The translations under genes and the position numbers were made by a program. Source: Thalassorhabdomicrobium marinisediminis (GTDB taxonomy: Bacteria; Pseudomonadota; Alphaproteobacteria; Rhodobacterales; Rhodobacteraceae). Taken from it: a stretch of DNA of 64,000 bases. This document shows positions 1 to 64,000 of this stretch, piece by piece. How positions within the stretch are numbered: position 1 is the stretch's first letter; each line of letters begins with the position of its first letter. Below the pieces are notes generated by a model. It had not been told where the DNA came from, did not search any database, and saw nothing but the letters and a program-made list of their open reading frames with translations. The stretch spans positions 62,001 to 126,000 of the forward strand of contig NZ_QCYG01000003.1 of assembly GCF_003072065.1 (NCBI RefSeq). The letters run 5' to 3'.

Positions 1-89
1 TTGCTGTTCGACATTTTCTTAACCGGTCGCTCGTCAGCAAGACGACCGACAGATCACTGGGCCGAAATCGGCCGACGAAAGGAAAGACC

Positions 90-419
90 ATGTTCAAGAC
101 CGTATCCCTCAGCCTCGCCGCCCTCGTTGCTTCCGTGGGCATCGCTTCGGCGGATGCGAGCCACCTCTCCCCGCTGGTGAAGAACCAGACCGCAAACGGT
201 CAGGTCGAGCTGGGCACCGTTGTGGCGGAAGCCGATGGCGTGGTTGAGCTCTACTCTTTCCACAAGGGCACCCAGGGTGCGCTGCTGGGCTCGACCAAGG
301 TGAAAGCCGGCGCCAACCAGCAGGTCAACGTCAACATCGCCCGCCCCTCGACCAACGCGATTGCCGTGCTGCGGGTGAACGATGAAGTGGTGGACACCCA
401 GAAGATCGAATTCAACTAA
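90..419 (+). CDS. Small secreted protein of unknown function
   Basis: The 109-residue product starts with a clear Sec signal peptide (MFKTVSLSLAALVASVGIASA, cleavage near residue 21). The mature part is about 88 residues, has no cysteine and looks beta-rich, so it is probably a small periplasmic or secreted protein. I recognise no family with a defined function. The start is supported by an AAAGGAAAG ribosome binding site at about 78-86. The gene is monocistronic and ends in a strong terminator. A second small secreted gene with a similar MFKT(V/L)SLA start lies at 26787-27086, but the mature parts do not obviously match. Confidence 0.8.
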   Translation: MFKTVSLSLAALVASVGIASADASHLSPLVKNQTANGQVELGTVVAEADGVVELYSFHKGTQGALLGSTKVKAGANQQVNVNIARPSTNAIAVLRVNDEVVDTQKIEFN

Positions 420-445
420 GTCGATCCGATCAGACGACACCACAG

Positions 446-482
446 GCGGGCGGTCCGGAAGGGCCGCCCGCGCTGCTTTTTA
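446..482 (+). terminator. Rho-independent terminator after the first gene
   Basis: An 11-bp stem (446-456 with 461-471, one G-U pair) closes a GGAA tetraloop and is followed by GCTGCTTTTT. It lies 27 nt after the stop codon and separates this gene from the nfuA operon. Confidence 0.92.
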
Positions 483-497
483 GAACCGTTCCAAACC

Positions 498-528
498 TTG
501 ACAGGGCGCGCCCGGGGGCGCATATGTA
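498..528 (+). promoter_or_regulatory. Possible sigma-70 promoter of the nfuA operon
   Basis: A perfect TTGACA at 498-503 is followed 17-19 nt later by a CATATGTA stretch that can serve as an imperfect -10 box. The nfuA start is 27 nt further on. The -35 match is good and the -10 match is weak. Confidence 0.45.
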
Positions 529-554
529 AAACCTGACAAAAAAGGTTTCTTCCG

Positions 555-1115
555 ATGTTCATCCAGACCGAATCCACCCCGAACCCTGCCACGTTGAAAT
601 TCCTGCCCGGGCAACAGGTGCTCGAGATGGGCACGGCCGATTTCCCCAATGCCGAGGCCGCGCAGAAAAGCCCGCTTGCGGGGCGCATCTTCTCAGTCGA
701 GGGGGTGACCGGCGTGTTCTTCGGCACGGATTTCGTGACCGTCACCAAGGCGGACGGCGTTGAATGGGACCACATCAAGCCCGCGATCCTTGGCGCGATC
801 ATGGAGCATTACCAGTCCGGCAAGCCCGTGATCGAAGGTGAGCAAGCGGCCAGCGGCCACGCCGAGCACACCGGGGAGGATGGCGAGATCGTCAACCAGA
901 TCAAAGAGTTGCTGGACACCCGCGTGCGCCCTGCGGTGGCGCAGGATGGGGGCGATATCACCTTCCACGGGTTCGATCGCGGCGTCGTTTACCTGCATAT
1001 GCAAGGCGCTTGCGCGGGCTGCCCCTCGTCCACGTTGACGTTGAAGATGGGCATCGAGAACCTGCTGCGCCACTATATCCCCGAGGTGGTCGAGGTGCGC
1101 CCCGTTGCAGCCTGA
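555..1115 (+). CDS. nfuA: NifU-family Fe-S cluster carrier (NfuA-like)
   Basis: The 186-residue protein has an N-terminal Nfu domain (about 1-87, starting MFIQTESTPNPATLKF) and a C-terminal NifU-like domain (about 110-182). The two cluster-ligating cysteines are the CAGC motif at C153 and C156. In this family the protein holds a [4Fe-4S] cluster at a homodimer interface and passes it to target enzymes in the cytoplasm. It is the first gene of an operon with tsaB and rimI, and its stop overlaps the tsaB start by 11 nt, which suggests translational coupling. Length and motifs are normal for the family. Confidence 0.95.
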   Translation: MFIQTESTPNPATLKFLPGQQVLEMGTADFPNAEAAQKSPLAGRIFSVEGVTGVFFGTDFVTVTKADGVEWDHIKPAILGAIMEHYQSGKPVIEGEQAASGHAEHTGEDGEIVNQIKELLDTRVRPAVAQDGGDITFHGFDRGVVYLHMQGACAGCPSSTLTLKMGIENLLRHYIPEVVEVRPVAA

Positions 1116-1692
1116 CACCACGCTTTTGGCATTCGACACATCGGCGGCGCATTGCGCCGCCGCTTTGCTTTTGCACGGCACGGTCCACACCCGCGTGGAA
1201 GAGATGGCGCGCGGTCAGGGGGAGCGGTTGATGCTGCTGTTGGAAGAGCTGTTGGCCGCGCACGGACTGGGCTGGGGTGATCTGGACGGGCTGGGCGTTG
1301 GCACCGGTCCGGGCAATTTCACCGGCATCCGGATTTCGGTCTCGGCCGCGCGGGGGTTGGCGCTGGGGCTGGGCAAACCGGCCGTGGGCGTGTCGATGTT
1401 CGAGACCACGCAGCACCTGTCCGGCCGGGCGCAGACCTCGGTGCCCGCCCCGCGCGACCAGCTCTACGTCTATGACCCCGGGACGATGGGCGCGCCGATC
1501 CTTGCCGCGCCGGACGATGTGACCGCGGCCTATGCCAGCGCCACGGCCTTCCCCGCCGAGGATCATATCCGTCAGGTGGCGCTGATTGCCGCCGCACAGT
1601 TGCACGACGCCCCCCCTGCCCCCAAGCCGGTCTATGTCAAGCCGCCCGATGCCGCCCCCGCGCGTGAGGCGCCGCCGGTGATCCTGCCGTGA
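1105..1692 (+). CDS. tsaB: tRNA threonylcarbamoyladenosine biosynthesis protein TsaB
   Basis: The 195-residue protein belongs to the ASKHA-fold TsaB family. The N-terminal LLAFDTSAAHCAAALL segment and the GTGPGNFTGIRI motif (about 66-77) are typical. TsaB acts with TsaD and TsaE to transfer the threonylcarbamoyl group onto A37 of ANN-decoding tRNAs. The start is a TTG inside the 3' end of nfuA, giving the normal N-terminus MQPDTTLLAFDTS. The next gene is rimI, a common partner of tsaB. The C-terminal half is short and rich in proline and alanine. Confidence 0.93.
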   Translation: MQPDTTLLAFDTSAAHCAAALLLHGTVHTRVEEMARGQGERLMLLLEELLAAHGLGWGDLDGLGVGTGPGNFTGIRISVSAARGLALGLGKPAVGVSMFETTQHLSGRAQTSVPAPRDQLYVYDPGTMGAPILAAPDDVTAAYASATAFPAEDHIRQVALIAAAQLHDAPPAPKPVYVKPPDAAPAREAPPVILP

Positions 1693-1711
1693 CCGGCCCT
1701 GTGGCCCGCCG

Positions 1712-2125
1712 ATGACGCCCGACGGGCTGGCACGCACCCACGGGGCGGCCTTCGGCGCCGCCGGCTGGCGCGCGGAGAGCTTTCGCGGCTACCTTGACGA
1801 TCCGCGCGCGACGCTCTGGGGTGACGAGACCTGCTTTGCCGTGCTGCGCCGCGCGGGCCCCGAGGCGGAGGTGCTGACGCTGGCGACCCACCCCGCCCAT
1901 CAGGGTCAGGGCCGCGCGACCGCGATGCTGCGCGCAGCACTGGCCGGTCTGGCCGCGCAGGGCGTGGAAGAAGTTTTCCTTGAGGTGGCGCAAAGCAACA
2001 CGGCGGCGCTGGCGCTGTACCGCGCCTGCGGGTTCGAGACCTTTGGCCAGCGGGTCGGATATTACCGCAACGGCGACACGGCGGTTTGCATGAAAGCGCA
2101 ACTTTCCGCGACGTCCGGCGGATAA
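1712..2125 (+). CDS. rimI: Ribosomal-protein alanine N-acetyltransferase, RimI type
   Basis: This is a 137-residue single GNAT domain. The beta4 strand VLTLATHP leads into the acetyl-CoA pyrophosphate loop QGQGRA (64-69). The C-terminal N..ALALYRACGFE segment (about 96-110) is the usual GNAT signature with the catalytic-site tyrosine. RimI acetylates the N-terminal alanine of ribosomal protein S18. The assignment rests on the GNAT motifs and on position directly after tsaB, so another GNAT substrate is possible. The gene ends the nfuA-tsaB-rimI operon. Confidence 0.85.
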   Translation: MTPDGLARTHGAAFGAAGWRAESFRGYLDDPRATLWGDETCFAVLRRAGPEAEVLTLATHPAHQGQGRATAMLRAALAGLAAQGVEEVFLEVAQSNTAALALYRACGFETFGQRVGYYRNGDTAVCMKAQLSATSGG

Positions 2126-2282
2126 ATCCCCTGCAGCGCTCTCAAAATCGCAAGAATCGGTTGATCTTCCACTGGCGTCATTGCCTACTTTGTCGCATGA
2201 TCTGTGATCGGCCCCTGCGGGCCGCAACGATCCCGGGGATCTGGCAACAGCCCCCGACAACAAGAACATGGGAGACCACAAC

Positions 2283-3281
<999 letters not shown>

Positions 3282-3304
3282 GCTAGGCTGATGCACACTT
3301 TCTG

Positions 3305-3336
3305 GGGCCGCGCTGATCTGATCGGCGCGGCCCTTT
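3305..3336 (+). terminator. Intercistronic hairpin after the BMP gene (partial terminator)
   Basis: A 9-bp GC stem (GGGCCGCGC at 3305-3313 with 3325-3333) is followed by only TTTAAAATT. The short T-run suggests partial termination or mRNA 3'-end protection, as is usual between a binding-protein gene and its transporter genes. Confidence 0.65.
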
Positions 3337-3452
3337 AAAATTAAGAATGATAAACACGCGGCGGGGGACACGACGTTGAGCGATTATCCGAACACCTTTT
3401 TAGCGGCACCCGACGCGGGGCTGGCGGGCGCATCAGGCCGGGGGGCAAGCGC

Positions 3453-5060
3453 ATGAGCGCGCAAACACAGGGCGGCCAGACGCCGGCGATCGAACTCAAG
3501 GGGATTTCCAAGGCCTTTGGCCCCGTGCAAGCGAACAAGGACATCTCGATCCGGGTCATGCCGGGGACGATCCACGGGATCATCGGGGAGAACGGTGCGG
3601 GGAAATCCACGCTTATGTCGATCCTTTACGGGTTCTACAAAGCCGATTCCGGTGAGATCTACATCAACGGCAAGCTGACCGAGATTCCCGATTCCGATGC
3701 GGCGATTGCCGCTGGCATTGGTATGGTGTTCCAGCATTTCAAGCTGGTGAAGAACTTCACAGTGCTCGAGAACGTGGTGCTGGGCGCGGAGGACGGCCCG
3801 ATGCTGCGCCCCAGCCTGCGGCGCGGACGCCAGCAGCTCAAAGAACTGTCCGAGGAATACGGGCTGAACGTCGATCCCGACGCGGTGATCGAGGATATCG
3901 GCGTGGGCATGCAGCAGCGCGTGGAAATCCTCAAGGCGCTGTATCGGCAGGCGGATATCCTGATTCTCGATGAGCCGACGGGCGTGCTGACCCCGGCGGA
4001 AGCGGACCAGCTGTTCCGGATTCTGAACCGGCTGAAGGAAGAAGGCAAAACCATCATCCTGATCACCCACAAGCTGCGCGAGATCATGGACATCACCGAC
4101 ACGGTGAGCGTCATGCGCCGCGGTGAGATGACCTCGACCGTGAAAACCACGGACACCAACCCCGCCGATCTGGCAGAGCGGATGGTGGGCCGTAAGGTGC
4201 TGTTGCGCGTGGACAAAAAGCCCGCGACCCCGGGTGAGGTCGTGCTCGACGTGCGCAATCTGGACGTGGTCGACGAAAAAGACGTGCACCGGGTCAAGGG
4301 CGTGTCCTTCCAGGTGCGCGCGGGTGAGATTTTGGGCATCGCCGGCGTGTCGGGCAACGGGCAGTCGGAGCTGCTTGAGGTGCTGGGCGGCTATGAAGAG
4401 GCGACGGGGGAAATCCTGCTCAACGGGCAGCCGCTGGACCTCAGCGGCGCCAAGTCCGACGGGCAAAGCCGCCGCGCGCGGGGCATCGCCCATGTGCCGG
4501 AAGATCGCCAGCACGAAGGGCTGATCATGAACTTCAGCGCGTGGGAAAACACCGCCTTTGGCTATCACCACGACGAAAAGTATCAGAAAAACGGCCTGTT
4601 GATGGACAACAGCGCGATCCTGAAGGACGCACAGGAGAAGATGGACCGCTTCGACGTGCGCCCGCCTAACCCGCTGCTTGCGGCGAAGAATTTCTCGGGC
4701 GGGAACCAGCAGAAGATCGTCGTCGCCCGCGAGATCGAGCGCGACCCCGATCTGCTTCTGGTGGGCCAGCCCACGCGCGGCGTCGACATCGGTGCCATCG
4801 AGTTCATTCACCAACAGATCGTCGCCCTGCGCGATGCGGGCAAGGCGATCTTGCTGGTCTCGGTCGAGCTGGAAGAAATCATGGGGCTGAGCGACCGGAT
4901 CGCCGTCATGTTCGACGGCAAGATTATGGGCGAGCGGCTGCCGTCGGAGACCGACGAAAAGGAGCTGGGCCTGCTGATGGCCGGGATGACCGACACCGAC
5001 GCGCCGCACAGTATTGAAGAAATCGAACAGAATCTCGCGCATGCAGGGGAGGCCGAATAA
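3453..5060 (+). CDS. Nucleoside ABC transporter ATP-binding protein with two ATPase domains
   Basis: The 535-residue protein has tandem ATPase domains, as in the YufO/NupO and sugar MglA families. The first has Walker A GENGAGKS (45-52), a divergent signature (VGMQQR) and Walker B ILILDEP (about 169-175). The second has a Walker A without the lysine (GVSGNGQSE, about 298-306), a good signature FSGGNQQ (414-420) and an altered Walker B (LLLVGQP). This split of functional motifs is typical of the family. Its stop overlaps the next start (TAATG). The product energises import through the two permeases that follow. Confidence 0.93.
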   Translation: MSAQTQGGQTPAIELKGISKAFGPVQANKDISIRVMPGTIHGIIGENGAGKSTLMSILYGFYKADSGEIYINGKLTEIPDSDAAIAAGIGMVFQHFKLVKNFTVLENVVLGAEDGPMLRPSLRRGRQQLKELSEEYGLNVDPDAVIEDIGVGMQQRVEILKALYRQADILILDEPTGVLTPAEADQLFRILNRLKEEGKTIILITHKLREIMDITDTVSVMRRGEMTSTVKTTDTNPADLAERMVGRKVLLRVDKKPATPGEVVLDVRNLDVVDEKDVHRVKGVSFQVRAGEILGIAGVSGNGQSELLEVLGGYEEATGEILLNGQPLDLSGAKSDGQSRRARGIAHVPEDRQHEGLIMNFSAWENTAFGYHHDEKYQKNGLLMDNSAILKDAQEKMDRFDVRPPNPLLAAKNFSGGNQQKIVVAREIERDPDLLLVGQPTRGVDIGAIEFIHQQIVALRDAGKAILLVSVELEEIMGLSDRIAVMFDGKIMGERLPSETDEKELGLLMAGMTDTDAPHSIEEIEQNLAHAGEAE

Positions 5061-6193
5061 TGGACGCCATGCCAAAATGGGCCGATGTGGTCCTTGTTCC
5101 GGTGGTCTCGTTGCTGCTGGCGGCAATCATCTCGATCATCGTATTCGTCGCCGTGGGCCAGGACCCGTGGGAGGCGCTCAAGCTGATGTCCTACGGCGCG
5201 GTCGGCACCTCGGACAATCTTGGCTACACCCTGTTTTACATGACAAATTTCATCTTCACCGGTCTGGCGGTGGCGGTGGCCTTCCACGCAGCGCTGTTCA
5301 ACATCGGCGGTGAGGGTCAGGTGCTGCTGGGCGGGCTGGGGGCCACGCTGGCGGTGCTTTTCGTGCCCTGGCCGCACTGGACGCTGGCGCTGTTGGCGGG
5401 GTCCGTGGCAGCGGCGCTGTTTGGCGCGCTCTGGGTCGCGATCCCCGCCTATTTGCAGGCGCGGCGCGGCAGCCACATCGTGATCACCACGATCATGTTC
5501 AACTTCATGGCCTCGGGCCTGTTGATCTTTATGCTGGCCGGGCCGCTCAAACCGGTGGGCGAGATGCAGATCGCCACGGCGGTCTTCCCTGAAACGGTGC
5601 ACCTGCCGTCGCTGCACGACATCGCACAATTGTTCGGGCTGGATACCTTCGGCCGCTCGCCGGTGAATATCTCGATCTTTCTGGCGCTGGGTGCCTGTGT
5701 CGGCGTCTGGGCGCTGATCTGGCACACGCGGCTGGGCTATCAGATCCGCGCCTTTGGCCAGTCCGAATCCGCCGCGCGCTATGCAGGCATCTCGGCGGTG
5801 AACATCACGATGATCGCCTTGCTGATCTCGGGCGCTTTGGCCGGGATGATGGCGGTCAACAACACGATGGGCATCAACAACCCGCAACTGGTGGACAACG
5901 CCGCCGGCGGCGCGGGCTTCATCGGCATCGCGGTGGCCCTGATGGGGCGCAACCACCCCGTGGGCATCGTCATCGCGGCACTGCTGTTCGGCGCGCTGTT
6001 TCAAGGCGGGGCCGAGCTTTCGGCGGCCACGCAGATTCCGGTGCAGATCGTCGTCGTGATCCAGGCCCTCGTGATCATGTTCACCGGCGCGCTGGACGAG
6101 ATGGTGCGGTCCCCCATTCAGAAGATGTTCTTGCGCTACGGCAACAAGGGCGTCGGTGCACCTGCGGCCGTGTTGCCGGAAGGTGAGGAGTAA
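5060..6193 (+). CDS. Nucleoside ABC transporter permease 1
   Basis: The 377-residue polytopic membrane protein belongs to the branched-chain/ribose-type permease superfamily (BPD_transp_2). The GGEGQVLLGGLGA segment (about 84-96) and the late run of glycine-rich helices are typical of the larger BMP-system permease. Its ATG overlaps the ATPase stop. The partner permease starts 4 nt after this gene. Together they should form the transmembrane channel for purine nucleosides. Confidence 0.92.
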   Translation: MDAMPKWADVVLVPVVSLLLAAIISIIVFVAVGQDPWEALKLMSYGAVGTSDNLGYTLFYMTNFIFTGLAVAVAFHAALFNIGGEGQVLLGGLGATLAVLFVPWPHWTLALLAGSVAAALFGALWVAIPAYLQARRGSHIVITTIMFNFMASGLLIFMLAGPLKPVGEMQIATAVFPETVHLPSLHDIAQLFGLDTFGRSPVNISIFLALGACVGVWALIWHTRLGYQIRAFGQSESAARYAGISAVNITMIALLISGALAGMMAVNNTMGINNPQLVDNAAGGAGFIGIAVALMGRNHPVGIVIAALLFGALFQGGAELSAATQIPVQIVVVIQALVIMFTGALDEMVRSPIQKMFLRYGNKGVGAPAAVLPEGEE

Positions 6194-6197
6194 GACG

Positions 6198-7358
6198 ATG
6201 GATTTCTTCACTTTTGTTCAACTGGGCGATGCTTCGGTGCGGATGGCCATTCCGCTGCTTCTGGCCTGTCTGGCGGGTCTGTTCTCGGAACGGGCGGGCA
6301 TTTTCGACATCGGGCTTGAGGGCAAGATGCTGGCCGCCGCCTTCCTTGCGGCGGCGGTGTCGCTGGTTTCTGGCAACGCCTGGGTCGGGCTTTTGGCGGG
6401 CATCGGGATTTCGATCGCCCTGTCGCTGATCCACGGGCTGGCCTCGATCACCTTCCGCGGCAACCAGCTGATTTCCGGCGTGGCGATCAACTTCTTCGCC
6501 GCCGGTCTGACGGTCGTCGTGGCGCAGGGCTGGTTCGCCCAGGGCGGGCGGACCCCGTCGCTGCCCAAAGATGCGCGGTTCAACGGGATCGACTTTCCCG
6601 GCGCGCTGACGCGGGTGCGCGACAAGATGCAGGCGGACCCTTGGGCGCAGTTCTATTCCGAGTTCATCTCGGGCCACTCGATCCTTGTCTATCTGGGCCT
6701 GCTGACCGTGCCGCTGAGCTGGTGGGTTCTTTATCGCACACGCTTCGGCCTGCGCCTGCGGGCCGTGGGTGAAGCGCCGGAAGCCGTTGATACGGCCGGG
6801 ATTTCCGTGGTGCGACTGCGCTATACGGCGGTGATCATTGCCGGTGTGCTCTGCGGTGTCGCCGGGGCGTATCTGTCGACGGCGGTGCAGGCCGGTTTCA
6901 CCAAGGACATGACCGCAAACCGGGGCTTCATCGCGCTCGCCGCGTTGATCTTCGCCAAGTGGCGGCCGTGGTATGCACTGGGGGCTTGCCTTTTGTTCGG
7001 CCTGTTCTTCGCCATCGACAACCGGTTCCAGAACATCCAGCTTGAGGTGATCTGGATCATGACCGGGCTGTTCGCGGCCGCCGCCGCGATGACGCTTTAC
7101 GCCCTACGGCGTGAGCGGATCGACCTGATCGTGCTGGGCGGCCTGTCGGCGGTTCTGGTCTTTGTCGGGCTGGCCACGTGGATCGGCGCCATGGATGAGG
7201 CGATCGGCGCCACGGCGGCACTGTTCGAGACCGTGAAAGTGCCAAGCCAGCTGATCCAGTCGCTGCCCTATCTTTTCGTGGTCGTCGTGCTGGCGGGCTT
7301 CGTCGGCAAGGCCATTCCACCCCGTGCCGGAGGACAGCCCTATGTCAAGGAACGCTGA
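6198..7358 (+). CDS. Nucleoside ABC transporter permease 2
   Basis: The 386-residue polytopic protein begins MDFFTFVQLGDASVRMAIPLLLACLAGLFSERAG; the ERAGIFDIGLEGKML segment (about 31-45) is characteristic of the second permease in BMP-type importers. I chose the ATG at 6198, which gives the family N-terminus; an upstream in-frame start would add unrelated residues overlapping permease 1. The 3' end overlaps the phosphorylase gene by 17 nt, so translation is probably coupled. Confidence 0.92.
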   Translation: MDFFTFVQLGDASVRMAIPLLLACLAGLFSERAGIFDIGLEGKMLAAAFLAAAVSLVSGNAWVGLLAGIGISIALSLIHGLASITFRGNQLISGVAINFFAAGLTVVVAQGWFAQGGRTPSLPKDARFNGIDFPGALTRVRDKMQADPWAQFYSEFISGHSILVYLGLLTVPLSWWVLYRTRFGLRLRAVGEAPEAVDTAGISVVRLRYTAVIIAGVLCGVAGAYLSTAVQAGFTKDMTANRGFIALAALIFAKWRPWYALGACLLFGLFFAIDNRFQNIQLEVIWIMTGLFAAAAAMTLYALRRERIDLIVLGGLSAVLVFVGLATWIGAMDEAIGATAALFETVKVPSQLIQSLPYLFVVVVLAGFVGKAIPPRAGGQPYVKER

Positions 7359-8145
7359 TGAACTGGCGGAGAAGATCCGCCAGATTGCCGGCCCCGCGCC
7401 GGTCGAGATCGGGCTGATCCTCGGCTCGGGTCTGGGGCATCTGGCAGGCGCCGTGGAAGGCGTGGCCATTCCCTACGACGAGCTTGAGGGCTTCCCCCAC
7501 GCGGGGGTGAGCGGGCACAACCCCAACCTTGTGATCGGCGCGCTCGAAGGGCGGCGGGTCGCGGTGTTCGGGGGGCGTGCGCATTACTACGAAAGCGGGC
7601 GCGGCGATGCCATGCGCCTGCCGCTCGAGGTGCTCAAGGCGCTTGGCGCGGACAAGATGATCGCCACCAATGCCGCGGGCTCAATGGTGCCGGACATGCC
7701 CACCGGCTCGATCATGTGCCTGACCGACCACATCAATTTCAGCGGCCTCAACCCGCTGATCGGAGAGCCGACGGACGCGCGTTTCGTGCCGATGAAGGAT
7801 TGTTACGATCCAGAGATGCGCGACGTGCTGACCAAAGCCGCGGTCGAGGTGCGGATCGACATGCAGGACGGCATCTATGCGTGGTATTCCGGCCCCAGCT
7901 TCGAGACCGTGGCCGAGATCAACGCGATCCGCATGTTGGGCGCCGATGCGGTGGGCATGTCCACCGTGCCCGAGGTCATTCTGGGCCGGTTTCTGGGGCT
8001 GCGCTGCGCCGCGATCTCGACCATCACCAACATGGCCGCGGGGATGAGCGAGGAATCGATCAGCCATGAGCATACCAAGGCAATGGCGCCCTTGGGGGCT
8101 GCGAAACTCGAACAGGTGCTCCGCGCCGCCCTGCCCCACCTTTAG
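7342..8145 (+). CDS. Purine nucleoside phosphorylase (NP-II family)
   Basis: The 267-residue enzyme cleaves inosine or guanosine with phosphate to the base and ribose-1-phosphate. The phosphate-binding LGSGLGHLAGAVEG segment, the GRAHYYESG motif and the C-terminal ITNMAAGMS are typical of the trimeric PNP/MTAP group. GGAGG at 7329-7333 fixes the ATG at 7342 with 8-nt spacing. It is the last gene of the nucleoside uptake operon, so import and first catabolic step are coupled. A second, unrelated hexameric-type phosphorylase (DeoD) lies at 18906-19613. Confidence 0.93.
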   Translation: MSRNADELAEKIRQIAGPAPVEIGLILGSGLGHLAGAVEGVAIPYDELEGFPHAGVSGHNPNLVIGALEGRRVAVFGGRAHYYESGRGDAMRLPLEVLKALGADKMIATNAAGSMVPDMPTGSIMCLTDHINFSGLNPLIGEPTDARFVPMKDCYDPEMRDVLTKAAVEVRIDMQDGIYAWYSGPSFETVAEINAIRMLGADAVGMSTVPEVILGRFLGLRCAAISTITNMAAGMSEESISHEHTKAMAPLGAAKLEQVLRAALPHL

Positions 8146-8242
8146 GGCGGCGCTCTGGCACCACCGGACGGGCCAACTGGCCTTATCGGGCGGGGCCAAT
8201 TGGTCGTTGTATCCTACGGGGTGTCAGGCGTAAGGAAAGCCC

Positions 8243-9160
8243 ATGCAAATCTACCTCCCCATTGCCGAAGTGTCCGTGAATGCGTTCCTGCTTCTTGGTC
8301 TGGGGGGGATCGTCGGCATCCTGTCGGGCATGTTCGGGGTTGGCGGCGGCTTTCTGATGACGCCGCTTTTGTTCTTCATCGGCATCCCGCCCGCCGTGGC
8401 GGTGGCGACCGAAGCCAACCAGATCGTCGCGTCGTCCTTCTCGGGCGTGCTGGCACATCTGCGGCGCAAGACCGTCGATCTGCGGATGGGCACAGTGCTG
8501 CTGATCGGCGGGCTGACCGGCGCGGCGGTGGGGGTTGTCTTGTTCAACTTCCTCAAGGCGCAGGGTCAGGTCGATCTGCTGGTCAAGCTGTGCTACGTCG
8601 TGTTTCTGGGCGTGGTCGGCGGGCTGATGTTCTTCGAGAGCCTGCGGGCGATCCGGCGCTCGAAAACCGCCGGCGGTGCGGCGCCGAAACGGCGCAAGCA
8701 CGGACTGGTCCATGTGCTGCCGTTCAAAATGAAATTCCGTGTTTCGGGGCTGTATATCTCGGTGATCCCGCCGTTGCTGGTCGGTCTTTGCGTGGGCATC
8801 CTGTCGGCGATCATGGGCGTCGGCGGCGGCTTCATCATGGTGCCCGCAATGATCTATCTGCTGGGGATGCCGACGAAGGTGGTGATCGGAACCTCGCTGT
8901 TCCAGATCATCTTCGTGACCGGTTTCACCACCATGCTGCACGCCACCACGAACTTTACCGTGGATGTGGTGCTGGCGGTGTTGCTGTTGATCGGCGGCGT
9001 GATCGGCGCGCAGATCGGCACCCGCATCGGCGTCAAGATGAAGGCCGAGAACCTGCGCATCCTGCTGGCGCTGATGGTGCTGGCGGTCTGCGGCAAGCTC
9101 GCGCTGGACCTGCTGCTGACCCCGACCGAATTGTATTCTCTTGGCGAAGGGGGCCACTGA
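8243..9160 (+). CDS. TauE/SafE (TSUP) family membrane exporter
   Basis: The 305-residue polytopic protein shows the internal duplication of the TSUP family: GMFGVGGGFLMTPLL near the N-terminus and AIMGVGGGFIMVPAMI after the middle. A basic cytoplasmic loop (RRSKTAGGAAPKRRKHG) separates the halves. Family members export sulfite, sulfoacetate or other small anions; the substrate here cannot be read from sequence. The stop overlaps the start of the TIGR02186-type gene, so the two proteins probably work together. A shorter TSUP paralogue lies at 27093-27833. Confidence 0.9.
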   Translation: MQIYLPIAEVSVNAFLLLGLGGIVGILSGMFGVGGGFLMTPLLFFIGIPPAVAVATEANQIVASSFSGVLAHLRRKTVDLRMGTVLLIGGLTGAAVGVVLFNFLKAQGQVDLLVKLCYVVFLGVVGGLMFFESLRAIRRSKTAGGAAPKRRKHGLVHVLPFKMKFRVSGLYISVIPPLLVGLCVGILSAIMGVGGGFIMVPAMIYLLGMPTKVVIGTSLFQIIFVTGFTTMLHATTNFTVDVVLAVLLLIGGVIGAQIGTRIGVKMKAENLRILLALMVLAVCGKLALDLLLTPTELYSLGEGGH

Positions 9161-9936
9161 TGCTGCGCGCCTTTGCCCTTCTTGCGCTCATGGCGCTGCC
9201 ACCGCTGACCGCCCCCCTGCCCGCGCAGGCCGAGGAGATCGTGCTGGGGCTGAGCCATGACGAAGTGGCGATCACCGCCACGTTCGACGGCTCGGAAGTT
9301 TTAATCTTCGGCGCGGTCAAGCGCGAGGCTCCGGCCCCCGACGCGGCCCCGCTGCAGGTGATCATCACGCTCGCTGGTCCGTCGCAGCCGGTCACCGTGC
9401 GCCGCAAGGAACGGGTCGTCGGCATCTGGGCCAACACCGACGCGGTCGACGTCGACGCCGCCCCGTCGTTCTACGCGGTCGCCACCTCCGCCCCGCTGGA
9501 CGAGGTGCTGAGCGCCACCGAAGACCTGCGCCATTCGATCACGATCCCGCAGGCGATCCGCTCGGTCGGGGCGCCCGGCGAGGTCGAGAATGCCAAGACC
9601 TTCACCGAAGCGCTGATCCGAATTCGCGCGGGATCGGGTCTGTATCAGGTGCTCGAGAACGACGTGGACCTTGAGGAAGAGACGCTGTTTCGCGGCCAGA
9701 TCACCCTGCCCGCCGCGCTGACCGAAGGCGAATATGCGGCGCGGATTTTCCTGACCCGCGGGGGAGAGGTGATCGACATTTACGAGACCTCGATCGCGGT
9801 CTTCAAGGCCGGGCTTGAGCGCTGGCTTTACGACACGTCCCGCGAACAGCCGTTCTTTTACGGGCTGATGTCGCTGGCCATCGCCATTGCGGCGGGCTGG
9901 CTGGCCTCTGCCGCGTTCCGCGTCTTCCAGCGTTAG
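9160..9936 (+). CDS. TIGR02186-family membrane-anchored periplasmic protein
   Basis: The 258-residue protein has an N-terminal signal peptide (about 1-23, ending PAQA/EE), a periplasmic beta-rich region, and one C-terminal transmembrane helix (about 230-250, FYGLMSLAIAIAAGWLASAAF) followed by a short basic tail. This matches the uncharacterised TIGR02186 family of alphaproteobacteria, as I recall it. The ATG overlaps the stop of the TSUP exporter by one base. The constant pairing suggests an accessory subunit of the exporter, which is inference. Confidence 0.85.
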   Translation: MLRAFALLALMALPPLTAPLPAQAEEIVLGLSHDEVAITATFDGSEVLIFGAVKREAPAPDAAPLQVIITLAGPSQPVTVRRKERVVGIWANTDAVDVDAAPSFYAVATSAPLDEVLSATEDLRHSITIPQAIRSVGAPGEVENAKTFTEALIRIRAGSGLYQVLENDVDLEEETLFRGQITLPAALTEGEYAARIFLTRGGEVIDIYETSIAVFKAGLERWLYDTSREQPFFYGLMSLAIAIAAGWLASAAFRVFQR

Positions 9937-9938
9937 GG

Positions 9939-10667
9939 TCAGCCGCGCCCGACGAAGGGCATCTGCGTCGCCATCAGGGTCTGGAACAGGGTCGTAGCGT
10001 GCAGCGGCAGGGTCGCCATGTGCCAGACCGCATCGGCCACAAGCGCGACTTCGATCATCGGCGGGGCGGGCTGTCCGGCGGCGCGGGCAGCCTCGGCGAT
10101 GCCGCGCAGAAGATCGGTTTGCGCGTTGCCGATGTCGATCTGGCTGGCGGCGATGTCGAAGCGCCGCCCGTCGAGCGCCAGCGATTTCGTCAGCCCCGTA
10201 ACCCCGTGTTTGGTGGTGGTATAGGGCGTGGCCCCTTCGCGCGGCGCATGGGCCGAGACGGAGCCGTTGTTGATAATGCGCCCGCCGCGGGGCGACTGGT
10301 GCCGCATGAGGCCGAAGGCCGCGCGGGCACACAGGAACATCCCCGTGAGGTTGACGTTCACCGCCCTAAGCCAGTCCGCGACGGGGATTTCGTCAATGGG
10401 GGCGGCGGGGGTGAACAGCCCTGCGTTGTTGAACAGCACATCAAGCCCGCCCGCCTGAGCGGCGAAGCTGTCGAAGGCCCGCGCGACGGCGTCCGGATCG
10501 GTCACGTCGCAGGGCAGCACATGAGCCGCCGTGTGGTCACGCGCCGCGTCGCGCAGCGCGCCCTCGTCCCGGGCCAGAAGGCCCACGGTCCAGCCTTCGC
10601 GCAAGAACCGCTCGGCCACCGCGCGGCCGATGCCACGGCTGGCTCCGGTGACGAGGATGCGGCTCAC
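9939..10667 (-). CDS. Short-chain dehydrogenase/reductase
   Basis: The 242-residue classical SDR has the NAD(P) motif TGASRGIG near residue 8, NNAG in the middle, a catalytic serine (NNGSVS) and the YxxxK pair in PYTTTKHG. I use the GTG at 10667, giving MSRILVTGASRGIG; longer upstream reading adds non-family sequence. The start overlaps the stop of the upstream helicase gene by 4 nt. It converges with the TIGR02186 gene with only 2 nt between stops. The substrate is unknown. Confidence 0.88.
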   Translation of the reverse strand: MSRILVTGASRGIGRAVAERFLREGWTVGLLARDEGALRDAARDHTAAHVLPCDVTDPDAVARAFDSFAAQAGGLDVLFNNAGLFTPAAPIDEIPVADWLRAVNVNLTGMFLCARAAFGLMRHQSPRGGRIINNGSVSAHAPREGATPYTTTKHGVTGLTKSLALDGRRFDIAASQIDIGNAQTDLLRGIAEAARAAGQPAPPMIEVALVADAVWHMATLPLHATTLFQTLMATQMPFVGRG

Positions 10668-12208
10668 GCCCCTTCCCCGTCGGTCTGCGCGGCGAGTTCC
10701 AGCGGCGCGGGCGCGGCGGTGAGGTCTTCGGTCGTCAGCGGGGCGGTGGGCCGCGCGAGGCGGTTGCGCACCACCCAGCACAGACGGTTTTCGGCGCGGG
10801 TGATCGCCACATAAGCCAGCCGCTTCCACAGGGGCTGGCCCGCCTCCATCCGCCCCATGCGCGAGGCGGCGTAGATGTCGGGCGCGAAGACCTGCACCGT
10901 GTCCCACTGGCTGCCCTGCGCCTTGTGGATCGTCACCGCCGCCCCGTGCAGGAAGGTGGCGCCCATGCGGGCGGCGAAGGGGATGAAGGGCTCCTCGTCC
11001 CCTTCCAGTTCGATCTTCACGATGCTGGCGGCGCTGATGCGCGGATCCTCGGCCCCCATGACGTGCAGCCGCGAAAAGCCCGGTTTGCGCCCGGGGCCAA
11101 GGTAGATCACCTGCGCGCCCTTGATCAGGCCGCGCGCTTCAAGGTCGAGACGTTTCTTGCGGTGCTTGGCGGGCAGCTCGATGCCGTCGCAGATCAGCGG
11201 CTCGCCCTCGAGCAGTTCGTCCGGGGGCGCGCCATAGGCGTTGCGGAAGGCGTGGATCAGCTTGATGCGGGTGGCGTTGCGCCAGACCAGACAGGGCGAC
11301 CGCGCCATCAGGTCGCTTTCCACCCGCTGCGCCATGACGACGCGGTCGTCGCGGGCGGCGGCCTCTTCCACCAGGCGCTCGAAGGCGTAGAAATCCACCT
11401 GCGGATCGGCCAGCGCGTGGGCCAGATCAAGGATCGGGTTGTCGGCGGTCTGCCGGTGCACCCGGCTGAGGATGCGCTTGCGGCTGTCGGGGAGCGTGTC
11501 AAAGACCATCTGCCCGCCCTCGGCCTTGACCGGGGGCAGCTGGGCCGGATCGCCGAACAGCACCAGCGTGGGAAAGATCTCCTGCAGGTCCTGGAACTGC
11601 TTGGCGTCAAGCATGGAGGATTCGTCAACAAAGCCGATGTCGAGCGGGTCTTCGCGGCGCTTCCAGCCGGTGATGAAATCCGAGCCGCGCAGGCCAGCGG
11701 CGGCGAGCGCGGCGGGCACCGAGGAGTTGACCTCATAAGAGGCAAAGGCGCGGTCGAGGGCGACGTCGGTCAGCCCCTCGATCTCGGGGCGATCCGCCTG
11801 CCCGGCCAGCCATTCGGCGATCTGTTCGTATTCGGGATCATAGACCGGGGTGTAAAGGATGCGGTGGATCGTGGTTGCGGGCACGCCACGGGTGCGCAGC
11901 ACACTGGCCGCCTTGTTGGTGGGCGCGAGGATGGCGAGCGTGCGGCGTTCGCGGCGCTTGCGCCCTTCCCAATCGCCCGAGACGATGTCGACGCCGGAGG
12001 CGCGCAGGTTCTTGAACAGCTCGGCCAGAAGCAGCGTCTTGCCGCTGCCCGCCTTGCCCAAAATCGCAAGAACCGAACTGTCGGGATCGTCCTTCGGCGG
12101 CAGGGTGTGGCCGCCGAGCATATCGACGCCAGCGGTGCCCAGAAGGTCGGAGACGGCGTCCCAGGCTTCGGCCTGATCGTCGGAGAAGGTGAGCGCGGTA
12201 GATGACAT
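10664..12208 (-). CDS. RecD-like ATP-dependent DNA helicase
   Basis: The 514-residue superfamily 1B helicase has Walker A GKAGSGKTLL (about 45-54), motif II DESSMLD, motif III GDPAQLPPV, motif V TIHKAQGSQWD and motif VI YVAITRAENRL. These match the UvrD_C_2/RecD2-like ATPases, but it lacks the long N-terminal region of full RecD2. The start at 12208 gives MSSTALTFSDDQAEA, the expected beginning of the Q-motif region. The role is probably in DNA repair or recombination. It is translationally coupled to the SDR downstream. Confidence 0.9.
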   Translation of the reverse strand: MSSTALTFSDDQAEAWDAVSDLLGTAGVDMLGGHTLPPKDDPDSSVLAILGKAGSGKTLLLAELFKNLRASGVDIVSGDWEGRKRRERRTLAILAPTNKAASVLRTRGVPATTIHRILYTPVYDPEYEQIAEWLAGQADRPEIEGLTDVALDRAFASYEVNSSVPAALAAAGLRGSDFITGWKRREDPLDIGFVDESSMLDAKQFQDLQEIFPTLVLFGDPAQLPPVKAEGGQMVFDTLPDSRKRILSRVHRQTADNPILDLAHALADPQVDFYAFERLVEEAAARDDRVVMAQRVESDLMARSPCLVWRNATRIKLIHAFRNAYGAPPDELLEGEPLICDGIELPAKHRKKRLDLEARGLIKGAQVIYLGPGRKPGFSRLHVMGAEDPRISAASIVKIELEGDEEPFIPFAARMGATFLHGAAVTIHKAQGSQWDTVQVFAPDIYAASRMGRMEAGQPLWKRLAYVAITRAENRLCWVVRNRLARPTAPLTTEDLTAAPAPLELAAQTDGEGA

Positions 12209-12315
12209 GGGGGCGACCCTACCGGCAGGGGGCGGCGGGGACCAGATTGGAACGGCGCAAAGTGGCACTTGGGTGCTCTTTTTCTGGGCGGTGCCGGGCG
12301 GTGGGTGTGGCCGCC

Positions 12316-13086
12316 CTACTCCGCCGCCGCGGCGCGGCCGGGCCAAAGCGGTGGCGCGTCGCGGGCGGTGCCGCCGGTCACGATCAGCCCCCCGGCCACG
12401 GCGCGGGCCACGGCGTGGACCGTGTTGCTCGCCCCCAGCTTGAACCGCGCGCTTTCCACATAGGCCCGCAGGGTGTGTTCGGAAATTTCCAGCCGCTGCG
12501 CGACCTGCGCGCGGGCAAGGCCCATGGCAAGATGGGTCAGCACGTCCACCTCACGCGGGGACAGGGGCTTGACCGGCGCAGGCAGACGCTGCGCCTCGAT
12601 CGCGATGGCGCGGTGATTGAACGTGTGGGCGCACAGCAGAAGGTCGCGGCGGTGGCGGTCGATGAACCGCGCCCATCGGGGATCATCGGTGGTGTCGGTG
12701 ATAGAGAACAGGGCGAATTGCCCCTGCGGCCCGTGCAGGGGGATCGTATAGCCCTGGGTGCCAAGCCCTGCGCGCAACGCCTCGGCCCGGACCAGACGGG
12801 CCGGTTTGCCGGACCAGTCGAGCGTTTTCCAGTCCACCGGCTGCGCGCGCCGGAAACAGGCCGCGACGACCGGATCGATCCGCAGATAGCCCTGATCGAC
12901 GTAGTGCTGCACCCAGGCGGGCGGATAGGAGCCACAGCCGAATTGCCCGCCATCGGCACAAACCCAGTGATAGACCATATGCGCCACCCCGAAATGGTCG
13001 CGCAGGGCAAGGATCGAGGTCTGAAGCGCGCTAAGTTCCGTGGCCTGATCGAGGGTCTGCAAAAGCTGGCGCAGGTTGGCTTGCAT
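12316..13086 (-). CDS. LuxR-family regulator with autoinducer-binding domain
   Basis: The 256-residue protein has an N-terminal autoinducer-binding domain and a C-terminal LuxR helix-turn-helix (about 185-240, LSPREVDVLTHLAMG...AQVAQRLEISEHTLRAY). The ligand-pocket residues of TraR-type receptors are present: W58, Y62, D71-P72 and W86, plus the later glycine in GTQGY. It should therefore bind an acyl-homoserine lactone. No luxI-type synthase is visible in the window, so it may be a solo receptor or pair with a distant synthase. Its start lies 56 nt inside the upstream small gene, and a CtrA-like site precedes that gene. Confidence 0.92.
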   Translation of the reverse strand: MQANLRQLLQTLDQATELSALQTSILALRDHFGVAHMVYHWVCADGGQFGCGSYPPAWVQHYVDQGYLRIDPVVAACFRRAQPVDWKTLDWSGKPARLVRAEALRAGLGTQGYTIPLHGPQGQFALFSITDTTDDPRWARFIDRHRRDLLLCAHTFNHRAIAIEAQRLPAPVKPLSPREVDVLTHLAMGLARAQVAQRLEISEHTLRAYVESARFKLGASNTVHAVARAVAGGLIVTGGTARDAPPLWPGRAAAAE

Positions 13087-13246
13087 GTCCCGTCACCGCG
13101 CGCGGCGCCCCCTCAGGCATTTCGGCAAGTTCCGCCTGCGCGATGGTCGCGGCACTGTCGAGTTGCGCCGCCAGACGCGGAAGCCCGTTCTGTTCGGCAA
13201 AGACACGCAGGTCGTCAATTACGTCAATGATCCATTTCTGTCCCAT
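13031..13246 (-). CDS. Small conserved-type protein overlapping luxR
   Basis: The 71-residue product begins MGQKWIIDVIDDLRVFAEQNGL, a compact helical N-terminal segment that I recall from genes next to luxR regulators in Rhodobacteraceae. The last 25 residues are rich in proline and glycine and are encoded within the luxR overlap. The 56-nt out-of-frame overlap with luxR suggests coupled translation. The function is unknown; a modulator of the LuxR protein is only a guess. Confidence 0.7.
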   Translation of the reverse strand: MGQKWIIDVIDDLRVFAEQNGLPRLAAQLDSAATIAQAELAEMPEGAPRAVTGHASQPAPAFADPRSGHGT

Positions 13247-13268
13247 AAAATACTCTCAGCGGGTTCGG

Positions 13269-13283
13269 TTAATGAAGTCTTAA
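13269..13283. promoter_or_regulatory. CtrA-type site (TTAA-N7-TTAA) upstream of the luxR unit
   Basis: TTAA at 13269-13272 and TTAA at 13280-13283 are separated by exactly 7 nt, the full CtrA consensus spacing of alphaproteobacteria. On the gene strand the site ends in TTAACC. It lies 22 nt upstream of the small gene start. Binding by CtrA is inferred. Confidence 0.55.
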
Positions 13284-13382
13284 TTCCGAGTATAAACCCG
13301 CAATTCTTAACAATTCATCACGCTGAAACGACCTCGCCAGAAATGGGGGAGAGGGGCGCGGCCATGGGGTTGAAAGCAAAGC

Positions 13383-13410
13383 GGGCCGCGCGGCGCAATG
13401 CCGGCGGCCC
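13383..13410 (-). terminator. Hairpin downstream of ccr
   Basis: A 7-bp stem (GGGCCGC at 13383-13389 with GCGGCCC at 13404-13410) lies 29 nt beyond the ccr stop. On the minus strand it is followed by GCTTTGCTTT, an interrupted T-tract, so it is a plausible but imperfect terminator. Confidence 0.45.
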
Positions 13411-13439
13411 GTGATTTACGGGATGCGGGCAGGCGCCGG

Positions 13440-14723
13440 TCAGCGGCTCGCGTCGAGGACATCCTCAAGCGTGCGCAGACCGGTCTTCGGCGATTGCACC
13501 AGCACCGACATATTGCCCGGCTTGTGCTCGTTGCGCAGCATCTTGGTGTGGGCTGCGGGCAGATCGGCCCATGGGAACACCTCGGACATGCAGGGGTCGA
13601 GACGGCGTTCCACCATCAGGTTGTTGGCTGCCGACGCCTGCTTGAGGTGCGCAAAGTGCGAGCCTTGCAAGCGCTTCTGGTGCATCCACATGTAGCGCAC
13701 GTCAAAGGTGCAGTTGAAGCCGGAGGTGCCCGCGCAGATCACCACCATGCCGCCCTTTTTACAGACCAGGGTCGAGACGGGGAACGTCGCCTCGCCGGGG
13801 TGTTCAAAGACCATGTCGACGTTGTTGCCCTTGCCGGTGATGTCCCAGATCGCCTTGCCGAACTTGCGCGCCTCTTTGAACCATTCGGCGTATTCGGGGG
13901 TGTTGACCGTGGGCAGCTGGCCCCAGCAATTGAAATCGCGGCGGTTGATGACGCCCTTGGCGCCCAGCCCCATGACGAAATCGCGCTTGTCCTCGTCCGA
14001 GATCACGCCGATCGCGTTGGCCCCGGCCGTATTGATGAGCTGGATTGCGTAGGAGCCAAGGCCCCCGGATGCGCCCCAGACCAGCACGTTCTGGCCGGGC
14101 TTGAGGTCGTGGGGTTCGTGGCCGAACAGCATCCGGTAGGCGGTGGCGAGGGTCAGCGTGTAGCAGGCGCTTTCTTCCCACGTGAGGTGTTGCGGACGCG
14201 GCATGAGTTGCTGCGCCTGCACGTTGGTGAACTGCGCGAAAGAGCCATCAGGCGTCTCGTAGCCCCAGATCCGCTGGCTGGTGGAGAACATCGGGTCGCC
14301 GCCGTTGCATTCCTCATCATCGCCGTCGTCCTGATTACAGTGGACCACGACCTCGTCACCCACCTTCCAGCGCTTCACCTTGTCGCCCACGGCCCAGACG
14401 ATTCCGGACGCATCGGAGCCCGCGATATGGTAGTCTGCGCCGTGGCCGTCGAAGGGGCTGATCGGCTTGCCCAGACCGGCCCAGACGCCGTTGTAATTGA
14501 CCCCGGCTGCCATGACGAGGACCAGAACCTCGTTGGAATCAAGCGTTGGCGTATCGACAACCTCAAGCTGGAAGGCCTGATCCGGCTCACCGTGCCGCTC
14601 GCGGCGGATGGCCCAGGCGTGCATCTGCTTCGGCACGTGCCCCATGGGGGGGATTTCGCCCATCGCATAAAGGTCTTTGGTTTCAGCCTCGTATGTGAAG
14701 CCTGCATCGTGGTCGAGCGCCAT
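13440..14723 (-). CDS. ccr: Crotonyl-CoA carboxylase/reductase
   Basis: The 427-residue MDR-superfamily enzyme performs NADPH-dependent reductive carboxylation of crotonyl-CoA to ethylmalonyl-CoA, the key step of the ethylmalonyl-CoA pathway. Segments such as HVPKQMHAWAIRRERHGEPDQ, the nucleotide-binding GASGGLGSYAIQ and the CNQDDGDDEECNGGDP insertion match Rhodobacter Ccr closely over the full length. I chose the ATG at 14723, giving MALDHDAG as in the family, with GGAG 6 nt upstream; two in-frame ATGs further upstream would add only 4-7 residues. Other pathway genes here are ecm, mch and mcl2. Confidence 0.97.
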   Translation of the reverse strand: MALDHDAGFTYEAETKDLYAMGEIPPMGHVPKQMHAWAIRRERHGEPDQAFQLEVVDTPTLDSNEVLVLVMAAGVNYNGVWAGLGKPISPFDGHGADYHIAGSDASGIVWAVGDKVKRWKVGDEVVVHCNQDDGDDEECNGGDPMFSTSQRIWGYETPDGSFAQFTNVQAQQLMPRPQHLTWEESACYTLTLATAYRMLFGHEPHDLKPGQNVLVWGASGGLGSYAIQLINTAGANAIGVISDEDKRDFVMGLGAKGVINRRDFNCWGQLPTVNTPEYAEWFKEARKFGKAIWDITGKGNNVDMVFEHPGEATFPVSTLVCKKGGMVVICAGTSGFNCTFDVRYMWMHQKRLQGSHFAHLKQASAANNLMVERRLDPCMSEVFPWADLPAAHTKMLRNEHKPGNMSVLVQSPKTGLRTLEDVLDASR

Positions 14724-14810
14724 GTCCGTCTCCATCAGTTTCAATCCCGGTTTCGTGCCGCACCGCAGAATCGAAGCAGCCCTATCCGTTGATAGAGTTC
14801 GAGCGGGTAA

Positions 14811-14860
14811 CTTTGCAATAGTTGATTGCTAGATTTTGGTAATTTTATTACTTTGCGAAT
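14811..14860. promoter_or_regulatory. TTTGC-repeat region upstream of ccr
   Basis: CTTTGCAAT (14811-14819), an inverted ATTGC 5 nt later (14825-14829) and CTTTGCGAAT (14851-14860) lie 88-137 nt upstream of the ccr start, partly within the end of the preceding gene. They resemble TTTGCAAA half-sites reported for ScfR/RamB-type short-chain acyl-CoA regulators such as Rhodobacter PccR. The link is inference. Confidence 0.35.
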
Positions 14861-16247
14861 GCAGCATCGGCGGGGGCGATGCTGCGCCTGCATCGAAATG
14901 GTGGGCGATGGAGTTCGCGTAGTAGCGCAGCAGGGGGAGGTCCGATTCGACGGGGGTGACGGGGTCGCTGCCGGTGATGATCCCGCGATACCGTAGGTTG
15001 GCCAGCCCGTCCTGCGCGACCTTGTCCACCGGGCGACGGGGGGGCGGCGCGGTCTTGGGAAGCGCGGCGAGGTCGCCTGCGATATGGCTGCGGATCTCCG
15101 CCCCCGTGCGGGCCCCGGCCAGCAGCGCGCGGGCCACCAGCGGCACCGGAAGCGGTGGCACCACGCCCGAGATGCGGGCCATGATCTCGGCCCCTACGGC
15201 GCGGCTGTCGCCCCCGTGGGCGGCGGCGAAGGCGCGCAGGGACAGCGGTTGCCCGAAGCTCACGTTGGCGGTGCCGAAGGTCGAAATCTTGCCCCGCAGC
15301 CGCGCCCAGAGATAGCCCGCGACCCCGCCCAGCACGGTGAGGAGCGGCGGCCGGAAGCGGCGCACGCCGGTGGTGTCGGCCTGCACCAGAAAGCGATCCT
15401 CAAGCACGCGATCATAGTTCAGCGCCACCGGCACGAAGACCACGTCGCGCCCCGCGGGATCGAAGCCGTCGATCACATAGCTTAGAATACCCAGACGCGG
15501 CGGGGCCAGCCCGCCGGTGAGCGACAGCCCGCCCTCGGGGAACACCGCCTGCGTCACCCCGCCCTCGGTCGCCATCTGCACGTAGCGCGCAAGAACCTTG
15601 CGATACAGGCCACCGCTGAGCGACTGCCGCCGGGATTTGCGGCGGATGAAGTAGCCGCCCATCATCTTGATCACCGACGACAGCGGCCAGACCCGCGCCC
15701 ATTCGCCCACCGCATAGGACAGCGCCCCGGCGCGGCGCACCAGATAGGTCACCAGCACATAATCCATGTTCGAGCGGTGGTTCATCACGAAGATCACCGT
15801 CGCATCCCGGTCGATCGCGTCATACTGCGCGCGGTCGAACTGTCCCACGCGCAGGCGATAGAGGAACCGCGACAGCCAGCGGGCGATGCGGATCCCGAAG
15901 GAGAAATAGGCGGTGGCAGAAAACGACGGCACGATCTCGCGCGCGTAGGCGCGGGCCTTCTCGAAGGCCACATCCTCGCGAATGCCCTCGGCGCCGGCGT
16001 AGTCGTTCACCGCCTGGATCACCTGCGGGTCATAGACCAGCCGTTGAATGGTGTCGTAGCGCCGCGCCAGTTTGAAGGGCTCGATGGGTTTCTGCAGCCG
16101 CTTGTTCATCCGCGTGACGACCCGTTCCGCGCGGCGGCGAAAGAACCATCGGACCGAGGGAAACAGGAAATGCGAGGCAAAGGTCACGCCCGCGAACAGC
16201 ACGATCAGGGTCAGCAACCAAAGGGGGATCGTTACAGGGGCGGTCAT
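14829..16247 (-). CDS. PlsB-like glycerol-3-phosphate 1-O-acyltransferase
   Basis: The 472-residue protein has one N-terminal transmembrane helix (about 8-30) and a PlsC/PlsB acyltransferase domain. The catalytic HX4D motif is H157 to D162 in NHRSNMD, and the FPEGGLSLTG block fits the glycerol-3-phosphate binding region. It probably acylates glycerol-3-phosphate at the inner face of the cytoplasmic membrane. The start at 16247 (MTAPVTIPLW) gives a clean membrane anchor, although no strong ribosome binding site is seen and an in-frame start at 16307 is possible. It lies divergent to ecm and upstream of ccr. Confidence 0.85.
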   Translation of the reverse strand: MTAPVTIPLWLLTLIVLFAGVTFASHFLFPSVRWFFRRRAERVVTRMNKRLQKPIEPFKLARRYDTIQRLVYDPQVIQAVNDYAGAEGIREDVAFEKARAYAREIVPSFSATAYFSFGIRIARWLSRFLYRLRVGQFDRAQYDAIDRDATVIFVMNHRSNMDYVLVTYLVRRAGALSYAVGEWARVWPLSSVIKMMGGYFIRRKSRRQSLSGGLYRKVLARYVQMATEGGVTQAVFPEGGLSLTGGLAPPRLGILSYVIDGFDPAGRDVVFVPVALNYDRVLEDRFLVQADTTGVRRFRPPLLTVLGGVAGYLWARLRGKISTFGTANVSFGQPLSLRAFAAAHGGDSRAVGAEIMARISGVVPPLPVPLVARALLAGARTGAEIRSHIAGDLAALPKTAPPPRRPVDKVAQDGLANLRYRGIITGSDPVTPVESDLPLLRYYANSIAHHFDAGAASPPPMLHSQSNKITKI

Positions 16248-16308
16248 CGGGCGAACCTTGTCAGGGAACCGGCACAAGGTAAATAGGATGATGCCGCAGC
16301 GCAGCACG

Positions 16309-16361
16309 TTGACAAGGGTCTAATCTGTCGGATAGCTATCGCTTTGTGTAATTTTGTTGCG
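16309..16361 (+). promoter_or_regulatory. Candidate promoter and leader motif of ecm
   Basis: TTGACA at 16309-16314 is a perfect -35 box; the region 17-18 nt later (ATAGCTA) is a weak -10. Downstream, AATTTTGTTGCG at 16350-16361 recurs with one mismatch at 26592-26603 before mcl2. The promoter lies between divergent plsB-like and ecm genes. Confidence 0.4.
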
Positions 16362-16384
16362 CGCACTTGAGCGGAGACCGAACC

Positions 16385-18361
16385 ATGTCGCAAGAGCAGA
16401 AACCGAAAGCCGATCGCCCCTGGCTGTTTCGCACCTATGCGGGCCATTCGACGGCGGCGGCCTCGAACGCGCTGTATCGCAGCAATCTGGCCAAGGGGCA
16501 GACGGGCCTGTCTGTCGCTTTCGATCTGCCCACGCAGACGGGCTATGACAGCGATCACGTGCTCGCACGCGGCGAGGTTGGCAAGGTCGGCGTGCCGGTC
16601 TGCCATCTGGGCGACATGCGCGCCCTGTTCGACGCGATCCCGCTGGAACAGATGAACACCTCGATGACGATCAACGCGACCGCGCCCTGGCTTCTGGCGC
16701 TCTATATCGCTGTGGCCGAGGAACAGGGGGCAGACGTCGCGGCTTTGCAGGGCACGGTGCAGAACGACATCATCAAGGAATACCTCAGCCGGGGCACCTA
16801 TATCTGCCCCCCGGCCCCGTCGTTGCGGATGATCACCGACGTCGCCGCCTATACCCGCGAGCATCTGCCGAAATGGAACCCGATGAACGTCTGTTCCTAT
16901 CACCTGCAAGAGGCCGGCGCGACACCGCAGGAAGAGCTCGCCTTCGCGCTGGCCACCGCCATCGCCGTGCTGGACGATCTGCAAAGCAAGGTCCCCGCCG
17001 AACACTTCCCCGCCATGGTCGGGCGCATTTCCTTTTTCGTGAATGCAGGCATCCGGTTCGTGACCGAGATGTGCAAAATGCGCGCCTTTGTCGAATTGTG
17101 GGATGAAATCTGCCGCGACCGCTACGGCGTGGAAGATCCGAAATACCGCCGCTTCCGTTATGGTGTGCAGGTCAATTCGCTGGGCCTGACCGAACAGCAG
17201 CCCGAGAACAATGTCTATCGCATCTTGATTGAGATGCTGGCTGTAACGCTGTCGAAAGACGCCCGCGCCCGGGCGGTGCAATTGCCCGCCTGGAACGAGG
17301 CTTTGGGCCTGCCGCGCCCGTGGGATCAGCAATGGTCCTTGCGGATGCAGCAGATATTGGCCTTTGAAACCGACCTTCTGGAATATGACGATCTGTTTGA
17401 GGGCAATCCGGCGGTCGAGCGGAAGGTCGCGGCCCTGAAAGAAGGGGCGCGTGCGGAATTGGCGCAGATCGACGGGCTGGGCGATGCGCAGCAGAAGATC
17501 GAATTCATGAAGGCGCGGCTGGTCGAATCAAACGCCGCGCGCATCGCCGATATCGAATCCGGCGCGACCACCGTGGTCGGGGTCAACCGGTTCGAAACCG
17601 GCGAACCCTCGCCGCTGACCGCGGGGGAGGACGCGATCATGGTGAGCGATCCGCAAGCCGAAGCGGACCAGCTCGACCGTCTTGCGACCTGGAAACGGAC
17701 GCGCGACGCAGCCGCGGTAGATCGCGCGTTGGCCGAGTTGAAAACCGCCGCGCGGGAAGGGCGCAACATCATGCCCCCGTCGATCGCTGCCGCGAAGGCG
17801 GGGGTGACCACGGGCGAATGGGCCGACGTGATCCGCAAAGCCTTCGGCGAATACCGCGGCCCCACCGGCGTCAGCGCCCACCCGTCGAACCGCACCGAAG
17901 GACTGGACGAGATCCGCGACCGCGTCGATGCGGTGAGCCGCAAACTCGGCCGGAGGCTGAAGTTTCTTGTGGGAAAACCGGGCCTTGACGGCCATTCAAA
18001 CGGCGCCGAGCAGATCGCCGCCCGTGCGCGCGATTGCGGCATCGACATCACTTATGAAGGCATCCGCCTTACCCCGGACGAGATTATTGCCGCCGCTCGC
18101 CGTGACGACGCGCATATCATTGGCCTGTCCATCCTCTCGGGCTCGCACATTCCGCTGATCACCGAATTGATGGCGAAATTGCACGGCGAGAACCTGAGCC
18201 ATATCCCTGTCATTGTCGGCGGGATCATCCCGGATGAGGATGCGGCCCGCTTGAAATCCCTAGGCGTGGCGCGAATCTATACGCCGAAAGATTTCGAATT
18301 GAATGCGATTATGGGCGACATTGTGACGCTCGCTGACCCCGAACAAATCGCCGCGCAATAG
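16385..18361 (+). CDS. ecm: Ethylmalonyl-CoA mutase, B12-dependent
   Basis: The 658-residue enzyme (MeaA/Ecm group of the methylmalonyl-CoA mutase family) converts ethylmalonyl-CoA to methylsuccinyl-CoA. It has an N-terminal TIM-barrel substrate domain (LFRTYAGHSTAAASN, AFDLPTQTGYDSDH) and a C-terminal cobalamin domain with the DxHxxG motif at D535, H537 and G540. GGAG at 16373-16376 supports the ATG at 16385; a TTG at 16367 is less likely. With ccr, mch and mcl2 it places the ethylmalonyl-CoA route of acetyl-CoA assimilation in this genome. Confidence 0.96.
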   Translation: MSQEQKPKADRPWLFRTYAGHSTAAASNALYRSNLAKGQTGLSVAFDLPTQTGYDSDHVLARGEVGKVGVPVCHLGDMRALFDAIPLEQMNTSMTINATAPWLLALYIAVAEEQGADVAALQGTVQNDIIKEYLSRGTYICPPAPSLRMITDVAAYTREHLPKWNPMNVCSYHLQEAGATPQEELAFALATAIAVLDDLQSKVPAEHFPAMVGRISFFVNAGIRFVTEMCKMRAFVELWDEICRDRYGVEDPKYRRFRYGVQVNSLGLTEQQPENNVYRILIEMLAVTLSKDARARAVQLPAWNEALGLPRPWDQQWSLRMQQILAFETDLLEYDDLFEGNPAVERKVAALKEGARAELAQIDGLGDAQQKIEFMKARLVESNAARIADIESGATTVVGVNRFETGEPSPLTAGEDAIMVSDPQAEADQLDRLATWKRTRDAAAVDRALAELKTAAREGRNIMPPSIAAAKAGVTTGEWADVIRKAFGEYRGPTGVSAHPSNRTEGLDEIRDRVDAVSRKLGRRLKFLVGKPGLDGHSNGAEQIAARARDCGIDITYEGIRLTPDEIIAAARRDDAHIIGLSILSGSHIPLITELMAKLHGENLSHIPVIVGGIIPDEDAARLKSLGVARIYTPKDFELNAIMGDIVTLADPEQIAAQ

Positions 18362-18497
18362 GCGGACTCCGGCACAAAACCGTAACACAGATCACATCCA
18401 CCTGATTTGGCTATACTTTAGTACAATTTACCAATAACTTTCTGGCACGTGGGGACGAGTACTTTATTGCAATACGCATATAAGAAAGGACTGCCTT

Positions 18498-18815
18498 GTG
18501 AAATTCAACCTGAAAGACATGAACCGCAACGAACTCGAGACGCTCGCTCGGGAGGTTGAGGCCGCTTTGGAAAATCTGCGCAAAGAAGACCTCAAGCGGG
18601 TGCGTGCGGAAATGGAAAAGCTTGCCGCTGCCCACGGAGTTAGCGTGGCTGAGGTTATGGGCGGCAGGGGCCCCAAGGGAACCAAGGCGAAATCCGCGCC
18701 CAAATACGCCAACCCTGACGATCCGACACAAACCTGGACCGGAAAGGGCCGCCAGCCCGACTGGTACAAAGCCGCGATCTCCTCGGGCAAGACGCCTGAG
18801 AGCATGGCGCTCTGA
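18498..18815 (+). CDS. H-NS/HvrA-type nucleoid-associated protein
   Basis: The 105-residue protein has a charged N-terminal coiled-coil for dimerisation (about 1-50) and a C-terminal H-NS DNA-binding segment (YANPDDPTQTWTGKGRQP, about 72-89). This is the form of HvrA/Spb regulators of Rhodobacter, which bind curved AT-rich DNA. The GTG start at 18498 is preceded by AGAAAGGA at 18483-18490. The 136-nt upstream region is notably AT-rich compared with its surroundings, which could allow autoregulation. It stands alone between ecm and deoD. Confidence 0.92.
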   Translation: MKFNLKDMNRNELETLAREVEAALENLRKEDLKRVRAEMEKLAAAHGVSVAEVMGGRGPKGTKAKSAPKYANPDDPTQTWTGKGRQPDWYKAAISSGKTPESMAL

Positions 18816-18833
18816 ATCCAGTCCGGACGGGGC

Positions 18834-18859
18834 GGGGCAGGTCTTGCTCCGCCCTGCCC
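18834..18859 (+). terminator. GC hairpin after the H-NS-like gene
   Basis: A stem of about 7 bp (GGGCAGG with CCTGCCC) lies 20 nt after the stop. It lacks a T-run, so it is a weak terminator candidate or an mRNA 3'-end stabiliser. Confidence 0.35.
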
Positions 18860-18905
18860 GCGCGCGTAGCATCGGTTGATCTGTTTCAATCGAAAGGCCG
18901 CGCCC

Positions 18906-19613
18906 ATGACCATCCATATCGGAGCCCAGAAAGACGACATCGCCGAGGTGGTGCTGATGCCCGGCGACCCCTATCGCGCGAAATGGGCCGCCGAGACCTT
19001 CCTTGACGATGCGAAATGCGTGCACGAGGTGCGCGGTATGCTGGGCTTCACCGGCACGTGGAAGGGCAACCGGGTGACGATCCAGGGCTCGGGCATGGGC
19101 ATGGCGTCGATGTCGATCTACGCCAATGAGCTGATCCGAGACTACGACGCCCAAACCCTGATCCGCATCGGCTCCATCGGCGGCATGCAAGAGCGCGTCA
19201 AGGTGCGCGACGTGATCCTCGCCATGACAGCGACCACGGTTTCGACCCCCTCTTCGACCATCTTCAAGGAGCTGAACTTCGCCCCCTGTGCGGATTTCGG
19301 CCTGCTCTCGGCGGCGGCAGAGGCTGCCAAGAAGGTCGATGTGGGCGTCCACGTGGGCAACATCTATTCCAGCGACACCTTCTATGACGAGCGGCCCGAC
19401 CTGAACAAGGAAATGCAGCGCCACGGCGTTCTGGGGGTCGAGATGGAGGCCGCCGAGCTCTACACCGTCGCTGCCCGCCACGGCCGCCGCGCGCTGGGGG
19501 TGATGACCGTTTCCGACCACCTGCTCACGGGCGAGGCATTGCCGTCCGACCAGCGGGAAACCAGCTTCGGCGACATGATCGACATCGCCCTCACCGCCGC
19601 CTTTGCGGAGTAG
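18906..19613 (+). CDS. deoD: Purine nucleoside phosphorylase, DeoD type
   Basis: The 235-residue enzyme is the hexameric DeoD type (UDP/PNP family), active on adenosine as well as inosine and guanosine. The phosphate and ribose site segment [13 protein letters not shown], the IRIGSIGGM loop and the [10 protein letters not shown] block with the substrate-ribose glutamates are present. The ATG at 18906 gives the conserved MTIHIGAQ start. The gene is monocistronic and ends in a bidirectional terminator shared with the sdh operon. It complements the NP-II phosphorylase at 7342-8145. Confidence 0.96.
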
Positions 19614-19661
19614 GCGCCCACCCCCGCTTCTCTGGTTCCCAAATACCTAATCCACAATAGC

Positions 19662-19697
19662 AAAAGGCGACGCCTCCGATGGGACGCGTCGCCTTTT
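19662..19697. terminator. Bidirectional terminator between deoD and sdhB
   Basis: A 12-bp stem (19662-19673 with 19686-19697) begins with AAAA and ends with TTTT, so it has a T-run on both strands. It sits between the convergent deoD and sdhB stops. Confidence 0.92.
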
Positions 19698-19715
19698 CAG
19701 TTTCTGTAAGCCCGA

Positions 19716-20495
19716 TCAGACCGCGCGTTCGACCATCATCTTCTTGATATGGGCGATCGCCGAAGCCGGGTTCAGCCCCTTGGGGCAGGTCTTGGCGCAG
19801 TTCATGATCGTGTGGCAACGGTAAAGCTTGAAGGGGTCCTCAAGGTCGTCCAGACGCTCGCCTGTGGCCTCATCCCGGCTGTCGATGATCCAGCGATAGG
19901 CGTGCAGCAGGGCGGCGGGCCCGAGGTAGCGGTCGCCGTTCCACCAGTAGCTGGGGCACGATGTGGAGCAGCAGGCGCACATGACGCATTCATAAAGCCC
20001 GTCGAGCTTCTTGCGGTCGCTGATCGACTGTTTCCACTCTTTCGCGGGGCGGTTTGTCTTGGTCTCCAGCCACGGCATGACGCTGGCGTGCTGGGCGTAG
20101 AAGTGTGTGAGGTCGGGAATCAGGTCCTTGACCACGGGCATATGCGGGAGGGGGTAGATCTTGATGTCGCCGCTGATCTCTTCCAGCCCGTAGATACAGG
20201 CTAGCGTGTTGATCCCGTCGATGTTCATCGCGCAAGAGCCGCAGATCCCTTCGCGGCAAGAGCGGCGGAAGGTCAGCGTCGGGTCGATCTCGGACTTGAT
20301 CTTGATCAGCGCGTCCAGAACCATCGGCCCGCAGGTGTCCATGTCGACGAAATAGGTGTCGAGGCTGGGATTTTTGCCGTCGTCGGGGTTCCAGCGATAG
20401 ATCTGCACCTTGCGCAGATTGGTCGCACCTTCCGGCTTGGGCCAGGTCTTGCCCGTCGTCATGCGGGAGTTCTTGGGCAGGGTCAGTTGAACCAT
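19716..20495 (-). CDS. sdhB: Succinate dehydrogenase iron-sulfur subunit
   Basis: The 259-residue SdhB carries three Fe-S clusters that pass electrons from FAD to quinone. The [2Fe-2S] ligands lie in [15 protein letters not shown] with a later C (NTLAC). The [4Fe-4S] and [3Fe-4S] ligands lie in [16 protein letters not shown] and [14 protein letters not shown]. It is last in the sdh operon and separated from sdhA by two small lipoprotein genes. It peripherally binds the cytoplasmic membrane face through SdhC and SdhD. Confidence 0.98.
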
Positions 20496-20516
20496 TTGGT
20501 CAGGCTCCTTGGCAAA

Positions 20517-20816
20517 TCAGGTCAGGCCGGCGGTGGCGCAGGTCACTGTGGCGGGGCGGGCAAGGATGTCGCCCACAAGGGTTACGTTCTGCGGGGTCGC
20601 ACCGCCCGAAGCGATGACGATCAGCTCTTGCGGGGTGGCGTTGTCGACGATGCAGTTCGTCAGGATCACGCCGGGCGCGCCGGGGACGGTCTCGGCCACG
20701 ATGGGCGCGATGACGGCTTTCGCTGCGGCGCGGCCGGTGTCGACGGCGGCCACCTGTGCGACGTCACAGGCCGCAAGCGTCAGGGCGGCGGCGGTCAGGG
20801 AAATAAGCGTCTTCAT
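20517..20816 (-). CDS. Small lipoprotein of unknown function inside the sdh operon
   Basis: The 99-residue product has a lipoprotein signal with lipobox LAAC (cysteine near residue 17). The mature part contains two further cysteines (NCIVDN and VTCATAG) that could form a disulfide. It is transcribed with sdh and starts 21 nt upstream of the sdhB start region. I recognise no named family. Its place suggests an envelope role linked to respiratory activity, but this is only context. Confidence 0.75.
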   Translation of the reverse strand: MKTLISLTAAALTLAACDVAQVAAVDTGRAAAKAVIAPIVAETVPGAPGVILTNCIVDNATPQELIVIASGGATPQNVTLVGDILARPATVTCATAGLT

Positions 20817-20838
20817 CGTATTCTCTCCACTTTTCTAG

Positions 20839-21126
20839 CTAGCGCAGGCGCGGCGGCCGGATCGGGGCCGCGCCGGTGCGGTCAAACACGCAGGATTCGT
20901 ACACCTCGACCGGATCGCGCCCGCGGATGAAATCCGACGACAGCCCCACCGCAAGACCCGCGGACGGCCCGCTGTTGCTGTTGACCCCCATGGTAACAGA
21001 TCCGGTGGGGCCCTGTGCAGCGCGGGCGCGGTCTTCGCAAAGATCCGCCGCCTGCTCGGGCGTCACCGGTGCGGGCGTGCAGGCCGCAAGGGCCACGAGC
21101 AGCGCGGACAGGGACACAAGACGCAT
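20839..21126 (-). CDS. Second small lipoprotein inside the sdh operon
   Basis: The 95-residue product has a lipoprotein signal with lipobox LAAC (cysteine near residue 16), two later cysteines (ADLCED and ESCVFD) and a basic, proline-rich C-terminus. The ATG overlaps the sdhA stop (TGATG form), so translation is coupled to sdhA. A glycine-rich GSVTMGVNSNSGPSAGLAVG stretch could be a turn of a small outer-membrane anchored domain. The function is unknown. Confidence 0.75.
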   Translation of the reverse strand: MRLVSLSALLVALAACTPAPVTPEQAADLCEDRARAAQGPTGSVTMGVNSNSGPSAGLAVGLSSDFIRGRDPVEVYESCVFDRTGAAPIRPPRLR

Positions 21127-22928
21127 CAGAACGTCCTTTCTTTCGGGGCGATCTTTTGCAGGCTGATCCCGCCTTCGGCCTCGGTCGAGAGGGGGTCGGT
21201 GATCACCGGACGGTGGCTGAGCTCCACGCGGTTGCCGTCGATCCGGCTGATCGTGTGCACGCGCCAGTTTTCGTCATCGCGGGTAGCGTAATCCTCATGC
21301 GCGTGGGCGCCACGGCTTTCCTTGCGCGCTTCAGCGCCGACGATGGTGGCCAGCGCATTGGGCATCAGGTTGGTCAGCTCGAGCGTCTCCATCAGGTCGG
21401 AGTTCCACACAAGGCTGCGGTCCGTGACCTTCAGATCGCCCAGCTTGCCGGCGATGGCGGTCATCTTCTCGACGCCCTCTTTGAGGGTCTTGTCCGTGCG
21501 GAACACAGCGGCATCTTCCTGCATTGCCTTTTGCATCTCGAGCCGCAGTTCAGCCGTGGGCGTGCCGCCGTTGGCGTGGCGCAGGGTGTCGAACCGGTCG
21601 AAGGCCTTGTCCACCTCGGCGGTGTTGGTGGCGGGCACCGAAGCCTCGCGGTCCACCACCTCACCTGCGCGGATCGCGGCGGCGCGGCCAAACACCACAA
21701 GGTCAATGAGCGAGTTTGAACCGAGGCGGTTGGCCCCGTGGACGGACGCACAGCCCGCCTCACCCACGGCCATCAGACCGGGGACGACGGCGTTGGGATC
21801 GCCTTCGGTCGGGTTCAGCACCTCGCCGAAGTAGTTCGTGGGGATGCCGCCCATGTTGTAGTGCACCGTGGGCAGCACGGGGATCGGCTCTTTCGTGACG
21901 TCGACGCCCGCGAAGATGCGCGCGGATTCGGAGATGCCGGGCAACCGTTCGGCCAGCGCCTCAGCGGGCAGGTGGTTGAGGTTGAGGTGGATGTGGTCGC
22001 CATTCGCGCCCACGCCGCGGCCTTCGCGGATTTCCATCGTCATGCAGCGCGAGACATAGTCGCGCGGGGCGAGGTCCTTATACTGCGGCGCGTAGCGCTC
22101 CATGAAACGCTCACCTTCGGAGTTGGTGAGATAGCCGCCTTCGCCGCGCGCGCCTTCGGTGATCAGGCAGCCTGAGCCATAAATGCCCGTGGGGTGGAAT
22201 TGTACGAACTCCATGTCCTGCAATGGCAGGCCCGCGCGGGCGACCATACCGCCGCCGTCGCCGGTGCAGGTGTGGGCCGAGGTGGCGGAGAAATAGGCGC
22301 GGCCATAGCCGCCGGTGGCCAGCACGACCATCTTGGCGTTGAAGACATGCATCGTGCCATCGTCGAGCTTCCAGCACACGACGCCGGTGCAGACCCCGTC
22401 GGTCATGATCAGGTCGATGGCGAAATATTCGATGTAGAATTCGGCCTGTTGCTTGAGCGATTGACCGTAAAGCGTGTGCAGGATCGCGTGGCCGGTGCGG
22501 TCGGCGGCGGCGCAGGTGCGCTGCACCGCGGGGCCTTCGCCGAACTCGGTCGTGTGGCCACCGAAGGGCCGCTGGTAGATCTTGCCTTCCTCGGTGCGCG
22601 AGAAGGGCACGCCGTAGTGTTCCAGCTCATAAACCGCCTTTGGGGCTTCGCGGGCCAGGTATTCCATCGCGTCGGTGTCGCCCAGCCAGTCGGAGCCTTT
22701 GACGGTGTCATACATGTGCCACTGCCAGTGGTCCGGCCCCATGTTCGACAGGGACGCGGCGATGCCGCCCTGCGCGGCCACGGTGTGCGAACGCGTGGGG
22801 AACACTTTCGAGATGCAGGCCGTGCGCAGGCCCTGCTCGGCCATGCCAAGCGTGGCGCGCAGACCCGCACCACCGGCGCCCACAACAACCACATCGTATT
22901 CGTGGGTTTCGTATTCGTATTCAGCCAT
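21126..22928 (-). CDS. sdhA: Succinate dehydrogenase flavoprotein subunit
   Basis: The 600-residue SdhA oxidises succinate to fumarate. It has the FAD-binding [13 protein letters not shown] near residues 13-25, the covalent flavin histidine H48 in [10 protein letters not shown], and the conserved [23 protein letters not shown] substrate-domain block. Length and order are normal. It overlaps the downstream lipoprotein gene by one base and follows sdhD by 15 nt. Confidence 0.98.
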
Positions 22929-22943
22929 GTCTGGACCTTTGAA

Positions 22944-23315
22944 TTAGAGTGCAATCCGCACGATTGCGAAAACGGCGATGGCCGCAGCGGTATAGCTGAG
23001 CAGGATCGAGCCGATGATCAGCGCCCGGCGCGCGAAGCCGTGGACGTAATCCTCGATCAGCACCTGCACGCCGCCCTTGAAGTGGATGAAGCCCACCAGC
23101 AGCGTCAGGATCGCCACGATCGCGGGGAACGGCCGCGCGTAATACAGGCTTGCCTCGGCATAGGTCATGCCCAGCGCCTGCCCGAAGGTGAAGACGAACA
23201 GCGGCACAAGCCCGACGAGCGCCACGGAAGACACCATCATGTGCCAGTGATGTTCGGTCCCGGATTTTGCGGAACCAAGGCCGGCGGCGCGTTTGCGGTC
23301 AGTCAGAAATCGCAT
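22944..23315 (-). CDS. sdhD: Succinate dehydrogenase membrane anchor subunit
   Basis: The 123-residue hydrophobic protein has three predicted membrane helices. The HHWHMMVSSVALVGLVPLFVF region holds the histidines expected near heme b, and the DYVHGFARR segment after helix 2 is typical of alphaproteobacterial SdhD. It lies 12 nt after sdhC and 15 nt before sdhA. It anchors the complex and helps form the quinone site. Confidence 0.95.
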   Translation of the reverse strand: MRFLTDRKRAAGLGSAKSGTEHHWHMMVSSVALVGLVPLFVFTFGQALGMTYAEASLYYARPFPAIVAILTLLVGFIHFKGGVQVLIEDYVHGFARRALIIGSILLSYTAAAIAVFAIVRIAL

Positions 23316-23327
23316 GATGTCAGCCCC

Positions 23328-23711
23328 TTACAGCACGATTGCGGTGAAAATGGTCAGCAGGATCGAGATCAGGATGATCGCCATGCCCGCCAGTTCGGAG
23401 CGTTCCACGTCAAGCATGCGGCCGCTGTCCCAGATCAGGTGCCGGATCCCGGCGAGGGAGTGATACCACAGGCAGGCGACCGAGCCGAACATCACCAGAT
23501 CGCCGAACCAGCTGGTCATGAAGCCATTCGCCCGCTCATAGGCTTCGGGGCCCGACGCCAGCGCGGCGAACCACCACACGACCAGCAACGCCCCCACGAT
23601 CAGGGCATTGCCCGTCAGGCGGGTGAAGATCGACGTCATCGACGTCAGTTGCGGGCGATAGATCGTAAGGTGCGGAGACAGCGGGCGATTGCCCCGATTG
23701 ACGTCGGCCAT
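23328..23711 (-). CDS. sdhC: Succinate dehydrogenase cytochrome b556 subunit
   Basis: The 127-residue protein starts MADVNRGNRPLSPHLTIYRPQ, the SdhC signature, and has three membrane helices with the heme-ligand histidine in the YHSLAGIRHLIWD block. I place the start at 23711 because GAGGGAG lies just upstream; a longer frame would add about 27 unrelated residues. It is the first gene of the operon. A pair of GTGATCAC palindromes lies about 140-170 nt upstream. Confidence 0.96.
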   Translation of the reverse strand: MADVNRGNRPLSPHLTIYRPQLTSMTSIFTRLTGNALIVGALLVVWWFAALASGPEAYERANGFMTSWFGDLVMFGSVACLWYHSLAGIRHLIWDSGRMLDVERSELAGMAIILISILLTIFTAIVL

Positions 23712-23849
23712 GATGGCTCCCTCTTGCTGCGGTCTTGGACCGGTGCGGCGTGAAACTTGCACCTGTTCTAACGTATTACACAGGAGTGTCACGGTGTGCG
23801 AGCGTATGCAGCGGCGAAATCTTGTCGCAGATTGCAGGTTTTTTCCAAA

Positions 23850-23882
23850 TTGTGATCACTAGCTGACGGTGTGTGATCACAA
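23850..23882. promoter_or_regulatory. Paired GTGATCAC palindromes upstream of sdhC
   Basis: GTGATCAC cores lie at 23852-23859 and 23873-23880, with 21 nt between centres (two helical turns). The outer site extends to TGTGATCACA. The same arrangement occurs before sucC and a single copy before the GntR gene at 39323-39973. The motif appears nowhere else in the window in this form. This is probably an operator pair for that GntR protein. Confidence 0.7.
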
Positions 23883-23938
23883 AGGCCGTGATACTGGGTG
23901 GGCGCTCGGTGCAGCCGTTCCGCGCCAAAAAGCGGCCG

Positions 23939-24970
23939 CTAGGTAGGCATCAGCGCCCAGTAATCCAGATCGAGCAACACGTGCGGCAAGTATTTCCCGT
24001 CGTCGCCTTTCAGCGCCCCGACCTCTCCGCCCGTGGTGGCCACCAGCCGCAAACGGATCGCGCCGACGCCCGGCGCGTCCAGCGGAGCGGTGTCCAGCAC
24101 CTCGGACCACGCCCGCACCGTATCGCCTGCGAAACAGGGGTTCGCATGGGCGCCTCCGTTGATGGCGACCAGCATCTGCGCATTGGCCAGCCCGTTGAAG
24201 GTCAGCGCGCGGGCCAGCGAGATCACGTGCCCGCCGTAGATCAGCCGTTTGCCATCCTCTCGTGCGGTGGCGTCGAAATGCACTTTGGCGGTGTTCTGCC
24301 ACAGGCGGGTGGCGAGCATGTGCTCGGCCTCTTCCACGGTGACGCCGTCCACGTGATCGACTACCTCGCCCACGGTATAGTCGCGCAGCCGGTGCGGCTC
24401 TCCGGCAAGGGTGAAATCATAGTCGGTAAAATCAAGGCCCTTCGGCACCACCAGATCGCTGGCCGCAACAGAGTCCTTCAACTCGGGGATCACCGTCTCG
24501 GGCGCGGGCGCGTCCGGATCGCCTCTGCGGACCATGACCCAGCGGACGAATTGCAGCACCTCTTGCCCGTGCTGGTTGGTGCCCGTGGTGCGCACATAGA
24601 CCACGCCGGATTTGCCGTTCGAGTTCTGCTTGAGGCCGATGACCTCGGACGTCGACCGCAACGTGTCCCCCGGCCAGACAGGGGCGAGCCAGCGACAGTC
24701 CGCATAACCCAGATTGGCGATGGCGTTGAGCGAGATGTCGGGCACGGATTTGCCGAAGACGATATGAAAGACGATCAGATCGTCCAGCGGGCTGGCGGAC
24801 AGGCCGCAGCCCTGCGCGAAAGCATCGGACGAATAAAGCGCGTGCCGCGCGGGGTAGAGCATGTGGTTGAGCGCCCGCTCTCCACCGGACACCGTGCGCG
24901 GCACGGCGTGGTCGATCATCTCCCCCAGACGGTAATCCTCGAAAAAGCGGCCTGTGTTGGTCTTGCTCAC
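23939..24970 (-). CDS. mch: Mesaconyl-CoA hydratase (double hot-dog MaoC-like)
   Basis: The 343-residue enzyme hydrates mesaconyl-CoA to beta-methylmalyl-CoA in the ethylmalonyl-CoA pathway. Its length and the sequence (FFEDYRLGEMIDHAVPRTVSGGE, LGYADCRWLAPVWPGDTL, YGGHVISLARAL) fit Rhodobacter mesaconyl-CoA hydratase with two MaoC-type hot-dog domains. It is the last gene of the mcl2-nnrU-DUF1737-mch operon and overlaps the DUF1737 gene by 4 nt. The 227-nt region after it holds the sdh control sites. Confidence 0.93.
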   Translation of the reverse strand: MSKTNTGRFFEDYRLGEMIDHAVPRTVSGGERALNHMLYPARHALYSSDAFAQGCGLSASPLDDLIVFHIVFGKSVPDISLNAIANLGYADCRWLAPVWPGDTLRSTSEVIGLKQNSNGKSGVVYVRTTGTNQHGQEVLQFVRWVMVRRGDPDAPAPETVIPELKDSVAASDLVVPKGLDFTDYDFTLAGEPHRLRDYTVGEVVDHVDGVTVEEAEHMLATRLWQNTAKVHFDATAREDGKRLIYGGHVISLARALTFNGLANAQMLVAINGGAHANPCFAGDTVRAWSEVLDTAPLDAPGVGAIRLRLVATTGGEVGALKGDDGKYLPHVLLDLDYWALMPT

Positions 24971-25173
24971 TGGGCGCCCAACTTCATGTCGGGGGAATAC
25001 TCGGCCCCTACGGTTTTGATCACCCCCTGCCCGCAGCGCAGCACCCCGTTGGCGTGGTCATAGGTGTATTGCGGGTCGCCATAAAGCTCCCACCCTTGCG
25101 CGAGGGCGGCGCTGACCTTGTGGCAGAACTCTGAGGAATCGTCCTCGGTCAGAAAGCGGTACAGTGTGCTCAT
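24967..25173 (-). CDS. DUF1737-type small protein
   Basis: The 68-residue protein (MSTLYRFLTEDDSSEFCHKVSAALAQGW) matches the small DUF1737 group, where an aromatic YGDPQYTYD segment follows a short helix. It sits between nnrU (3-nt gap) and mch (4-nt overlap), so it is made with the ethylmalonyl-CoA enzymes. A role in stabilising or regulating the hydratase is possible but untested. Confidence 0.82.
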   Translation of the reverse strand: MSTLYRFLTEDDSSEFCHKVSAALAQGWELYGDPQYTYDHANGVLRCGQGVIKTVGAEYSPDMKLGAQ

Positions 25174-25176
25174 GTC

Positions 25177-25722
25177 TTATCCAAACAGATTGTAGCCAAG
25201 CCAGATGTGGATGGCGGAAACGATGCCGAACACCACGAATGTGGCGACAACGGCGATGATCTCGGATTTGATCGGCGGCGCGTGATAGGCTCCGCGCGGC
25301 CCTTCGGCGCGGTTGATCAGCGCCATTTCCACCAGCGCCCAGAGAGCCAGGCCGCCGAACAGCACCAGCGAGCGCAGATCGCCGTTCACCAGCAGGTGCG
25401 CGCCGGCCCAGACCAGCACCGCCGTCAGCTGCGGATGGCGGATGTAGCGGGTCACCCGCGTGCCCTTGCCCGAGGCGGCAAAGAGGTAGAAGGCCAGCAG
25501 CATCAACAGGTTGTTGATCCCTGTCAGGGCTGGCGAGCGGCTCCAATACGGGGTGCTGTCGGCGTCGCCGTAGCCGATCACCATCAACACGATGGCCACA
25601 ACCGAGAGCGCCGCGACGATCCCCTTGCCCGCGCTGCCGAATCGGGCGCGGTGGTCGGGCGCCACCCGTTTCCAGGTGTGCGAGGCGACCCAAAGCGCCA
25701 GCCCGAGCAGTAGAACGATCAT
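25177..25722 (-). CDS. NnrU-family membrane protein
   Basis: The 181-residue protein has about five membrane helices and the IRHPQLTAVLVWAGAHLLVNGDLRS block of the NnrU/MtrA-like family. NnrU was first seen near nitrite and nitric oxide reduction genes, but no denitrification gene is near here. Its start overlaps the mcl2 stop (ATGA). The RHPQ segment is also reminiscent of the isoprenylcysteine methyltransferase/PEMT fold, so it may be a membrane enzyme. Its role in this operon is unknown. Confidence 0.85.
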   Translation of the reverse strand: MIVLLLGLALWVASHTWKRVAPDHRARFGSAGKGIVAALSVVAIVLMVIGYGDADSTPYWSRSPALTGINNLLMLLAFYLFAASGKGTRVTRYIRHPQLTAVLVWAGAHLLVNGDLRSLVLFGGLALWALVEMALINRAEGPRGAYHAPPIKSEIIAVVATFVVFGIVSAIHIWLGYNLFG

Positions 25723-26567
25723 GTATCCGCCTCCAGTTTTTTGATTGCGTCCGCTTTGGCCAAGGTCGCGCGGGCGGTTTCGATATGCAAGTTCTCGACG
25801 ATCTTGCCATCGACCACGGCAACACCCTGCCCTTCGGCCTGTGCTGCGTCGAAAGCGGCGATCTGGCGGCGGGCGAGGTCGATCTCCGCCTCGGTCGGGG
25901 CAAAGGCCGCGTTTGCGATGGCGACCTGCGCGGGATGGATCAGGCTTTTGCCGTCGAACCCCATGTCGCGGCCCTGTTCGCATTCGGCGCGGAACCCGTC
26001 TTCGTCCTTGAAGGCGTTGTAAACCCCGTCGATGACGATCACCCCGTGGGCGCGGGCGGCGAGCAAGCTGAGCTGCAACGCGGTGAGCAGCGGTTCGCGG
26101 TCCGCGCGGCTGCGCGTGTTGAGATCCTTGGCAAGATCGTTGGTGCCCAGCACGAAGCCCTCGATCTGCGGATGGGCGGCAATCTCGCGCGCGTTGAGGA
26201 TGCCCAGCGGCGTCTCGATCATCGCCCAGATCGGCTTGCTGGTGAGCCCGGCGAGCGCGTCCACGTCCGCCGGTCCGTTCACCTTGGGCAACAGCACCGC
26301 ATCGCAATCCATGGCATGGGCGGCGGCGGCGTCTTCGGCCCCCCAAGGGGTGTCGAGCCCGTTGATCCGCACCACCCGCAGGCGTGCGCCGTAGCCGCCT
26401 TTGGCGAGTTCCTCCGCAAGCGTGGCGCGGGCGGCGGGTTTTTCGTCCGGCGTGACCGCGTCCTCAAGATCGAACAGGATCACATCCACCGGCAGGCCCC
26501 GCGCCTTGTCGAGCGCGCGGGGCTTCGAGCCGGGGATATACAGGGCAGAGCGGTGCGGGCGTGACAT
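25719..26567 (-). CDS. mcl2: (3S)-Malyl-CoA thioesterase (CitE-like)
   Basis: The 282-residue CitE-like protein has SALYIPGSKPRALDKARG, the Mg-binding FDLEDAV, VLLPKVNGPADV, and MGFDGKSLIHPAQ blocks. It resembles Rhodobacter Mcl2, which hydrolyses (3S)-malyl-CoA to malate and CoA, the last step after condensation of acetyl-CoA and glyoxylate. A related lyase function cannot be excluded from sequence alone. GGAGG just upstream fixes the start at 26567. It leads the operon with nnrU, DUF1737 and mch. Confidence 0.88.
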   Translation of the reverse strand: MSRPHRSALYIPGSKPRALDKARGLPVDVILFDLEDAVTPDEKPAARATLAEELAKGGYGARLRVVRINGLDTPWGAEDAAAAHAMDCDAVLLPKVNGPADVDALAGLTSKPIWAMIETPLGILNAREIAAHPQIEGFVLGTNDLAKDLNTRSRADREPLLTALQLSLLAARAHGVIVIDGVYNAFKDEDGFRAECEQGRDMGFDGKSLIHPAQVAIANAAFAPTEAEIDLARRQIAAFDAAQAEGQGVAVVDGKIVENLHIETARATLAKADAIKKLEADT

Positions 26568-26591
26568 GGAGCCTCCGAAGTTCGGGCGGGT

Positions 26592-26603
26592 AATATTGTT
26601 GCG
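26592..26603. promoter_or_regulatory. AATATTGTTGCG motif upstream of mcl2
   Basis: This 12-mer differs in one base from AATTTTGTTGCG at 16350-16361 before ecm. Both lie about 24 nt from the start codon, in opposite orientation relative to the gene. Two copies are too few for a firm call. Confidence 0.25.
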
Positions 26604-26699
26604 GCAAAAGGGCCAGATTCCGCCGCATCTTGCAAGCCCAAACCTGCCGCAGCGCAGCGAAAAATCCTTCGCGCGCGCAGCGCAACAGCACCGTGCCGC

Positions 26700-26729
26700 C
26701 GCGTTAACCATTCTTAAAAGGTTAACGCG
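26700..26729. promoter_or_regulatory. 10-bp inverted repeat with CtrA-type half-sites
   Basis: CGCGTTAACC (26700-26709) and its exact reverse complement (26720-26729) flank a 10-nt AT-rich loop. The left arm continues as TTAACCAT, a CtrA-type half-site. It lies 57 nt upstream of the small secreted gene and 133 nt from mcl2. The 219-nt intergenic region (26568-26786) holds no other gene that I see. Confidence 0.45.
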
Positions 26730-26786
26730 CAGGCTTGTCGCACGGTTCACGAAAGGCTGACGCCCCCTGTTTAGGAGAATGCGACC

Positions 26787-27086
26787 ATGTTCAAGACCCT
26801 GTCACTTGCGACGATCACTGCCCTTGCGGCGCAGACGGCCAGCGCCCAAGGCAATTGCGCCGACCACGACCGAGTGGTTGAGCGGCTGGCTTCAGGCTAT
26901 GGCGAAACGCGGCAGTCGATCGGCCTCGGGGCGGACAACACGGTGGTCGAGGTCTTTGCCGCGCTCGACACCGGGACCTGGACGATCACGGTGACCCGCC
27001 CGGGCGGGCCGACCTGTCTGGTGGCCAGCGGCGGCGCGTTTCAGGTGCTGGCCGAAGGATTGCCCAACACCGATCCGGGGGCCTGA
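26787..27086 (+). CDS. Small secreted protein of unknown function
   Basis: The 99-residue product has a Sec signal peptide (MFKTLSLATITALAAQTASA, cleavage near residue 20). The mature domain has two cysteines (GNCADH and PTCLVA) that may form a disulfide and a WTITVTRPGG strand. GGAG at about 26774 supports the start. It is monocistronic and converges with a TSUP gene. I recognise it only as a type often seen in Rhodobacteraceae; no function is known to me. Confidence 0.78.
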   Translation: MFKTLSLATITALAAQTASAQGNCADHDRVVERLASGYGETRQSIGLGADNTVVEVFAALDTGTWTITVTRPGGPTCLVASGGAFQVLAEGLPNTDPGA

Positions 27087-27092
27087 TGGCGC

Positions 27093-27833
27093 TTAGCCCA
27101 AAAGCCCGTCCCAGATCAGTTTGAGCGAGACCGCCAGCAGCATCCATGTCACCGCCAGATAGAACACCCGTTCGGGCAGGACGCGGATGAGATGGTAGGC
27201 GACGCCCACGGCCAGCACCGCCGGTAGACACAGGATCGCGGTGATCTTCAGGCTTTGCAGTTGTAACAATCCAAGCTGGTGATAGGGCCAGACCTTGAGG
27301 ATGTTCATCGTCGCGAAGGCGGCGGTGGAGGTGCCCGAGAAGACCATTTTCGGCAGGCGCTGGGGCAAGGCCCAGACCTGCCACGGTGGCGCGCCTGCGT
27401 GGCTGATGAAACTGGTGAACCCGGCGATGGACGTCCAGAACACGCCCGCGCGCCAGCCTGCGGGGCGGGCCGTGGCGGTTTTCGAGCGCCACAGGTAGTT
27501 GAGCGAGAAGACCAGCCCGATCCCGCCGATCAGCACCCGCACGAAATCTTCGGACACCAGCTGCGCCGTCGCCCAGCCGACCGCGGTGCCGATCACGATC
27601 CCCACCACCGCGATGCGCCAGATCGACAGGTCGATGTGGCGGCGATAGGCCCAGAGCCCGAAGACATCCGACACGATAAACACCGGCAGCAGCAGGCCCG
27701 CGGCCACCAGCGGCGAGATCGCCAGCGACAGGATCGGCACAGCCAGCCCGCCGAAGGCCGGCGCACCCCCCTTGGACAGCCCCACGCAGAAGGCCGCCGT
27801 GACGGCAAGGGCCCAGAATGTCATGCCGTCCAT
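27093..27833 (-). CDS. TauE/SafE (TSUP) family membrane protein
   Basis: The 246-residue protein is a TSUP exporter with about eight helices, the LSKGGAPAFGGLAVPILSLA motif near the N-terminus and FTSFISHAGAPPWQVWALPQRL in the second half. It is shorter than the paralogue at 8243-9160 and lacks its basic central loop. The substrate is unknown. It converges with the small secreted gene 6 nt away, and its promoter must lie in the 237-nt region shared with mdh. Confidence 0.9.
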   Translation of the reverse strand: MDGMTFWALAVTAAFCVGLSKGGAPAFGGLAVPILSLAISPLVAAGLLLPVFIVSDVFGLWAYRRHIDLSIWRIAVVGIVIGTAVGWATAQLVSEDFVRVLIGGIGLVFSLNYLWRSKTATARPAGWRAGVFWTSIAGFTSFISHAGAPPWQVWALPQRLPKMVFSGTSTAAFATMNILKVWPYHQLGLLQLQSLKITAILCLPAVLAVGVAYHLIRVLPERVFYLAVTWMLLAVSLKLIWDGLLG

Positions 27834-27917
27834 GTGGCGCCTTTCAAAGGGTACAGAATCACGCGGCGGGTGCCCGCGCGGCCCGCCGCACCCCGGATCA
27901 AATCCCCGCTACGCTAG

Positions 27918-29033
<1,116 letters not shown>

Positions 29034-29056
29034 GACTGCTGACAAGAGAAGATCCA

Positions 29057-29087
29057 CAGGCAGGTGCTTCGGCGCCTGCCTGTTTTC
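29057..29087 (+). terminator. Rho-independent terminator after mdh
   Basis: An 11-bp stem (29057-29067 with 29072-29082, one G-U pair) has a TTCG tetraloop and is followed by TTTTC. It isolates mdh from the suc-odh operon. Confidence 0.95.
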
Positions 29088-29173
29088 GTATGCGGAAATG
29101 GACGGGATGCGCGAATCCCCTATTTTTTAAATGTTAAACACTTTTCATCGGTTTTCCGGCGGCGGAATTTTTT

Positions 29174-29207
29174 ATGTGATCACACGCCTGATGGGTGTGA
29201 TCACAAA
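29174..29207. promoter_or_regulatory. Paired GTGATCAC palindromes upstream of sucC
   Basis: GTGATCAC cores lie at 29176-29183 and 29197-29204, again exactly 21 nt apart, both inside TGTGATCACA decamers. They precede the AT-rich stretch (about 29210-29270) that probably holds the promoter, so the bound protein may act as an activator. The sucC start is 102 nt downstream of the second core. The rest of the mdh-sucC gap holds no gene. Confidence 0.72.
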
Positions 29208-29305
29208 TGTCGGTTTTTTCATCGGTTCTGTTAAACACCCATTCAAACCCTACGTCTAACAGGGCTATAGCAGAACGAACGCTTATCAGATCGAAGGACG
29301 GTTTC

Positions 29306-30499
29306 ATGAACATCCACGAATATCAGGCCAAGGCGCTTCTGGCGTCCTATGGTGCCCCGGTCAGCGACGGCCGTGCCGTGCTGCGCGCGGAAGAAGCCAA
29401 GACCGCCGCGGGCGAGCTGGACGGGCCGCTTTGGGTCGTCAAGGCGCAGATCCACGCCGGTGGGCGCGGCAAGGGCAAGTTCAAGGAAGCCGACGCCGGT
29501 GACGCGGGCGGTGTGCGCCTGACCAAATCGGTCGAGGAAGCCGCCGAGGAAGCAAAAAAAATGCTGGGCCGCACGCTGGTCACGCACCAGACCGGCCCCG
29601 CCGGCAAGCAGGTCAACCGCGTCTATATCGAGGATGGCTCGGGCATCGAGACCGAGATGTATCTGGCGCTGCTGGTGGATCGCCAGACCAGCCGCATCGG
29701 CTTCGTCGTCTCGACCGAGGGCGGCATGGACATCGAGGAAGTGGCCGAGAGCACGCCTGAGAAAATCCTCAACTTCACCGTCGATCCTGCCACCGGCTAC
29801 CAGCCCTTCCACGGCCGTCGCGTGGCCTTCGCGCTGGGGCTCGAAGGGGCGCAGGTCAAGCAGTGCGTCAAGCTGATGGGGCAACTCTACACAGCCTTCA
29901 CCGAGAAGGACATGGAGATGCTCGAGATCAACCCGCTGATCGTCACCGACAAGGGCGACCTCAAGGTGCTGGACGCGAAGGTGAGCTTTGACGGCAACGC
30001 GGTTTACCGCCATTCCGACGTCGCCGCCCTGCGTGACGAGACCGAGGAAGACCCCAAGGAACTCGCCGCCTCGAAATACGACCTCAACTACATCGCGCTG
30101 GACGGTGAGATCGGCTGCATGGTCAACGGCGCGGGTCTTGCCATGGCGACGATGGACATCATCAAGCTTTACGGCGCAGAGCCTGCCAACTTCCTCGACG
30201 TAGGCGGCGGTGCGACCAAGGAAAAGGTCACCGAAGCCTTCAAGATCATCACCAGCGACGACAACGTCAAAGGCATTCTGGTCAACATCTTCGGCGGCAT
30301 CATGCGCTGCGACGTGATCGCCGAGGGCGTGGTCTCGGCGGTCAAGGAAGTCGGCCTGCAGGTGCCGCTGGTCGTGCGTCTGGAAGGCACGAACGTCGAA
30401 GAGGGCAAGAAGATCATCAACGAAAGCGGTCTGGATGTGATCGCGGCCGATGACCTCAAGGACGGCGCGCAGAAGATCGTGAAAGCGGTCAAAGGGTGA
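29306..30499 (+). CDS. sucC: Succinyl-CoA ligase (ADP/GDP-forming) beta subunit
   Basis: The 397-residue subunit has an N-terminal ATP-grasp domain ([34 protein letters not shown]) and a C-terminal CoA-ligase domain ([33 protein letters not shown]). It works with SucD to make succinate, CoA and ATP. The ATG at 29306 gives the family start; upstream in-frame sequence belongs to the promoter region. It leads the suc-odh operon and is followed after one base by a 58-codon ORF. Confidence 0.98.
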
Positions 30500-30500
30500 A

Positions 30501-30677
30501 ATGATTCAGGTCGTCATCATCGTTGGGGGCGCACTCTTCACCCTTAGCCTCATGCTACCACAGCTTGGCGTAGTGGTCATGATCTTGGCCACCGGCTTTA
30601 CCGTGTATTGGTTGAGCACAGAAGGGCCTTTTGCAGACGATGAGACGCTTCCAGTACAAAATGAACAGGACAATTAA
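30501..30677 (+). CDS. 58-residue membrane ORF wedged between sucC and sucD
   Basis: The ORF runs from one base after the sucC TGA to the TAA that directly abuts the sucD ATG, so it fills the gap exactly. The product has a continuous hydrophobic segment (about residues 2-37, with a central proline, probably two short helices or a hairpin) and an acidic tail ending NEQDN. Its AT content is visibly higher than that of sucC and sucD. No family is known to me. The perfect fit in an operon supports translation, but a chance ORF cannot be excluded. Confidence 0.65.
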
Positions 30678-31559
30678 ATGGCCATTCTCGTAAACGAAAA
30701 CACCAAAGTCATCTGTCAGGGCCTGACCGGGTCGCAGGGCACCTTCCATACTGAGCAGGCGATGGCCTATGGCACCAAGATGGTCGGCGGCGTGACCCCC
30801 GGCAAGGGCGGTCAGACGCACCTTGACCTGCCGGTCTACAACTCGGTCCACGAAGCGATGCACCAGACCGAGGCGAATGCGTCGGTCATCTACGTGCCGC
30901 CCCCCTTTGCCGCGGATTCCATCCTTGAGGCAATTGATGCGGAAATGCCGCTGATCATCTGCATCACCGAAGGCATTCCGGTGCTCGACATGATGCGCGT
31001 GAAGCGCGCGCTGGAAGGTTCTGCCTCGCGTCTGATCGGACCGAACTGCCCCGGCGTCATCACGCCCGACGCCTGCAAGATCGGCATCATGCCCGGCCAC
31101 ATCCACAAGCGCGGTTCGGTCGGCGTTGTGTCCCGTTCCGGCACGCTGACCTATGAGGCGGTCAAGCAGACCTCGGACAGCGGCCTTGGGCAATCCACCG
31201 CCGTGGGCATCGGCGGCGATCCGATCAAGGGGACCGAGCACATCGACGTGCTGGATATGTTCCTTGACGATGATGAGACGCAATCCATCATCATGATCGG
31301 CGAGATCGGCGGCACCGCCGAAGAGGAAGCAGCAGAATTCCTTGCCGAGCAGAAGAAAAAGGGCCGCTGGAAGCCGGTTGCGGGTTTCATCGCGGGCCGC
31401 ACCGCCCCTCCGGGCCGCCGCATGGGCCACGCGGGCGCCATCGTCGCAGGTGGCAAGGGCGACGCGGAAAGCAAGATCGAGGCGATGAAATCCGCCGGGA
31501 TCGTGGTCGCCGACAGCCCCGCCACGCTGGGCGAGGCCGTGTTGAAGGCGATCGGCTGA
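30678..31559 (+). CDS. sucD: Succinyl-CoA ligase alpha subunit
   Basis: The 293-residue subunit has the CoA-binding Rossmann domain ([14 protein letters not shown]) and the phosphohistidine loop in [31 protein letters not shown] and [13 protein letters not shown] are also conserved. It catalyses the substrate-level phosphorylation step with SucC. Its ATG directly follows the stop of the 58-residue ORF. Confidence 0.98.
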
Positions 31560-31569
31560 TGAAAAGATC

Positions 31570-31598
31570 GGGCGCGTTCCTGAACAAGGGCCGCGCCC
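31570..31598 (+). other. Stem-loop between sucD and sucA
   Basis: A 7-bp stem (GGGCGCG at 31570-31576 with CGCGCCC at 31592-31598) lies 10 nt after sucD and has no T-run. The whole 147-nt gap is GC-rich with further short inverted segments and no ORF. It may set relative mRNA levels of sucCD and odh genes. Confidence 0.45.
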
Positions 31599-31706
31599 GG
31601 GCCTGGGTGGGTGCGTAGCGCCCTCCCGTCGGGGGTCGGCACATACCGGCAATCCCGCCGGGCAACCCATCCAGCACAGGGCGAAACAGATTAAAGGTGA
31701 CCGTCC

Positions 31707-34667
31707 ATGACTGACCAATCCCCCAACGACCAGTTCCACGCCTCGTCCTTTATGCAGGGACACAACGCGGAATACATCGAACAGCTTTATGCGCGCTATG
31801 CCGACAACCCGAACGCGGTTGACGAGAGCTGGCGCGCCTTCTTCAAGTCGCTGGGGGACGCACCGGACGACGCGAAGGCCGAGGCAGCGGGTCCGTCCTG
31901 GGCCCGCGCGGACTGGCCGCCGCAGCCGAACGACGACCTGACCGCGGCGCTGGATGGCCAGTGGGCGCAGGAACCGGACGCGGCCGGCAAGAAGATCAAG
32001 GAAAAGGCCCGCGAGGTCGGCGTTGAGGTCAGCGACCAGCAGGTGCGGCACGCGGTGCTCGATTCCGTGCGCGCGCTGATGATCATCCGCGCCTATCGCA
32101 TCCGCGGGCATCTGGTGGCCGACCTCGATCCGCTGGGCATGCGCGACCAGACCCCGCACCCCGAGCTTGACCCCCGCTCCTACGGTTTCACCGACGCCGA
32201 CATGGACCGGCCGATCTTCATCGACAATGTGCTGGGCCTTGAAGTGGCCACGATGAACGAGATCCTCGCCATCGTGCAAAGCACCTATTGCGGCACCTTC
32301 GCGCTGCAATACATGCACATTTCCGACCCCGAGCAATCGGCATGGCTGAAAGAGCGGATCGAGGGCTACGGCAAGGAAATCAGCTTCACCCGCGAGGGAC
32401 GCAAAGCCATCCTTGGCAGCTTGGTGCAGGCCGAAGGGTTCGAGAAGTTCCTGCACGTCAAATACATGGGCACCAAGCGCTTCGGGCTGGACGGGGGCGA
32501 AAGCCTGATCCCGGCGATGGAGCAGATCATCAAGCGCGGCGGGCAGCTCGGCCTTGAAGAGATCGTCATCGGGATGCCGCACCGGGGCCGTCTGAGCGTG
32601 CTGGCCAACGTGATGCAGAAACCCTATCGCGCGATCTTCAACGAATTCCAGGGCGGCAGCTTCAAGCCCGAGGACGTGGACGGCTCAGGCGATGTGAAAT
32701 ACCACCTTGGCGCTTCGTCCGACCGGGAATTCGACGGCAATTCGGTCCACCTGTCGCTGACCGCGAACCCCAGCCACCTTGAGGCTGTGAACCCCGTGGT
32801 GCTGGGCAAGGTCCGCGCCAAGCAGGACCAGATCAACGACACCGACCGCACCCGCGCCATGGGCGTTCTGCTGCACGGGGACGCGGCCTTTGCGGGTCAG
32901 GGCGTCGTGGCCGAGGGCTTCGGCCTGTCGGGGCTGCGCGGGCATCGCACCGGCGGCACCATGCACATCGTGGTCAACAACCAGATCGGCTTTACCACCG
33001 CGCCGCATTTCTCGCGCTCGTCCCCCTACCCCACTGACATTGCGCTGATGGTCGAAGCGCCGATCTTCCACGTGAACGGGGACGACCCCGAGGCTGTGGT
33101 CCACGCCGCGCGCGTGGCGACCGAGTTCCGCCAGAAGTTCCACAAGGACGTGGTGCTCGACATCATCTGCTATCGCCGCTTCGGTCACAACGAAGGCGAT
33201 GAGCCGATGTTCACCAACCCGGTGATGTACAAGAAGATCAAGCAGCAGAAGACCACGCTGACGCTTTATACCGAGCGGCTGGTGCGCGACGGGCTGATCC
33301 CCGAGGGCGAGATCGAGGACATGAAAGCCTCGTTCCAGCAACACCTCAACGAGGAATTCGAGGCCGGCACCGACTACAAGCCCAACAAGGCCGACTGGCT
33401 GGATGGCAAGTGGTCGCATCTGGACCGCCAGAAGGACAAGTACCAGCGCGGCAAGACGGCGATCTCGAAAGAGACCTTCGACGACGTCGGCCGCGCGTTG
33501 ACGACGGTGCCGGACGGCTTCCCCATGCACAAGACCGTGGGGCGCATCCTTGAGGCGAAGAAGAAGATGTTCGAGACCGGCGAAGGCTTTGACTGGGCCA
33601 CCGGTGAGGCGCTGGCCTTTGGCTCGCTGCTCACCGAAGGCTATCCGGTGCGCCTGTCGGGGCAGGATTCCACCCGCGGGACCTTCTCGCAGCGGCATTC
33701 CGGCATCGTGAACCAGGAAACCGAAGAGCGGTATTATTCGCTCAACCACATCCGCGAGGGTCAATCGCGGTATGAGGTGATCGATTCCATGCTGTCGGAA
33801 TATGCGGTGCTTGGCTTCGAATACGGCTATTCGCTGGCCGAACCCAACGCTCTGACCCTGTGGGAAGCGCAGTTCGGCGACTTTGCCAACGGCGCGCAAA
33901 TCATGTTCGACCAGTTCATCAGCAGCGGGGAGAGCAAGTGGCTGCGGATGTCCGGCCTCGTCTGTCTGCTGCCCCACGGCTACGAAGGCCAAGGGCCGGA
34001 GCACTCCAGCGCGCGGCTTGAGCGGTTCTTGCAGATGTGCGGGGGCGACAACTGGATCGTCGCCAACTGCACCACGCCGGCGAACTATTTCCACATCCTG
34101 CGTCGTCAGCTGCACCGCAGCTACCGCAAGCCGCTGATCCTGATGACCCCGAAGTCGCTGCTGCGCCACAAGCTGGCCGTCAGCAAGGCCGAAGAGTTCC
34201 AGTCCGGCAGCAGCTTCCACCGCGTGCTTTGGGACGATGCCCAGCACGGCAACTCAGACACCGAACTGGTGGCCGACGACAAGATCAAGCGCGTCGTTAT
34301 GTGTTCGGGCAAGGTCTATTACGACCTGCTGGAAGAGCGTGACGCCCGCGGCATCGACGACATCTATCTGATGCGGTTCGAGCAGTTCTACCCCTTCCCC
34401 GCGCAATCGGCGGTGAAAGAGCTTGAGCGGTTCAAGAACGCCGAAATGGTCTGGTGTCAGGAAGAGCCGAAGAACCAGGGCGGCTGGACCTTCATGGAGC
34501 CGAACATCGAATGGGTCCTGACCCGCATCAAGGCCCAGCACACGCGACCGGTCTATGTGGGGCGTCCGGCCTCGGCCTCGCCCGCGACCGGTCTGGCCAG
34601 CCAGCACAAAGCCCAGCAAGCCACGCTTGTTGACGAAGCACTTACCGTTGAAGGATCGAAATCATGA
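31707..34667 (+). CDS. sucA: 2-Oxoglutarate dehydrogenase E1 component
   Basis: The 986-residue thiamine-diphosphate enzyme decarboxylates 2-oxoglutarate and succinylates the E2 lipoyl arm. It has the N-terminal helix [19 protein letters not shown] that binds the partner core, the [15 protein letters not shown] motif, the ThDP-binding GDAAFAGQG...NNQIGFTT region, [11 protein letters not shown], and the C-terminal [10 protein letters not shown]. Full length for the family. Its stop overlaps the sucB start by 4 nt. Confidence 0.98.
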
Positions 34668-36253
34668 CCGAAGTCCGTGTCCCCACCCTTGGCGAATCCG
34701 TCACCGAAGCCACCGTCGCCACCTGGTTCAAGAAACCCGGCGACAGCGTCGCGCAGGATGAAATGCTCTGCGAGCTCGAGACCGACAAGGTCACCGTCGA
34801 AGTGCCCGCCCCCGTGGCCGGCACCCTGTCCGAGATCGTCGCGCAAGAGGGTCAGACCGTCGGCGTCGACGCGCTGCTGGCGCAGATCAGCGCAGGCGGC
34901 GAAGCCACGGCCAATGACGCCGGCGGCGACGATCCCTCGACCCCGATCGACGCAGGCTCGGCCGATGTGAAGCTGCGCTCGGAAGGTGGCGCCGAGAGCA
35001 CCGACAGTGGCGCAGCGGGCGGCAAATCGCTGGACGTGATGGTGCCGACGCTGGGCGAAAGCGTGACCGAGGCGACCGTCTCCACCTGGTTCAAGAAGGT
35101 GGGTGAGGCTTTCGACGCCGATGAGATGCTCTGCGAGCTGGAAACCGACAAGGTGTCGGTCGAAGTGCCCGCGCCCGCGGCCGGCGTGCTGACCGAACTG
35201 CTCGCCAACGAAGGCGATACGGTCGAGGCCGGCGGCAAGCTGGCGGTCATGTCCACCGACGCCAAGGCTTCGGCCTCTGAAGTGACCGGCGTGCCCGACA
35301 CCACCACCAAGCCAGAAGCGCAGGCGAAAGACAACGACACCGGCTCGGGCCGCACGGACATCGAAGACGCGCCCAGCGCCAAGAAGCTGATGGCCGAACA
35401 CGGGTTGTCGTCGGGCGATGTGACCGGCACCGGCAAGGACGGACGGGTGATGAAGGAAGACGTGCAGAAGGCCATTCAGGGCGGCGCGAAACCGGCGGCG
35501 GCTGCGGCCCCTGCCCCGGCCAAGACCAGCGCGCCGGCTTCGGCGGATCAGGCGGACCGCGAAGAGCGCGTCAAGATGACCCGTCTGCGCCAGACCATCG
35601 CCCGCCGTCTGAAGGAAAGCCAGAACACCGCCGCGATGCTGACCACCTACAACGAGGTGGACATGACCGAAGTCATGGCTTTGCGCAATGAATACAAGGA
35701 CCTGTTCCTCAAGAAGCACGGCGTCAAACTGGGTTTCATGTCCTTCTTCACCAAGGCCTGCGTGCATGCGCTCAACGAAGTGCCCGAGGTGAACGCCGAA
35801 ATCGACGGCACCGATGTGGTCTACAAGAACTACGTCAACATGGGCATCGCGGCGGGCACGCCCACGGGCCTTGTGGTGCCGGTGATCAAGGACGCCGACG
35901 CGATGAGCTTCGCGGCGATCGAGAAAGCCATTGCAGAAAAGGGTGCCAAGGCCCGCGACGGCAAACTGTCGATGGAAGAGATGCAGGGCGGCACCTTCAC
36001 GATCTCCAACGGCGGCGTTTACGGCTCGCTCATGTCCTCGCCCATCCTGAACCCGCCGCAGTCGGGCATCCTTGGCATGCACAAGATCCAGGACCGCCCC
36101 ATGGCGATCAACGGTGAGGTGGTGATCCGCCCGATGATGTATCTGGCGCTGAGCTACGACCACCGGATCGTCGACGGCAAGGGCGCGGTGACCTTCCTCG
36201 TGCGCGTGAAAGAGGCGCTGGAAGATCCCCGCCGCCTGCTGATGGATCTGTGA
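34664..36253 (+). CDS. sucB: 2-Oxoglutarate dehydrogenase E2 (dihydrolipoyl succinyltransferase) with two lipoyl domains
   Basis: The 529-residue protein has two lipoyl domains, with lipoyl lysines at K42 and K163 in ETDKV(T/S)VEVP, each followed by an alanine- and acid-rich linker. The peripheral-subunit-binding domain is at about 234-270 and the catalytic domain ends with the DHRIVDG motif. Most E2o proteins (about 400 residues) have one lipoyl domain. The two domains here are nearly identical in their cores, which points to an internal duplication. It overlaps the sucA stop by 4 nt. Confidence 0.97.
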
Positions 36254-36330
36254 TGACACTCCACGCCACGGTGTCGCGCCTGCCCCTTGCGGGTCGGGCG
36301 CGGCGCCCCCACCTGCGGCCCCTGTCATGA
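36253..36330 (+). CDS. Possible 25-residue coupled mini-ORF after sucB
   Basis: An ATG overlapping the sucB stop (TGATG) opens a 25-codon frame whose TGA overlaps the next gene's start (ATGA). The peptide is basic (RLPLAGRARRPHLRP). It may serve only to carry ribosomes to the next gene. Its reality is uncertain because short GC-rich frames of this kind arise by chance. Confidence 0.25.
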   Translation: MTLHATVSRLPLAGRARRPHLRPLS

Positions 36331-36860
36331 CCTACGCCCGCGCCATCGCGGCCCGGCGGGCCTTTGCCCTGCCCGGCTATCCGACGTTGGCGGACGAAGG
36401 CTTCGACGGCGACTATGTCTCGCCGATCCAGATGACGTCAGGCAACCTTGACGGGCCGATGCTGATCTCGAAAGACTGGCTCGACGCGCCCTCGGTGCGC
36501 AAACATCGCCCCGAGTTGCAGCGGCAAGGCTACCTCGCCACCAATCCCTACAACCGCGTGATCGACATGGTGCTGCGGCTTCTGGGACTGGTCCGGGCGG
36601 ATATTTACATCACGCCGGTTTTCCACTTGCTGACGCCGCAACGATCCTCGACCATCTCGCCTGTCCATGCCCGGGCCTCGTTCGACGCCGTCGGGCGGCA
36701 CGAGCTTCTGGGCCGTCGCCCGGTCGCCCTTGGCCATGACGCTGCCCGCGTGTTACGTCACTTCGACGTGCCCCATGTGCAGGCCCCCCACCCCTCAGCC
36801 CGGATCGGCACCTTTGCCACCAAGGCCGAACAGATCGCAACCGCCATGAAAGCCGCCTGA
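36327..36860 (+). CDS. Protein of unknown function in the odh operon
   Basis: The 177-residue protein has no signal peptide or clear membrane helix. It begins with a charged MTYARAIAARRAFALPGYP segment and contains SRDV-free, proline-rich stretches such as SGNLDGPMLISKDWLDAPS and NPYNRVIDMVLRLLGLVRADIYITPVFHLLTP. I know similar proteins only as uncharacterised genes of Rhodobacteraceae. It lies between sucB and a MAPEG gene and overlaps the latter by one base, so it is co-expressed with 2-oxoglutarate dehydrogenase. Confidence 0.75.
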   Translation: MTYARAIAARRAFALPGYPTLADEGFDGDYVSPIQMTSGNLDGPMLISKDWLDAPSVRKHRPELQRQGYLATNPYNRVIDMVLRLLGLVRADIYITPVFHLLTPQRSSTISPVHARASFDAVGRHELLGRRPVALGHDAARVLRHFDVPHVQAPHPSARIGTFATKAEQIATAMKAA

Positions 36861-37255
36861 TGACCGCCGAACTGACCACACTCGCCCTTGCGGGCCTGTT
36901 GCAAGCGCTGCAATTCGCCGCCTATTCGATCCGCGCCAACCGCGACGTCGGGCTGGGCTATTCTACCTCGGCCCGGGATCGCGCGCCCTCGCGGCCGCTT
37001 TCGGATCACGCGGGCCGGTTGCAGCGGGCCTTGAACAACCATTTCGAGGGGCTGATCCTCTTCACCCTTGCGGTGGTCGTCGTCACCCTCTCGGCCCAGG
37101 AAAGCGCTTTCACCGCCCTGTGCGCCTGGACCTATCTCATCGCGCGGGTGCTCTACGTGCCCGCCTACTATTTCGGCCTGCGCCCCTGGCGCTCGCTCGT
37201 CTGGATGGTCGGATTTGCCGCAACCATCCTGATGATCCTCGCAACCCTGTTCTGA
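36860..37255 (+). CDS. MAPEG-family membrane protein
   Basis: The 131-residue protein has four predicted helices and the MAPEG pattern: RLQRALNNHFEGLILFTLAVV in helix 2 and ARVLYVPAYYFGLRPWRSLVW in helix 3-4. MAPEG proteins bind glutathione or lipid in the membrane; bacterial members are mostly uncharacterised. The ATG overlaps the preceding stop. It is a regular resident of this operon between sucB and lpd, for unknown reason. Confidence 0.88.
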   Translation: MTAELTTLALAGLLQALQFAAYSIRANRDVGLGYSTSARDRAPSRPLSDHAGRLQRALNNHFEGLILFTLAVVVVTLSAQESAFTALCAWTYLIARVLYVPAYYFGLRPWRSLVWMVGFAATILMILATLF

Positions 37256-37301
37256 TTTCATCTGACCCCGAAACTCCGGGGGTCCGGGGGCTGGCCCCCG
37301 G
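37256..37301. repeat. Dispersed intergenic repeat with GC hairpins, copy 1
   Basis: The segment contains TCTGACCCCGAAACTCCGGG and then a GGGGGCTGGCCCCC hairpin. Its reverse complement recurs with small changes at 56094-56150 before the dihydropyrimidinase gene. Both copies lie inside operons directly before a ribosome binding site. It resembles a REP-like element. Confidence 0.65.
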
Positions 37302-37325
37302 CGATCTGCAAAAAGGAAAACACCC

Positions 37326-38714
37326 ATGGCAAGTTATGACGTCATCATCATCGGCTCCGGCCCCGGCGGCTATGTCTGCGCTATCCGCTGTGCGCAACTC
37401 GGCCTGAAAACCGCCTGCGTCGAAGGGCGCGACACGCTGGGCGGCACCTGCCTGAACGTGGGCTGCATCCCCTCCAAGGCGTTGCTGCACTCCAGCCACA
37501 TGCTGCACGAGGCCGAGCACAATTTCGCCGCCATGGGCCTCAAGGGGAAATCGCCTTCGGTCGATTGGAAACAGATGCTGTCCTACAAGGATGACGTGAT
37601 CGGCCAGAACACCAAGGGCATCGAATTTCTGTTCAAAAAGAACAAGGTGGACTGGCTGAAAGGCTGGGGCTCGATCCCCGAGGCGGGCAAGGTCAAGGTC
37701 GGGGATGAGGTGCACGAGGCCAAGCACATCATCATCGCCTCGGGCTCTGAAGTCTCCTCCCTTCCCGGCGTCGAGATCGACGAAAAGACCGTCGTGTCCT
37801 CCACCGGCGCGCTGGAGCTCAAGAAGGTCCCCAACGACATGGTCGTGATCGGTGCCGGTGTCATCGGGCTTGAGCTGGGCTCGGTCTACAGCCGTCTGGG
37901 CGCCAATGTGACGGTGATCGAATTCCTCGACGCTGTGACGCCGGGCATGGATGCGGAAATCCAGAAGACCTTCCAGCGGACGCTGAAGAAACAGGGGCTG
38001 AAGTTCGTCATGGGCGCCGCCGTGCAAGGGGTCGAGACCAAGGGCGGCAAGGCCACGGTGACTTACAAGCTGCGCAAGGACGACAGCGAGCACAGCGTCG
38101 ATGCGGATACGGTGCTGGTCGCCACGGGCCGCCGCCCCTACACCGACGGGCTGGGGCTGGATAAGCTGGGCGTCGAGATGTCCGACCGCGGCCAGATCAA
38201 GACCGACGCGCACTACAAGACGAGCATTGATGGTATCTACGCCATCGGCGACTGCATCGACGGCCCCATGCTGGCCCACAAGGCCGAGGATGAGGGCATG
38301 GCCTGCGCCGAAGGGCTGGCCGGCCAGAAGCCCCACGTGAACTACGATGTGATCCCCGGCGTGATCTACACCCACCCCGAGGTGGCCGCAGTGGGGGCCA
38401 CGGAGCAGCAGCTCAAGGACGCCGGACGTGACTACAAGGTCGGCAAATTCTCCTTCATGGGCAACGGGCGGGCGAAGGCCAATTTCGCGGGCGACGGCTT
38501 CGTGAAAATCCTTGCGGACAAGACGACCGATCGCATTCTGGGCGCCCATATCATCGGCCCCATGGCGGGCGATCTGATCCACGAGATCTGCGTCGCCATG
38601 GAGTTCGGCGCAGCGGCCGAGGATCTGGCCCGCACCTGCCACGCGCATCCGACCTATTCCGAGGCCGTGCGCGAAGCAGCACTGGCCTGTGGCGATGGCG
38701 CGATCCACGCCTGA
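37326..38714 (+). CDS. lpd: Dihydrolipoyl dehydrogenase (E3)
   Basis: The 462-residue flavoenzyme reoxidises dihydrolipoamide with NAD. The FAD motif [12 protein letters not shown] (about 8-19), the redox disulfide [16 protein letters not shown], the NAD motif [19 protein letters not shown] and the C-terminal His-Glu dyad in [10 protein letters not shown] are all present. It is the last gene of the suc-odh operon. It has no N-terminal lipoyl domain. AAAAAGGAAAA upstream supports the start. Confidence 0.98.
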
Positions 38715-38741
38715 ACCGGGCCAACCGGGCCAACGAATATG

Positions 38742-38770
38742 ACGGGCGGTGCCGCAAAAGGCCCGCCCGT
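38742..38770 (+). terminator. Hairpin at the end of the suc-odh operon
   Basis: An 8-bp stem (ACGGGCGG at 38742-38749 with CCGCCCGT at 38763-38770) lies 28 nt after lpd. It lacks a T-run, so it may be an imperfect or factor-dependent terminator. Confidence 0.5.
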
Positions 38771-38849
38771 TGTCCGCTCAGGGCCACAGCCGTGCCACAT
38801 ATGGACACGACAACGATGGGGACGATTGTAGCGTAGAGTGAGCCCGAAC

Positions 38850-39326
38850 ATGTCCCCAACCGATCCCGCGCCCCGTTCGCGCTTTTCCCTGCCCTCGCTG
38901 CCCTCCCTGTTCCGCGTATTTCGACGCACCCCCGGGCCGGAGCAGCTTGCGCTGCATGCCGTCGTGGCCATGTCGCAGGTGGTCATCGCCACGGGACGGA
39001 TGGACGACGCTGCCGTGCAGCAGATCGCGGCGATCCTGACGCGGTTGACCGGTCGCGAATATGGGCCGACGCAGGTGATGGAGATGTTGCAAAAGCTCAA
39101 CCCCACGGCCGAGGATCTGGCGCAGGTCGGGCAAGATCTGCCGGAACGGGATCGCGAGATCGTGCTGGAGGCGGCGCTGCAACTGGCCGTCGCCAAGGGC
39201 GAGATCCGCCCCCCGGAATATGAGGTCGTCTCGGATCTGGCGCTTCGGATGCAGGTCGGGGCGGAAGCCTTCCGCCGCGCGGTGCGCAACGTCTCGGCGC
39301 ATTTTCAGGCGATGCGGGCGGCCTAG
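38850..39326 (+). CDS. TerB-like cytoplasmic protein of unknown function
   Basis: The 158-residue protein has a basic, proline-rich start and then an all-helical region (about 35-155) with the acidic pattern of TerB-like folds (MSQVVIATGRMDDAAVQQIAAIL, LEAALQLAVAKGEIRPPE). TerB domains occur in stress and tellurite-resistance proteins, and the role here is unknown. A GTG start at 38838 is an alternative. Its stop overlaps the stop of the convergent GntR gene by 4 nt. Confidence 0.7.
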   Translation: MSPTDPAPRSRFSLPSLPSLFRVFRRTPGPEQLALHAVVAMSQVVIATGRMDDAAVQQIAAILTRLTGREYGPTQVMEMLQKLNPTAEDLAQVGQDLPERDREIVLEAALQLAVAKGEIRPPEYEVVSDLALRMQVGAEAFRRAVRNVSAHFQAMRAA

Positions 39327-39973
39327 ACCTTCAGCATCCGCAGGCCCTGGGTCGCGTCGGAGCGCACGGCGAGTTTAAGGCTCGCTTCGTCCCCCGCTTT
39401 CAACGCGGCCAGAATCAGCTTGTGATTGCGCGGCGGCTCGGTCCGGCGCAGGCGACCATAGAGTTTCGACATCGTCGGCCCCAGTTGCAGCCAGATCGTC
39501 TCGGCCATGGCGAGCATCGCGGGGGCCTGCGCGCGCAGATAAAGCGTGCGGTGAAATTCGAGGTTCAGCCGGATGTAGCCCGGCGCGTCCTGCCGCGCGA
39601 TCACCCCGCCGACGCGGGCGTTGATCTCTTCCAGCCGCTCGATCAGGGCCATGTGGGCGCGGGGCAAGGCGCGGGCGGCCAGTTCCGGCTCAAGCAAGGC
39701 ACGCAGGGCGGCGAGTTCCTCGATCCGCTCGTTGCTCAGCTCCGGCGTCGAGACCCGCCCGGACGAGGACAAGAACAGCGCGCCTTCGGCCACCAGCCGC
39801 CGCACGGCTTCCCGCGCGGGCGTCATGGAGACGTCGAAATCCTTGCCGATCCCGCGCAGGGTCAGTGCCACGCCGGGATGAATTTCCCCGTGCATGATGC
39901 GTTGGCGCAGGGTGCGATAGACACGGTCATGGGCCGCACCGGGACCGTCACTGGCTTTGGTCTGGATCAACAT
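39323..39973 (-). CDS. GntR-family regulator (FadR/FCD type), candidate TCA-cycle regulator
   Basis: The 216-residue protein has an N-terminal winged helix (about 15-75, LRGIGKDFDVSMTPAREAVRRL) and a C-terminal all-helical FCD ligand domain with metal-site-type histidines in LEFHRTLYL and RNHKLILAAL. Such proteins bind short GT-N-AC palindromes and respond to organic acids. A GTGATCAC palindrome lies only 10 nt upstream of its start, and paired copies lie before sdhC and sucC. I infer that it controls the TCA operons and itself. The start has no visible ribosome binding site, so a leaderless mRNA is possible. Confidence 0.92.
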   Translation of the reverse strand: MLIQTKASDGPGAAHDRVYRTLRQRIMHGEIHPGVALTLRGIGKDFDVSMTPAREAVRRLVAEGALFLSSSGRVSTPELSNERIEELAALRALLEPELAARALPRAHMALIERLEEINARVGGVIARQDAPGYIRLNLEFHRTLYLRAQAPAMLAMAETIWLQLGPTMSKLYGRLRRTEPPRNHKLILAALKAGDEASLKLAVRSDATQGLRMLKV

Positions 39974-39982
39974 GGGTTATTT

Positions 39983-39990
39983 GTGATCAC
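39983..39990. promoter_or_regulatory. Single GTGATCAC palindrome at the GntR gene start
   Basis: The core sits in TTTGTGATCACGAA. On the gene strand a TTGACC (40003-40008) lies about 12 nt upstream, so the palindrome would fall in the promoter spacer or -10 region. That position suits autorepression. Confidence 0.65.
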
Positions 39991-40004
39991 GAAGCGCGGC
40001 AAGG

Positions 40005-40694
40005 TCAATCGAAACGCACCCGGTGCAGGGCGGACCCATTGTCGCGCAGCCACTGGCGGCACTCTGCATGGGGCCCGAAGAGGGTCTCAACCGCGGCCCA
40101 GAAGCGCGGGGAATGGTCCATGTGGGCAAGATGGGCGACCTCATGGGCGGCGACGTAGTCGAGCACCCGGGGCGGGGCCATGATCAGCCGCCACGAATAC
40201 ATCAGGTTGCCGGCCGAGGTGCAGGACCCCCAACGCGACCGGGTGTCGCGCAGGGTGATCCGGCTGTAGGGCCGCCCAAGGGCTGCGGCGTAGCGGTCCG
40301 ACGCCTCGGCCAGCGCATCCCGCGCTTGCAGCTTGAGAAAGGCGGCCACCCGTTTGCCCACAAGCGCAGGCGCGTCGGGCAGGACCAACGCGCCATCCTG
40401 CAGCCGCGCGCGTTTCACATCGCCCGCGACCAGCGGCAAAGCCTCTCCCCGATAAAGCACGCTGCCGCCCAGCCGGAGCACCTGTTCGGGGGCCACGTCG
40501 GCCAGATGGCGACGCAACCAGTCTTCGCGGTCGCGCAGGAAGGCCATGCCTTCGCGCTCGGGCACGCGGGGGGGCAGCGTCAGTGTCGCCCGCCCGTCCA
40601 GCCGCGAGATGCGCAAGGACAGCCGCCGCGCCCGTGCGGAGCGGCGCAGTTGCACCTGCACCGGGGGGTTGCCATCGAGGATCAGAACGCCCAT
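40005..40694 (-). CDS. M48/YgjP-type (DUF45) metallopeptidase
   Basis: The 229-residue protein matches the YgjP-like DUF45 family: an N-terminal beta-rich part (VQVQLRRSARARRLSLRISRLDG), the RWGSCTSAGNLMYSWRLIMAPP block and the zinc motif HEVAH in VAAHEVAHLAHMDHSPRFW. The family is predicted to be a zinc peptidase and is often associated with UTP pyrophosphatase-like activity reports, so the substrate remains open. I chose the ATG at 40694 (MGVLILDGNPP). It reads toward the GntR gene, whose promoter overlaps its 3' end. Confidence 0.88.
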   Translation of the reverse strand: MGVLILDGNPPVQVQLRRSARARRLSLRISRLDGRATLTLPPRVPEREGMAFLRDREDWLRRHLADVAPEQVLRLGGSVLYRGEALPLVAGDVKRARLQDGALVLPDAPALVGKRVAAFLKLQARDALAEASDRYAAALGRPYSRITLRDTRSRWGSCTSAGNLMYSWRLIMAPPRVLDYVAAHEVAHLAHMDHSPRFWAAVETLFGPHAECRQWLRDNGSALHRVRFD

Positions 40695-40812
40695 GTGTGC
40701 CTTTCGCGAAAATCCGGTGCCGATAGTCTTTGACACGCCCAAGGTGCTATGGCAATTGACGCCGATCCAGCCCGGGCGAGTCCCGTGCTGCCATGATATG
40801 AAGGATGAACAG

Positions 40813-41139
40813 ATGCCAAAGGAAGAGTGGGGCACAAAGCGCCTCTGCCCAACCACCGGAAAGCGGTTCTACGATTTGAACGCCTCGCCGATCATCAGCC
40901 CTTACACCGGCGAAGAGGTCGAGGTCGAGACGGGCAAGACCCGCACGATGCAGGCCGATGCCGCCGATGCACAGAACAAGGCGAAGGCCGCCGAGGCGGA
41001 CGAGGAAGATCTGGTTCTCGACGATGAAGAGGACGTGGAAGCCGATCTGGGCGACGATGTGCTTGAAGATGACGACGACGACAACGACGTTCCGCTTGAG
41101 GAAATCGCCGATGTCGCAGCGCCGGATGATGAATCCTAA
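40813..41139 (+). CDS. TIGR02300 (FYDLN acid) family protein
   Basis: The 108-residue protein begins MPKEEWGTKRLCPTTGKRFYDLN, the signature of this alphaproteobacterial family, followed by a highly acidic C-terminal tail (runs of D and E from about residue 60). The N-terminal CPTTG may be half of a zinc ribbon. AAGG at 40801-40804 supports the ATG at 40813. The function is unknown. It often lies next to a tRNA gene or aroA, and here tRNA-Ala follows at 117 nt. Confidence 0.92.
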   Translation: MPKEEWGTKRLCPTTGKRFYDLNASPIISPYTGEEVEVETGKTRTMQADAADAQNKAKAAEADEEDLVLDDEEDVEADLGDDVLEDDDDDNDVPLEEIADVAAPDDES

Positions 41140-41255
41140 TTTTTCCGGTTTCGGGCGGGATTTTACTCTTGATCTCGCCCGCGCCGCCGCCTAGACAGCG
41201 GCTTGTCGCGGACGCTGTTCCAACAGCAACACCAGACCCGCGACACCCTTGGTAA

Positions 41256-41331
41256 GGGGCATTAGCTCAGCTGGGAGAGCGCCTGCATGGCATGCAGGAG
41301 GTCAGCGGTTCGATCCCGCTATGCTCCACCA
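41256..41331 (+). tRNA. tRNA-Ala (anticodon GGC)
   Basis: The 76-nt gene folds into a normal cloverleaf: acceptor GGGGCAT with ATGCTCC, D arm GCTCAGCTGGGAGAGC, anticodon stem CCTGC/GCAGG around loop ATGGCAT (anticodon GGC at 41289-41291), and T arm with GGTTCGATCC. The 3' CCA is encoded (41329-41331). No integrase or attachment-site duplication is seen beside it. Confidence 0.97.
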
Positions 41332-41466
41332 TTCCCCCCCCGGTTTATGATGTGTAGCGCCGTGCGCGCCTGTGATGTGGGCCGATTGGTGTGCGCCCCT
41401 TGCGCGCAGCACCCTTGAGCCGTTCCGGCCTTGATTTTCGGGCCCACCACCACAGGTGGAGCCGTA

Positions 41467-42411
41467 ATGACAGAGCTAAGCACCCGCCTTCACCACATCA
41501 TCGACGAAGCCCTTCTCGACGCGAGCGAGATCGAGGATTGGGGCCGCAGTGCCGATTACATCCCGCCCCTTGCGCAGGTCGATCCGCGGCAGGCGGCGGT
41601 CTCGGTCTGCCTGCCCGACGGCACGATGGTGAACGCCGGGGAAAGCCGCAAGGCCTTCTCGATCCAGAGCATCTCAAAGGTGTTCAGTCTGGCGCTGGCC
41701 ATGGGGCGCTATGGCGACCTGTTGTGGCAGATCGTGGGGCGCGAACCTTCGGGGACGCATTTCGCCTCGCTCGCCGCGCTTGAGGCGAATGAGGGGCGCC
41801 CCCGCAACCCGTTCGAGAATGCCGGTGCCATCGCCACCACCGGCGCGCTTCTGAAGGGGTATGAGCCGCGCGAGACCTTGTCGGAGCTGGTGCGATTCGT
41901 CCGCGATATGGCGGGTGACGAAAGCATTCTGATCGACGCCGAAGTGGCGCGGCTCGAGACGGAAAGCGGCTTTCGCAACACCGCGATTGCGAATTTCCTG
42001 CGCCACAACGGGATTTTGACCGAAGACCCGGACCGGGTTCTGGGCACCTATTTCCACCAATGCGCCATCGAGATGACGACGCGGCAGTTGGCCCGCGCGG
42101 GGGCGACGCTGGCGCAACTGCCCTGCGCCAACATCACCCTTGGCGCGGATCGCATCCAGCGGATCAACGCGCTGATGCTGACCTGCGGGCTTTATAACGA
42201 ATCCGGCGATTTCGCCTTTGAGGTGGGACTGCCGGCCAAAAGCGGCGTGGGGGGCGGGTTGCTTATCTCGGTGCCTTATCAGGCGTCGATTGCGATCTGG
42301 ACGCCCGGGCTGAACGCCAAGGGCAATCCGATGATCGCAATCTATTTGGCGAAACGAATCGCCGACGAAATGGGCTGGTCGATCTTCGCCAAACCCGCCG
42401 AAACCCTGTGA
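41467..42411 (+). CDS. glsA: Glutaminase
   Basis: The 314-residue serine-dependent beta-lactamase-fold enzyme hydrolyses glutamine to glutamate and ammonia. The catalytic SxxK motif is in FSIQSISKVF (about 61-70), with NPFENAGAIATTG, the Tyr/Lys region and the C-terminal GVGGGLLISVPYQ block also conserved. GGTGGAG upstream supports the ATG at 41467. It is monocistronic after the tRNA gene. Confidence 0.96.
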   Translation: MTELSTRLHHIIDEALLDASEIEDWGRSADYIPPLAQVDPRQAAVSVCLPDGTMVNAGESRKAFSIQSISKVFSLALAMGRYGDLLWQIVGREPSGTHFASLAALEANEGRPRNPFENAGAIATTGALLKGYEPRETLSELVRFVRDMAGDESILIDAEVARLETESGFRNTAIANFLRHNGILTEDPDRVLGTYFHQCAIEMTTRQLARAGATLAQLPCANITLGADRIQRINALMLTCGLYNESGDFAFEVGLPAKSGVGGGLLISVPYQASIAIWTPGLNAKGNPMIAIYLAKRIADEMGWSIFAKPAETL

Positions 42412-42418
42412 AGTTGCG

Positions 42419-43258
42419 CTAGGGCTTTTTCGGCACGCTGTCGAAATCGCTTGCGTCGTGGCGTTCGCGCAGTTGCTCGTGCGGCGCGCCGCTGGCGCGG
42501 TTGACCATGCGCCCGCGCACATAGGCGGGGCGCGACATCACGTCATCGGCCCAGCGCTGCACGTTCTCATAGCCCTCAGCCTCAAGGAACTCGGCCGCGT
42601 CGTAGGTCTGCCCCTTCACCAGTGAGCCATACCAAGGTGCCACGGCCATGTCGGCGATGGTGTAGGTGTCGCCCGCGATGTAGCGGTAATCCTCAAGCTG
42701 CTTGTCGAGCACGTCGAGCTGGCGCTTGACCTCCATCGTGAAGCGGTTGATCGGGTATTCCATGGGCTCGGGCGCATAGGCGTAGAAATGGCCGAAGCCG
42801 CCACCCAGATAGGGGGCCGAACCTTGCAGCCAGAACAGCCAGTTCAACGTCTCGGTGCGGCCTTCGATGTCGCGCGGCAGGAAGGCGCGGAACTTCTCGG
42901 CCAGATAGAGCAGGATCGCGCCGCTTTCAAAAACGCGCACGCCGGTGGATTTGTCGAACAGGGCGGGAATTTTCGAGTTCGGGTTCAGATCGACGAAGCC
43001 GCTGGAGAACTGGTCCCCCTCCCCGATGTCGATGAACCACGCGTCGTAGTCCGCCGCATGGCCCGCGGCCAGAAGCTCTTCCAGCATCACGGTCACCTTG
43101 ACGCCGTTGGGCGTGGCCAGCGAATGCAGTTGCAACGGGTGCTTGCCCACCGGCAGGTCCTTGTCGTGGGTCGGGCCCGACACCGGCCGGTTGGTGCTGG
43201 CGAACTTGCCGCCATTCTCGGAATCCCAGGTCCAGACTTTGGGGGGCGTGTAACTCAT
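42419..43258 (-). CDS. yghU: YghU-type glutathione S-transferase / disulfide-bond oxidoreductase
   Basis: The 279-residue protein fits the Nu-class GST YghU: an extended N-terminus (YTPPKVWTWDSENGGKFASTNRPVSGP), a thioredoxin-fold domain with the LHSLATPNGVKVTVMLEEL active-site Thr-Pro-Asn region, the VFESGAILLYLAEK glutathione site and an all-helical C-terminal domain. Such enzymes bind two glutathiones and reduce disulfides or organic peroxides. It converges with glsA with 7 nt between stops and is divergent to the IclR regulator. Confidence 0.92.
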   Translation of the reverse strand: MSYTPPKVWTWDSENGGKFASTNRPVSGPTHDKDLPVGKHPLQLHSLATPNGVKVTVMLEELLAAGHAADYDAWFIDIGEGDQFSSGFVDLNPNSKIPALFDKSTGVRVFESGAILLYLAEKFRAFLPRDIEGRTETLNWLFWLQGSAPYLGGGFGHFYAYAPEPMEYPINRFTMEVKRQLDVLDKQLEDYRYIAGDTYTIADMAVAPWYGSLVKGQTYDAAEFLEAEGYENVQRWADDVMSRPAYVRGRMVNRASGAPHEQLRERHDASDFDSVPKKP

Positions 43259-43422
43259 TTTGAACTTCCTTTCTTGCGCAGACCATAGGCTAGGCTACAG
43301 GGCCGCAGGTGCAATGGGATGGGGCGGAATAAATGCGAAACTTTCCGCCACGGGAAATTTGACAGCGCGGGGCATTCGTCCGATCAATGGCGACCCATTG
43401 ACCGTGACTGGACCGACCCGCG

Positions 43423-44217
43423 ATGACAAAGCCCCGCCCCACCGAAACGATCCCGACGAACCTGCGGCTGTTGGCCGTGCTGGAAGAGGTGGCCCAGGGC
43501 GGGGTGCCGGTGACGCCGACGGACGTGAACGCCCGTCTTGGCCTGCCGAAACCCACGATCCACCGTCTTTTCGCCACGCTTGAGGCCGAAGGCTTTCTTG
43601 AGCGGGATCTGGACGGGCGGACCTATTCGCCCGGTCCGCGGTTCCGCACCATGGCCACGGGGGTGTTGTCGTCCTTGCGGGTGCGCACGGCGCGGCTGGC
43701 GGTACTGCGCAAGCTGAGCGAGACCATCGGCGAGACCTGCAACATCTCTCTGCCCGACCGCGACGCGATGATCTATCTCGAGCGGGTCGAGACCGAATGG
43801 CCCCTGCGCATCCAGTTGCCCGTGGGCTCGAAGGTGCCCTTCTACTGCACCGCGTCGGGCAAGATGTATCTGTCCACCCTGCCCCGGTCCCATGTGACGC
43901 GCTATGCCGCGTCGGAACGGTTCGAAGCCAAGACGCCCCATACGATCACCTCGGCCGAGGCGCTTTTGGAAGAGGTGTCGCGCGTGCGCCAGCGCGGTTA
44001 TTCGCTGGACACCGAAGAGTTCATGGACGGGATGGTGGCGCTGGCTGTGCCGGTTCTGGACCGCAACAAGCGGCTGATCGCCACGCTTTCGTTCCACGCG
44101 CCAACCCTGCGCTTTGACACCGACAAGGCGGCGCGGTTCCTGCCGAACCTGCAAGCGGCGGCGGCGGATCTGAGCAGCCTGTTGTTGGATGCAGGGGCCG
44201 AAGCGTCACCCGCTTGA
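43423..44217 (+). CDS. IclR-family transcriptional regulator
   Basis: The 264-residue protein has an N-terminal winged helix (about 12-75, VTPTDVNARLGLPKPTIHRLFATLEAEGFL) and a C-terminal IclR effector domain with IGETCNISLPDRDAMIYLERVE and VPFYCTASGKMYLSTL. The effector and targets are unknown. It is divergent to the YghU gene with a 164-nt gap and converges with the mrp operon. Confidence 0.93.
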   Translation: MTKPRPTETIPTNLRLLAVLEEVAQGGVPVTPTDVNARLGLPKPTIHRLFATLEAEGFLERDLDGRTYSPGPRFRTMATGVLSSLRVRTARLAVLRKLSETIGETCNISLPDRDAMIYLERVETEWPLRIQLPVGSKVPFYCTASGKMYLSTLPRSHVTRYAASERFEAKTPHTITSAEALLEEVSRVRQRGYSLDTEEFMDGMVALAVPVLDRNKRLIATLSFHAPTLRFDTDKAARFLPNLQAAAADLSSLLLDAGAEASPA

Positions 44218-44226
44218 GCCGCGTCG

Positions 44227-44601
44227 CTAAATCACGTTTCCGTCTTCGTCGCGCTGGACCAGCGTTGACCACGTCTCGTCCGACTTGACCTTGGGCGGGG
44301 TGTCGCACGCGCGGCGGTGGATGTTCACCTTGCTGATGAAATTCGCCGAGATGGGCGCGGTGACAAACAGGAACGCCATGATCAGAAGCTCATGGAAGGA
44401 CCCGTCGCGGAAGACGTAGGAATGGCTCATCGCGGCCAGCAGAAGCGCGCCGATGCCCATGGTGCCGACCTTGGTGGGGGCGTGCAGGCGGGTCATCGGA
44501 TCGGGCAGTTTGACCAGCCCGATGGCGCCGACGAAGGTGAAGAAGGCCCCGATCAACAGGAACACGCCGACCGCATAGGTTCCGAACTCGCTCAGGGTCA
44601 T
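44227..44601 (-). CDS. mrpG: Na+(K+)/H+ antiporter subunit G
   Basis: The 124-residue membrane protein has three helices and the PDPMTRLHAPTKVGTMGIGALLLA block of MrpG/PhaG. The C-terminal tail is hydrophilic and longer than usual. It is the last gene of the mrp operon and overlaps mrpF by 4 nt. All Mrp subunits are needed for the complex in the cytoplasmic membrane. Confidence 0.94.
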   Translation of the reverse strand: MTLSEFGTYAVGVFLLIGAFFTFVGAIGLVKLPDPMTRLHAPTKVGTMGIGALLLAAMSHSYVFRDGSFHELLIMAFLFVTAPISANFISKVNIHRRACDTPPKVKSDETWSTLVQRDEDGNVI

Positions 44602-44885
44602 TCGATGATGTCCCCCCGCAGCACGAACCGCGCATAGGCCACGGTCGAGACGAAGCCCAGCATGGCGATGATCAGCGCGGCCTCGAAATACAGCCGTGAG
44701 CTTTGCGCGATGCCCAGAAGCACGATCAGACCGATGGCGTTCACCACCATCGTGTCCAGCGCCAGAATGCGGTCGCCCGTGCTGGGGCCGATCACAAGGC
44801 GCAGCATCGCCATAAGCGTCGAAAGCGCGACCGCACCAAAGGCGATCATCAGCGCGAAGCTGAGGAAGTCGGCAGCAGGCATCAT
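44598..44885 (-). CDS. mrpF: Na+(K+)/H+ antiporter subunit F
   Basis: The 95-residue protein has three helices and the RLVIGPSTGDRILALDTMVVNAIGLIVL segment, the MrpF/PhaF signature. It overlaps mrpE and mrpG by 4 nt on each side. MrpF homologues carry ions with the complex and one has been tied to cholate efflux in Bacillus. Confidence 0.95.
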   Translation of the reverse strand: MMPAADFLSFALMIAFGAVALSTLMAMLRLVIGPSTGDRILALDTMVVNAIGLIVLLGIAQSSRLYFEAALIIAMLGFVSTVAYARFVLRGDIIE

Positions 44886-45382
44886 ACGAAAATCTCCTTC
44901 AGGCGGGCCTCGTAACGGGTTTTGATGTCATCGCGGACGGCGTCCGGATCGTCGGTGTGCAGCACATGCACCAGAAGATAGTGCCCGCGGCTCGACATAT
45001 CCGCCGAGACGGTGCCGGGCGTCAGGGTGATCGTCCCGGCAAGCACGCTGATCGCTTCAGGCTGGCGCAGATCGAGGGGGATCTTGATCCACGTCGGCCG
45101 CAGCTTCTTGCGCGGCTTGGTCAGCACGATCCACGCCACCTGCACGTTGGCGATGACGATATCATACAGCACCAGGAATACGTAGAGGATCATCCGCCCC
45201 AGCTTGAACCCCGTGGGCCGGTCTGGCCACCACGCGGCGAAAGCGCGCGGAATGACCGTGCCAAGGATCAGCCCAAAGACCGCCATTCCGGCGCTCACGT
45301 TGTTTTGCAGGATCACCCAGACCACGGCCAGCAGCAGCGTCATCACGGGGTGCGGGAAAAGCCAGTTGAACAGCCGGGTCAT
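44882..45382 (-). CDS. mrpE: Na+(K+)/H+ antiporter subunit E
   Basis: The 166-residue protein has two or three N-terminal helices and a cytoplasmic C-terminal part with SVLAGTITLTPGTVSADMSSRGHYLLVHVL, typical of MrpE/PhaE. It lies 1 nt after mrpD and overlaps mrpF by 4 nt. Length is normal. Confidence 0.95.
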   Translation of the reverse strand: MTRLFNWLFPHPVMTLLLAVVWVILQNNVSAGMAVFGLILGTVIPRAFAAWWPDRPTGFKLGRMILYVFLVLYDIVIANVQVAWIVLTKPRKKLRPTWIKIPLDLRQPEAISVLAGTITLTPGTVSADMSSRGHYLLVHVLHTDDPDAVRDDIKTRYEARLKEIFV

Positions 45383-45383
45383 G

Positions 45384-46940
45384 TCAGTGATCCTTTGCCG
45401 TTGGGGTGCTCAGCTTGCCCTCGGTCTCGAGCACGGTCGAGAGATAGGCGTCGGGTGCCAGCAGTTGATCGGCGGTGGCGGACAGATAGTCATAGGCGAA
45501 ACCGGCAAAGACCGTATGGGCGAGAAGCAACGCCAGCAGCCCGCCCACGGCCACGAAGGTCAGTCGGCTGGGCAGCGGCACCTTGGGCGCTTCGTCGCCC
45601 TCTTCTTCCGGCGGCGTCACGCTGTGCGCTTTCCAGAACAGGGTGCTGCCAGCGCGGGCGAACCCCACGAGCGAGATCAGGCTGGTGCCCAGAACCACAG
45701 CCCAGATCACCGTGGCCAGCCCATGATCGCGGGCGGCATCAAGGATCAGCAGCTTGCCAAGAAAGCCCGACAGGGGCGGCAGGCCGACCATGCCGATGGC
45801 GGCGACGAAGAACAGCCCCGAGACCAGCGCGGTGCCCGCCACGGGGCCGGTGGTGGTGAAGTGCAGATGCGGGCGGCTGTAGCGCACCAGATCCACCAGC
45901 AGGAACAGCGCGCCGCCCACCAGCGTGGAATGCACGATGTAATAGAGCGCCGCCGTCAGGCCCGCATGGGTGAACAGCGCCACCGGGATCATCACCATGC
46001 CCATGGAGCCGATCACCGCGAAGGCCACCAGCCGATCTAGCTTGCGCGCCGCCAGCACGCCGAACATCCCGAGCGCGAGCGTCAGCAGCGCCACGGGCAT
46101 CAGCCAGACATCGAACAGGTTCGCCGTGGCGTCCAGCTCGGGCGGGAAGATCAGCGTATAGACGCGGATGATCGCATAGGCGCCCACCTTGGTCATGATC
46201 GCGAAGAAAGCCGCCACCGGTCCGGGGGCTTCGGCGTAGCTGGAGGGCAGCCAGAAATGCAGCGGCACCAGCGCGGCCTTGATCGCGAAGACCAGCAGCA
46301 GCAGGACCGCAGCGACGCGGATGCCCGCCGTTCCGCCCTCTCCGATCAGGGCGACGCGCTGCGCCAGATCGGCCATGTTGAGCGTCCCCGTCTCGGCGTA
46401 AAGCGAGCCGAGCGCGAAAAGAAACAGGGTCGAGGCCAGCAGGTTGTAGAGCACATATTGCACCCCCGCCCGCAGGCGCACATTGCCGCCGCCGTGGATC
46501 ATCAACCCGTATGAGGCGATCAACATCACCTCGAAAAACACGAACAAGTTGAAGGCGTCGCCCGTCAGGAAGGCCCCCATGATCCCCATGAGCTGGAACT
46601 GGAACAACGCGTGGAAGTGCCGCCCGCGTTCGTCCCATTTCGAGCCGATGGCGTAGAGCAGCACGAAAAGCGCAAGCACGGCGGTCAGCAGCACCATCAG
46701 CGTGGCCAGCCGGTCGCCCACCAGCACGATGCCGAAGGGCGCGGCCCAGTCGCCAAGCTGATACAGCAGGATGGTGCCGTCGCCGGTCTGCCACGCCAGC
46801 GCAATGGCGATGGCGATCAGCGCGGCGACACCGGCGACCGAAAACACCCGCTGGATGCCAATATGGAACCGCGCGGCGAGCACGATGAAGGGCGCCAGCA
46901 TGGCCGGCAGCACGACGGGGGCGATCAGCCAATGGGTCAC
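45384..46940 (-). CDS. mrpD: Na+(K+)/H+ antiporter subunit D
   Basis: The 518-residue protein has about 14 helices and belongs to the NuoL/M/N-like proton-translocating family. The lysine and glutamate bearing segments (for example HFWLPSSYAEAPGPVAAFFAIMTKVGAYAIIR) are the conserved antiporter core. It overlaps mrpC by 4 nt. The long open frames on the opposite strand are shadows of its GC-rich third positions. Confidence 0.96.
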   Translation of the reverse strand: MTHWLIAPVVLPAMLAPFIVLAARFHIGIQRVFSVAGVAALIAIAIALAWQTGDGTILLYQLGDWAAPFGIVLVGDRLATLMVLLTAVLALFVLLYAIGSKWDERGRHFHALFQFQLMGIMGAFLTGDAFNLFVFFEVMLIASYGLMIHGGGNVRLRAGVQYVLYNLLASTLFLFALGSLYAETGTLNMADLAQRVALIGEGGTAGIRVAAVLLLLVFAIKAALVPLHFWLPSSYAEAPGPVAAFFAIMTKVGAYAIIRVYTLIFPPELDATANLFDVWLMPVALLTLALGMFGVLAARKLDRLVAFAVIGSMGMVMIPVALFTHAGLTAALYYIVHSTLVGGALFLLVDLVRYSRPHLHFTTTGPVAGTALVSGLFFVAAIGMVGLPPLSGFLGKLLILDAARDHGLATVIWAVVLGTSLISLVGFARAGSTLFWKAHSVTPPEEEGDEAPKVPLPSRLTFVAVGGLLALLLAHTVFAGFAYDYLSATADQLLAPDAYLSTVLETEGKLSTPTAKDH

Positions 46941-47299
46941 GGGCGCTCCTCCGCGTCCGAAGGGGCATCGGCGGGGTTCGCCAGATCGTCGACAAAATCG
47001 TCATCGGCCCCCAGATAGCTGCCCAGCGCAATCATCACGACCACAGCCGTCATCCCGAACGAGATCACGATCGCGGTCAGGACAAGCGCCTGCGGCAACG
47101 GGTCGGCGTAGGCCGCGACCCCGTCGCGCAGGATCGGCGCCGAGCCGACGGTCAACTGGCCCGAGGCGAACAGGAACACGTTCACCGCATAGGTCAGTAG
47201 CGACATGCCAAGGATCACCGGAAAGGTGCGCAACCGCAACACGAGGTAAAATCCGGCAGAGGTGAGGATCCCCACCGCCGAGGCAACCAGAACTTCCAT
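46937..47299 (-). CDS. mrpC: Na+(K+)/H+ antiporter subunit C
   Basis: The 120-residue NuoK-like protein has three helices and the conserved DPLPQALVLTAIVISFGMTAVVVMIAL segment. I chose the ATG at 47299 (MEVLVASAVGILTSAGFYLV), which lies 1 nt after the mrpA/B stop. A longer frame would add a basic stretch from inside mrpA/B. The C-terminus is acidic. Confidence 0.95.
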   Translation of the reverse strand: MEVLVASAVGILTSAGFYLVLRLRTFPVILGMSLLTYAVNVFLFASGQLTVGSAPILRDGVAAYADPLPQALVLTAIVISFGMTAVVVMIALGSYLGADDDFVDDLANPADAPSDAEERP

Positions 47300-47300
47300 T

Positions 47301-50207
47301 CTACGCACCCTCCCCGACCGGCGTGTCCGGTCCTTTGATGTCCACTTCGGCGGGGTTTTGGTTGCTCGTGCGCGACGGGTCAATATCCATCGGGTTCTCG
47401 CTGTCTTTCACATGGGCCCGCCGGGCCAGACGCGAGAAACTTTCAAGCGACAGCATCACCGCGCCCAGCACCGCAAGGAACACGCCCAGATCGAACAGCG
47501 CGGCGGTGGCAAGCTCGAATTTGTCGAACGGCGGAATGCGCACATAGGTGAAATCCGAGGTCAGGAAGGGCTTGCCCACGAACCACGCGCCGATCCCGGT
47601 GAGCCCGGCGACAAGCACGCCCGCGCCGATCACCCCGTGATAGGGGAAGCGCACGCGATCCTCGGCCCAACCAAAGCCGCTGGCCATATATTGCATGACC
47701 ACGCCGATGGACACGATCAGCCCCGCGATGAAGCCGCCGCCCGGTTCGTTGTGGCCGCGCAGGAAGATGTAGAAGCCCACCAGCAGCACCACCGGGAAGA
47801 TCACCCGCGTCAGCACGACCATCATCATCGGGTGCTGGGTGCCCGAGAGCGGCTTGTCCGGCACCCGGTTGAGCAGACGCGCCCGCACCGGACCGTTCAG
47901 CAGCGCCTCGGTCAGGGCAAAGATCAGCAGGGCGGCGATGCCCAGCACGATGATCTCGCCAAAGGTGTCGAAGCCCCGGAAATCCACAAGGATGACGTTC
48001 ACCACGTTGGTGCCGCCGCCGCCCTTGTAGGAATTGGCAAGGTGAAATTCGGAAATCGGCGTCGTGACCGCATCGCGCAGCAGGTAGTGATAGGACAGCG
48101 CCATGGCCGCCAGCCCCGCCGCACCGGCCACGGTCACATCGCGCACCCGCCGCAGGAACGAGGTCTCAAGCGGGGTGTGATTGGGCAGGAAGTTGAGCGC
48201 CAGCAGCATCAGGATGATCGTCACCACCTCGACGGTGATCTGCGTCATCGCAAGGTCGGGCGCGCTGAAGAACACGAAGCCGATGGACACGATCAGCCCG
48301 ACGATGCCGATCAGGATCAGCGCCAGCAGCCGGTTGTGATGCATCGAGGCCAGACCCACCGCCGCGATCACCAGCATCAGCCAGCCCGCGATCTCGACCC
48401 AGCCAGCCGGCTGCACTGTGCGGGTCGCGTCGCCCAGCACGCCGGTGGTCCAGGCGTGATACCCGGCCGCCGTCACCGCGACGCCGAAGATCATCGCGTA
48501 GCGGGTGAACGCGCCGTTGTGCAACGGATGGATCAGCCCGCGCGACAGGGCAACGAAAGCGGCGATGATGCCGTCGAAGATGGTCTTCGCCTCGGGGCGC
48601 GGGGTGGCCTCCCACGCGCGGGACAGGGGCCGGAACAGCGCCAGCAGGATCAGCCCGCCGACCACCGCGATGATCGACATATAAAGCGCGGGCACCAGCC
48701 CGTGCCAGATCTTGATATGCGCATCGGGCACCTCGGCCGCGATGCCCAGCACCGACGCCGTGACCAGTTTGACGAAATCCTCGACCAGAAACGGTGCCAC
48801 GCCGATCAGCACGACCAGCACCACAAGGATCGCGGGCGGCAGCCAGAGGCCCGCGCCGGGATCATGGGGCTGGGCGGGGTAGCTCTCGGGGTCGCGCTTG
48901 CCCCCGAGGAAGGTGTGCGCGATCAGCCGGAAACAATAGGCCGCCGAGAAAAGCGAGCCGACGGTCACCAGCACAGGCACCAGCCAGTCCGGCCCGAAGA
49001 GCGCGGTGTGGCCCATCTCTTCGAGCATCATCTCTTTCGAGAGGAACCCGTTGAGCAGCGGAATCCCCGCCATCGACAGCGCTGCGAGCGTGGCGATGAC
49101 GAAGGTGATCGGCATCAGGTGCCGCAGCCCGCCAAGGATGCGGATGTCGCGGGTCCCGGTCTCGTGATCGATGATCCCTGCGGACATGAAAAGCGCCGCC
49201 TTGAACGTGGCATGGTTTAGGATGTGGAACACCGCCGCGAAGGCCCCGAACGCGGTGCCGGTGCCCAGCAACATGGTGATCAACCCCAGATGCGACACGG
49301 TGGAGAAGGCCAGAAGCGCCTTGAGGTCATGTTTGAACAGCGCGATCACCGCGCCAAGGATCATCGTCACCAAACCGGCGGTGGTCACGATATAGAACCA
49401 CTCCGGCGTCCCCGAGAGGACGGGCCACGTGCGGGCGAGCAGGAAGATCCCGGCTTTGACCATCGTGGCCGAGTGCAGATAGGCCGAGACAGGCGTCGGT
49501 GCGGCCATCGCGTGGGGCAGCCAGAAGTGGAACGGGAACTGTGCGGACTTGGTGAAGGCCCCGATCAGGATCAGGAACAGCGCGGGCAGATACATCGGGT
49601 CGGCCTGAATGGCCTCACGCTCTTGCAGGATCACGCTCAGGTCGTAAGAGCCCACGATATTGCCAAGGATCAGCATCCCCGCGATCATCACAAGCCCGCC
49701 CATGCCGGTCACCGCAAGCGCCATCCGCGCGCCCTGCCGCCCTGCCTCCAGATGCTTCCAATAGCCGATCAACAGGAAAGACGAGAGTGACGTCAGCTCC
49801 CAGAAAATAAGCAAAAGCAAGATGTTGTCCGACAGCACGATCCCCACCATCGCGCCCTGGAACAACAACAGGTAGGTGAAGAACTCACCCATGTTGTCGT
49901 CACGCGAGAGGTAGAAGCGCCCGTAGGCGATGATCAGCAAGCCGATGCCCAGGATCAGCGTCGCGAAGAAGAAGCCCAGCCCGTCGAGCATCAGGGTCAC
50001 GTTCAGACCCAGCGCGGGAATCCAGTTGAACCCGGTCTGCACGACCTCGCCTGCCAAAACGGCGGGCAGATTGGTCAGCAGGCCCACGAAAGCGGTCAGG
50101 GTGACCATGAACGTCACGCCGCCGACGGCCTGACGCCCGGCAGAATTCATCAAACCGGGCAGCAACGCGCCCAGAAATGGCAAGGCGACGATAAGGAAGA
50201 GGGACAC
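47301..50207 (-). CDS. mrpA: Na+(K+)/H+ antiporter subunit A, fused to subunit B
   Basis: The 968-residue protein joins MrpA (NuoL-like core, about 1-780, with FPFHFWLPHAMAAPTPVSAYLHSATMVKAG) to an MrpB domain at the C-terminus (about 800-940, including GGGFIAGLIVSIGVVMQYMASGF). This fusion is typical of the Pha-type systems of alphaproteobacteria, so K+ or Na+ may be exported in exchange for H+. It is the first of six genes (A/B, C, D, E, F, G) with overlaps or 1-nt gaps. The likely use is salt and pH homeostasis of a marine cell. Confidence 0.96.
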   Translation of the reverse strand: MSLFLIVALPFLGALLPGLMNSAGRQAVGGVTFMVTLTAFVGLLTNLPAVLAGEVVQTGFNWIPALGLNVTLMLDGLGFFFATLILGIGLLIIAYGRFYLSRDDNMGEFFTYLLLFQGAMVGIVLSDNILLLLIFWELTSLSSFLLIGYWKHLEAGRQGARMALAVTGMGGLVMIAGMLILGNIVGSYDLSVILQEREAIQADPMYLPALFLILIGAFTKSAQFPFHFWLPHAMAAPTPVSAYLHSATMVKAGIFLLARTWPVLSGTPEWFYIVTTAGLVTMILGAVIALFKHDLKALLAFSTVSHLGLITMLLGTGTAFGAFAAVFHILNHATFKAALFMSAGIIDHETGTRDIRILGGLRHLMPITFVIATLAALSMAGIPLLNGFLSKEMMLEEMGHTALFGPDWLVPVLVTVGSLFSAAYCFRLIAHTFLGGKRDPESYPAQPHDPGAGLWLPPAILVVLVVLIGVAPFLVEDFVKLVTASVLGIAAEVPDAHIKIWHGLVPALYMSIIAVVGGLILLALFRPLSRAWEATPRPEAKTIFDGIIAAFVALSRGLIHPLHNGAFTRYAMIFGVAVTAAGYHAWTTGVLGDATRTVQPAGWVEIAGWLMLVIAAVGLASMHHNRLLALILIGIVGLIVSIGFVFFSAPDLAMTQITVEVVTIILMLLALNFLPNHTPLETSFLRRVRDVTVAGAAGLAAMALSYHYLLRDAVTTPISEFHLANSYKGGGGTNVVNVILVDFRGFDTFGEIIVLGIAALLIFALTEALLNGPVRARLLNRVPDKPLSGTQHPMMMVVLTRVIFPVVLLVGFYIFLRGHNEPGGGFIAGLIVSIGVVMQYMASGFGWAEDRVRFPYHGVIGAGVLVAGLTGIGAWFVGKPFLTSDFTYVRIPPFDKFELATAALFDLGVFLAVLGAVMLSLESFSRLARRAHVKDSENPMDIDPSRTSNQNPAEVDIKGPDTPVGEGA

Positions 50208-50350
50208 GCGAACTCCTGATCTTGGGGCCGGATAACCCGCCCTTTTTGAGTGAGTTTCAGCCTACCCTCAAGGGCAACCGGACAAAATCGCCTTAAATTT
50301 GAAGTTACTTCTCGTCAAACCGCGGGGCGCGCGCCCCGCGGCACGGCGGG

Positions 50351-50635
50351 TCAGACCCCTTGGACGATCTTGTAGTCGCGGTCCGCCACCGGCAGCGCGT
50401 ATTCCAGCGCCTCTTGATAGTCGGGCGAGTTGTAGAACTCTTTCGCGGTTTCCATGTCGGGGAACTTGATCAGCACGTTGCGCGCCCGGCTGGTGCCTTC
50501 CATCACTTCCGTCTCACCGCCACGGGCCAAAAATTCACCGCCGAACTTCTCGACGGCGGGGCCGGCAAGCTTGGCATATTTCGCGTATTCCTCGGCGTCG
50601 TGAACGTCGATCTGAACGATGGCATAGGCGGTCAT
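50351..50635 (-). CDS. DUF1330 domain protein
   Basis: The 94-residue protein is one DUF1330 dimeric alpha-beta barrel domain (AYAIVQIDVHDAEEYAKYAKLAGPAVEKFGGEFLARGG...). The NVLIKFPDMETAKEFYNSPDYQEAL segment is conserved. The biochemical role is unknown. The ATG at 50635 (MTAYAIVQ) is the normal start. It sits alone between the mrp operon (143-nt gap) and divergent preT. Confidence 0.93.
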   Translation of the reverse strand: MTAYAIVQIDVHDAEEYAKYAKLAGPAVEKFGGEFLARGGETEVMEGTSRARNVLIKFPDMETAKEFYNSPDYQEALEYALPVADRDYKIVQGV

Positions 50636-50810
50636 GGGCGGTCTCACTTCTGTCTGATTTGGGATGATTTCGCCCCCACCTTACGGAAATTTCAGCCACG
50701 GTCCATTGAAAGATAAGCAAAAATCTTGCCCGCAAAATTTCAAAATTTTACCGTTTGATAAAAAAATAAACTGTGCAAAGGTGATTGCCATGATTGACGA
50801 CGGAGTCCTT

Positions 50811-52139
50811 ATGAATTCGCCTTACACCCCCGGAATCGCCGCCCAGCGCCTTGGCTCGGACGAATTGGCCAAGAATTTCGCCGATCTGCATGCGCCGCTG
50901 GATCGCCATGAAGCCATGGTGGCCGCCGACCGCTGCTACTTCTGCCACGATGCGCCCTGCATCACCGCCTGCCCCACGGACATCGACATTCCGCTGTTCA
51001 TCCGCCAGATCGCGACAGACACGCCCGAGGCGGCGGCCAAGACCATTTTCGACATGAACATTCTGGGTGGCATGTGCGCCCGTGTCTGCCCGACCGAGGA
51101 TCTGTGCGAAGAGGCCTGCGTGCGCGAACTGGCCGAAGGCAAGCCGGTCGAGATCGGCCGCCTGCAGCGCTATGCCACCGATACATTGATGGCCAAGGGC
51201 GAGATGCCGTTCACCCGCGCGCCGTCCACCGGCCACAAGATCGCGGTGGTGGGTGCGGGTCCGGCGGGGCTGTCCTGCGCCCACCGTCTGGCGGTTCTGG
51301 GCCATGATGTGGTGGTCTTCGACGCCATGCCCAAGCCCGGAGGCCTGAACGAATACGGCATCGCCGCCTATAAATCGACAGAGGATTTCGCCGCCCGCGA
51401 GGCGGAGTGGCTGTGCTCCATCGGCGGTATCGAGATCCGCAACGAGATGGTGCTGGGCCGCGACATCGCGCTTGACGACCTCGAGAAGGATTTCTCGGCG
51501 GTGTTCCTTGGCATGGGCCTGGGTGGCGTGAACGCCCTCTCGGTCGAGGGCGACGACAAGGGCGGCGTAGAGGATGCGGTGTCATTTATCCGCACCCTGC
51601 GCCAGTCCGATGATCTGTCCGCCCTGCCTGTGGGCCGCAACGTGGTGGTGATCGGCGGCGGCATGACCGCCGTGGACGCCGCCGTGCAGTCGAAACTGCT
51701 GGGCGCGGACAATGTGACCATCGCCTATCGCCGGGGCCGCGACGCCATGAGCGCCAGCCGCTACGAACAGGATCTTGCGGCCTCCAGCGGGGTGAAATTG
51801 CTGTTCAACGTGATGCCGCGCGCCATTCACGGCAACGGCACCTCGGCCGAGATCGAGCTGGAATACACCAGCACCGAGGGCGGCACGCTTAAAGGCACCG
51901 GAGAGACGATCCGCCTGCCCGCCGATCAGGTGTTCCGCGCCATCGGTCAAACCCTGCACAGCGACGAGGGGCTGACGCTTGAGGGCCGCAAGATCGCGGT
52001 GAACGAAACCGGCCGCACCAGCCGCGTCGGGGTCTGGGCCGGGGGCGATTGCGCGTCGGGCGGGGACGACCTGACGGTGACCGCCGTTGCCGAAGGCCGC
52101 GATGCGGCGATGGACATCCATGCGAGCCTGCAGGGATGA
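50811..52139 (+). CDS. preT: NAD-dependent dihydropyrimidine dehydrogenase, PreT subunit
   Basis: The 442-residue flavoprotein resembles the small subunit of glutamate synthase and PreT of E. coli. Fe-S ligands lie in CYFCHDAPCITACP and CARVCPTEDLCEEAC; FAD binds at VVGAGPAGLSCAHRLA and NAD(P)H at VVIGGGMTAVDAAV. With PreA it reduces uracil and thymine to the dihydro forms. CGGAG at 50801-50805 supports the start at 50811 (MNSPYTPGIAAQRL); an in-frame ATG at 50790 is the alternative. It overlaps a small secreted gene. Confidence 0.94.
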   Translation: MNSPYTPGIAAQRLGSDELAKNFADLHAPLDRHEAMVAADRCYFCHDAPCITACPTDIDIPLFIRQIATDTPEAAAKTIFDMNILGGMCARVCPTEDLCEEACVRELAEGKPVEIGRLQRYATDTLMAKGEMPFTRAPSTGHKIAVVGAGPAGLSCAHRLAVLGHDVVVFDAMPKPGGLNEYGIAAYKSTEDFAAREAEWLCSIGGIEIRNEMVLGRDIALDDLEKDFSAVFLGMGLGGVNALSVEGDDKGGVEDAVSFIRTLRQSDDLSALPVGRNVVVIGGGMTAVDAAVQSKLLGADNVTIAYRRGRDAMSASRYEQDLAASSGVKLLFNVMPRAIHGNGTSAEIELEYTSTEGGTLKGTGETIRLPADQVFRAIGQTLHSDEGLTLEGRKIAVNETGRTSRVGVWAGGDCASGGDDLTVTAVAEGRDAAMDIHASLQG

Positions 52140-52609
52140 AGGCGGCCGCGATCCTTTGCGCAGCACTTCTGCCCGGGGTGGCCCTGGCCGAGTGTGACAT
52201 GACCGGCACCACACTGGTGGAGGTCAACGCAGCGCAATGGATCAACATCGCAAACGCGGTCGATCTGGACCCCAACGACCTGCGCGCCGCCACAGGCACG
52301 GTGCGCGGTGTACTGACGGACCTGAACCGCGACGGCGCGCCGGAGCTTTGCGTGGATTACGACACCACGCTGACCTGCTCGAACGGTGTCGCGGTGTGCG
52401 CCCATGCGATCCTCGCCGGGCCACACTTCGAACGGGTGTTGTTCCACGACGCCGGCCACGTGCTGCGCGTGGCTTCCTCGCCCGCGCCGACCTGGGCCGC
52501 CCTGTCGATGGAGTCGACCTATTCCAACGGTGAGATCGCGCTGACGATCCTGACCTATCAGAACGATGCCTATCACTCCGCCGGACAGGTGGTGATCGGG
52601 CAACGGTAA
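52136..52609 (+). CDS. Secreted protein of unknown function between preT and preA
   Basis: The 157-residue product has a short Sec signal peptide (about 1-18, PGVALA/EC). The mature part has four or five cysteines (ECDMTG, ELCVDY, LTCSNG, AVCAHA) and a DLNRDGAPELCVD segment that looks like an FG-GAP or EF-hand-like calcium loop. Its ATG overlaps the preT stop (ATGA). No link between a periplasmic protein and the cytoplasmic dehydrogenase is known to me, so its role is open. Confidence 0.75.
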   Translation: MKAAAILCAALLPGVALAECDMTGTTLVEVNAAQWINIANAVDLDPNDLRAATGTVRGVLTDLNRDGAPELCVDYDTTLTCSNGVAVCAHAILAGPHFERVLFHDAGHVLRVASSPAPTWAALSMESTYSNGEIALTILTYQNDAYHSAGQVVIGQR

Positions 52610-52663
52610 CTTTGACCTATGGCCCCGTCTGCGGGGTGGTAACGCGAACCAAAGAGGCATGAC

Positions 52664-53968
52664 ATGGCTGATCTGACAACGGACTTTCTGGGCATCAAGA
52701 GCCCCAACCCCTTCTGGCTGGCCTCGGCCCCGCCCACCGACAAGGAATACAACGTCCGCCGCGCCTTCGAGGCGGGCTGGGGCGGGGTCGTCTGGAAGAC
52801 GCTGGGCGCGGAAGGGCCGCCCGTCGTCAACGTCAACGGGCCGCGCTATGGCGTGATCTACGGCAAGGATCGCACGGTTCTGGGGATCAACAACATCGAG
52901 CTGATCACCGACCGCGACCTTTACACCAACCTTGAAGAGATCAAGCGCGTGAAGGCCGATTACCCCGACCGCGCGATCATCGTGTCGATCATGGTGCCCT
53001 GCGAGGAAGAGGCGTGGAAGGCCATTCTGCCGCTGGTGGAGGACACCGGCGCCGACGGGATCGAGCTGAACTTCGGCTGCCCCCACGGGATGAGCGAGCG
53101 CGGCATGGGTGCGGCCGTCGGACAGGTGCCCGAATACATCGAGATGGTCGCCCGCTGGTGCAAGAAATACTACTCCAGGCCGGTGATCGTGAAGCTGACG
53201 CCGAACATCACCGACATCCGCAAACCGGCGGAAGCGGCAAAGCGCGGCGGCGCGGATGCTGTGAGCCTGATCAACACGATCAACTCGATCACCTCGGTCA
53301 ACCTCGACACCATGTCGCCGGAGCCGTCGATCGACGGCAAGGGCACCCACGGCGGCTATTGCGGGCCGGCAGTAAAGCCCATCGCCATGTCGATGGTTTC
53401 AGAGATCGCGCGCAACCCCGCGACCCACGGGCTGCCAATCTCGGGCATCGGCGGCGTGACAACCTGGCGCGATGCGGCCGAGTTCATCACGCTGGGCTGC
53501 GGCAACGTGCAGGTCTGCACGGCGGCCATGACCTATGGCTTCAAGATCGTGCAGGAAATGATCTCTGGCCTGTCGCAATGGATGGACGAAAAGGGCCACA
53601 CGAGCATTCAGGACTTCATGGGCGCGGCGGTGCCGAACACCACCGACTGGCAGTATCTGAACCTCAATTACGTCGCCAAGGCGCAGATTGATCAGGATCT
53701 GTGCATCTCGTGCGGGCGCTGTTTTGCGGCCTGCGAGGATACATCGCATCAGGCGATTGCCATGTCCGACGACCGCACCTTCACCGTCATCGACGAGGAA
53801 TGCGTGGCCTGCAACCTGTGCGTGGACGTCTGCCCGGTGGAGGATTGCATCACCATGGTCGCCCTTGAACCCGGCACGGTGGACCCGCGCACCGGCAAAG
53901 TTGTGCAGGCGGAGTACGCCAACTGGACGACCCATCCGAACAATCCGGCGGCGACCGCTGCGGAATAA
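52664..53968 (+). CDS. preA: NAD-dependent dihydropyrimidine dehydrogenase, PreA subunit
   Basis: The 434-residue protein has a dihydroorotate-dehydrogenase-like FMN barrel (about 1-330, NPFWLASAPPTDKEYNVRRAF, ELNFGCPHGMSERGMGAAVGQ) and a C-terminal ferredoxin domain with two [4Fe-4S] sites (CISCGRCFAACED and CVACNLCVDVCPVEDC). It forms the catalytic complex with PreT and performs the first step of reductive uracil and thymine breakdown. AAAGAGG lies just upstream. Confidence 0.96.
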   Translation: MADLTTDFLGIKSPNPFWLASAPPTDKEYNVRRAFEAGWGGVVWKTLGAEGPPVVNVNGPRYGVIYGKDRTVLGINNIELITDRDLYTNLEEIKRVKADYPDRAIIVSIMVPCEEEAWKAILPLVEDTGADGIELNFGCPHGMSERGMGAAVGQVPEYIEMVARWCKKYYSRPVIVKLTPNITDIRKPAEAAKRGGADAVSLINTINSITSVNLDTMSPEPSIDGKGTHGGYCGPAVKPIAMSMVSEIARNPATHGLPISGIGGVTTWRDAAEFITLGCGNVQVCTAAMTYGFKIVQEMISGLSQWMDEKGHTSIQDFMGAAVPNTTDWQYLNLNYVAKAQIDQDLCISCGRCFAACEDTSHQAIAMSDDRTFTVIDEECVACNLCVDVCPVEDCITMVALEPGTVDPRTGKVVQAEYANWTTHPNNPAATAAE

Positions 53969-54029
53969 ACGTTCACTGTTATTCCCTGCGACTGGGCCGG
54001 TGCGTCGCATCGGCCCAATTTTTGTCGGG

Positions 54030-54647
54030 CTACGGGTTTGAGCCGGCCGGGGTCAGAAGCGCGCGCAGCATCGCTTCGATATGCGCATGGGCGCCCTCGA
54101 ACGGGTCCGCGTCGCCTAGGATCGCGCGCACCTGCACGTCGAAATCCGCGTAGTGCTGTGTCACGGCCCAGATCGAAAAGATCAGGTGATAGGGATCGAC
54201 GGGCCGGATTTTCCCGGCCTCTGCCCAGCCGTTGATCACAATAGCCAACTCGCCGAGCAGTTCGCGCAGCTCTCCGCGCAAGACCTCACCGATGCGCGGC
54301 GCGCCCTGAATGATCTCGTTCGCGAACAGGCGGCTTTCGCGGGGGAAATGCTGCGACATCTCGAGCTTGTGGGTGGCATAGGCCAGAAGCTCCTCAACCG
54401 GGTCGCCATCGGCCTTGATGTTCTTGAGCGGCTCAAGCCAGTTTTCCAGAAGCCGCGCCAGCAACGTGGTGTAGATCGCCTCTTTCGAGGGGAAATAATA
54501 CAGCAGGTTCGGCTTGGACAGGCCCGCCTCGTCCGCGACCTGATCAAGGGTCGAGCCGCGAAACCCGAACTGGGAAAAGACAACAAGCGCGGCCGACAGA
54601 ATCGCCGCCTGATTCTTCTTTTGTATCCGTGTGTCGGCCTTGGGCAT
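54030..54647 (-). CDS. rutR: RutR-like TetR-family regulator of pyrimidine catabolism
   Basis: The 205-residue protein has an N-terminal TetR helix-turn-helix (AALVVFSQFGFRGSTLDQVADEAGLSKPNLLYYFPSKEAIY) and the RutR-type C-terminal domain (SIWAVTQHYADFDVQVRAIL, SRLFANEIIQGAP). E. coli RutR binds uracil and represses pyrimidine-use genes. A near-perfect RutR operator lies 109 nt upstream of its start, in the gap shared with the divergent catabolic operon. It converges with preA. Confidence 0.92.
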   Translation of the reverse strand: MPKADTRIQKKNQAAILSAALVVFSQFGFRGSTLDQVADEAGLSKPNLLYYFPSKEAIYTTLLARLLENWLEPLKNIKADGDPVEELLAYATHKLEMSQHFPRESRLFANEIIQGAPRIGEVLRGELRELLGELAIVINGWAEAGKIRPVDPYHLIFSIWAVTQHYADFDVQVRAILGDADPFEGAHAHIEAMLRALLTPAGSNP

Positions 54648-54755
54648 GGGACGTGTTCCGGTCTCGGCTGCGTCAATTGGCGCTGTCCTTAAACGCTGCG
54701 GCGGGAAAGCGTAAGCAAAATCCTTGACTGGTTCCGGACCCGTGTTAGCGTGCCT

Positions 54756-54771
54756 TTGACCAGTTGGTCAA
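54756..54771. promoter_or_regulatory. RutR operator TTGACCA-N2-TGGTCAA
   Basis: The 16-bp palindrome TTGACCAGTTGGTCAA matches the E. coli RutR consensus fully, and one more T/A pair extends it on each side. It lies 49 nt before the amidohydrolase start and between the two divergent genes, so RutR should repress both sides until uracil or thymine is present. Confidence 0.88.
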
Positions 54772-54819
54772 ATATCGCAAGGACCAGCCCGGGGAGGGGT
54801 CGGTCAAAGGGGGGACTGC

Positions 54820-56085
54820 ATGGCGGACGCGACACCGGCAATGGGCGAGAATCTGAAAATCAACGGCGCACGGCTGTGGGACAGCCTGATGGAGATGGCC
54901 AAGATCGGCCCCGGAGTGGCCGGCGGCAACAACCGCCAGACGTTGACGGATGAGGACAGCGAAGGCCGGCACCTGTTCCAAAAATGGTGCGAAGCTGCGG
55001 GCTGCACCATGGGCGTGGACGAGATTGGCAACATGTTCGCCCGGCGCGAAGGCACGGACCCCGACGCCCTGCCCGTCTATGTGGGCAGCCACCTCGACAC
55101 CCAACCCACGGGCGGCAAGTATGACGGTGTGCTCGGGGTTCTGGGCGGGCTGGAAATCATCCGCACGATGAACGACCTCGACATCAAGACCAAGCACCCG
55201 ATCGTGGTCACCAACTGGACCAATGAGGAAGGCACCCGCTTCGCACCCGCCATGCTCGCCTCGGGGGTTTTCGCGGGCAAGCACGAACTGCAGTGGGCCT
55301 ATGACCGCGAGGATGCCAAGGGCAAGAAGTTCGGTGACGAGTTGGAGCGGATCGGCTGGAAGGGCGACGAGAAGGTCGGCGACCGCAAGATGCACGCCTT
55401 TTTCGAGTTGCACATCGAACAGGGCCCCATTCTGGAGGCCGAGGATAAGGATATTGGCGTCGTCACCCACGGGCAGGGCCTGCGCTGGATCGAATGCACG
55501 GTGACTGGCAAGGAAAGCCACACCGGATCGACGCCCATGCATATGCGCAAGAACGCGGGGCGGGGCCTGGCACGGGTGACCGAGCTGGTGCACGAGATCG
55601 CGATGAAGAACCAGCCCAACGCGGTGGGCGCCATCGGGCACATCGACGTCTATCCCAACAGCCGAAACGTGATCCCCGGCAAGGTGGTCTTCACGGTCGA
55701 CATGCGCACGCATCTTCTAGACAAACTCAACGCCATGGTGGAGGAGTTCAACGCCCGCGCCCCCGGCCTGTGCGAAGAGATCGGGCTTGAGTTCTCGAGC
55801 GAGATCGTCGGCCAATTCGACCCGCCCGCCTTCGATGAGGGCTGCGTGCGCGCCGTGCGCAACGCCGCCGAACGGCTGGGCTACAGCCATATGGATATCG
55901 TCTCGGGCGCGGGGCACGATGCCTGCTGGATCAATGATCTGTATCCCACGGCGATGATCATGTGCCCCTGCGTGGACGGATTGAGCCACCACGAAGCGGA
56001 AGAGATCAGCCAAGAGTGGGCCGCAGCCGGCGCGGACGTGCTGCTGCATGCGGTGCTGGAGACGGCGGAGATCGTGCCCGGTTGA
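54820..56085 (+). CDS. N-carbamoyl-beta-alanine amidohydrolase (beta-ureidopropionase, M20 family)
   Basis: The 421-residue Zn-dependent hydrolase is of the AllC/HyuC type. Metal-binding segments GSHLDTQPTGGKYDGVLG, WTNEEGTRFAP, HIEQGPILE and DGLSHHEAEE are present, as is GAGHDACWI. In this operon it should split N-carbamoyl-beta-alanine to beta-alanine, CO2 and ammonia, the last step of reductive pyrimidine breakdown. A different ureido substrate is possible from sequence alone. It leads the operon with dihydropyrimidinase and the ABC importer. Confidence 0.92.
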   Translation: MADATPAMGENLKINGARLWDSLMEMAKIGPGVAGGNNRQTLTDEDSEGRHLFQKWCEAAGCTMGVDEIGNMFARREGTDPDALPVYVGSHLDTQPTGGKYDGVLGVLGGLEIIRTMNDLDIKTKHPIVVTNWTNEEGTRFAPAMLASGVFAGKHELQWAYDREDAKGKKFGDELERIGWKGDEKVGDRKMHAFFELHIEQGPILEAEDKDIGVVTHGQGLRWIECTVTGKESHTGSTPMHMRKNAGRGLARVTELVHEIAMKNQPNAVGAIGHIDVYPNSRNVIPGKVVFTVDMRTHLLDKLNAMVEEFNARAPGLCEEIGLEFSSEIVGQFDPPAFDEGCVRAVRNAAERLGYSHMDIVSGAGHDACWINDLYPTAMIMCPCVDGLSHHEAEEISQEWAAAGADVLLHAVLETAEIVPG

Positions 56086-56093
56086 ACCGGTTG

Positions 56094-56150
56094 AGGGGGC
56101 TCTGCCCCCGTCGCCAAAGGCGACCCCCCGGAGTTTTCGGGTCAGATGAA
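56094..56150. repeat. Dispersed intergenic repeat with GC hairpins, copy 2
   Basis: The segment has a GGGGGCTCTGCCCCC hairpin, a GTCGCCAAAGGCGAC hairpin and then CCCCCCGGAGTTTTCGGGTC. Its reverse complement matches 37256-37292 before lpd. It lies between two genes of one operon, just before the ribosome binding site. Confidence 0.65.
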
Positions 56151-56166
56151 TAAAGGGAGACAAGGG

Positions 56167-57621
56167 ATGAGCAAGGTCATCAAGAACGGAACCATCGTGA
56201 CCCACGATTTGACCTATAAGGCGGACGTGTTGATCGAGGATGGCGTGATCACCGAGATCGGGCCCAACCTGAAGGGCGATGAAGAGTTGGACGCCACGGA
56301 TTGCTACGTCATGCCCGGCGGCATCGACCCCCATGTGCATCTGGAAATGCCGTTCATGGGGACCTACTCGACCGATGATTTCGAGAGCGGCACACGGGCG
56401 GGACTCGCGGGAGGCACCACGATGGTGGTGGATTTCTGTCTGCCCAACCAGGGCGAGAGCCTACTGGATGCAATCAAGCGGTGGGACAACAAATCGACCC
56501 GCGCGAACTGCGATTATTCCTTCCATATGGCGGTGACCTGGTGGGGGGAGCAGGTCTTCGACGACATGAAGACCGTCATTCAGGATCGCGGCATCAACAC
56601 GTTCAAGCACTTCTTGGCCTACAAGGGTGCGCTGATGGTGAACGATGATGAAATGTTCAGCAGTTTCAACCGGCTGGCCGAGTTGGGCGGGATTGCCATG
56701 GTGCATGCCGAGAACGGCGATGTTGTGGCGGAACTGTCTGCCAAATTGCTGGCGGACGGCAATACAGGACCCGAGGCGCACGCCTATTCGCGCCCCTCAC
56801 AGGTTGAGGGCGAGGCCACGAACCGCGCGATCATGATTGCCGACATGGCGGGCGTGCCGCTTTATGTGGTGCACACGTCCTGCGAGGAAAGCCACGAAGC
56901 GATCCGCCGCGCGCGCCAGCAAGGCAAGCGCGTCTGGGGCGAGCCCTTGATCCAGCACCTGACGCTGGACGAGAGCGAGTATTTCAACACCGATTGGGAC
57001 CACGCCGCCCGCCGCGTCATGTCGCCCCCGTTCCGCAACAAGAAGCATCAGGACAGCCTGTGGGCCGGTCTGCAAAGCGGGTCCCTGAGCGTCGTCGCCA
57101 CGGACCATTGCGCCTTTACCACCGAGCAGAAACGCTACGGCGTGGACGATTTCACCAAGATTCCCAATGGCACCGGCGGGCTTGAGGACCGGATGCCGAT
57201 GCTCTGGACCCACGGGGTCGAGACCGGGCGGCTGACACCCAACGAATTCGTCGCCGTCACCTCAACCAACATCGCGAAGATCCTCAACTGCTACCCCAAG
57301 AAGGGGGCCATTCTGGTCGGTGCGGATGCGGATATCGTGGTCTGGGATCCTGCGAAGGAAAAGACGATTACCGCGAAGGCGCAGCAATCGGCCATTGATT
57401 ACAACGTCTTCGAGGGCAAGAAGGTCAAGGGCCTGCCCCGTTTCACCCTGACGCGCGGCCATGTGGCGGTGCATGACGGTGACATCCGCACGCAAGAGGG
57501 CCACGGCAAGTTCGTGAAACGCGAAGGCAACGGCATGACCAATCAGGCGCTCACCAAATGGAAAGACCTCACCGCGCCGCGCCCCGTGCAACGTTCTGGC
57601 ATTCCGGCGACGGGGGTATAA
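56167..57621 (+). CDS. hydA: Dihydropyrimidinase
   Basis: The 484-residue amidohydrolase opens dihydrouracil and dihydrothymine to N-carbamoyl-beta-amino acids. The two-metal site is visible: HVHLEMPF, the carboxylated lysine in FKHFLAYKGALMV, histidines in VHAENGD and YVVHTSCEESH, and the aspartate in VATDHCAF. AGGGAGA at about 56154-56160 supports the ATG at 56167. It lies between the amidohydrolase and the transporter genes. Confidence 0.96.
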   Translation: MSKVIKNGTIVTHDLTYKADVLIEDGVITEIGPNLKGDEELDATDCYVMPGGIDPHVHLEMPFMGTYSTDDFESGTRAGLAGGTTMVVDFCLPNQGESLLDAIKRWDNKSTRANCDYSFHMAVTWWGEQVFDDMKTVIQDRGINTFKHFLAYKGALMVNDDEMFSSFNRLAELGGIAMVHAENGDVVAELSAKLLADGNTGPEAHAYSRPSQVEGEATNRAIMIADMAGVPLYVVHTSCEESHEAIRRARQQGKRVWGEPLIQHLTLDESEYFNTDWDHAARRVMSPPFRNKKHQDSLWAGLQSGSLSVVATDHCAFTTEQKRYGVDDFTKIPNGTGGLEDRMPMLWTHGVETGRLTPNEFVAVTSTNIAKILNCYPKKGAILVGADADIVVWDPAKEKTITAKAQQSAIDYNVFEGKKVKGLPRFTLTRGHVAVHDGDIRTQEGHGKFVKREGNGMTNQALTKWKDLTAPRPVQRSGIPATGV

Positions 57622-57627
57622 GTCGCG

Positions 57628-58407
57628 GTGACTGCCCCGGTCATAACCGCCCGCCATCTGGACCTCACGTTTGAGACCAATGACGGTCCGATTCATGCGC
57701 TGAAGGACGTGAACCTTGACATCAACAAGGGCGATTTCGTCAGCTTTATCGGGCCTTCGGGCTGCGGCAAGACGACCTTTCTGCGCTGCATCGCGGGGTT
57801 GGAGACGCCAACGGCGGGGGAGATTTCCGTCAACGGGATGACCCCGGACGAGGCGCGACGTGCCCGTGCCTATGGCTACGTTTTTCAGGCGGCGGGGCTT
57901 TATCCCTGGCGCACGATTGGCGGGAATATTCGCCTGCCGCTCGAGATCATGGGCTTTTCCAAGGTCGAGCAGGCCGAGCGCGTGGGCCGGGTGCTGGAGC
58001 TGGTCGATCTGGCGGGGTTCGAGAAGAAGTTCCCGTGGCAACTGTCCGGCGGGATGCAGCAGCGGGCGAGCATTGCACGTGCGCTGGCGTTTGATGCTGA
58101 CATTCTGCTGATGGACGAACCCTTCGGCGCGTTGGACGAGATCGTGCGCGACCACCTCAACGAGCAATTGCTCAAGCTCTGGGCACGGACGGAAAAGACC
58201 ATCGGCTTCGTTACCCATTCGATCCCCGAGGCGGTGTATCTCTCCACCAAGATCGTCGTGATGTCGCCGCGTCCGGGCCGCATCGCCGATGTGATCGACA
58301 GCCCGCTGCCGAAAGAACGCCCCCTCGACATTCGCGATACGCCGGAGTTCATCGAGATCGCCCACCGTGTGCGCGACGGGCTGCGGGCCGGGCACAGCGA
58401 TGACTAG
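57628..58407 (+). CDS. ABC transporter ATP-binding protein (pyrimidine/riboflavin-precursor type)
   Basis: The 259-residue ATPase is of the SsuB/TauB/ThiZ group. Walker A is GPSGCGKTTFLR (about 39-50), the signature LSGGMQQR, Walker B ILLMDEPFGALDE and the H-loop FVTHSIPEA. It starts with GTG at 57628, 6 nt after hydA. It overlaps the next permease gene by 8 nt. With a THI5-like binding protein in the same operon, it probably imports a pyrimidine or its degradation product. Confidence 0.92.
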   Translation: MTAPVITARHLDLTFETNDGPIHALKDVNLDINKGDFVSFIGPSGCGKTTFLRCIAGLETPTAGEISVNGMTPDEARRARAYGYVFQAAGLYPWRTIGGNIRLPLEIMGFSKVEQAERVGRVLELVDLAGFEKKFPWQLSGGMQQRASIARALAFDADILLMDEPFGALDEIVRDHLNEQLLKLWARTEKTIGFVTHSIPEAVYLSTKIVVMSPRPGRIADVIDSPLPKERPLDIRDTPEFIEIAHRVRDGLRAGHSDD

Positions 58408-59335
58408 GCTGCGCAACCTCATCCCGCCGCTCAGCATCGTGGGGTTCATCCTTGCGGTCTGGGCACTCGCCGTGATCCCGATGAACGCGCATCTGACCGC
58501 GGATCAGGCCCAGCGCGGCGGCATGGTGCTGACACCCGAGGCTCCGGCTGACCGGCAGGACGTGTCGGGGCTGATGTTGGCGCTGAAGAACCCGCAGATC
58601 ATCCCGTTGACCTATGTGCAGGACCGGCCGCGCCTGCCCTCTCCGCATCAGGTGGCGGTCGAGCTTTACGAGACGGTGTTCACCAAGGCGCCGACCTCGC
58701 GCCGGTCGCTGGTGTATCACGGCTGGGTCACACTCTCGGCGACGTTGGTGGGCTTTGTGATCGGCACGACGCTGGGCATTCTGCTGGCGGTCGGGATCGT
58801 CTACAACCGGACGATGGACAAGTCGGTGATGCCCTGGGCGATCACCTCGCAAACCATTCCCATTCTGGCGCTGGCGCCGATGATCATCGTCATGCTGGGG
58901 GCCATCGGCATTCAGGGGCTGCTGCCCAAGTCGATCATCTCGGCCTATCTGTCGTTCTTTCCGGTGGTGGTGGGCATGGTCAAAGGGCTGCGCTCACCGG
59001 ACGGGATGCAGCTTGACCTGCTGCGGACCTACAACGCCAGCGCCAATCAGGGGTTCTGGAAGCTGCGGCTGCCGGCGTCGATGCCCTATCTATTCGCCTC
59101 GCTCAAGATCGGCATTTCCGCCGCGCTGGTGGGGGCCATCGTGGGCGAGCTGCCGACCGGAGCGCGCGCCGGCTTCGGGGCGCGCATGCTGGTGGGCGAT
59201 CAATACGGGCAACCGCTGGTGACCTGGGCTGCGCTGTTCGGCGCGGCGATCACGGCGGCGCTGATGGTCGGCTTGCTGAGCTGGCTGGAACGGCGCACCC
59301 TGCGGCGCATGGGCATGGCGGAGGCCGCGGTATGA
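58400..59335 (+). CDS. ABC transporter permease 1 (SsuC/ThiX-like)
   Basis: The 311-residue permease has a long first periplasmic loop after TM1 and then the BPD_transp_1 core with the EAA loop around NASANQGFWKLRLPASMPYLFASLKI. It is larger than typical SsuC proteins (about 260) because of the N-terminal loop that includes a helical segment. Its ATG lies inside the end of the ATPase gene. It pairs with the next permease as a heterodimer. Confidence 0.9.
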   Translation: MTRLRNLIPPLSIVGFILAVWALAVIPMNAHLTADQAQRGGMVLTPEAPADRQDVSGLMLALKNPQIIPLTYVQDRPRLPSPHQVAVELYETVFTKAPTSRRSLVYHGWVTLSATLVGFVIGTTLGILLAVGIVYNRTMDKSVMPWAITSQTIPILALAPMIIVMLGAIGIQGLLPKSIISAYLSFFPVVVGMVKGLRSPDGMQLDLLRTYNASANQGFWKLRLPASMPYLFASLKIGISAALVGAIVGELPTGARAGFGARMLVGDQYGQPLVTWAALFGAAITAALMVGLLSWLERRTLRRMGMAEAAV

Positions 59336-60174
59336 TGGCATGGTCCATAGCCTTGGCGATCTGGCTGATCGGCTGGTGGCTCAACACAAAACTCGCCCAT
59401 TCCGCGCGCGGCGACACGCGGCTTTACGGTCTGTTGATCCCGACGCTTTTCGGCATCACGGTGCTGGTGATCTGGGAATTGCTGGTGCGGATGCTGGGGG
59501 TGAGCGCGGTGATCCTGCCGCCGCCCTCGGCCATCGCGGTGCGGTTCATGGAGTCGCTGCCGCTGCTCTGGGCCGACTTTGAACAGACGATCATCAAGGG
59601 GGCCATGTCGGGCTATGTGATCGGCGCGCTGGCCGCCTTTGCCGTGGCCCTTCTGGCGGATCGCAGCCCGTTCCTGACGCGCGGCATCCTGCCCGTGGGC
59701 GCTTTTATGGCGGCCCTGCCCATTGTCGGCACCGCGCCGATCTTCGTCAAATGGCTGGGCAGCGACTGGGAATCCAAGGCCGCCGTGGTGGGCGTCATGG
59801 TGTTCTTCCCGATCCTCGTGAACACGGTCGCCGGCCTGAAAGACACCAGCGCGATGCAGCGCGACCTGATGCGGACCTATGGCGCGGGCTATTGGCCGAC
59901 GCTGTTTAAACTGCGCCTTCCGGCCGCTTTGCCCTTCATCTTCAACGGCTTGAAGATCGCCACCACGCTCGCGCTGATTGGTGCTATCGTGGCGGAATTC
60001 TTCGGCTCACCCACCGTGGGCATGGGCTTTCGCATCTCGACCTCGGTCGGGCAACTGGCGCTTGATCTTGTCTGGGCCGAGATCGTCGTCGCCGCGCTTG
60101 CGGGATCGGCGTTTTATGGGATCATGTCCCTGATCGAAAAGCGGGTGACCTTCTGGCACCCGTCACAGCGATAA
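59332..60174 (+). CDS. ABC transporter permease 2 (SsuC/ThiX-like)
   Basis: The 280-residue permease has the BPD_transp_1 core and the EAA loop in YGAGYWPTLFKLRLPAALPFIFNGLKIA. It overlaps the first permease by 4 nt. Two different permeases with one ATPase suggest a heterodimeric channel. A small hairpin separates this gene from the binding-protein gene. Confidence 0.9.
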   Translation: MMAWSIALAIWLIGWWLNTKLAHSARGDTRLYGLLIPTLFGITVLVIWELLVRMLGVSAVILPPPSAIAVRFMESLPLLWADFEQTIIKGAMSGYVIGALAAFAVALLADRSPFLTRGILPVGAFMAALPIVGTAPIFVKWLGSDWESKAAVVGVMVFFPILVNTVAGLKDTSAMQRDLMRTYGAGYWPTLFKLRLPAALPFIFNGLKIATTLALIGAIVAEFFGSPTVGMGFRISTSVGQLALDLVWAEIVVAALAGSAFYGIMSLIEKRVTFWHPSQR

Positions 60175-60182
60175 AACCAAGA

Positions 60183-60198
60183 CTTCGGACAACCGAAG
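60183..60198 (+). other. Small intercistronic hairpin before the binding-protein gene
   Basis: CTTCGG and CCGAAG flank ACAA between permease 2 and the binding-protein gene. It may stabilise the 3' transcript and raise expression of the binding protein. There is no T-run, so it is not a terminator. Confidence 0.45.
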
Positions 60199-60226
60199 CA
60201 CCACAACCCTGACATTGGAGGTCAAG

Positions 60227-61219
60227 ATGAAGAACATTCTAAAAATCACGGCGCTGGCCGCGGGGGTGGCGGGCACGACCGTCACCGGCGCGCAGGCGGA
60301 CGAGGTGACGCTGCAGACCAAATGGGTCGTGCAGTCGCAGTTCGCGGGCTACTACGTGGCGCTGGATAAGGGCTTTTACCAAGAAGAAGGGCTTGACGTC
60401 ACGATCCTGCCCGGCGGTCCGGACATCGCCCCGCCGCAGGTGTTGGCCGGTGGCGGCGCGGATGTGATGATCGACTGGATGCCGCCCGCGCTGGCCGCGC
60501 GGGAAAAGGGGTTGCCGGTGGTCAACATCGCCCAGCCTTACGGCGCGTCGGGCCTGATGCTGACCTGCTGGAAGGACACCGGCATCGAATCCGTCGAGGA
60601 TTTCCGCGGCAAGACCATCGGCGTGTGGTTCTTCGGCAATGAATATCCCTTCCTGAGCTGGATGAGTCAGGCGGGCATTCCCACCGATGGCGGAGAAGAG
60701 GGCGTGACGGTCCTCAAACAGGGGTTCAACGTCGACCCGCTGTTGCAGCGTCAAGCGGATTGCATCTCGACCATGACCTACAACGAATACGGCCAACTGC
60801 TGGATGCGGGCGTGAACCCGGATGAGCTGGTGACCTTCCTGTATGAGGATCAGGGCGTCGCGACGCTGGAAGACGGGCTTTACGTGCTGGAAGAGAACCT
60901 TGAGGATCCGGAGTTCGTCGACAAGATGGTGCGTTTCGTGCGCGCCTCCATGCGCGGCTGGCGCTACGCCGAGGAGAACGTGGATGAGGCCGCGTCGATC
61001 GTGATGGACAACGATGAGACCGGCGCCCAGTCCGAAGCCGCACAGGCCCGGATGATGAGCGAGGTCGCCAAGCTGACCAACGGCAGCACCGGCGCGCTGG
61101 ACGTGGACGCCTACCAGCGGACGGTCGACACGCTGCTGGCTGGCGGCTCGGACCCGGTGATCTCGAAAGAGCCCGAGGGTGCCCATACGTCGGTGATCAC
61201 GGACCAGCTCGGGGAGTGA
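60227..61219 (+). CDS. THI5/NMT1-like substrate-binding protein (pyrimidine type)
   Basis: The 330-residue protein has a Sec signal peptide (about 1-22, GAQA/DE) and the NMT1/THI5 fold (VVQSQFAGYYVALDKGFYQEEGLDVTILPGGPD). RGKTIGVWFFGNEYP is typical of the pyrimidine- or HMP-binding members. TGGAGG at 60216-60221 supports the ATG at 60227. It closes the pyrimidine operon, so a uracil, thymine or dihydro-/ureido-derivative is the probable ligand. It ends in a strong terminator. Confidence 0.92.
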   Translation: MKNILKITALAAGVAGTTVTGAQADEVTLQTKWVVQSQFAGYYVALDKGFYQEEGLDVTILPGGPDIAPPQVLAGGGADVMIDWMPPALAAREKGLPVVNIAQPYGASGLMLTCWKDTGIESVEDFRGKTIGVWFFGNEYPFLSWMSQAGIPTDGGEEGVTVLKQGFNVDPLLQRQADCISTMTYNEYGQLLDAGVNPDELVTFLYEDQGVATLEDGLYVLEENLEDPEFVDKMVRFVRASMRGWRYAEENVDEAASIVMDNDETGAQSEAAQARMMSEVAKLTNGSTGALDVDAYQRTVDTLLAGGSDPVISKEPEGAHTSVITDQLGE

Positions 61220-61240
61220 TCGACCGGCGTTGAAGGTTTG

Positions 61241-61272
61241 GCCCGTCCGCTGAGATGCGGGCGGGCTTTTTT
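61241..61272 (+). terminator. Rho-independent terminator of the pyrimidine operon
   Basis: A 10-bp GC stem (61241-61250 with 61257-61266, one G-T pair) with loop TGAGAT is followed by six T. It lies 22 nt after the last stop. Confidence 0.95.
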
Positions 61273-61292
61273 GTGCGGGCGAGCTTTTTTCG

Positions 61293-61560
61293 TCGCGATG
61301 CACGTTTGCCCCGGGGCTCCGCCCGCAAAGCCTACGGAAGGTCCACTGGACCTTTCGCCGAGCTTGGTCGCGATGCACGCTTGCCCCGGGGCTCCGCCCG
61401 CAAAGCCATTTTCCTCGCGATACACGTTTGCCCCGGGGCTCCGCCCGCAAAGCCTACGGAAGGTCCACTGGACCTTCCGCCGAGCTTGGTCGCGATGCAC
61501 GCACACCCCGGGGCTCCGCCCGCAAAGCTTACGAAAGGTCCACTGGACCTTTCGCCGGCC
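61293..61560. repeat. Tandem repeat cluster of 75-nt units with two palindromes
   Basis: Four units start at 61293 (75 nt), 61368 (47 nt, truncated), 61415 (75 nt) and 61490 (71 nt). Each begins TCGCGATGCAC or close to it, then GCCCCGGGGCTCCGCCCGCA; full units add a perfect palindrome AAGGTCCA-C-TGGACCTT. The block lies between two convergent operons. Open frames through it on both strands are low-complexity artefacts. A final CCGGCC-AGA-GGCCGG hairpin sits at 61555-61569 against the next stop. It looks like a REP-like array. Confidence 0.9.
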
Positions 61561-61570
61561 AGAGGCCGGA

Positions 61571-63115
61571 CTAAGCTTTGCCCTTCCACGGCACGAGGTA
61601 TCGCTCGCCCCAGCGCATCAGCATGTCGATGCCGAAGCCCACAAGGCCGATGATGATCACGCCGAGCAGGATGATGTCGGTGTTCTGGAACTTCGACGCG
61701 GTGGTGATCATCTTGCCGATCCCCTCTTCCGCGGCGACCAGTTCGGCGGCGACCACGGTGCCCCAGCAGACACCCATGGCGACCCGCGCGCCGGTGAAGA
61801 TTTCCGGCAGGCTGTTGGGGATGATCACGTGCCGCAGGATTTGCCAGCGCGACGCGCCCAGCGAATAGGCCGCGTGAACCTTGGTGATCCGCACGCCGGA
61901 CACCCCCGACCGCGCCGCGATGGCCATGATCCAGAGCGCGGCAAGAAACAGCAGAAAGATCTTGCCCACTTCGCCGATGCCGAACCAGATGATCACCAAC
62001 GGGATCAGCGCCAGCGGCGGCACCGGGCGCATGAATTCGACGATCGGATCGAACCAGCCGCGGAACCAGTTGCTTAGCCCCATGGCATAACCCAACGGAA
62101 TGCCCACCGCCGCGCCCAGCAGGAAGCCCACGATCACGCGGAACAACGAAAACCCGAGGTGAACGGTGAGATAGACGTTCTGGTAGCCGTATTTCGCCAC
62201 GTCGATGAACCGCGCCCAGACCACTTCGGGCGCGGGCAGATACAGCGGTTGCATCTGCCAGCCCTGATTGGGGGTGACGTTGATGGTGCCGCGGTCGGTG
62301 ATCGCCACCCGCGCGAAGTCCAAGTTGAAGGACGGCGCGCGCTGCAGCAGATTGCCATCCTCATCCACCAGACTGGCGTCGAACTCGAATTCCTGCCCAT
62401 TGATGGCCACGATCCGTGCACCATCGTCGCGGCGGTTCACGTCGTCGTTGCGGTCCCAGGACACGATTTCGCTGCGATAGACCGTGATCTCGGTCTGGTC
62501 GTTCTTGGCAAAGCCGTCGCCGGGGTCGATCTCGGCCGGTTCGCCCACTTCGCCGGCGTCCAGCACGTTGACGAAGACCACTGCATCGTCGCGGTTTCCG
62601 TCGGCGTCCTCAACGGTGTAGGTGAAACTCTCCTGTCCGGTGAAGGGCCCCGGCAAGTGCAGGAACGACGGGATCAGCGAGGATCCGGTGAACGTGCCCC
62701 AGATGATGAAAATGAAGATGATCGACAGGATCGAGGCCGCCGTCTCGGAGCGCACGGCGCTTTCATCCCCGAAGGTCACCGTCTTGAGCGAGGTGAAATC
62801 CCGCGTCGGCGTCAGGAACGACTTGATCGCCCGCCAGACGAACATGAACATCAGGATCAGCAGGATATAGCCGAGGATGTAGGGCAGCCCGTTGATCGCA
62901 GCGAGAAAGACGTTTTGCGTCTCGGTCCAGAGCTCGGTGCCGAGCGTGCCGAACTGGTATGAGAACGTCTCCCACCCGGTGGCGATCTCACACCCTTCGG
63001 GCGGGGTGAACCCGTCGCCGACGCTTTGTCCATCGGGAACCGGTGTGGCGCGAAGCTCGGTGGTGGTGACACCCAAACGGTCGCGGGTGCACAGAAGGTT
63101 AACAAGTCCAGCCAT
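61571..63115 (-). CDS. TauC/SsuC-like ABC permease with a large extracytoplasmic insertion
   Basis: The 514-residue protein is almost twice the family size (about 275). The C-terminal half (about 290-514) is a normal permease with the EAA loop AAYSLGASRWQILRHVIIPNSLPEIFTG. The N-terminal half holds an extra helix (about 79-94), the usual TM1 (about 127-141) and then about 145 extracytoplasmic residues, including an Ig/cadherin-like strand set ESFTYTVEDADGNRDDAVVFVNVLD (about 162-186). It lies 2 nt after its ATPase gene. The binding protein gene is probably just outside the window. Confidence 0.88.
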   Translation of the reverse strand: MAGLVNLLCTRDRLGVTTTELRATPVPDGQSVGDGFTPPEGCEIATGWETFSYQFGTLGTELWTETQNVFLAAINGLPYILGYILLILMFMFVWRAIKSFLTPTRDFTSLKTVTFGDESAVRSETAASILSIIFIFIIWGTFTGSSLIPSFLHLPGPFTGQESFTYTVEDADGNRDDAVVFVNVLDAGEVGEPAEIDPGDGFAKNDQTEITVYRSEIVSWDRNDDVNRRDDGARIVAINGQEFEFDASLVDEDGNLLQRAPSFNLDFARVAITDRGTINVTPNQGWQMQPLYLPAPEVVWARFIDVAKYGYQNVYLTVHLGFSLFRVIVGFLLGAAVGIPLGYAMGLSNWFRGWFDPIVEFMRPVPPLALIPLVIIWFGIGEVGKIFLLFLAALWIMAIAARSGVSGVRITKVHAAYSLGASRWQILRHVIIPNSLPEIFTGARVAMGVCWGTVVAAELVAAEEGIGKMITTASKFQNTDIILLGVIIIGLVGFGIDMLMRWGERYLVPWKGKA

Positions 63116-63117
63116 CG

Positions 63118-63924
63118 TTATGCGCCCCCCTCGGTGCGACCCATGATTTCTTCTTCCATGTCCCAGATCATCGTGAGGATTTCTTCACGTGTGGGGGCGT
63201 AGTCTGGGTGTTCCTTGACCTCGCGCAGGTCGGCGTTGACGCCCAACTCTGCAAACGGCAGGCGGTATTCCTTGTGGATGCGGCCGGGGCGCGGGGCCAT
63301 GACCAGTACCCGTTCGCCCAGAAGCAACGCCTCGTCGATCGAGTGGGTGATCAGGATGATCGTCTTGCCGGTCTCTTTCCACAGCTTGAGCACAAGACTT
63401 TGCATCTTCTCACGCGTGAGCGCGTCGAGCGCGCCCAGCGGCTCATCCATCAGGATCACGTCAGGGTCATTGGCCAGACATCGGGCCAGCGCCACACGTT
63501 GCTGCATGCCGCCCGACAGCTCATAGACCATCTTTTCCTTGAAGTCCTGCAGGCCGACGACGTCGAGCAGATGGTCGACGTTGCCCATGTAGTCGGATTT
63601 CTTCCGCCCGGCCATGCGGGGCCCAAAGCTCACGTTGTCGCGCACGGACATCCACTCGAAAAGCGCACCTTGCTGGAACACCATGCCGCGCTCGGCGTCG
63701 GGGCCTTCAACCACGTGGCCGTTGATCCGCGTCTCGCCGCCCGTGGGGGCCAGAAACCCCGCAACGATGTTCAAAAGCGTGGTCTTGCCGCACCCCGAAG
63801 GGCCCAGAACGCTCATGATTTCGCCCGGTTTGATGTCGAGCGTCACATCCTGAAGGGCTTGCACATAGGTGCCGTTCGGCAAATCGAACCGCATGGAGAT
63901 ATCGTCGATGACCAATCCGGACAT
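63118..63924 (-). CDS. TauB/SsuB-like ABC transporter ATP-binding protein
   Basis: The 268-residue ATPase has Walker A GPSGCGKTTLLN (about 40-51), the signature LSGGMQQRVALAR, Walker B VILMDEPLGALDA and the H-loop ILITHSIDEALLL. It resembles the taurine, nitrate and cyanate importer ATPases. It precedes the permease in the same operon. The substrate cannot be told without the binding-protein gene, which should lie upstream beyond position 64000. The last 76 nt of the window hold no gene that I can support. Confidence 0.93.
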   Translation of the reverse strand: MSGLVIDDISMRFDLPNGTYVQALQDVTLDIKPGEIMSVLGPSGCGKTTLLNIVAGFLAPTGGETRINGHVVEGPDAERGMVFQQGALFEWMSVRDNVSFGPRMAGRKKSDYMGNVDHLLDVVGLQDFKEKMVYELSGGMQQRVALARCLANDPDVILMDEPLGALDALTREKMQSLVLKLWKETGKTIILITHSIDEALLLGERVLVMAPRPGRIHKEYRLPFAELGVNADLREVKEHPDYAPTREEILTMIWDMEEEIMGRTEGGA

Positions 63925-64000
63925 TGGGCCCCCGTTGTTTCAGTCGGAATGTTGGATGCAGGGTCGCATAGGTTGGTCGAAAAGGGCCGCGTAGCGGATG

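Follow-up and report, generated by a model that had tools for sequence, protein, structure and literature searches.

Two paired operator sites, one before the sdh operon and the other before the suc genes, are very probably the elements through which AkgR, a FadR-type GntR regulator (39323-39973, minus strand), controls sdhCDAB and sucCD-sucAB-lpd as an activator in Thalassorhabdomicrobium marinisediminis. The window, that is, the whole stretch of DNA analysed, comprises 64,000 nucleotides and contains both pairs as well as the regulator gene. This reading combines what was observed here, namely the sites, their spacing, their conservation, co-occurrence with the regulator, orthology and A/T periodicity, with the motif and the activator role that are in print for Rhodobacter sphaeroides. 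The operator is real, strongly conserved and mostly known, having been described already in principle.

Each pair is formed by two copies of an eight-letter palindrome, GTGATCAC, placed two DNA turns apart. The cores of the sdh pair (23851-23881) lie at 23852-23859 and 23873-23880, 21 nt apart, inside the 227-nt gap that separates an mch-like ORF (23939-24970, minus strand) from the start codon of sdhC (23711, minus strand), exactly where the initial annotation had placed them. The pair of the suc genes (29175-29205) has its cores at 29176-29183 and 29197-29204, also 21 nt apart. It had been called an exact repeat of the first one, which holds for cores and spacing and fails for the 13-nt spacers, as these are unlike in sequence. 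The window has exactly five places that match the pattern TGTGATCAC (8 strand hits), compared with a mean of 0.47 and a largest count of 4 in 100 shuffles, so that the earlier count of five, all of them intergenic, was reproduced by the pattern search. The spaced form TGTGATCAC-N{5,25}-GTGATCACA gives two matches in the window, 23851-23881 and 29175-29205, both with N13, and 0 in 100 shuffles; chance would not be expected to produce such a spaced pair. The eight-base core lacking the flanking T or A is present also at 5480, 21199, 56245 and 61193, the copy at 21199 falling within sdhA. The fifth TGTGATCAC place, 39982-39990, is a lone site that precedes the akgR start codon by 9-17 nt, and here too the annotation was right in placing a single core at the start of a FadR-type GntR gene, whose product carries GntR and FCD domains (PF00392, E 2.3e-12; PF07729, E 2.5e-19).

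The genes of the sdh operon are all on the minus strand: sdhC (23328-23711, TIGR02970), sdhD (22944-23315, TIGR02968), sdhA (21126-22928, TIGR01816) and sdhB (19716-20495, named by family search). The plus strand carries sucC (29306-30499, starting at MNIHEYQ within a longer ORF that begins at 29207), sucD (30678-31559), sucA (31707-34667, 2-oxoglutarate dehydrogenase E1) and lpd (37326-38714, dihydrolipoyl dehydrogenase, named by sequence and position and with a homologue in genome G094, described below), and the ORF between sucA and lpd is assigned to sucB by its position. Both sucA and lpd are downstream of sucC on the same strand, neither has its own pair in the window, and control of the alpha-ketoglutarate dehydrogenase genes by AkgR would be exerted by read-through or from a weaker site. 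The akgR gene is flanked by a TerB-like gene (PF05099, 38838-39326) and a YgjP-like metallopeptidase gene (PF01863, 40005-40691), and the latter is beside akgR in the R. sphaeroides-like G094 as well as in the window. The usual metal ligands of FCD domains are one Asp and three His. Residues N137, H141, H184 and D206 of the FCD domain encoded at 39323-39973 are invariant in 25 orthologues, and the effector pocket of AkgR may differ from the standard FCD pocket.

AkgR of R. sphaeroides is reported to be RSP_0981, and the primary paper on its regulon is that of Imam, Noguera and Donohue (2015, mBio 6:e02461-14). Another paper gives GTGATCAC as a motif among the AkgR binding sites of R. sphaeroides and terms AkgR a transcriptional activator (PMC6365646). 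A further work lists the GntR regulator RSP_0981 with predicted control over RSP_0967-6 (succinyl-CoA synthetase), RSP_0974-6 (succinate dehydrogenase) and RSP_0965-62 (alpha-ketoglutarate dehydrogenase), which by operon are sucCD, sdh and sucAB-lpd (PMC4344238). The view of the initial annotation that the operator was undescribed or little described had to be abandoned, since the last two papers (PMC6365646, PMC4344238) already have the motif and its regulator in print as AkgR.

Genome G094 (4.6 Mb, 7 contigs) encodes a PufX that is 100% identical to that of R. sphaeroides, and on this ground it is taken here as R. sphaeroides. Its gene order, lpd, sucA, sucD, sucC, mdh, mcl1, mch, sdhC, sdhD, sdhA, sdhB, akgR, fits the numbering from RSP_0962 to RSP_0981. 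The homologue of the window GntR protein encoded behind sdhB is 73-74% identical to it, and the next one in the genome 30%. Only four places in G094 match TGTGATCAC (7 strand hits; control 0), and they form two pairs with 21-nt spacing, one upstream of sucC and the other upstream of sdhC. Judged by these sequence comparisons, the window GntR gene is the orthologue of RSP_0981.

Conservation of the operator was studied in 292 genomes of the order. The exact pair GTGATCAC-N{3,33}-GTGATCAC is present in 287 of them, mostly twice per genome, whereas the reversed control pattern was matched in one genome. Placement relative to genes covered 70 pairs, fetched from the 75 listed in 35 genomes, out of the larger number counted. 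The annotation had named lack of the pair upstream of sdhC orthologues as the observation that would speak against it, and its reading survived: 65 of the 70 fetched pairs are upstream of sdhC or sucC, the exceptions being L004, L005, L022, L137 and L159. Adding five more regions, from the window and four relatives, gave a set of 34 sdhC and 36 sucC regions, in which the spacing is 21 nt in 57, 20 nt in 12 and 19 nt in 1, with distances of 18-24 nt admitted. The distance from the end of the pair to the gene is 107-172 nt for sdhC and 97-137 nt for sucC.

The regulator gene follows the same distribution. Homologues of the GntR protein are found at E<=1e-48 in 289 of the 292 genomes and at E<=1e-70 in 287. 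The exact pair accompanies the close orthologue in 286 of these 287 genomes and is present in 1 of the 5 genomes that lack it (Fisher p 8e-8, uncorrected for kinship). The proposal that a TCA-cycle operator is tied to the nearby FadR-type GntR gene, together with the motif search in relatives suggested for checking it, was thus borne out by both position and co-occurrence. G231, the one genome of the 287 without an exact pair, retains a degenerate version of it at sdhC and at sucC, in each case with the 21-nt spacing. Among the genomes without the close orthologue, G232 has neither a homologue at E<=1e-20 nor the pair, G141 has a single homologue of 33% identity and no pair, and G110 and G227, likewise lacking the pair, each encode a diverged homologue (47-49%); in these four genomes no pair was found within 260 nt before sdhC or sucC. 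G023 carries pairs before both sdhC and sucC (L289, L290), yet its assembly has no AkgR homologue at E<=1e-20, through either true loss or an assembly gap.

A class-wide role of the pair was considered and rejected, as outside the family it is matched in 24 of 380 genomes (29 of 385 when five family members are included), mostly with irregular spacing. Six such genomes were searched for the regulator, and an AkgR-like gene turned up in four of them (E<=1e-12). In G437 (L092) a GntR gene of 33% identity starts about 170 nt beyond a 21-nt pair, a 36%-identical one is about 150 nt from the pair in G402 (L115), a 32%-identical one is about 2.6 kb from the pair in G305 (L091, L268), and the 40%-identical one of G666 is far from its pair. 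No AkgR-like gene was found at E<=1e-12 in G331 and G663. These class outliers, along with the Pseudomonas protein PS417_07240 discussed below, suggest that GTGATCAC may serve a wider AkgR-like group.

The lone site before akgR has the same position in relatives and is a probable site of self-control, at which the gene would be repressed by its own product. Of 80 akgR loci, 72 have the exact GTGATCAC in the 150 nt upstream of the gene, and in 57 the ten-base site begins 17-20 nt before the matched start; these loci are the 80 best-scoring ones and lean towards near relatives, and some matches start a few codons inside the gene. No site was found before akgR in G094, even at four mismatches, and therefore autoregulation is not universal. 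One relative, G147, has two GTGATCAC cores 13 nt apart (G147:C1:3357949-3357969), about 60 nt upstream of its akgR (3357274-3357888, minus strand), unlike the usual lone site.

Genome-wide, TGTGATCAC gives 38 strand hits at 32 positions, with 30 strand hits outside the window. The reversed-pattern control has 1 match, although this control contains CTAG, a tetranucleotide that many bacteria have at low frequency. The shuffle rate of the window extended to the genome predicts about 25 strand hits by chance, which is near the count outside the window, and for this reason lone sites are weak evidence and it is the pairs that carry the signal. A wider regulon built on the 27 further TGTGATCAC positions was rejected, as their count is near chance and overlapping ORF frames blur their placement. 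One of these positions (G000:C35:112112, L287) is about 16 nt before the start of an ORF whose translation resembles a small heat-shock protein, which may be due to chance.

The position of the sdh pair can be related to a putative promoter. In 25 of the 34 sdhC regions, GTGAC follows the beginning of the proximal core by 65-68 nt; in 3 it occurs elsewhere at 55-77 nt, and in 6 it is missing from the stretch at 50-90 nt. The corresponding candidate -35 element in the window is GTGACA (23787-23792, minus strand), at a distance of 67 nt measured from that same point of the proximal core. When 28 sdhC sequences were aligned on GTGAC, T, A and T were frequent at +22, +23 and +25, pointing to a -10 element beyond a 16-nt spacer in the relatives; the candidate derived from this alignment in the window, TAGAAC (23765-23770, minus strand, 16-nt spacer), is a weak match. 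The best match to TATAAT 14-19 nt past GTGAC scores a mean of 3.6 of 6, against 2.6 in shuffles. We infer from these sequences a sigma-70-type sdhC promoter with AkgR placed near -97 and -118 from the presumed start site. At sucC, the string [GCA]TTT or a similar one is found at +51 to +58 in 24 of the 36 regions and is missing in 12, and a -35 string as clear as that of sdhC was not found in this set. Mapped start sites for sdhC or sucC were not found in the literature searched, and the R. sphaeroides start-site paper cites AkgR in its references only.

Between the operator and the promoter there is a ladder of A/T-rich patches, located downstream of the pair at about +9, +19, +29, +39 and +49 in both sets of regions. 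The tracts are in phase across genera every ~10 bp from +9 to +58, for example, in L204, L189 and L288. After removal of near-duplicates (31 of 34 sdhC and 32 of 36 sucC regions kept), the coherent amplitude was 6.68 at a period of 10.0 for sdhC and 8.53 at a period of 9.5 for sucC, with shuffle maxima of 1.99 and 1.91, respectively (300 shuffles). An upstream control stretch gave 1.75 and 2.72, slightly above the maxima of its own shuffles (1.70 and 1.77), which indicates that shuffling understates the null; this control is exceeded three- to fourfold by the signal downstream of the pair. The power of single sequences at period 10 has a mean of 4.73 for sdhC and 6.31 for sucC, compared with 1.27 in 11,273 control intergenic windows, and 82% of the sdhC and 94% of the sucC regions exceed the 90th percentile of the control (2.9). 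Ten further regions, with sucC confirmed behind all of them, had a mean power of 5.56, nine exceeding 2.9. G094 shows a power of 6.50 at sucC and 4.38 at sdhC. The ladder of the window itself is weak (1.71 at sdhC and 0.79 at sucC; control median 0.89), and three genus mates have values of 4.5-5.7 at sucC and lower ones at sdhC (1.2-2.9). The pattern accepts A and T interchangeably, in better agreement with DNA shape than with a protein site.

Three other explanations of the pairs were weighed. Many GntR-family proteins are repressors, and the lone site beside the akgR start does have the position of a repressor site, so that AkgR could be thought to repress sdh and suc from the pairs. We find this quite unlikely, because the sdh pair is ~63 bp upstream of the presumed -35, a distance kept nearly constant in 25 of 34 sdhC loci, where polymerase would not be blocked, and because AkgR is named a transcriptional activator in PMC6365646. 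The sites also contain TGTGA and TCACA, and a CRP/FNR-type operator might come to mind. The half-sites of CRP have these sequences and are separated by about 6 nt. In both window pairs and in the relatives they abut with no 6-nt spacer, and the presence of the site follows the GntR gene; we give next to no credence to this explanation.

The pair might also be bound by another GntR paralogue, such as G000:C3:50226 (37% identical), which is present in the genome. GTGATCAC is proposed to serve another GntR protein, 32% identical to AkgR, in Pseudomonas (PMC6365646), and G023 has pairs without a detectable close AkgR orthologue. However, in 8 of 17 pair-bearing genomes compared, the sole homologue at E<=1e-20 is the close AkgR orthologue, the next homologue in G094 is as distant as stated above, and the start of akgR itself has the lone site in most loci. 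Binding by a paralogue is, in our opinion, very unlikely indeed.

Activation by AkgR is thus the reading we prefer, and a mechanism can be outlined for it. With 21 bp making two turns, the neighbouring palindromes of a pair face the same side of the helix, and each would be bound by one AkgR dimer. At sdhC the proximal core would be six turns upstream of the presumed -35, and this upstream position is the place of an activator and not that of a repressor blocking polymerase. The A/T tracts present every ~10 bp in most of the relatives examined should curve the DNA and help AkgR to reach RNA polymerase, and the lone site at its start codon would let AkgR limit its own synthesis. Binding in this organism, the promoter position, DNA bending and autorepression are what we infer here from the layout of the sequence. 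We propose only tentatively, as a possibility that we regard as somewhat doubtful, that all these parts form one fixed device, in which the 21-bp pair, about five turns of phased A/T tracts and a -35 element at an almost constant distance would give a curved promoter where AkgR, centred at about -107, touches polymerase and shuts itself off from the lone start-codon site. The akgR lone site, the A/T ladder, the rigid 21-bp pair and the sdhC distance were not found in the literature searched, although the primary AkgR paper may contain some of them. That search likewise gave no phased A-tracts at Rhodobacter promoters, and the papers on GntR activators together with A-tracts were, by title and abstract, not on AkgR. 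Nearly every genome sampled in the family has the AkgR switch known from R. sphaeroides, and the layout of its promoters can now be given in DNA terms. If the A/T tracts matter, GntR activation from ~100 bp away through DNA curvature would be directly testable in R. sphaeroides laboratory strains.

Several known systems can be compared with the present one. PS417_07240 of Pseudomonas simiae, the regulator of a deoxyribonate cluster, is a GntR protein 32% identical to AkgR whose proposed binding site is GTGATCAC in front of the cluster it regulates; in the excerpt available it differs from AkgR in that one site is reported, in another pathway, and a pair is not described (PMC6365646). The closest solved structure by sequence is that of McbR of Escherichia coli (PDB 4p9f, E 4.9e-19), a distant homologue that shares with AkgR the GntR-type winged helix and the FCD-like domain. 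The role of McbR is other than that of AkgR. The nearest system is the AkgR regulon of R. sphaeroides itself, which has the same motif, GTGATCAC, an orthologous GntR regulator and the same predicted target operons as the window, and G094 has the same pairs at the same two promoters, sucC and sdhC. The two differ in the place of akgR, which lies beyond lpd in the window and beyond sdhB in G094, and in the lone site, which akgR has at its own start in the window and lacks in G094.
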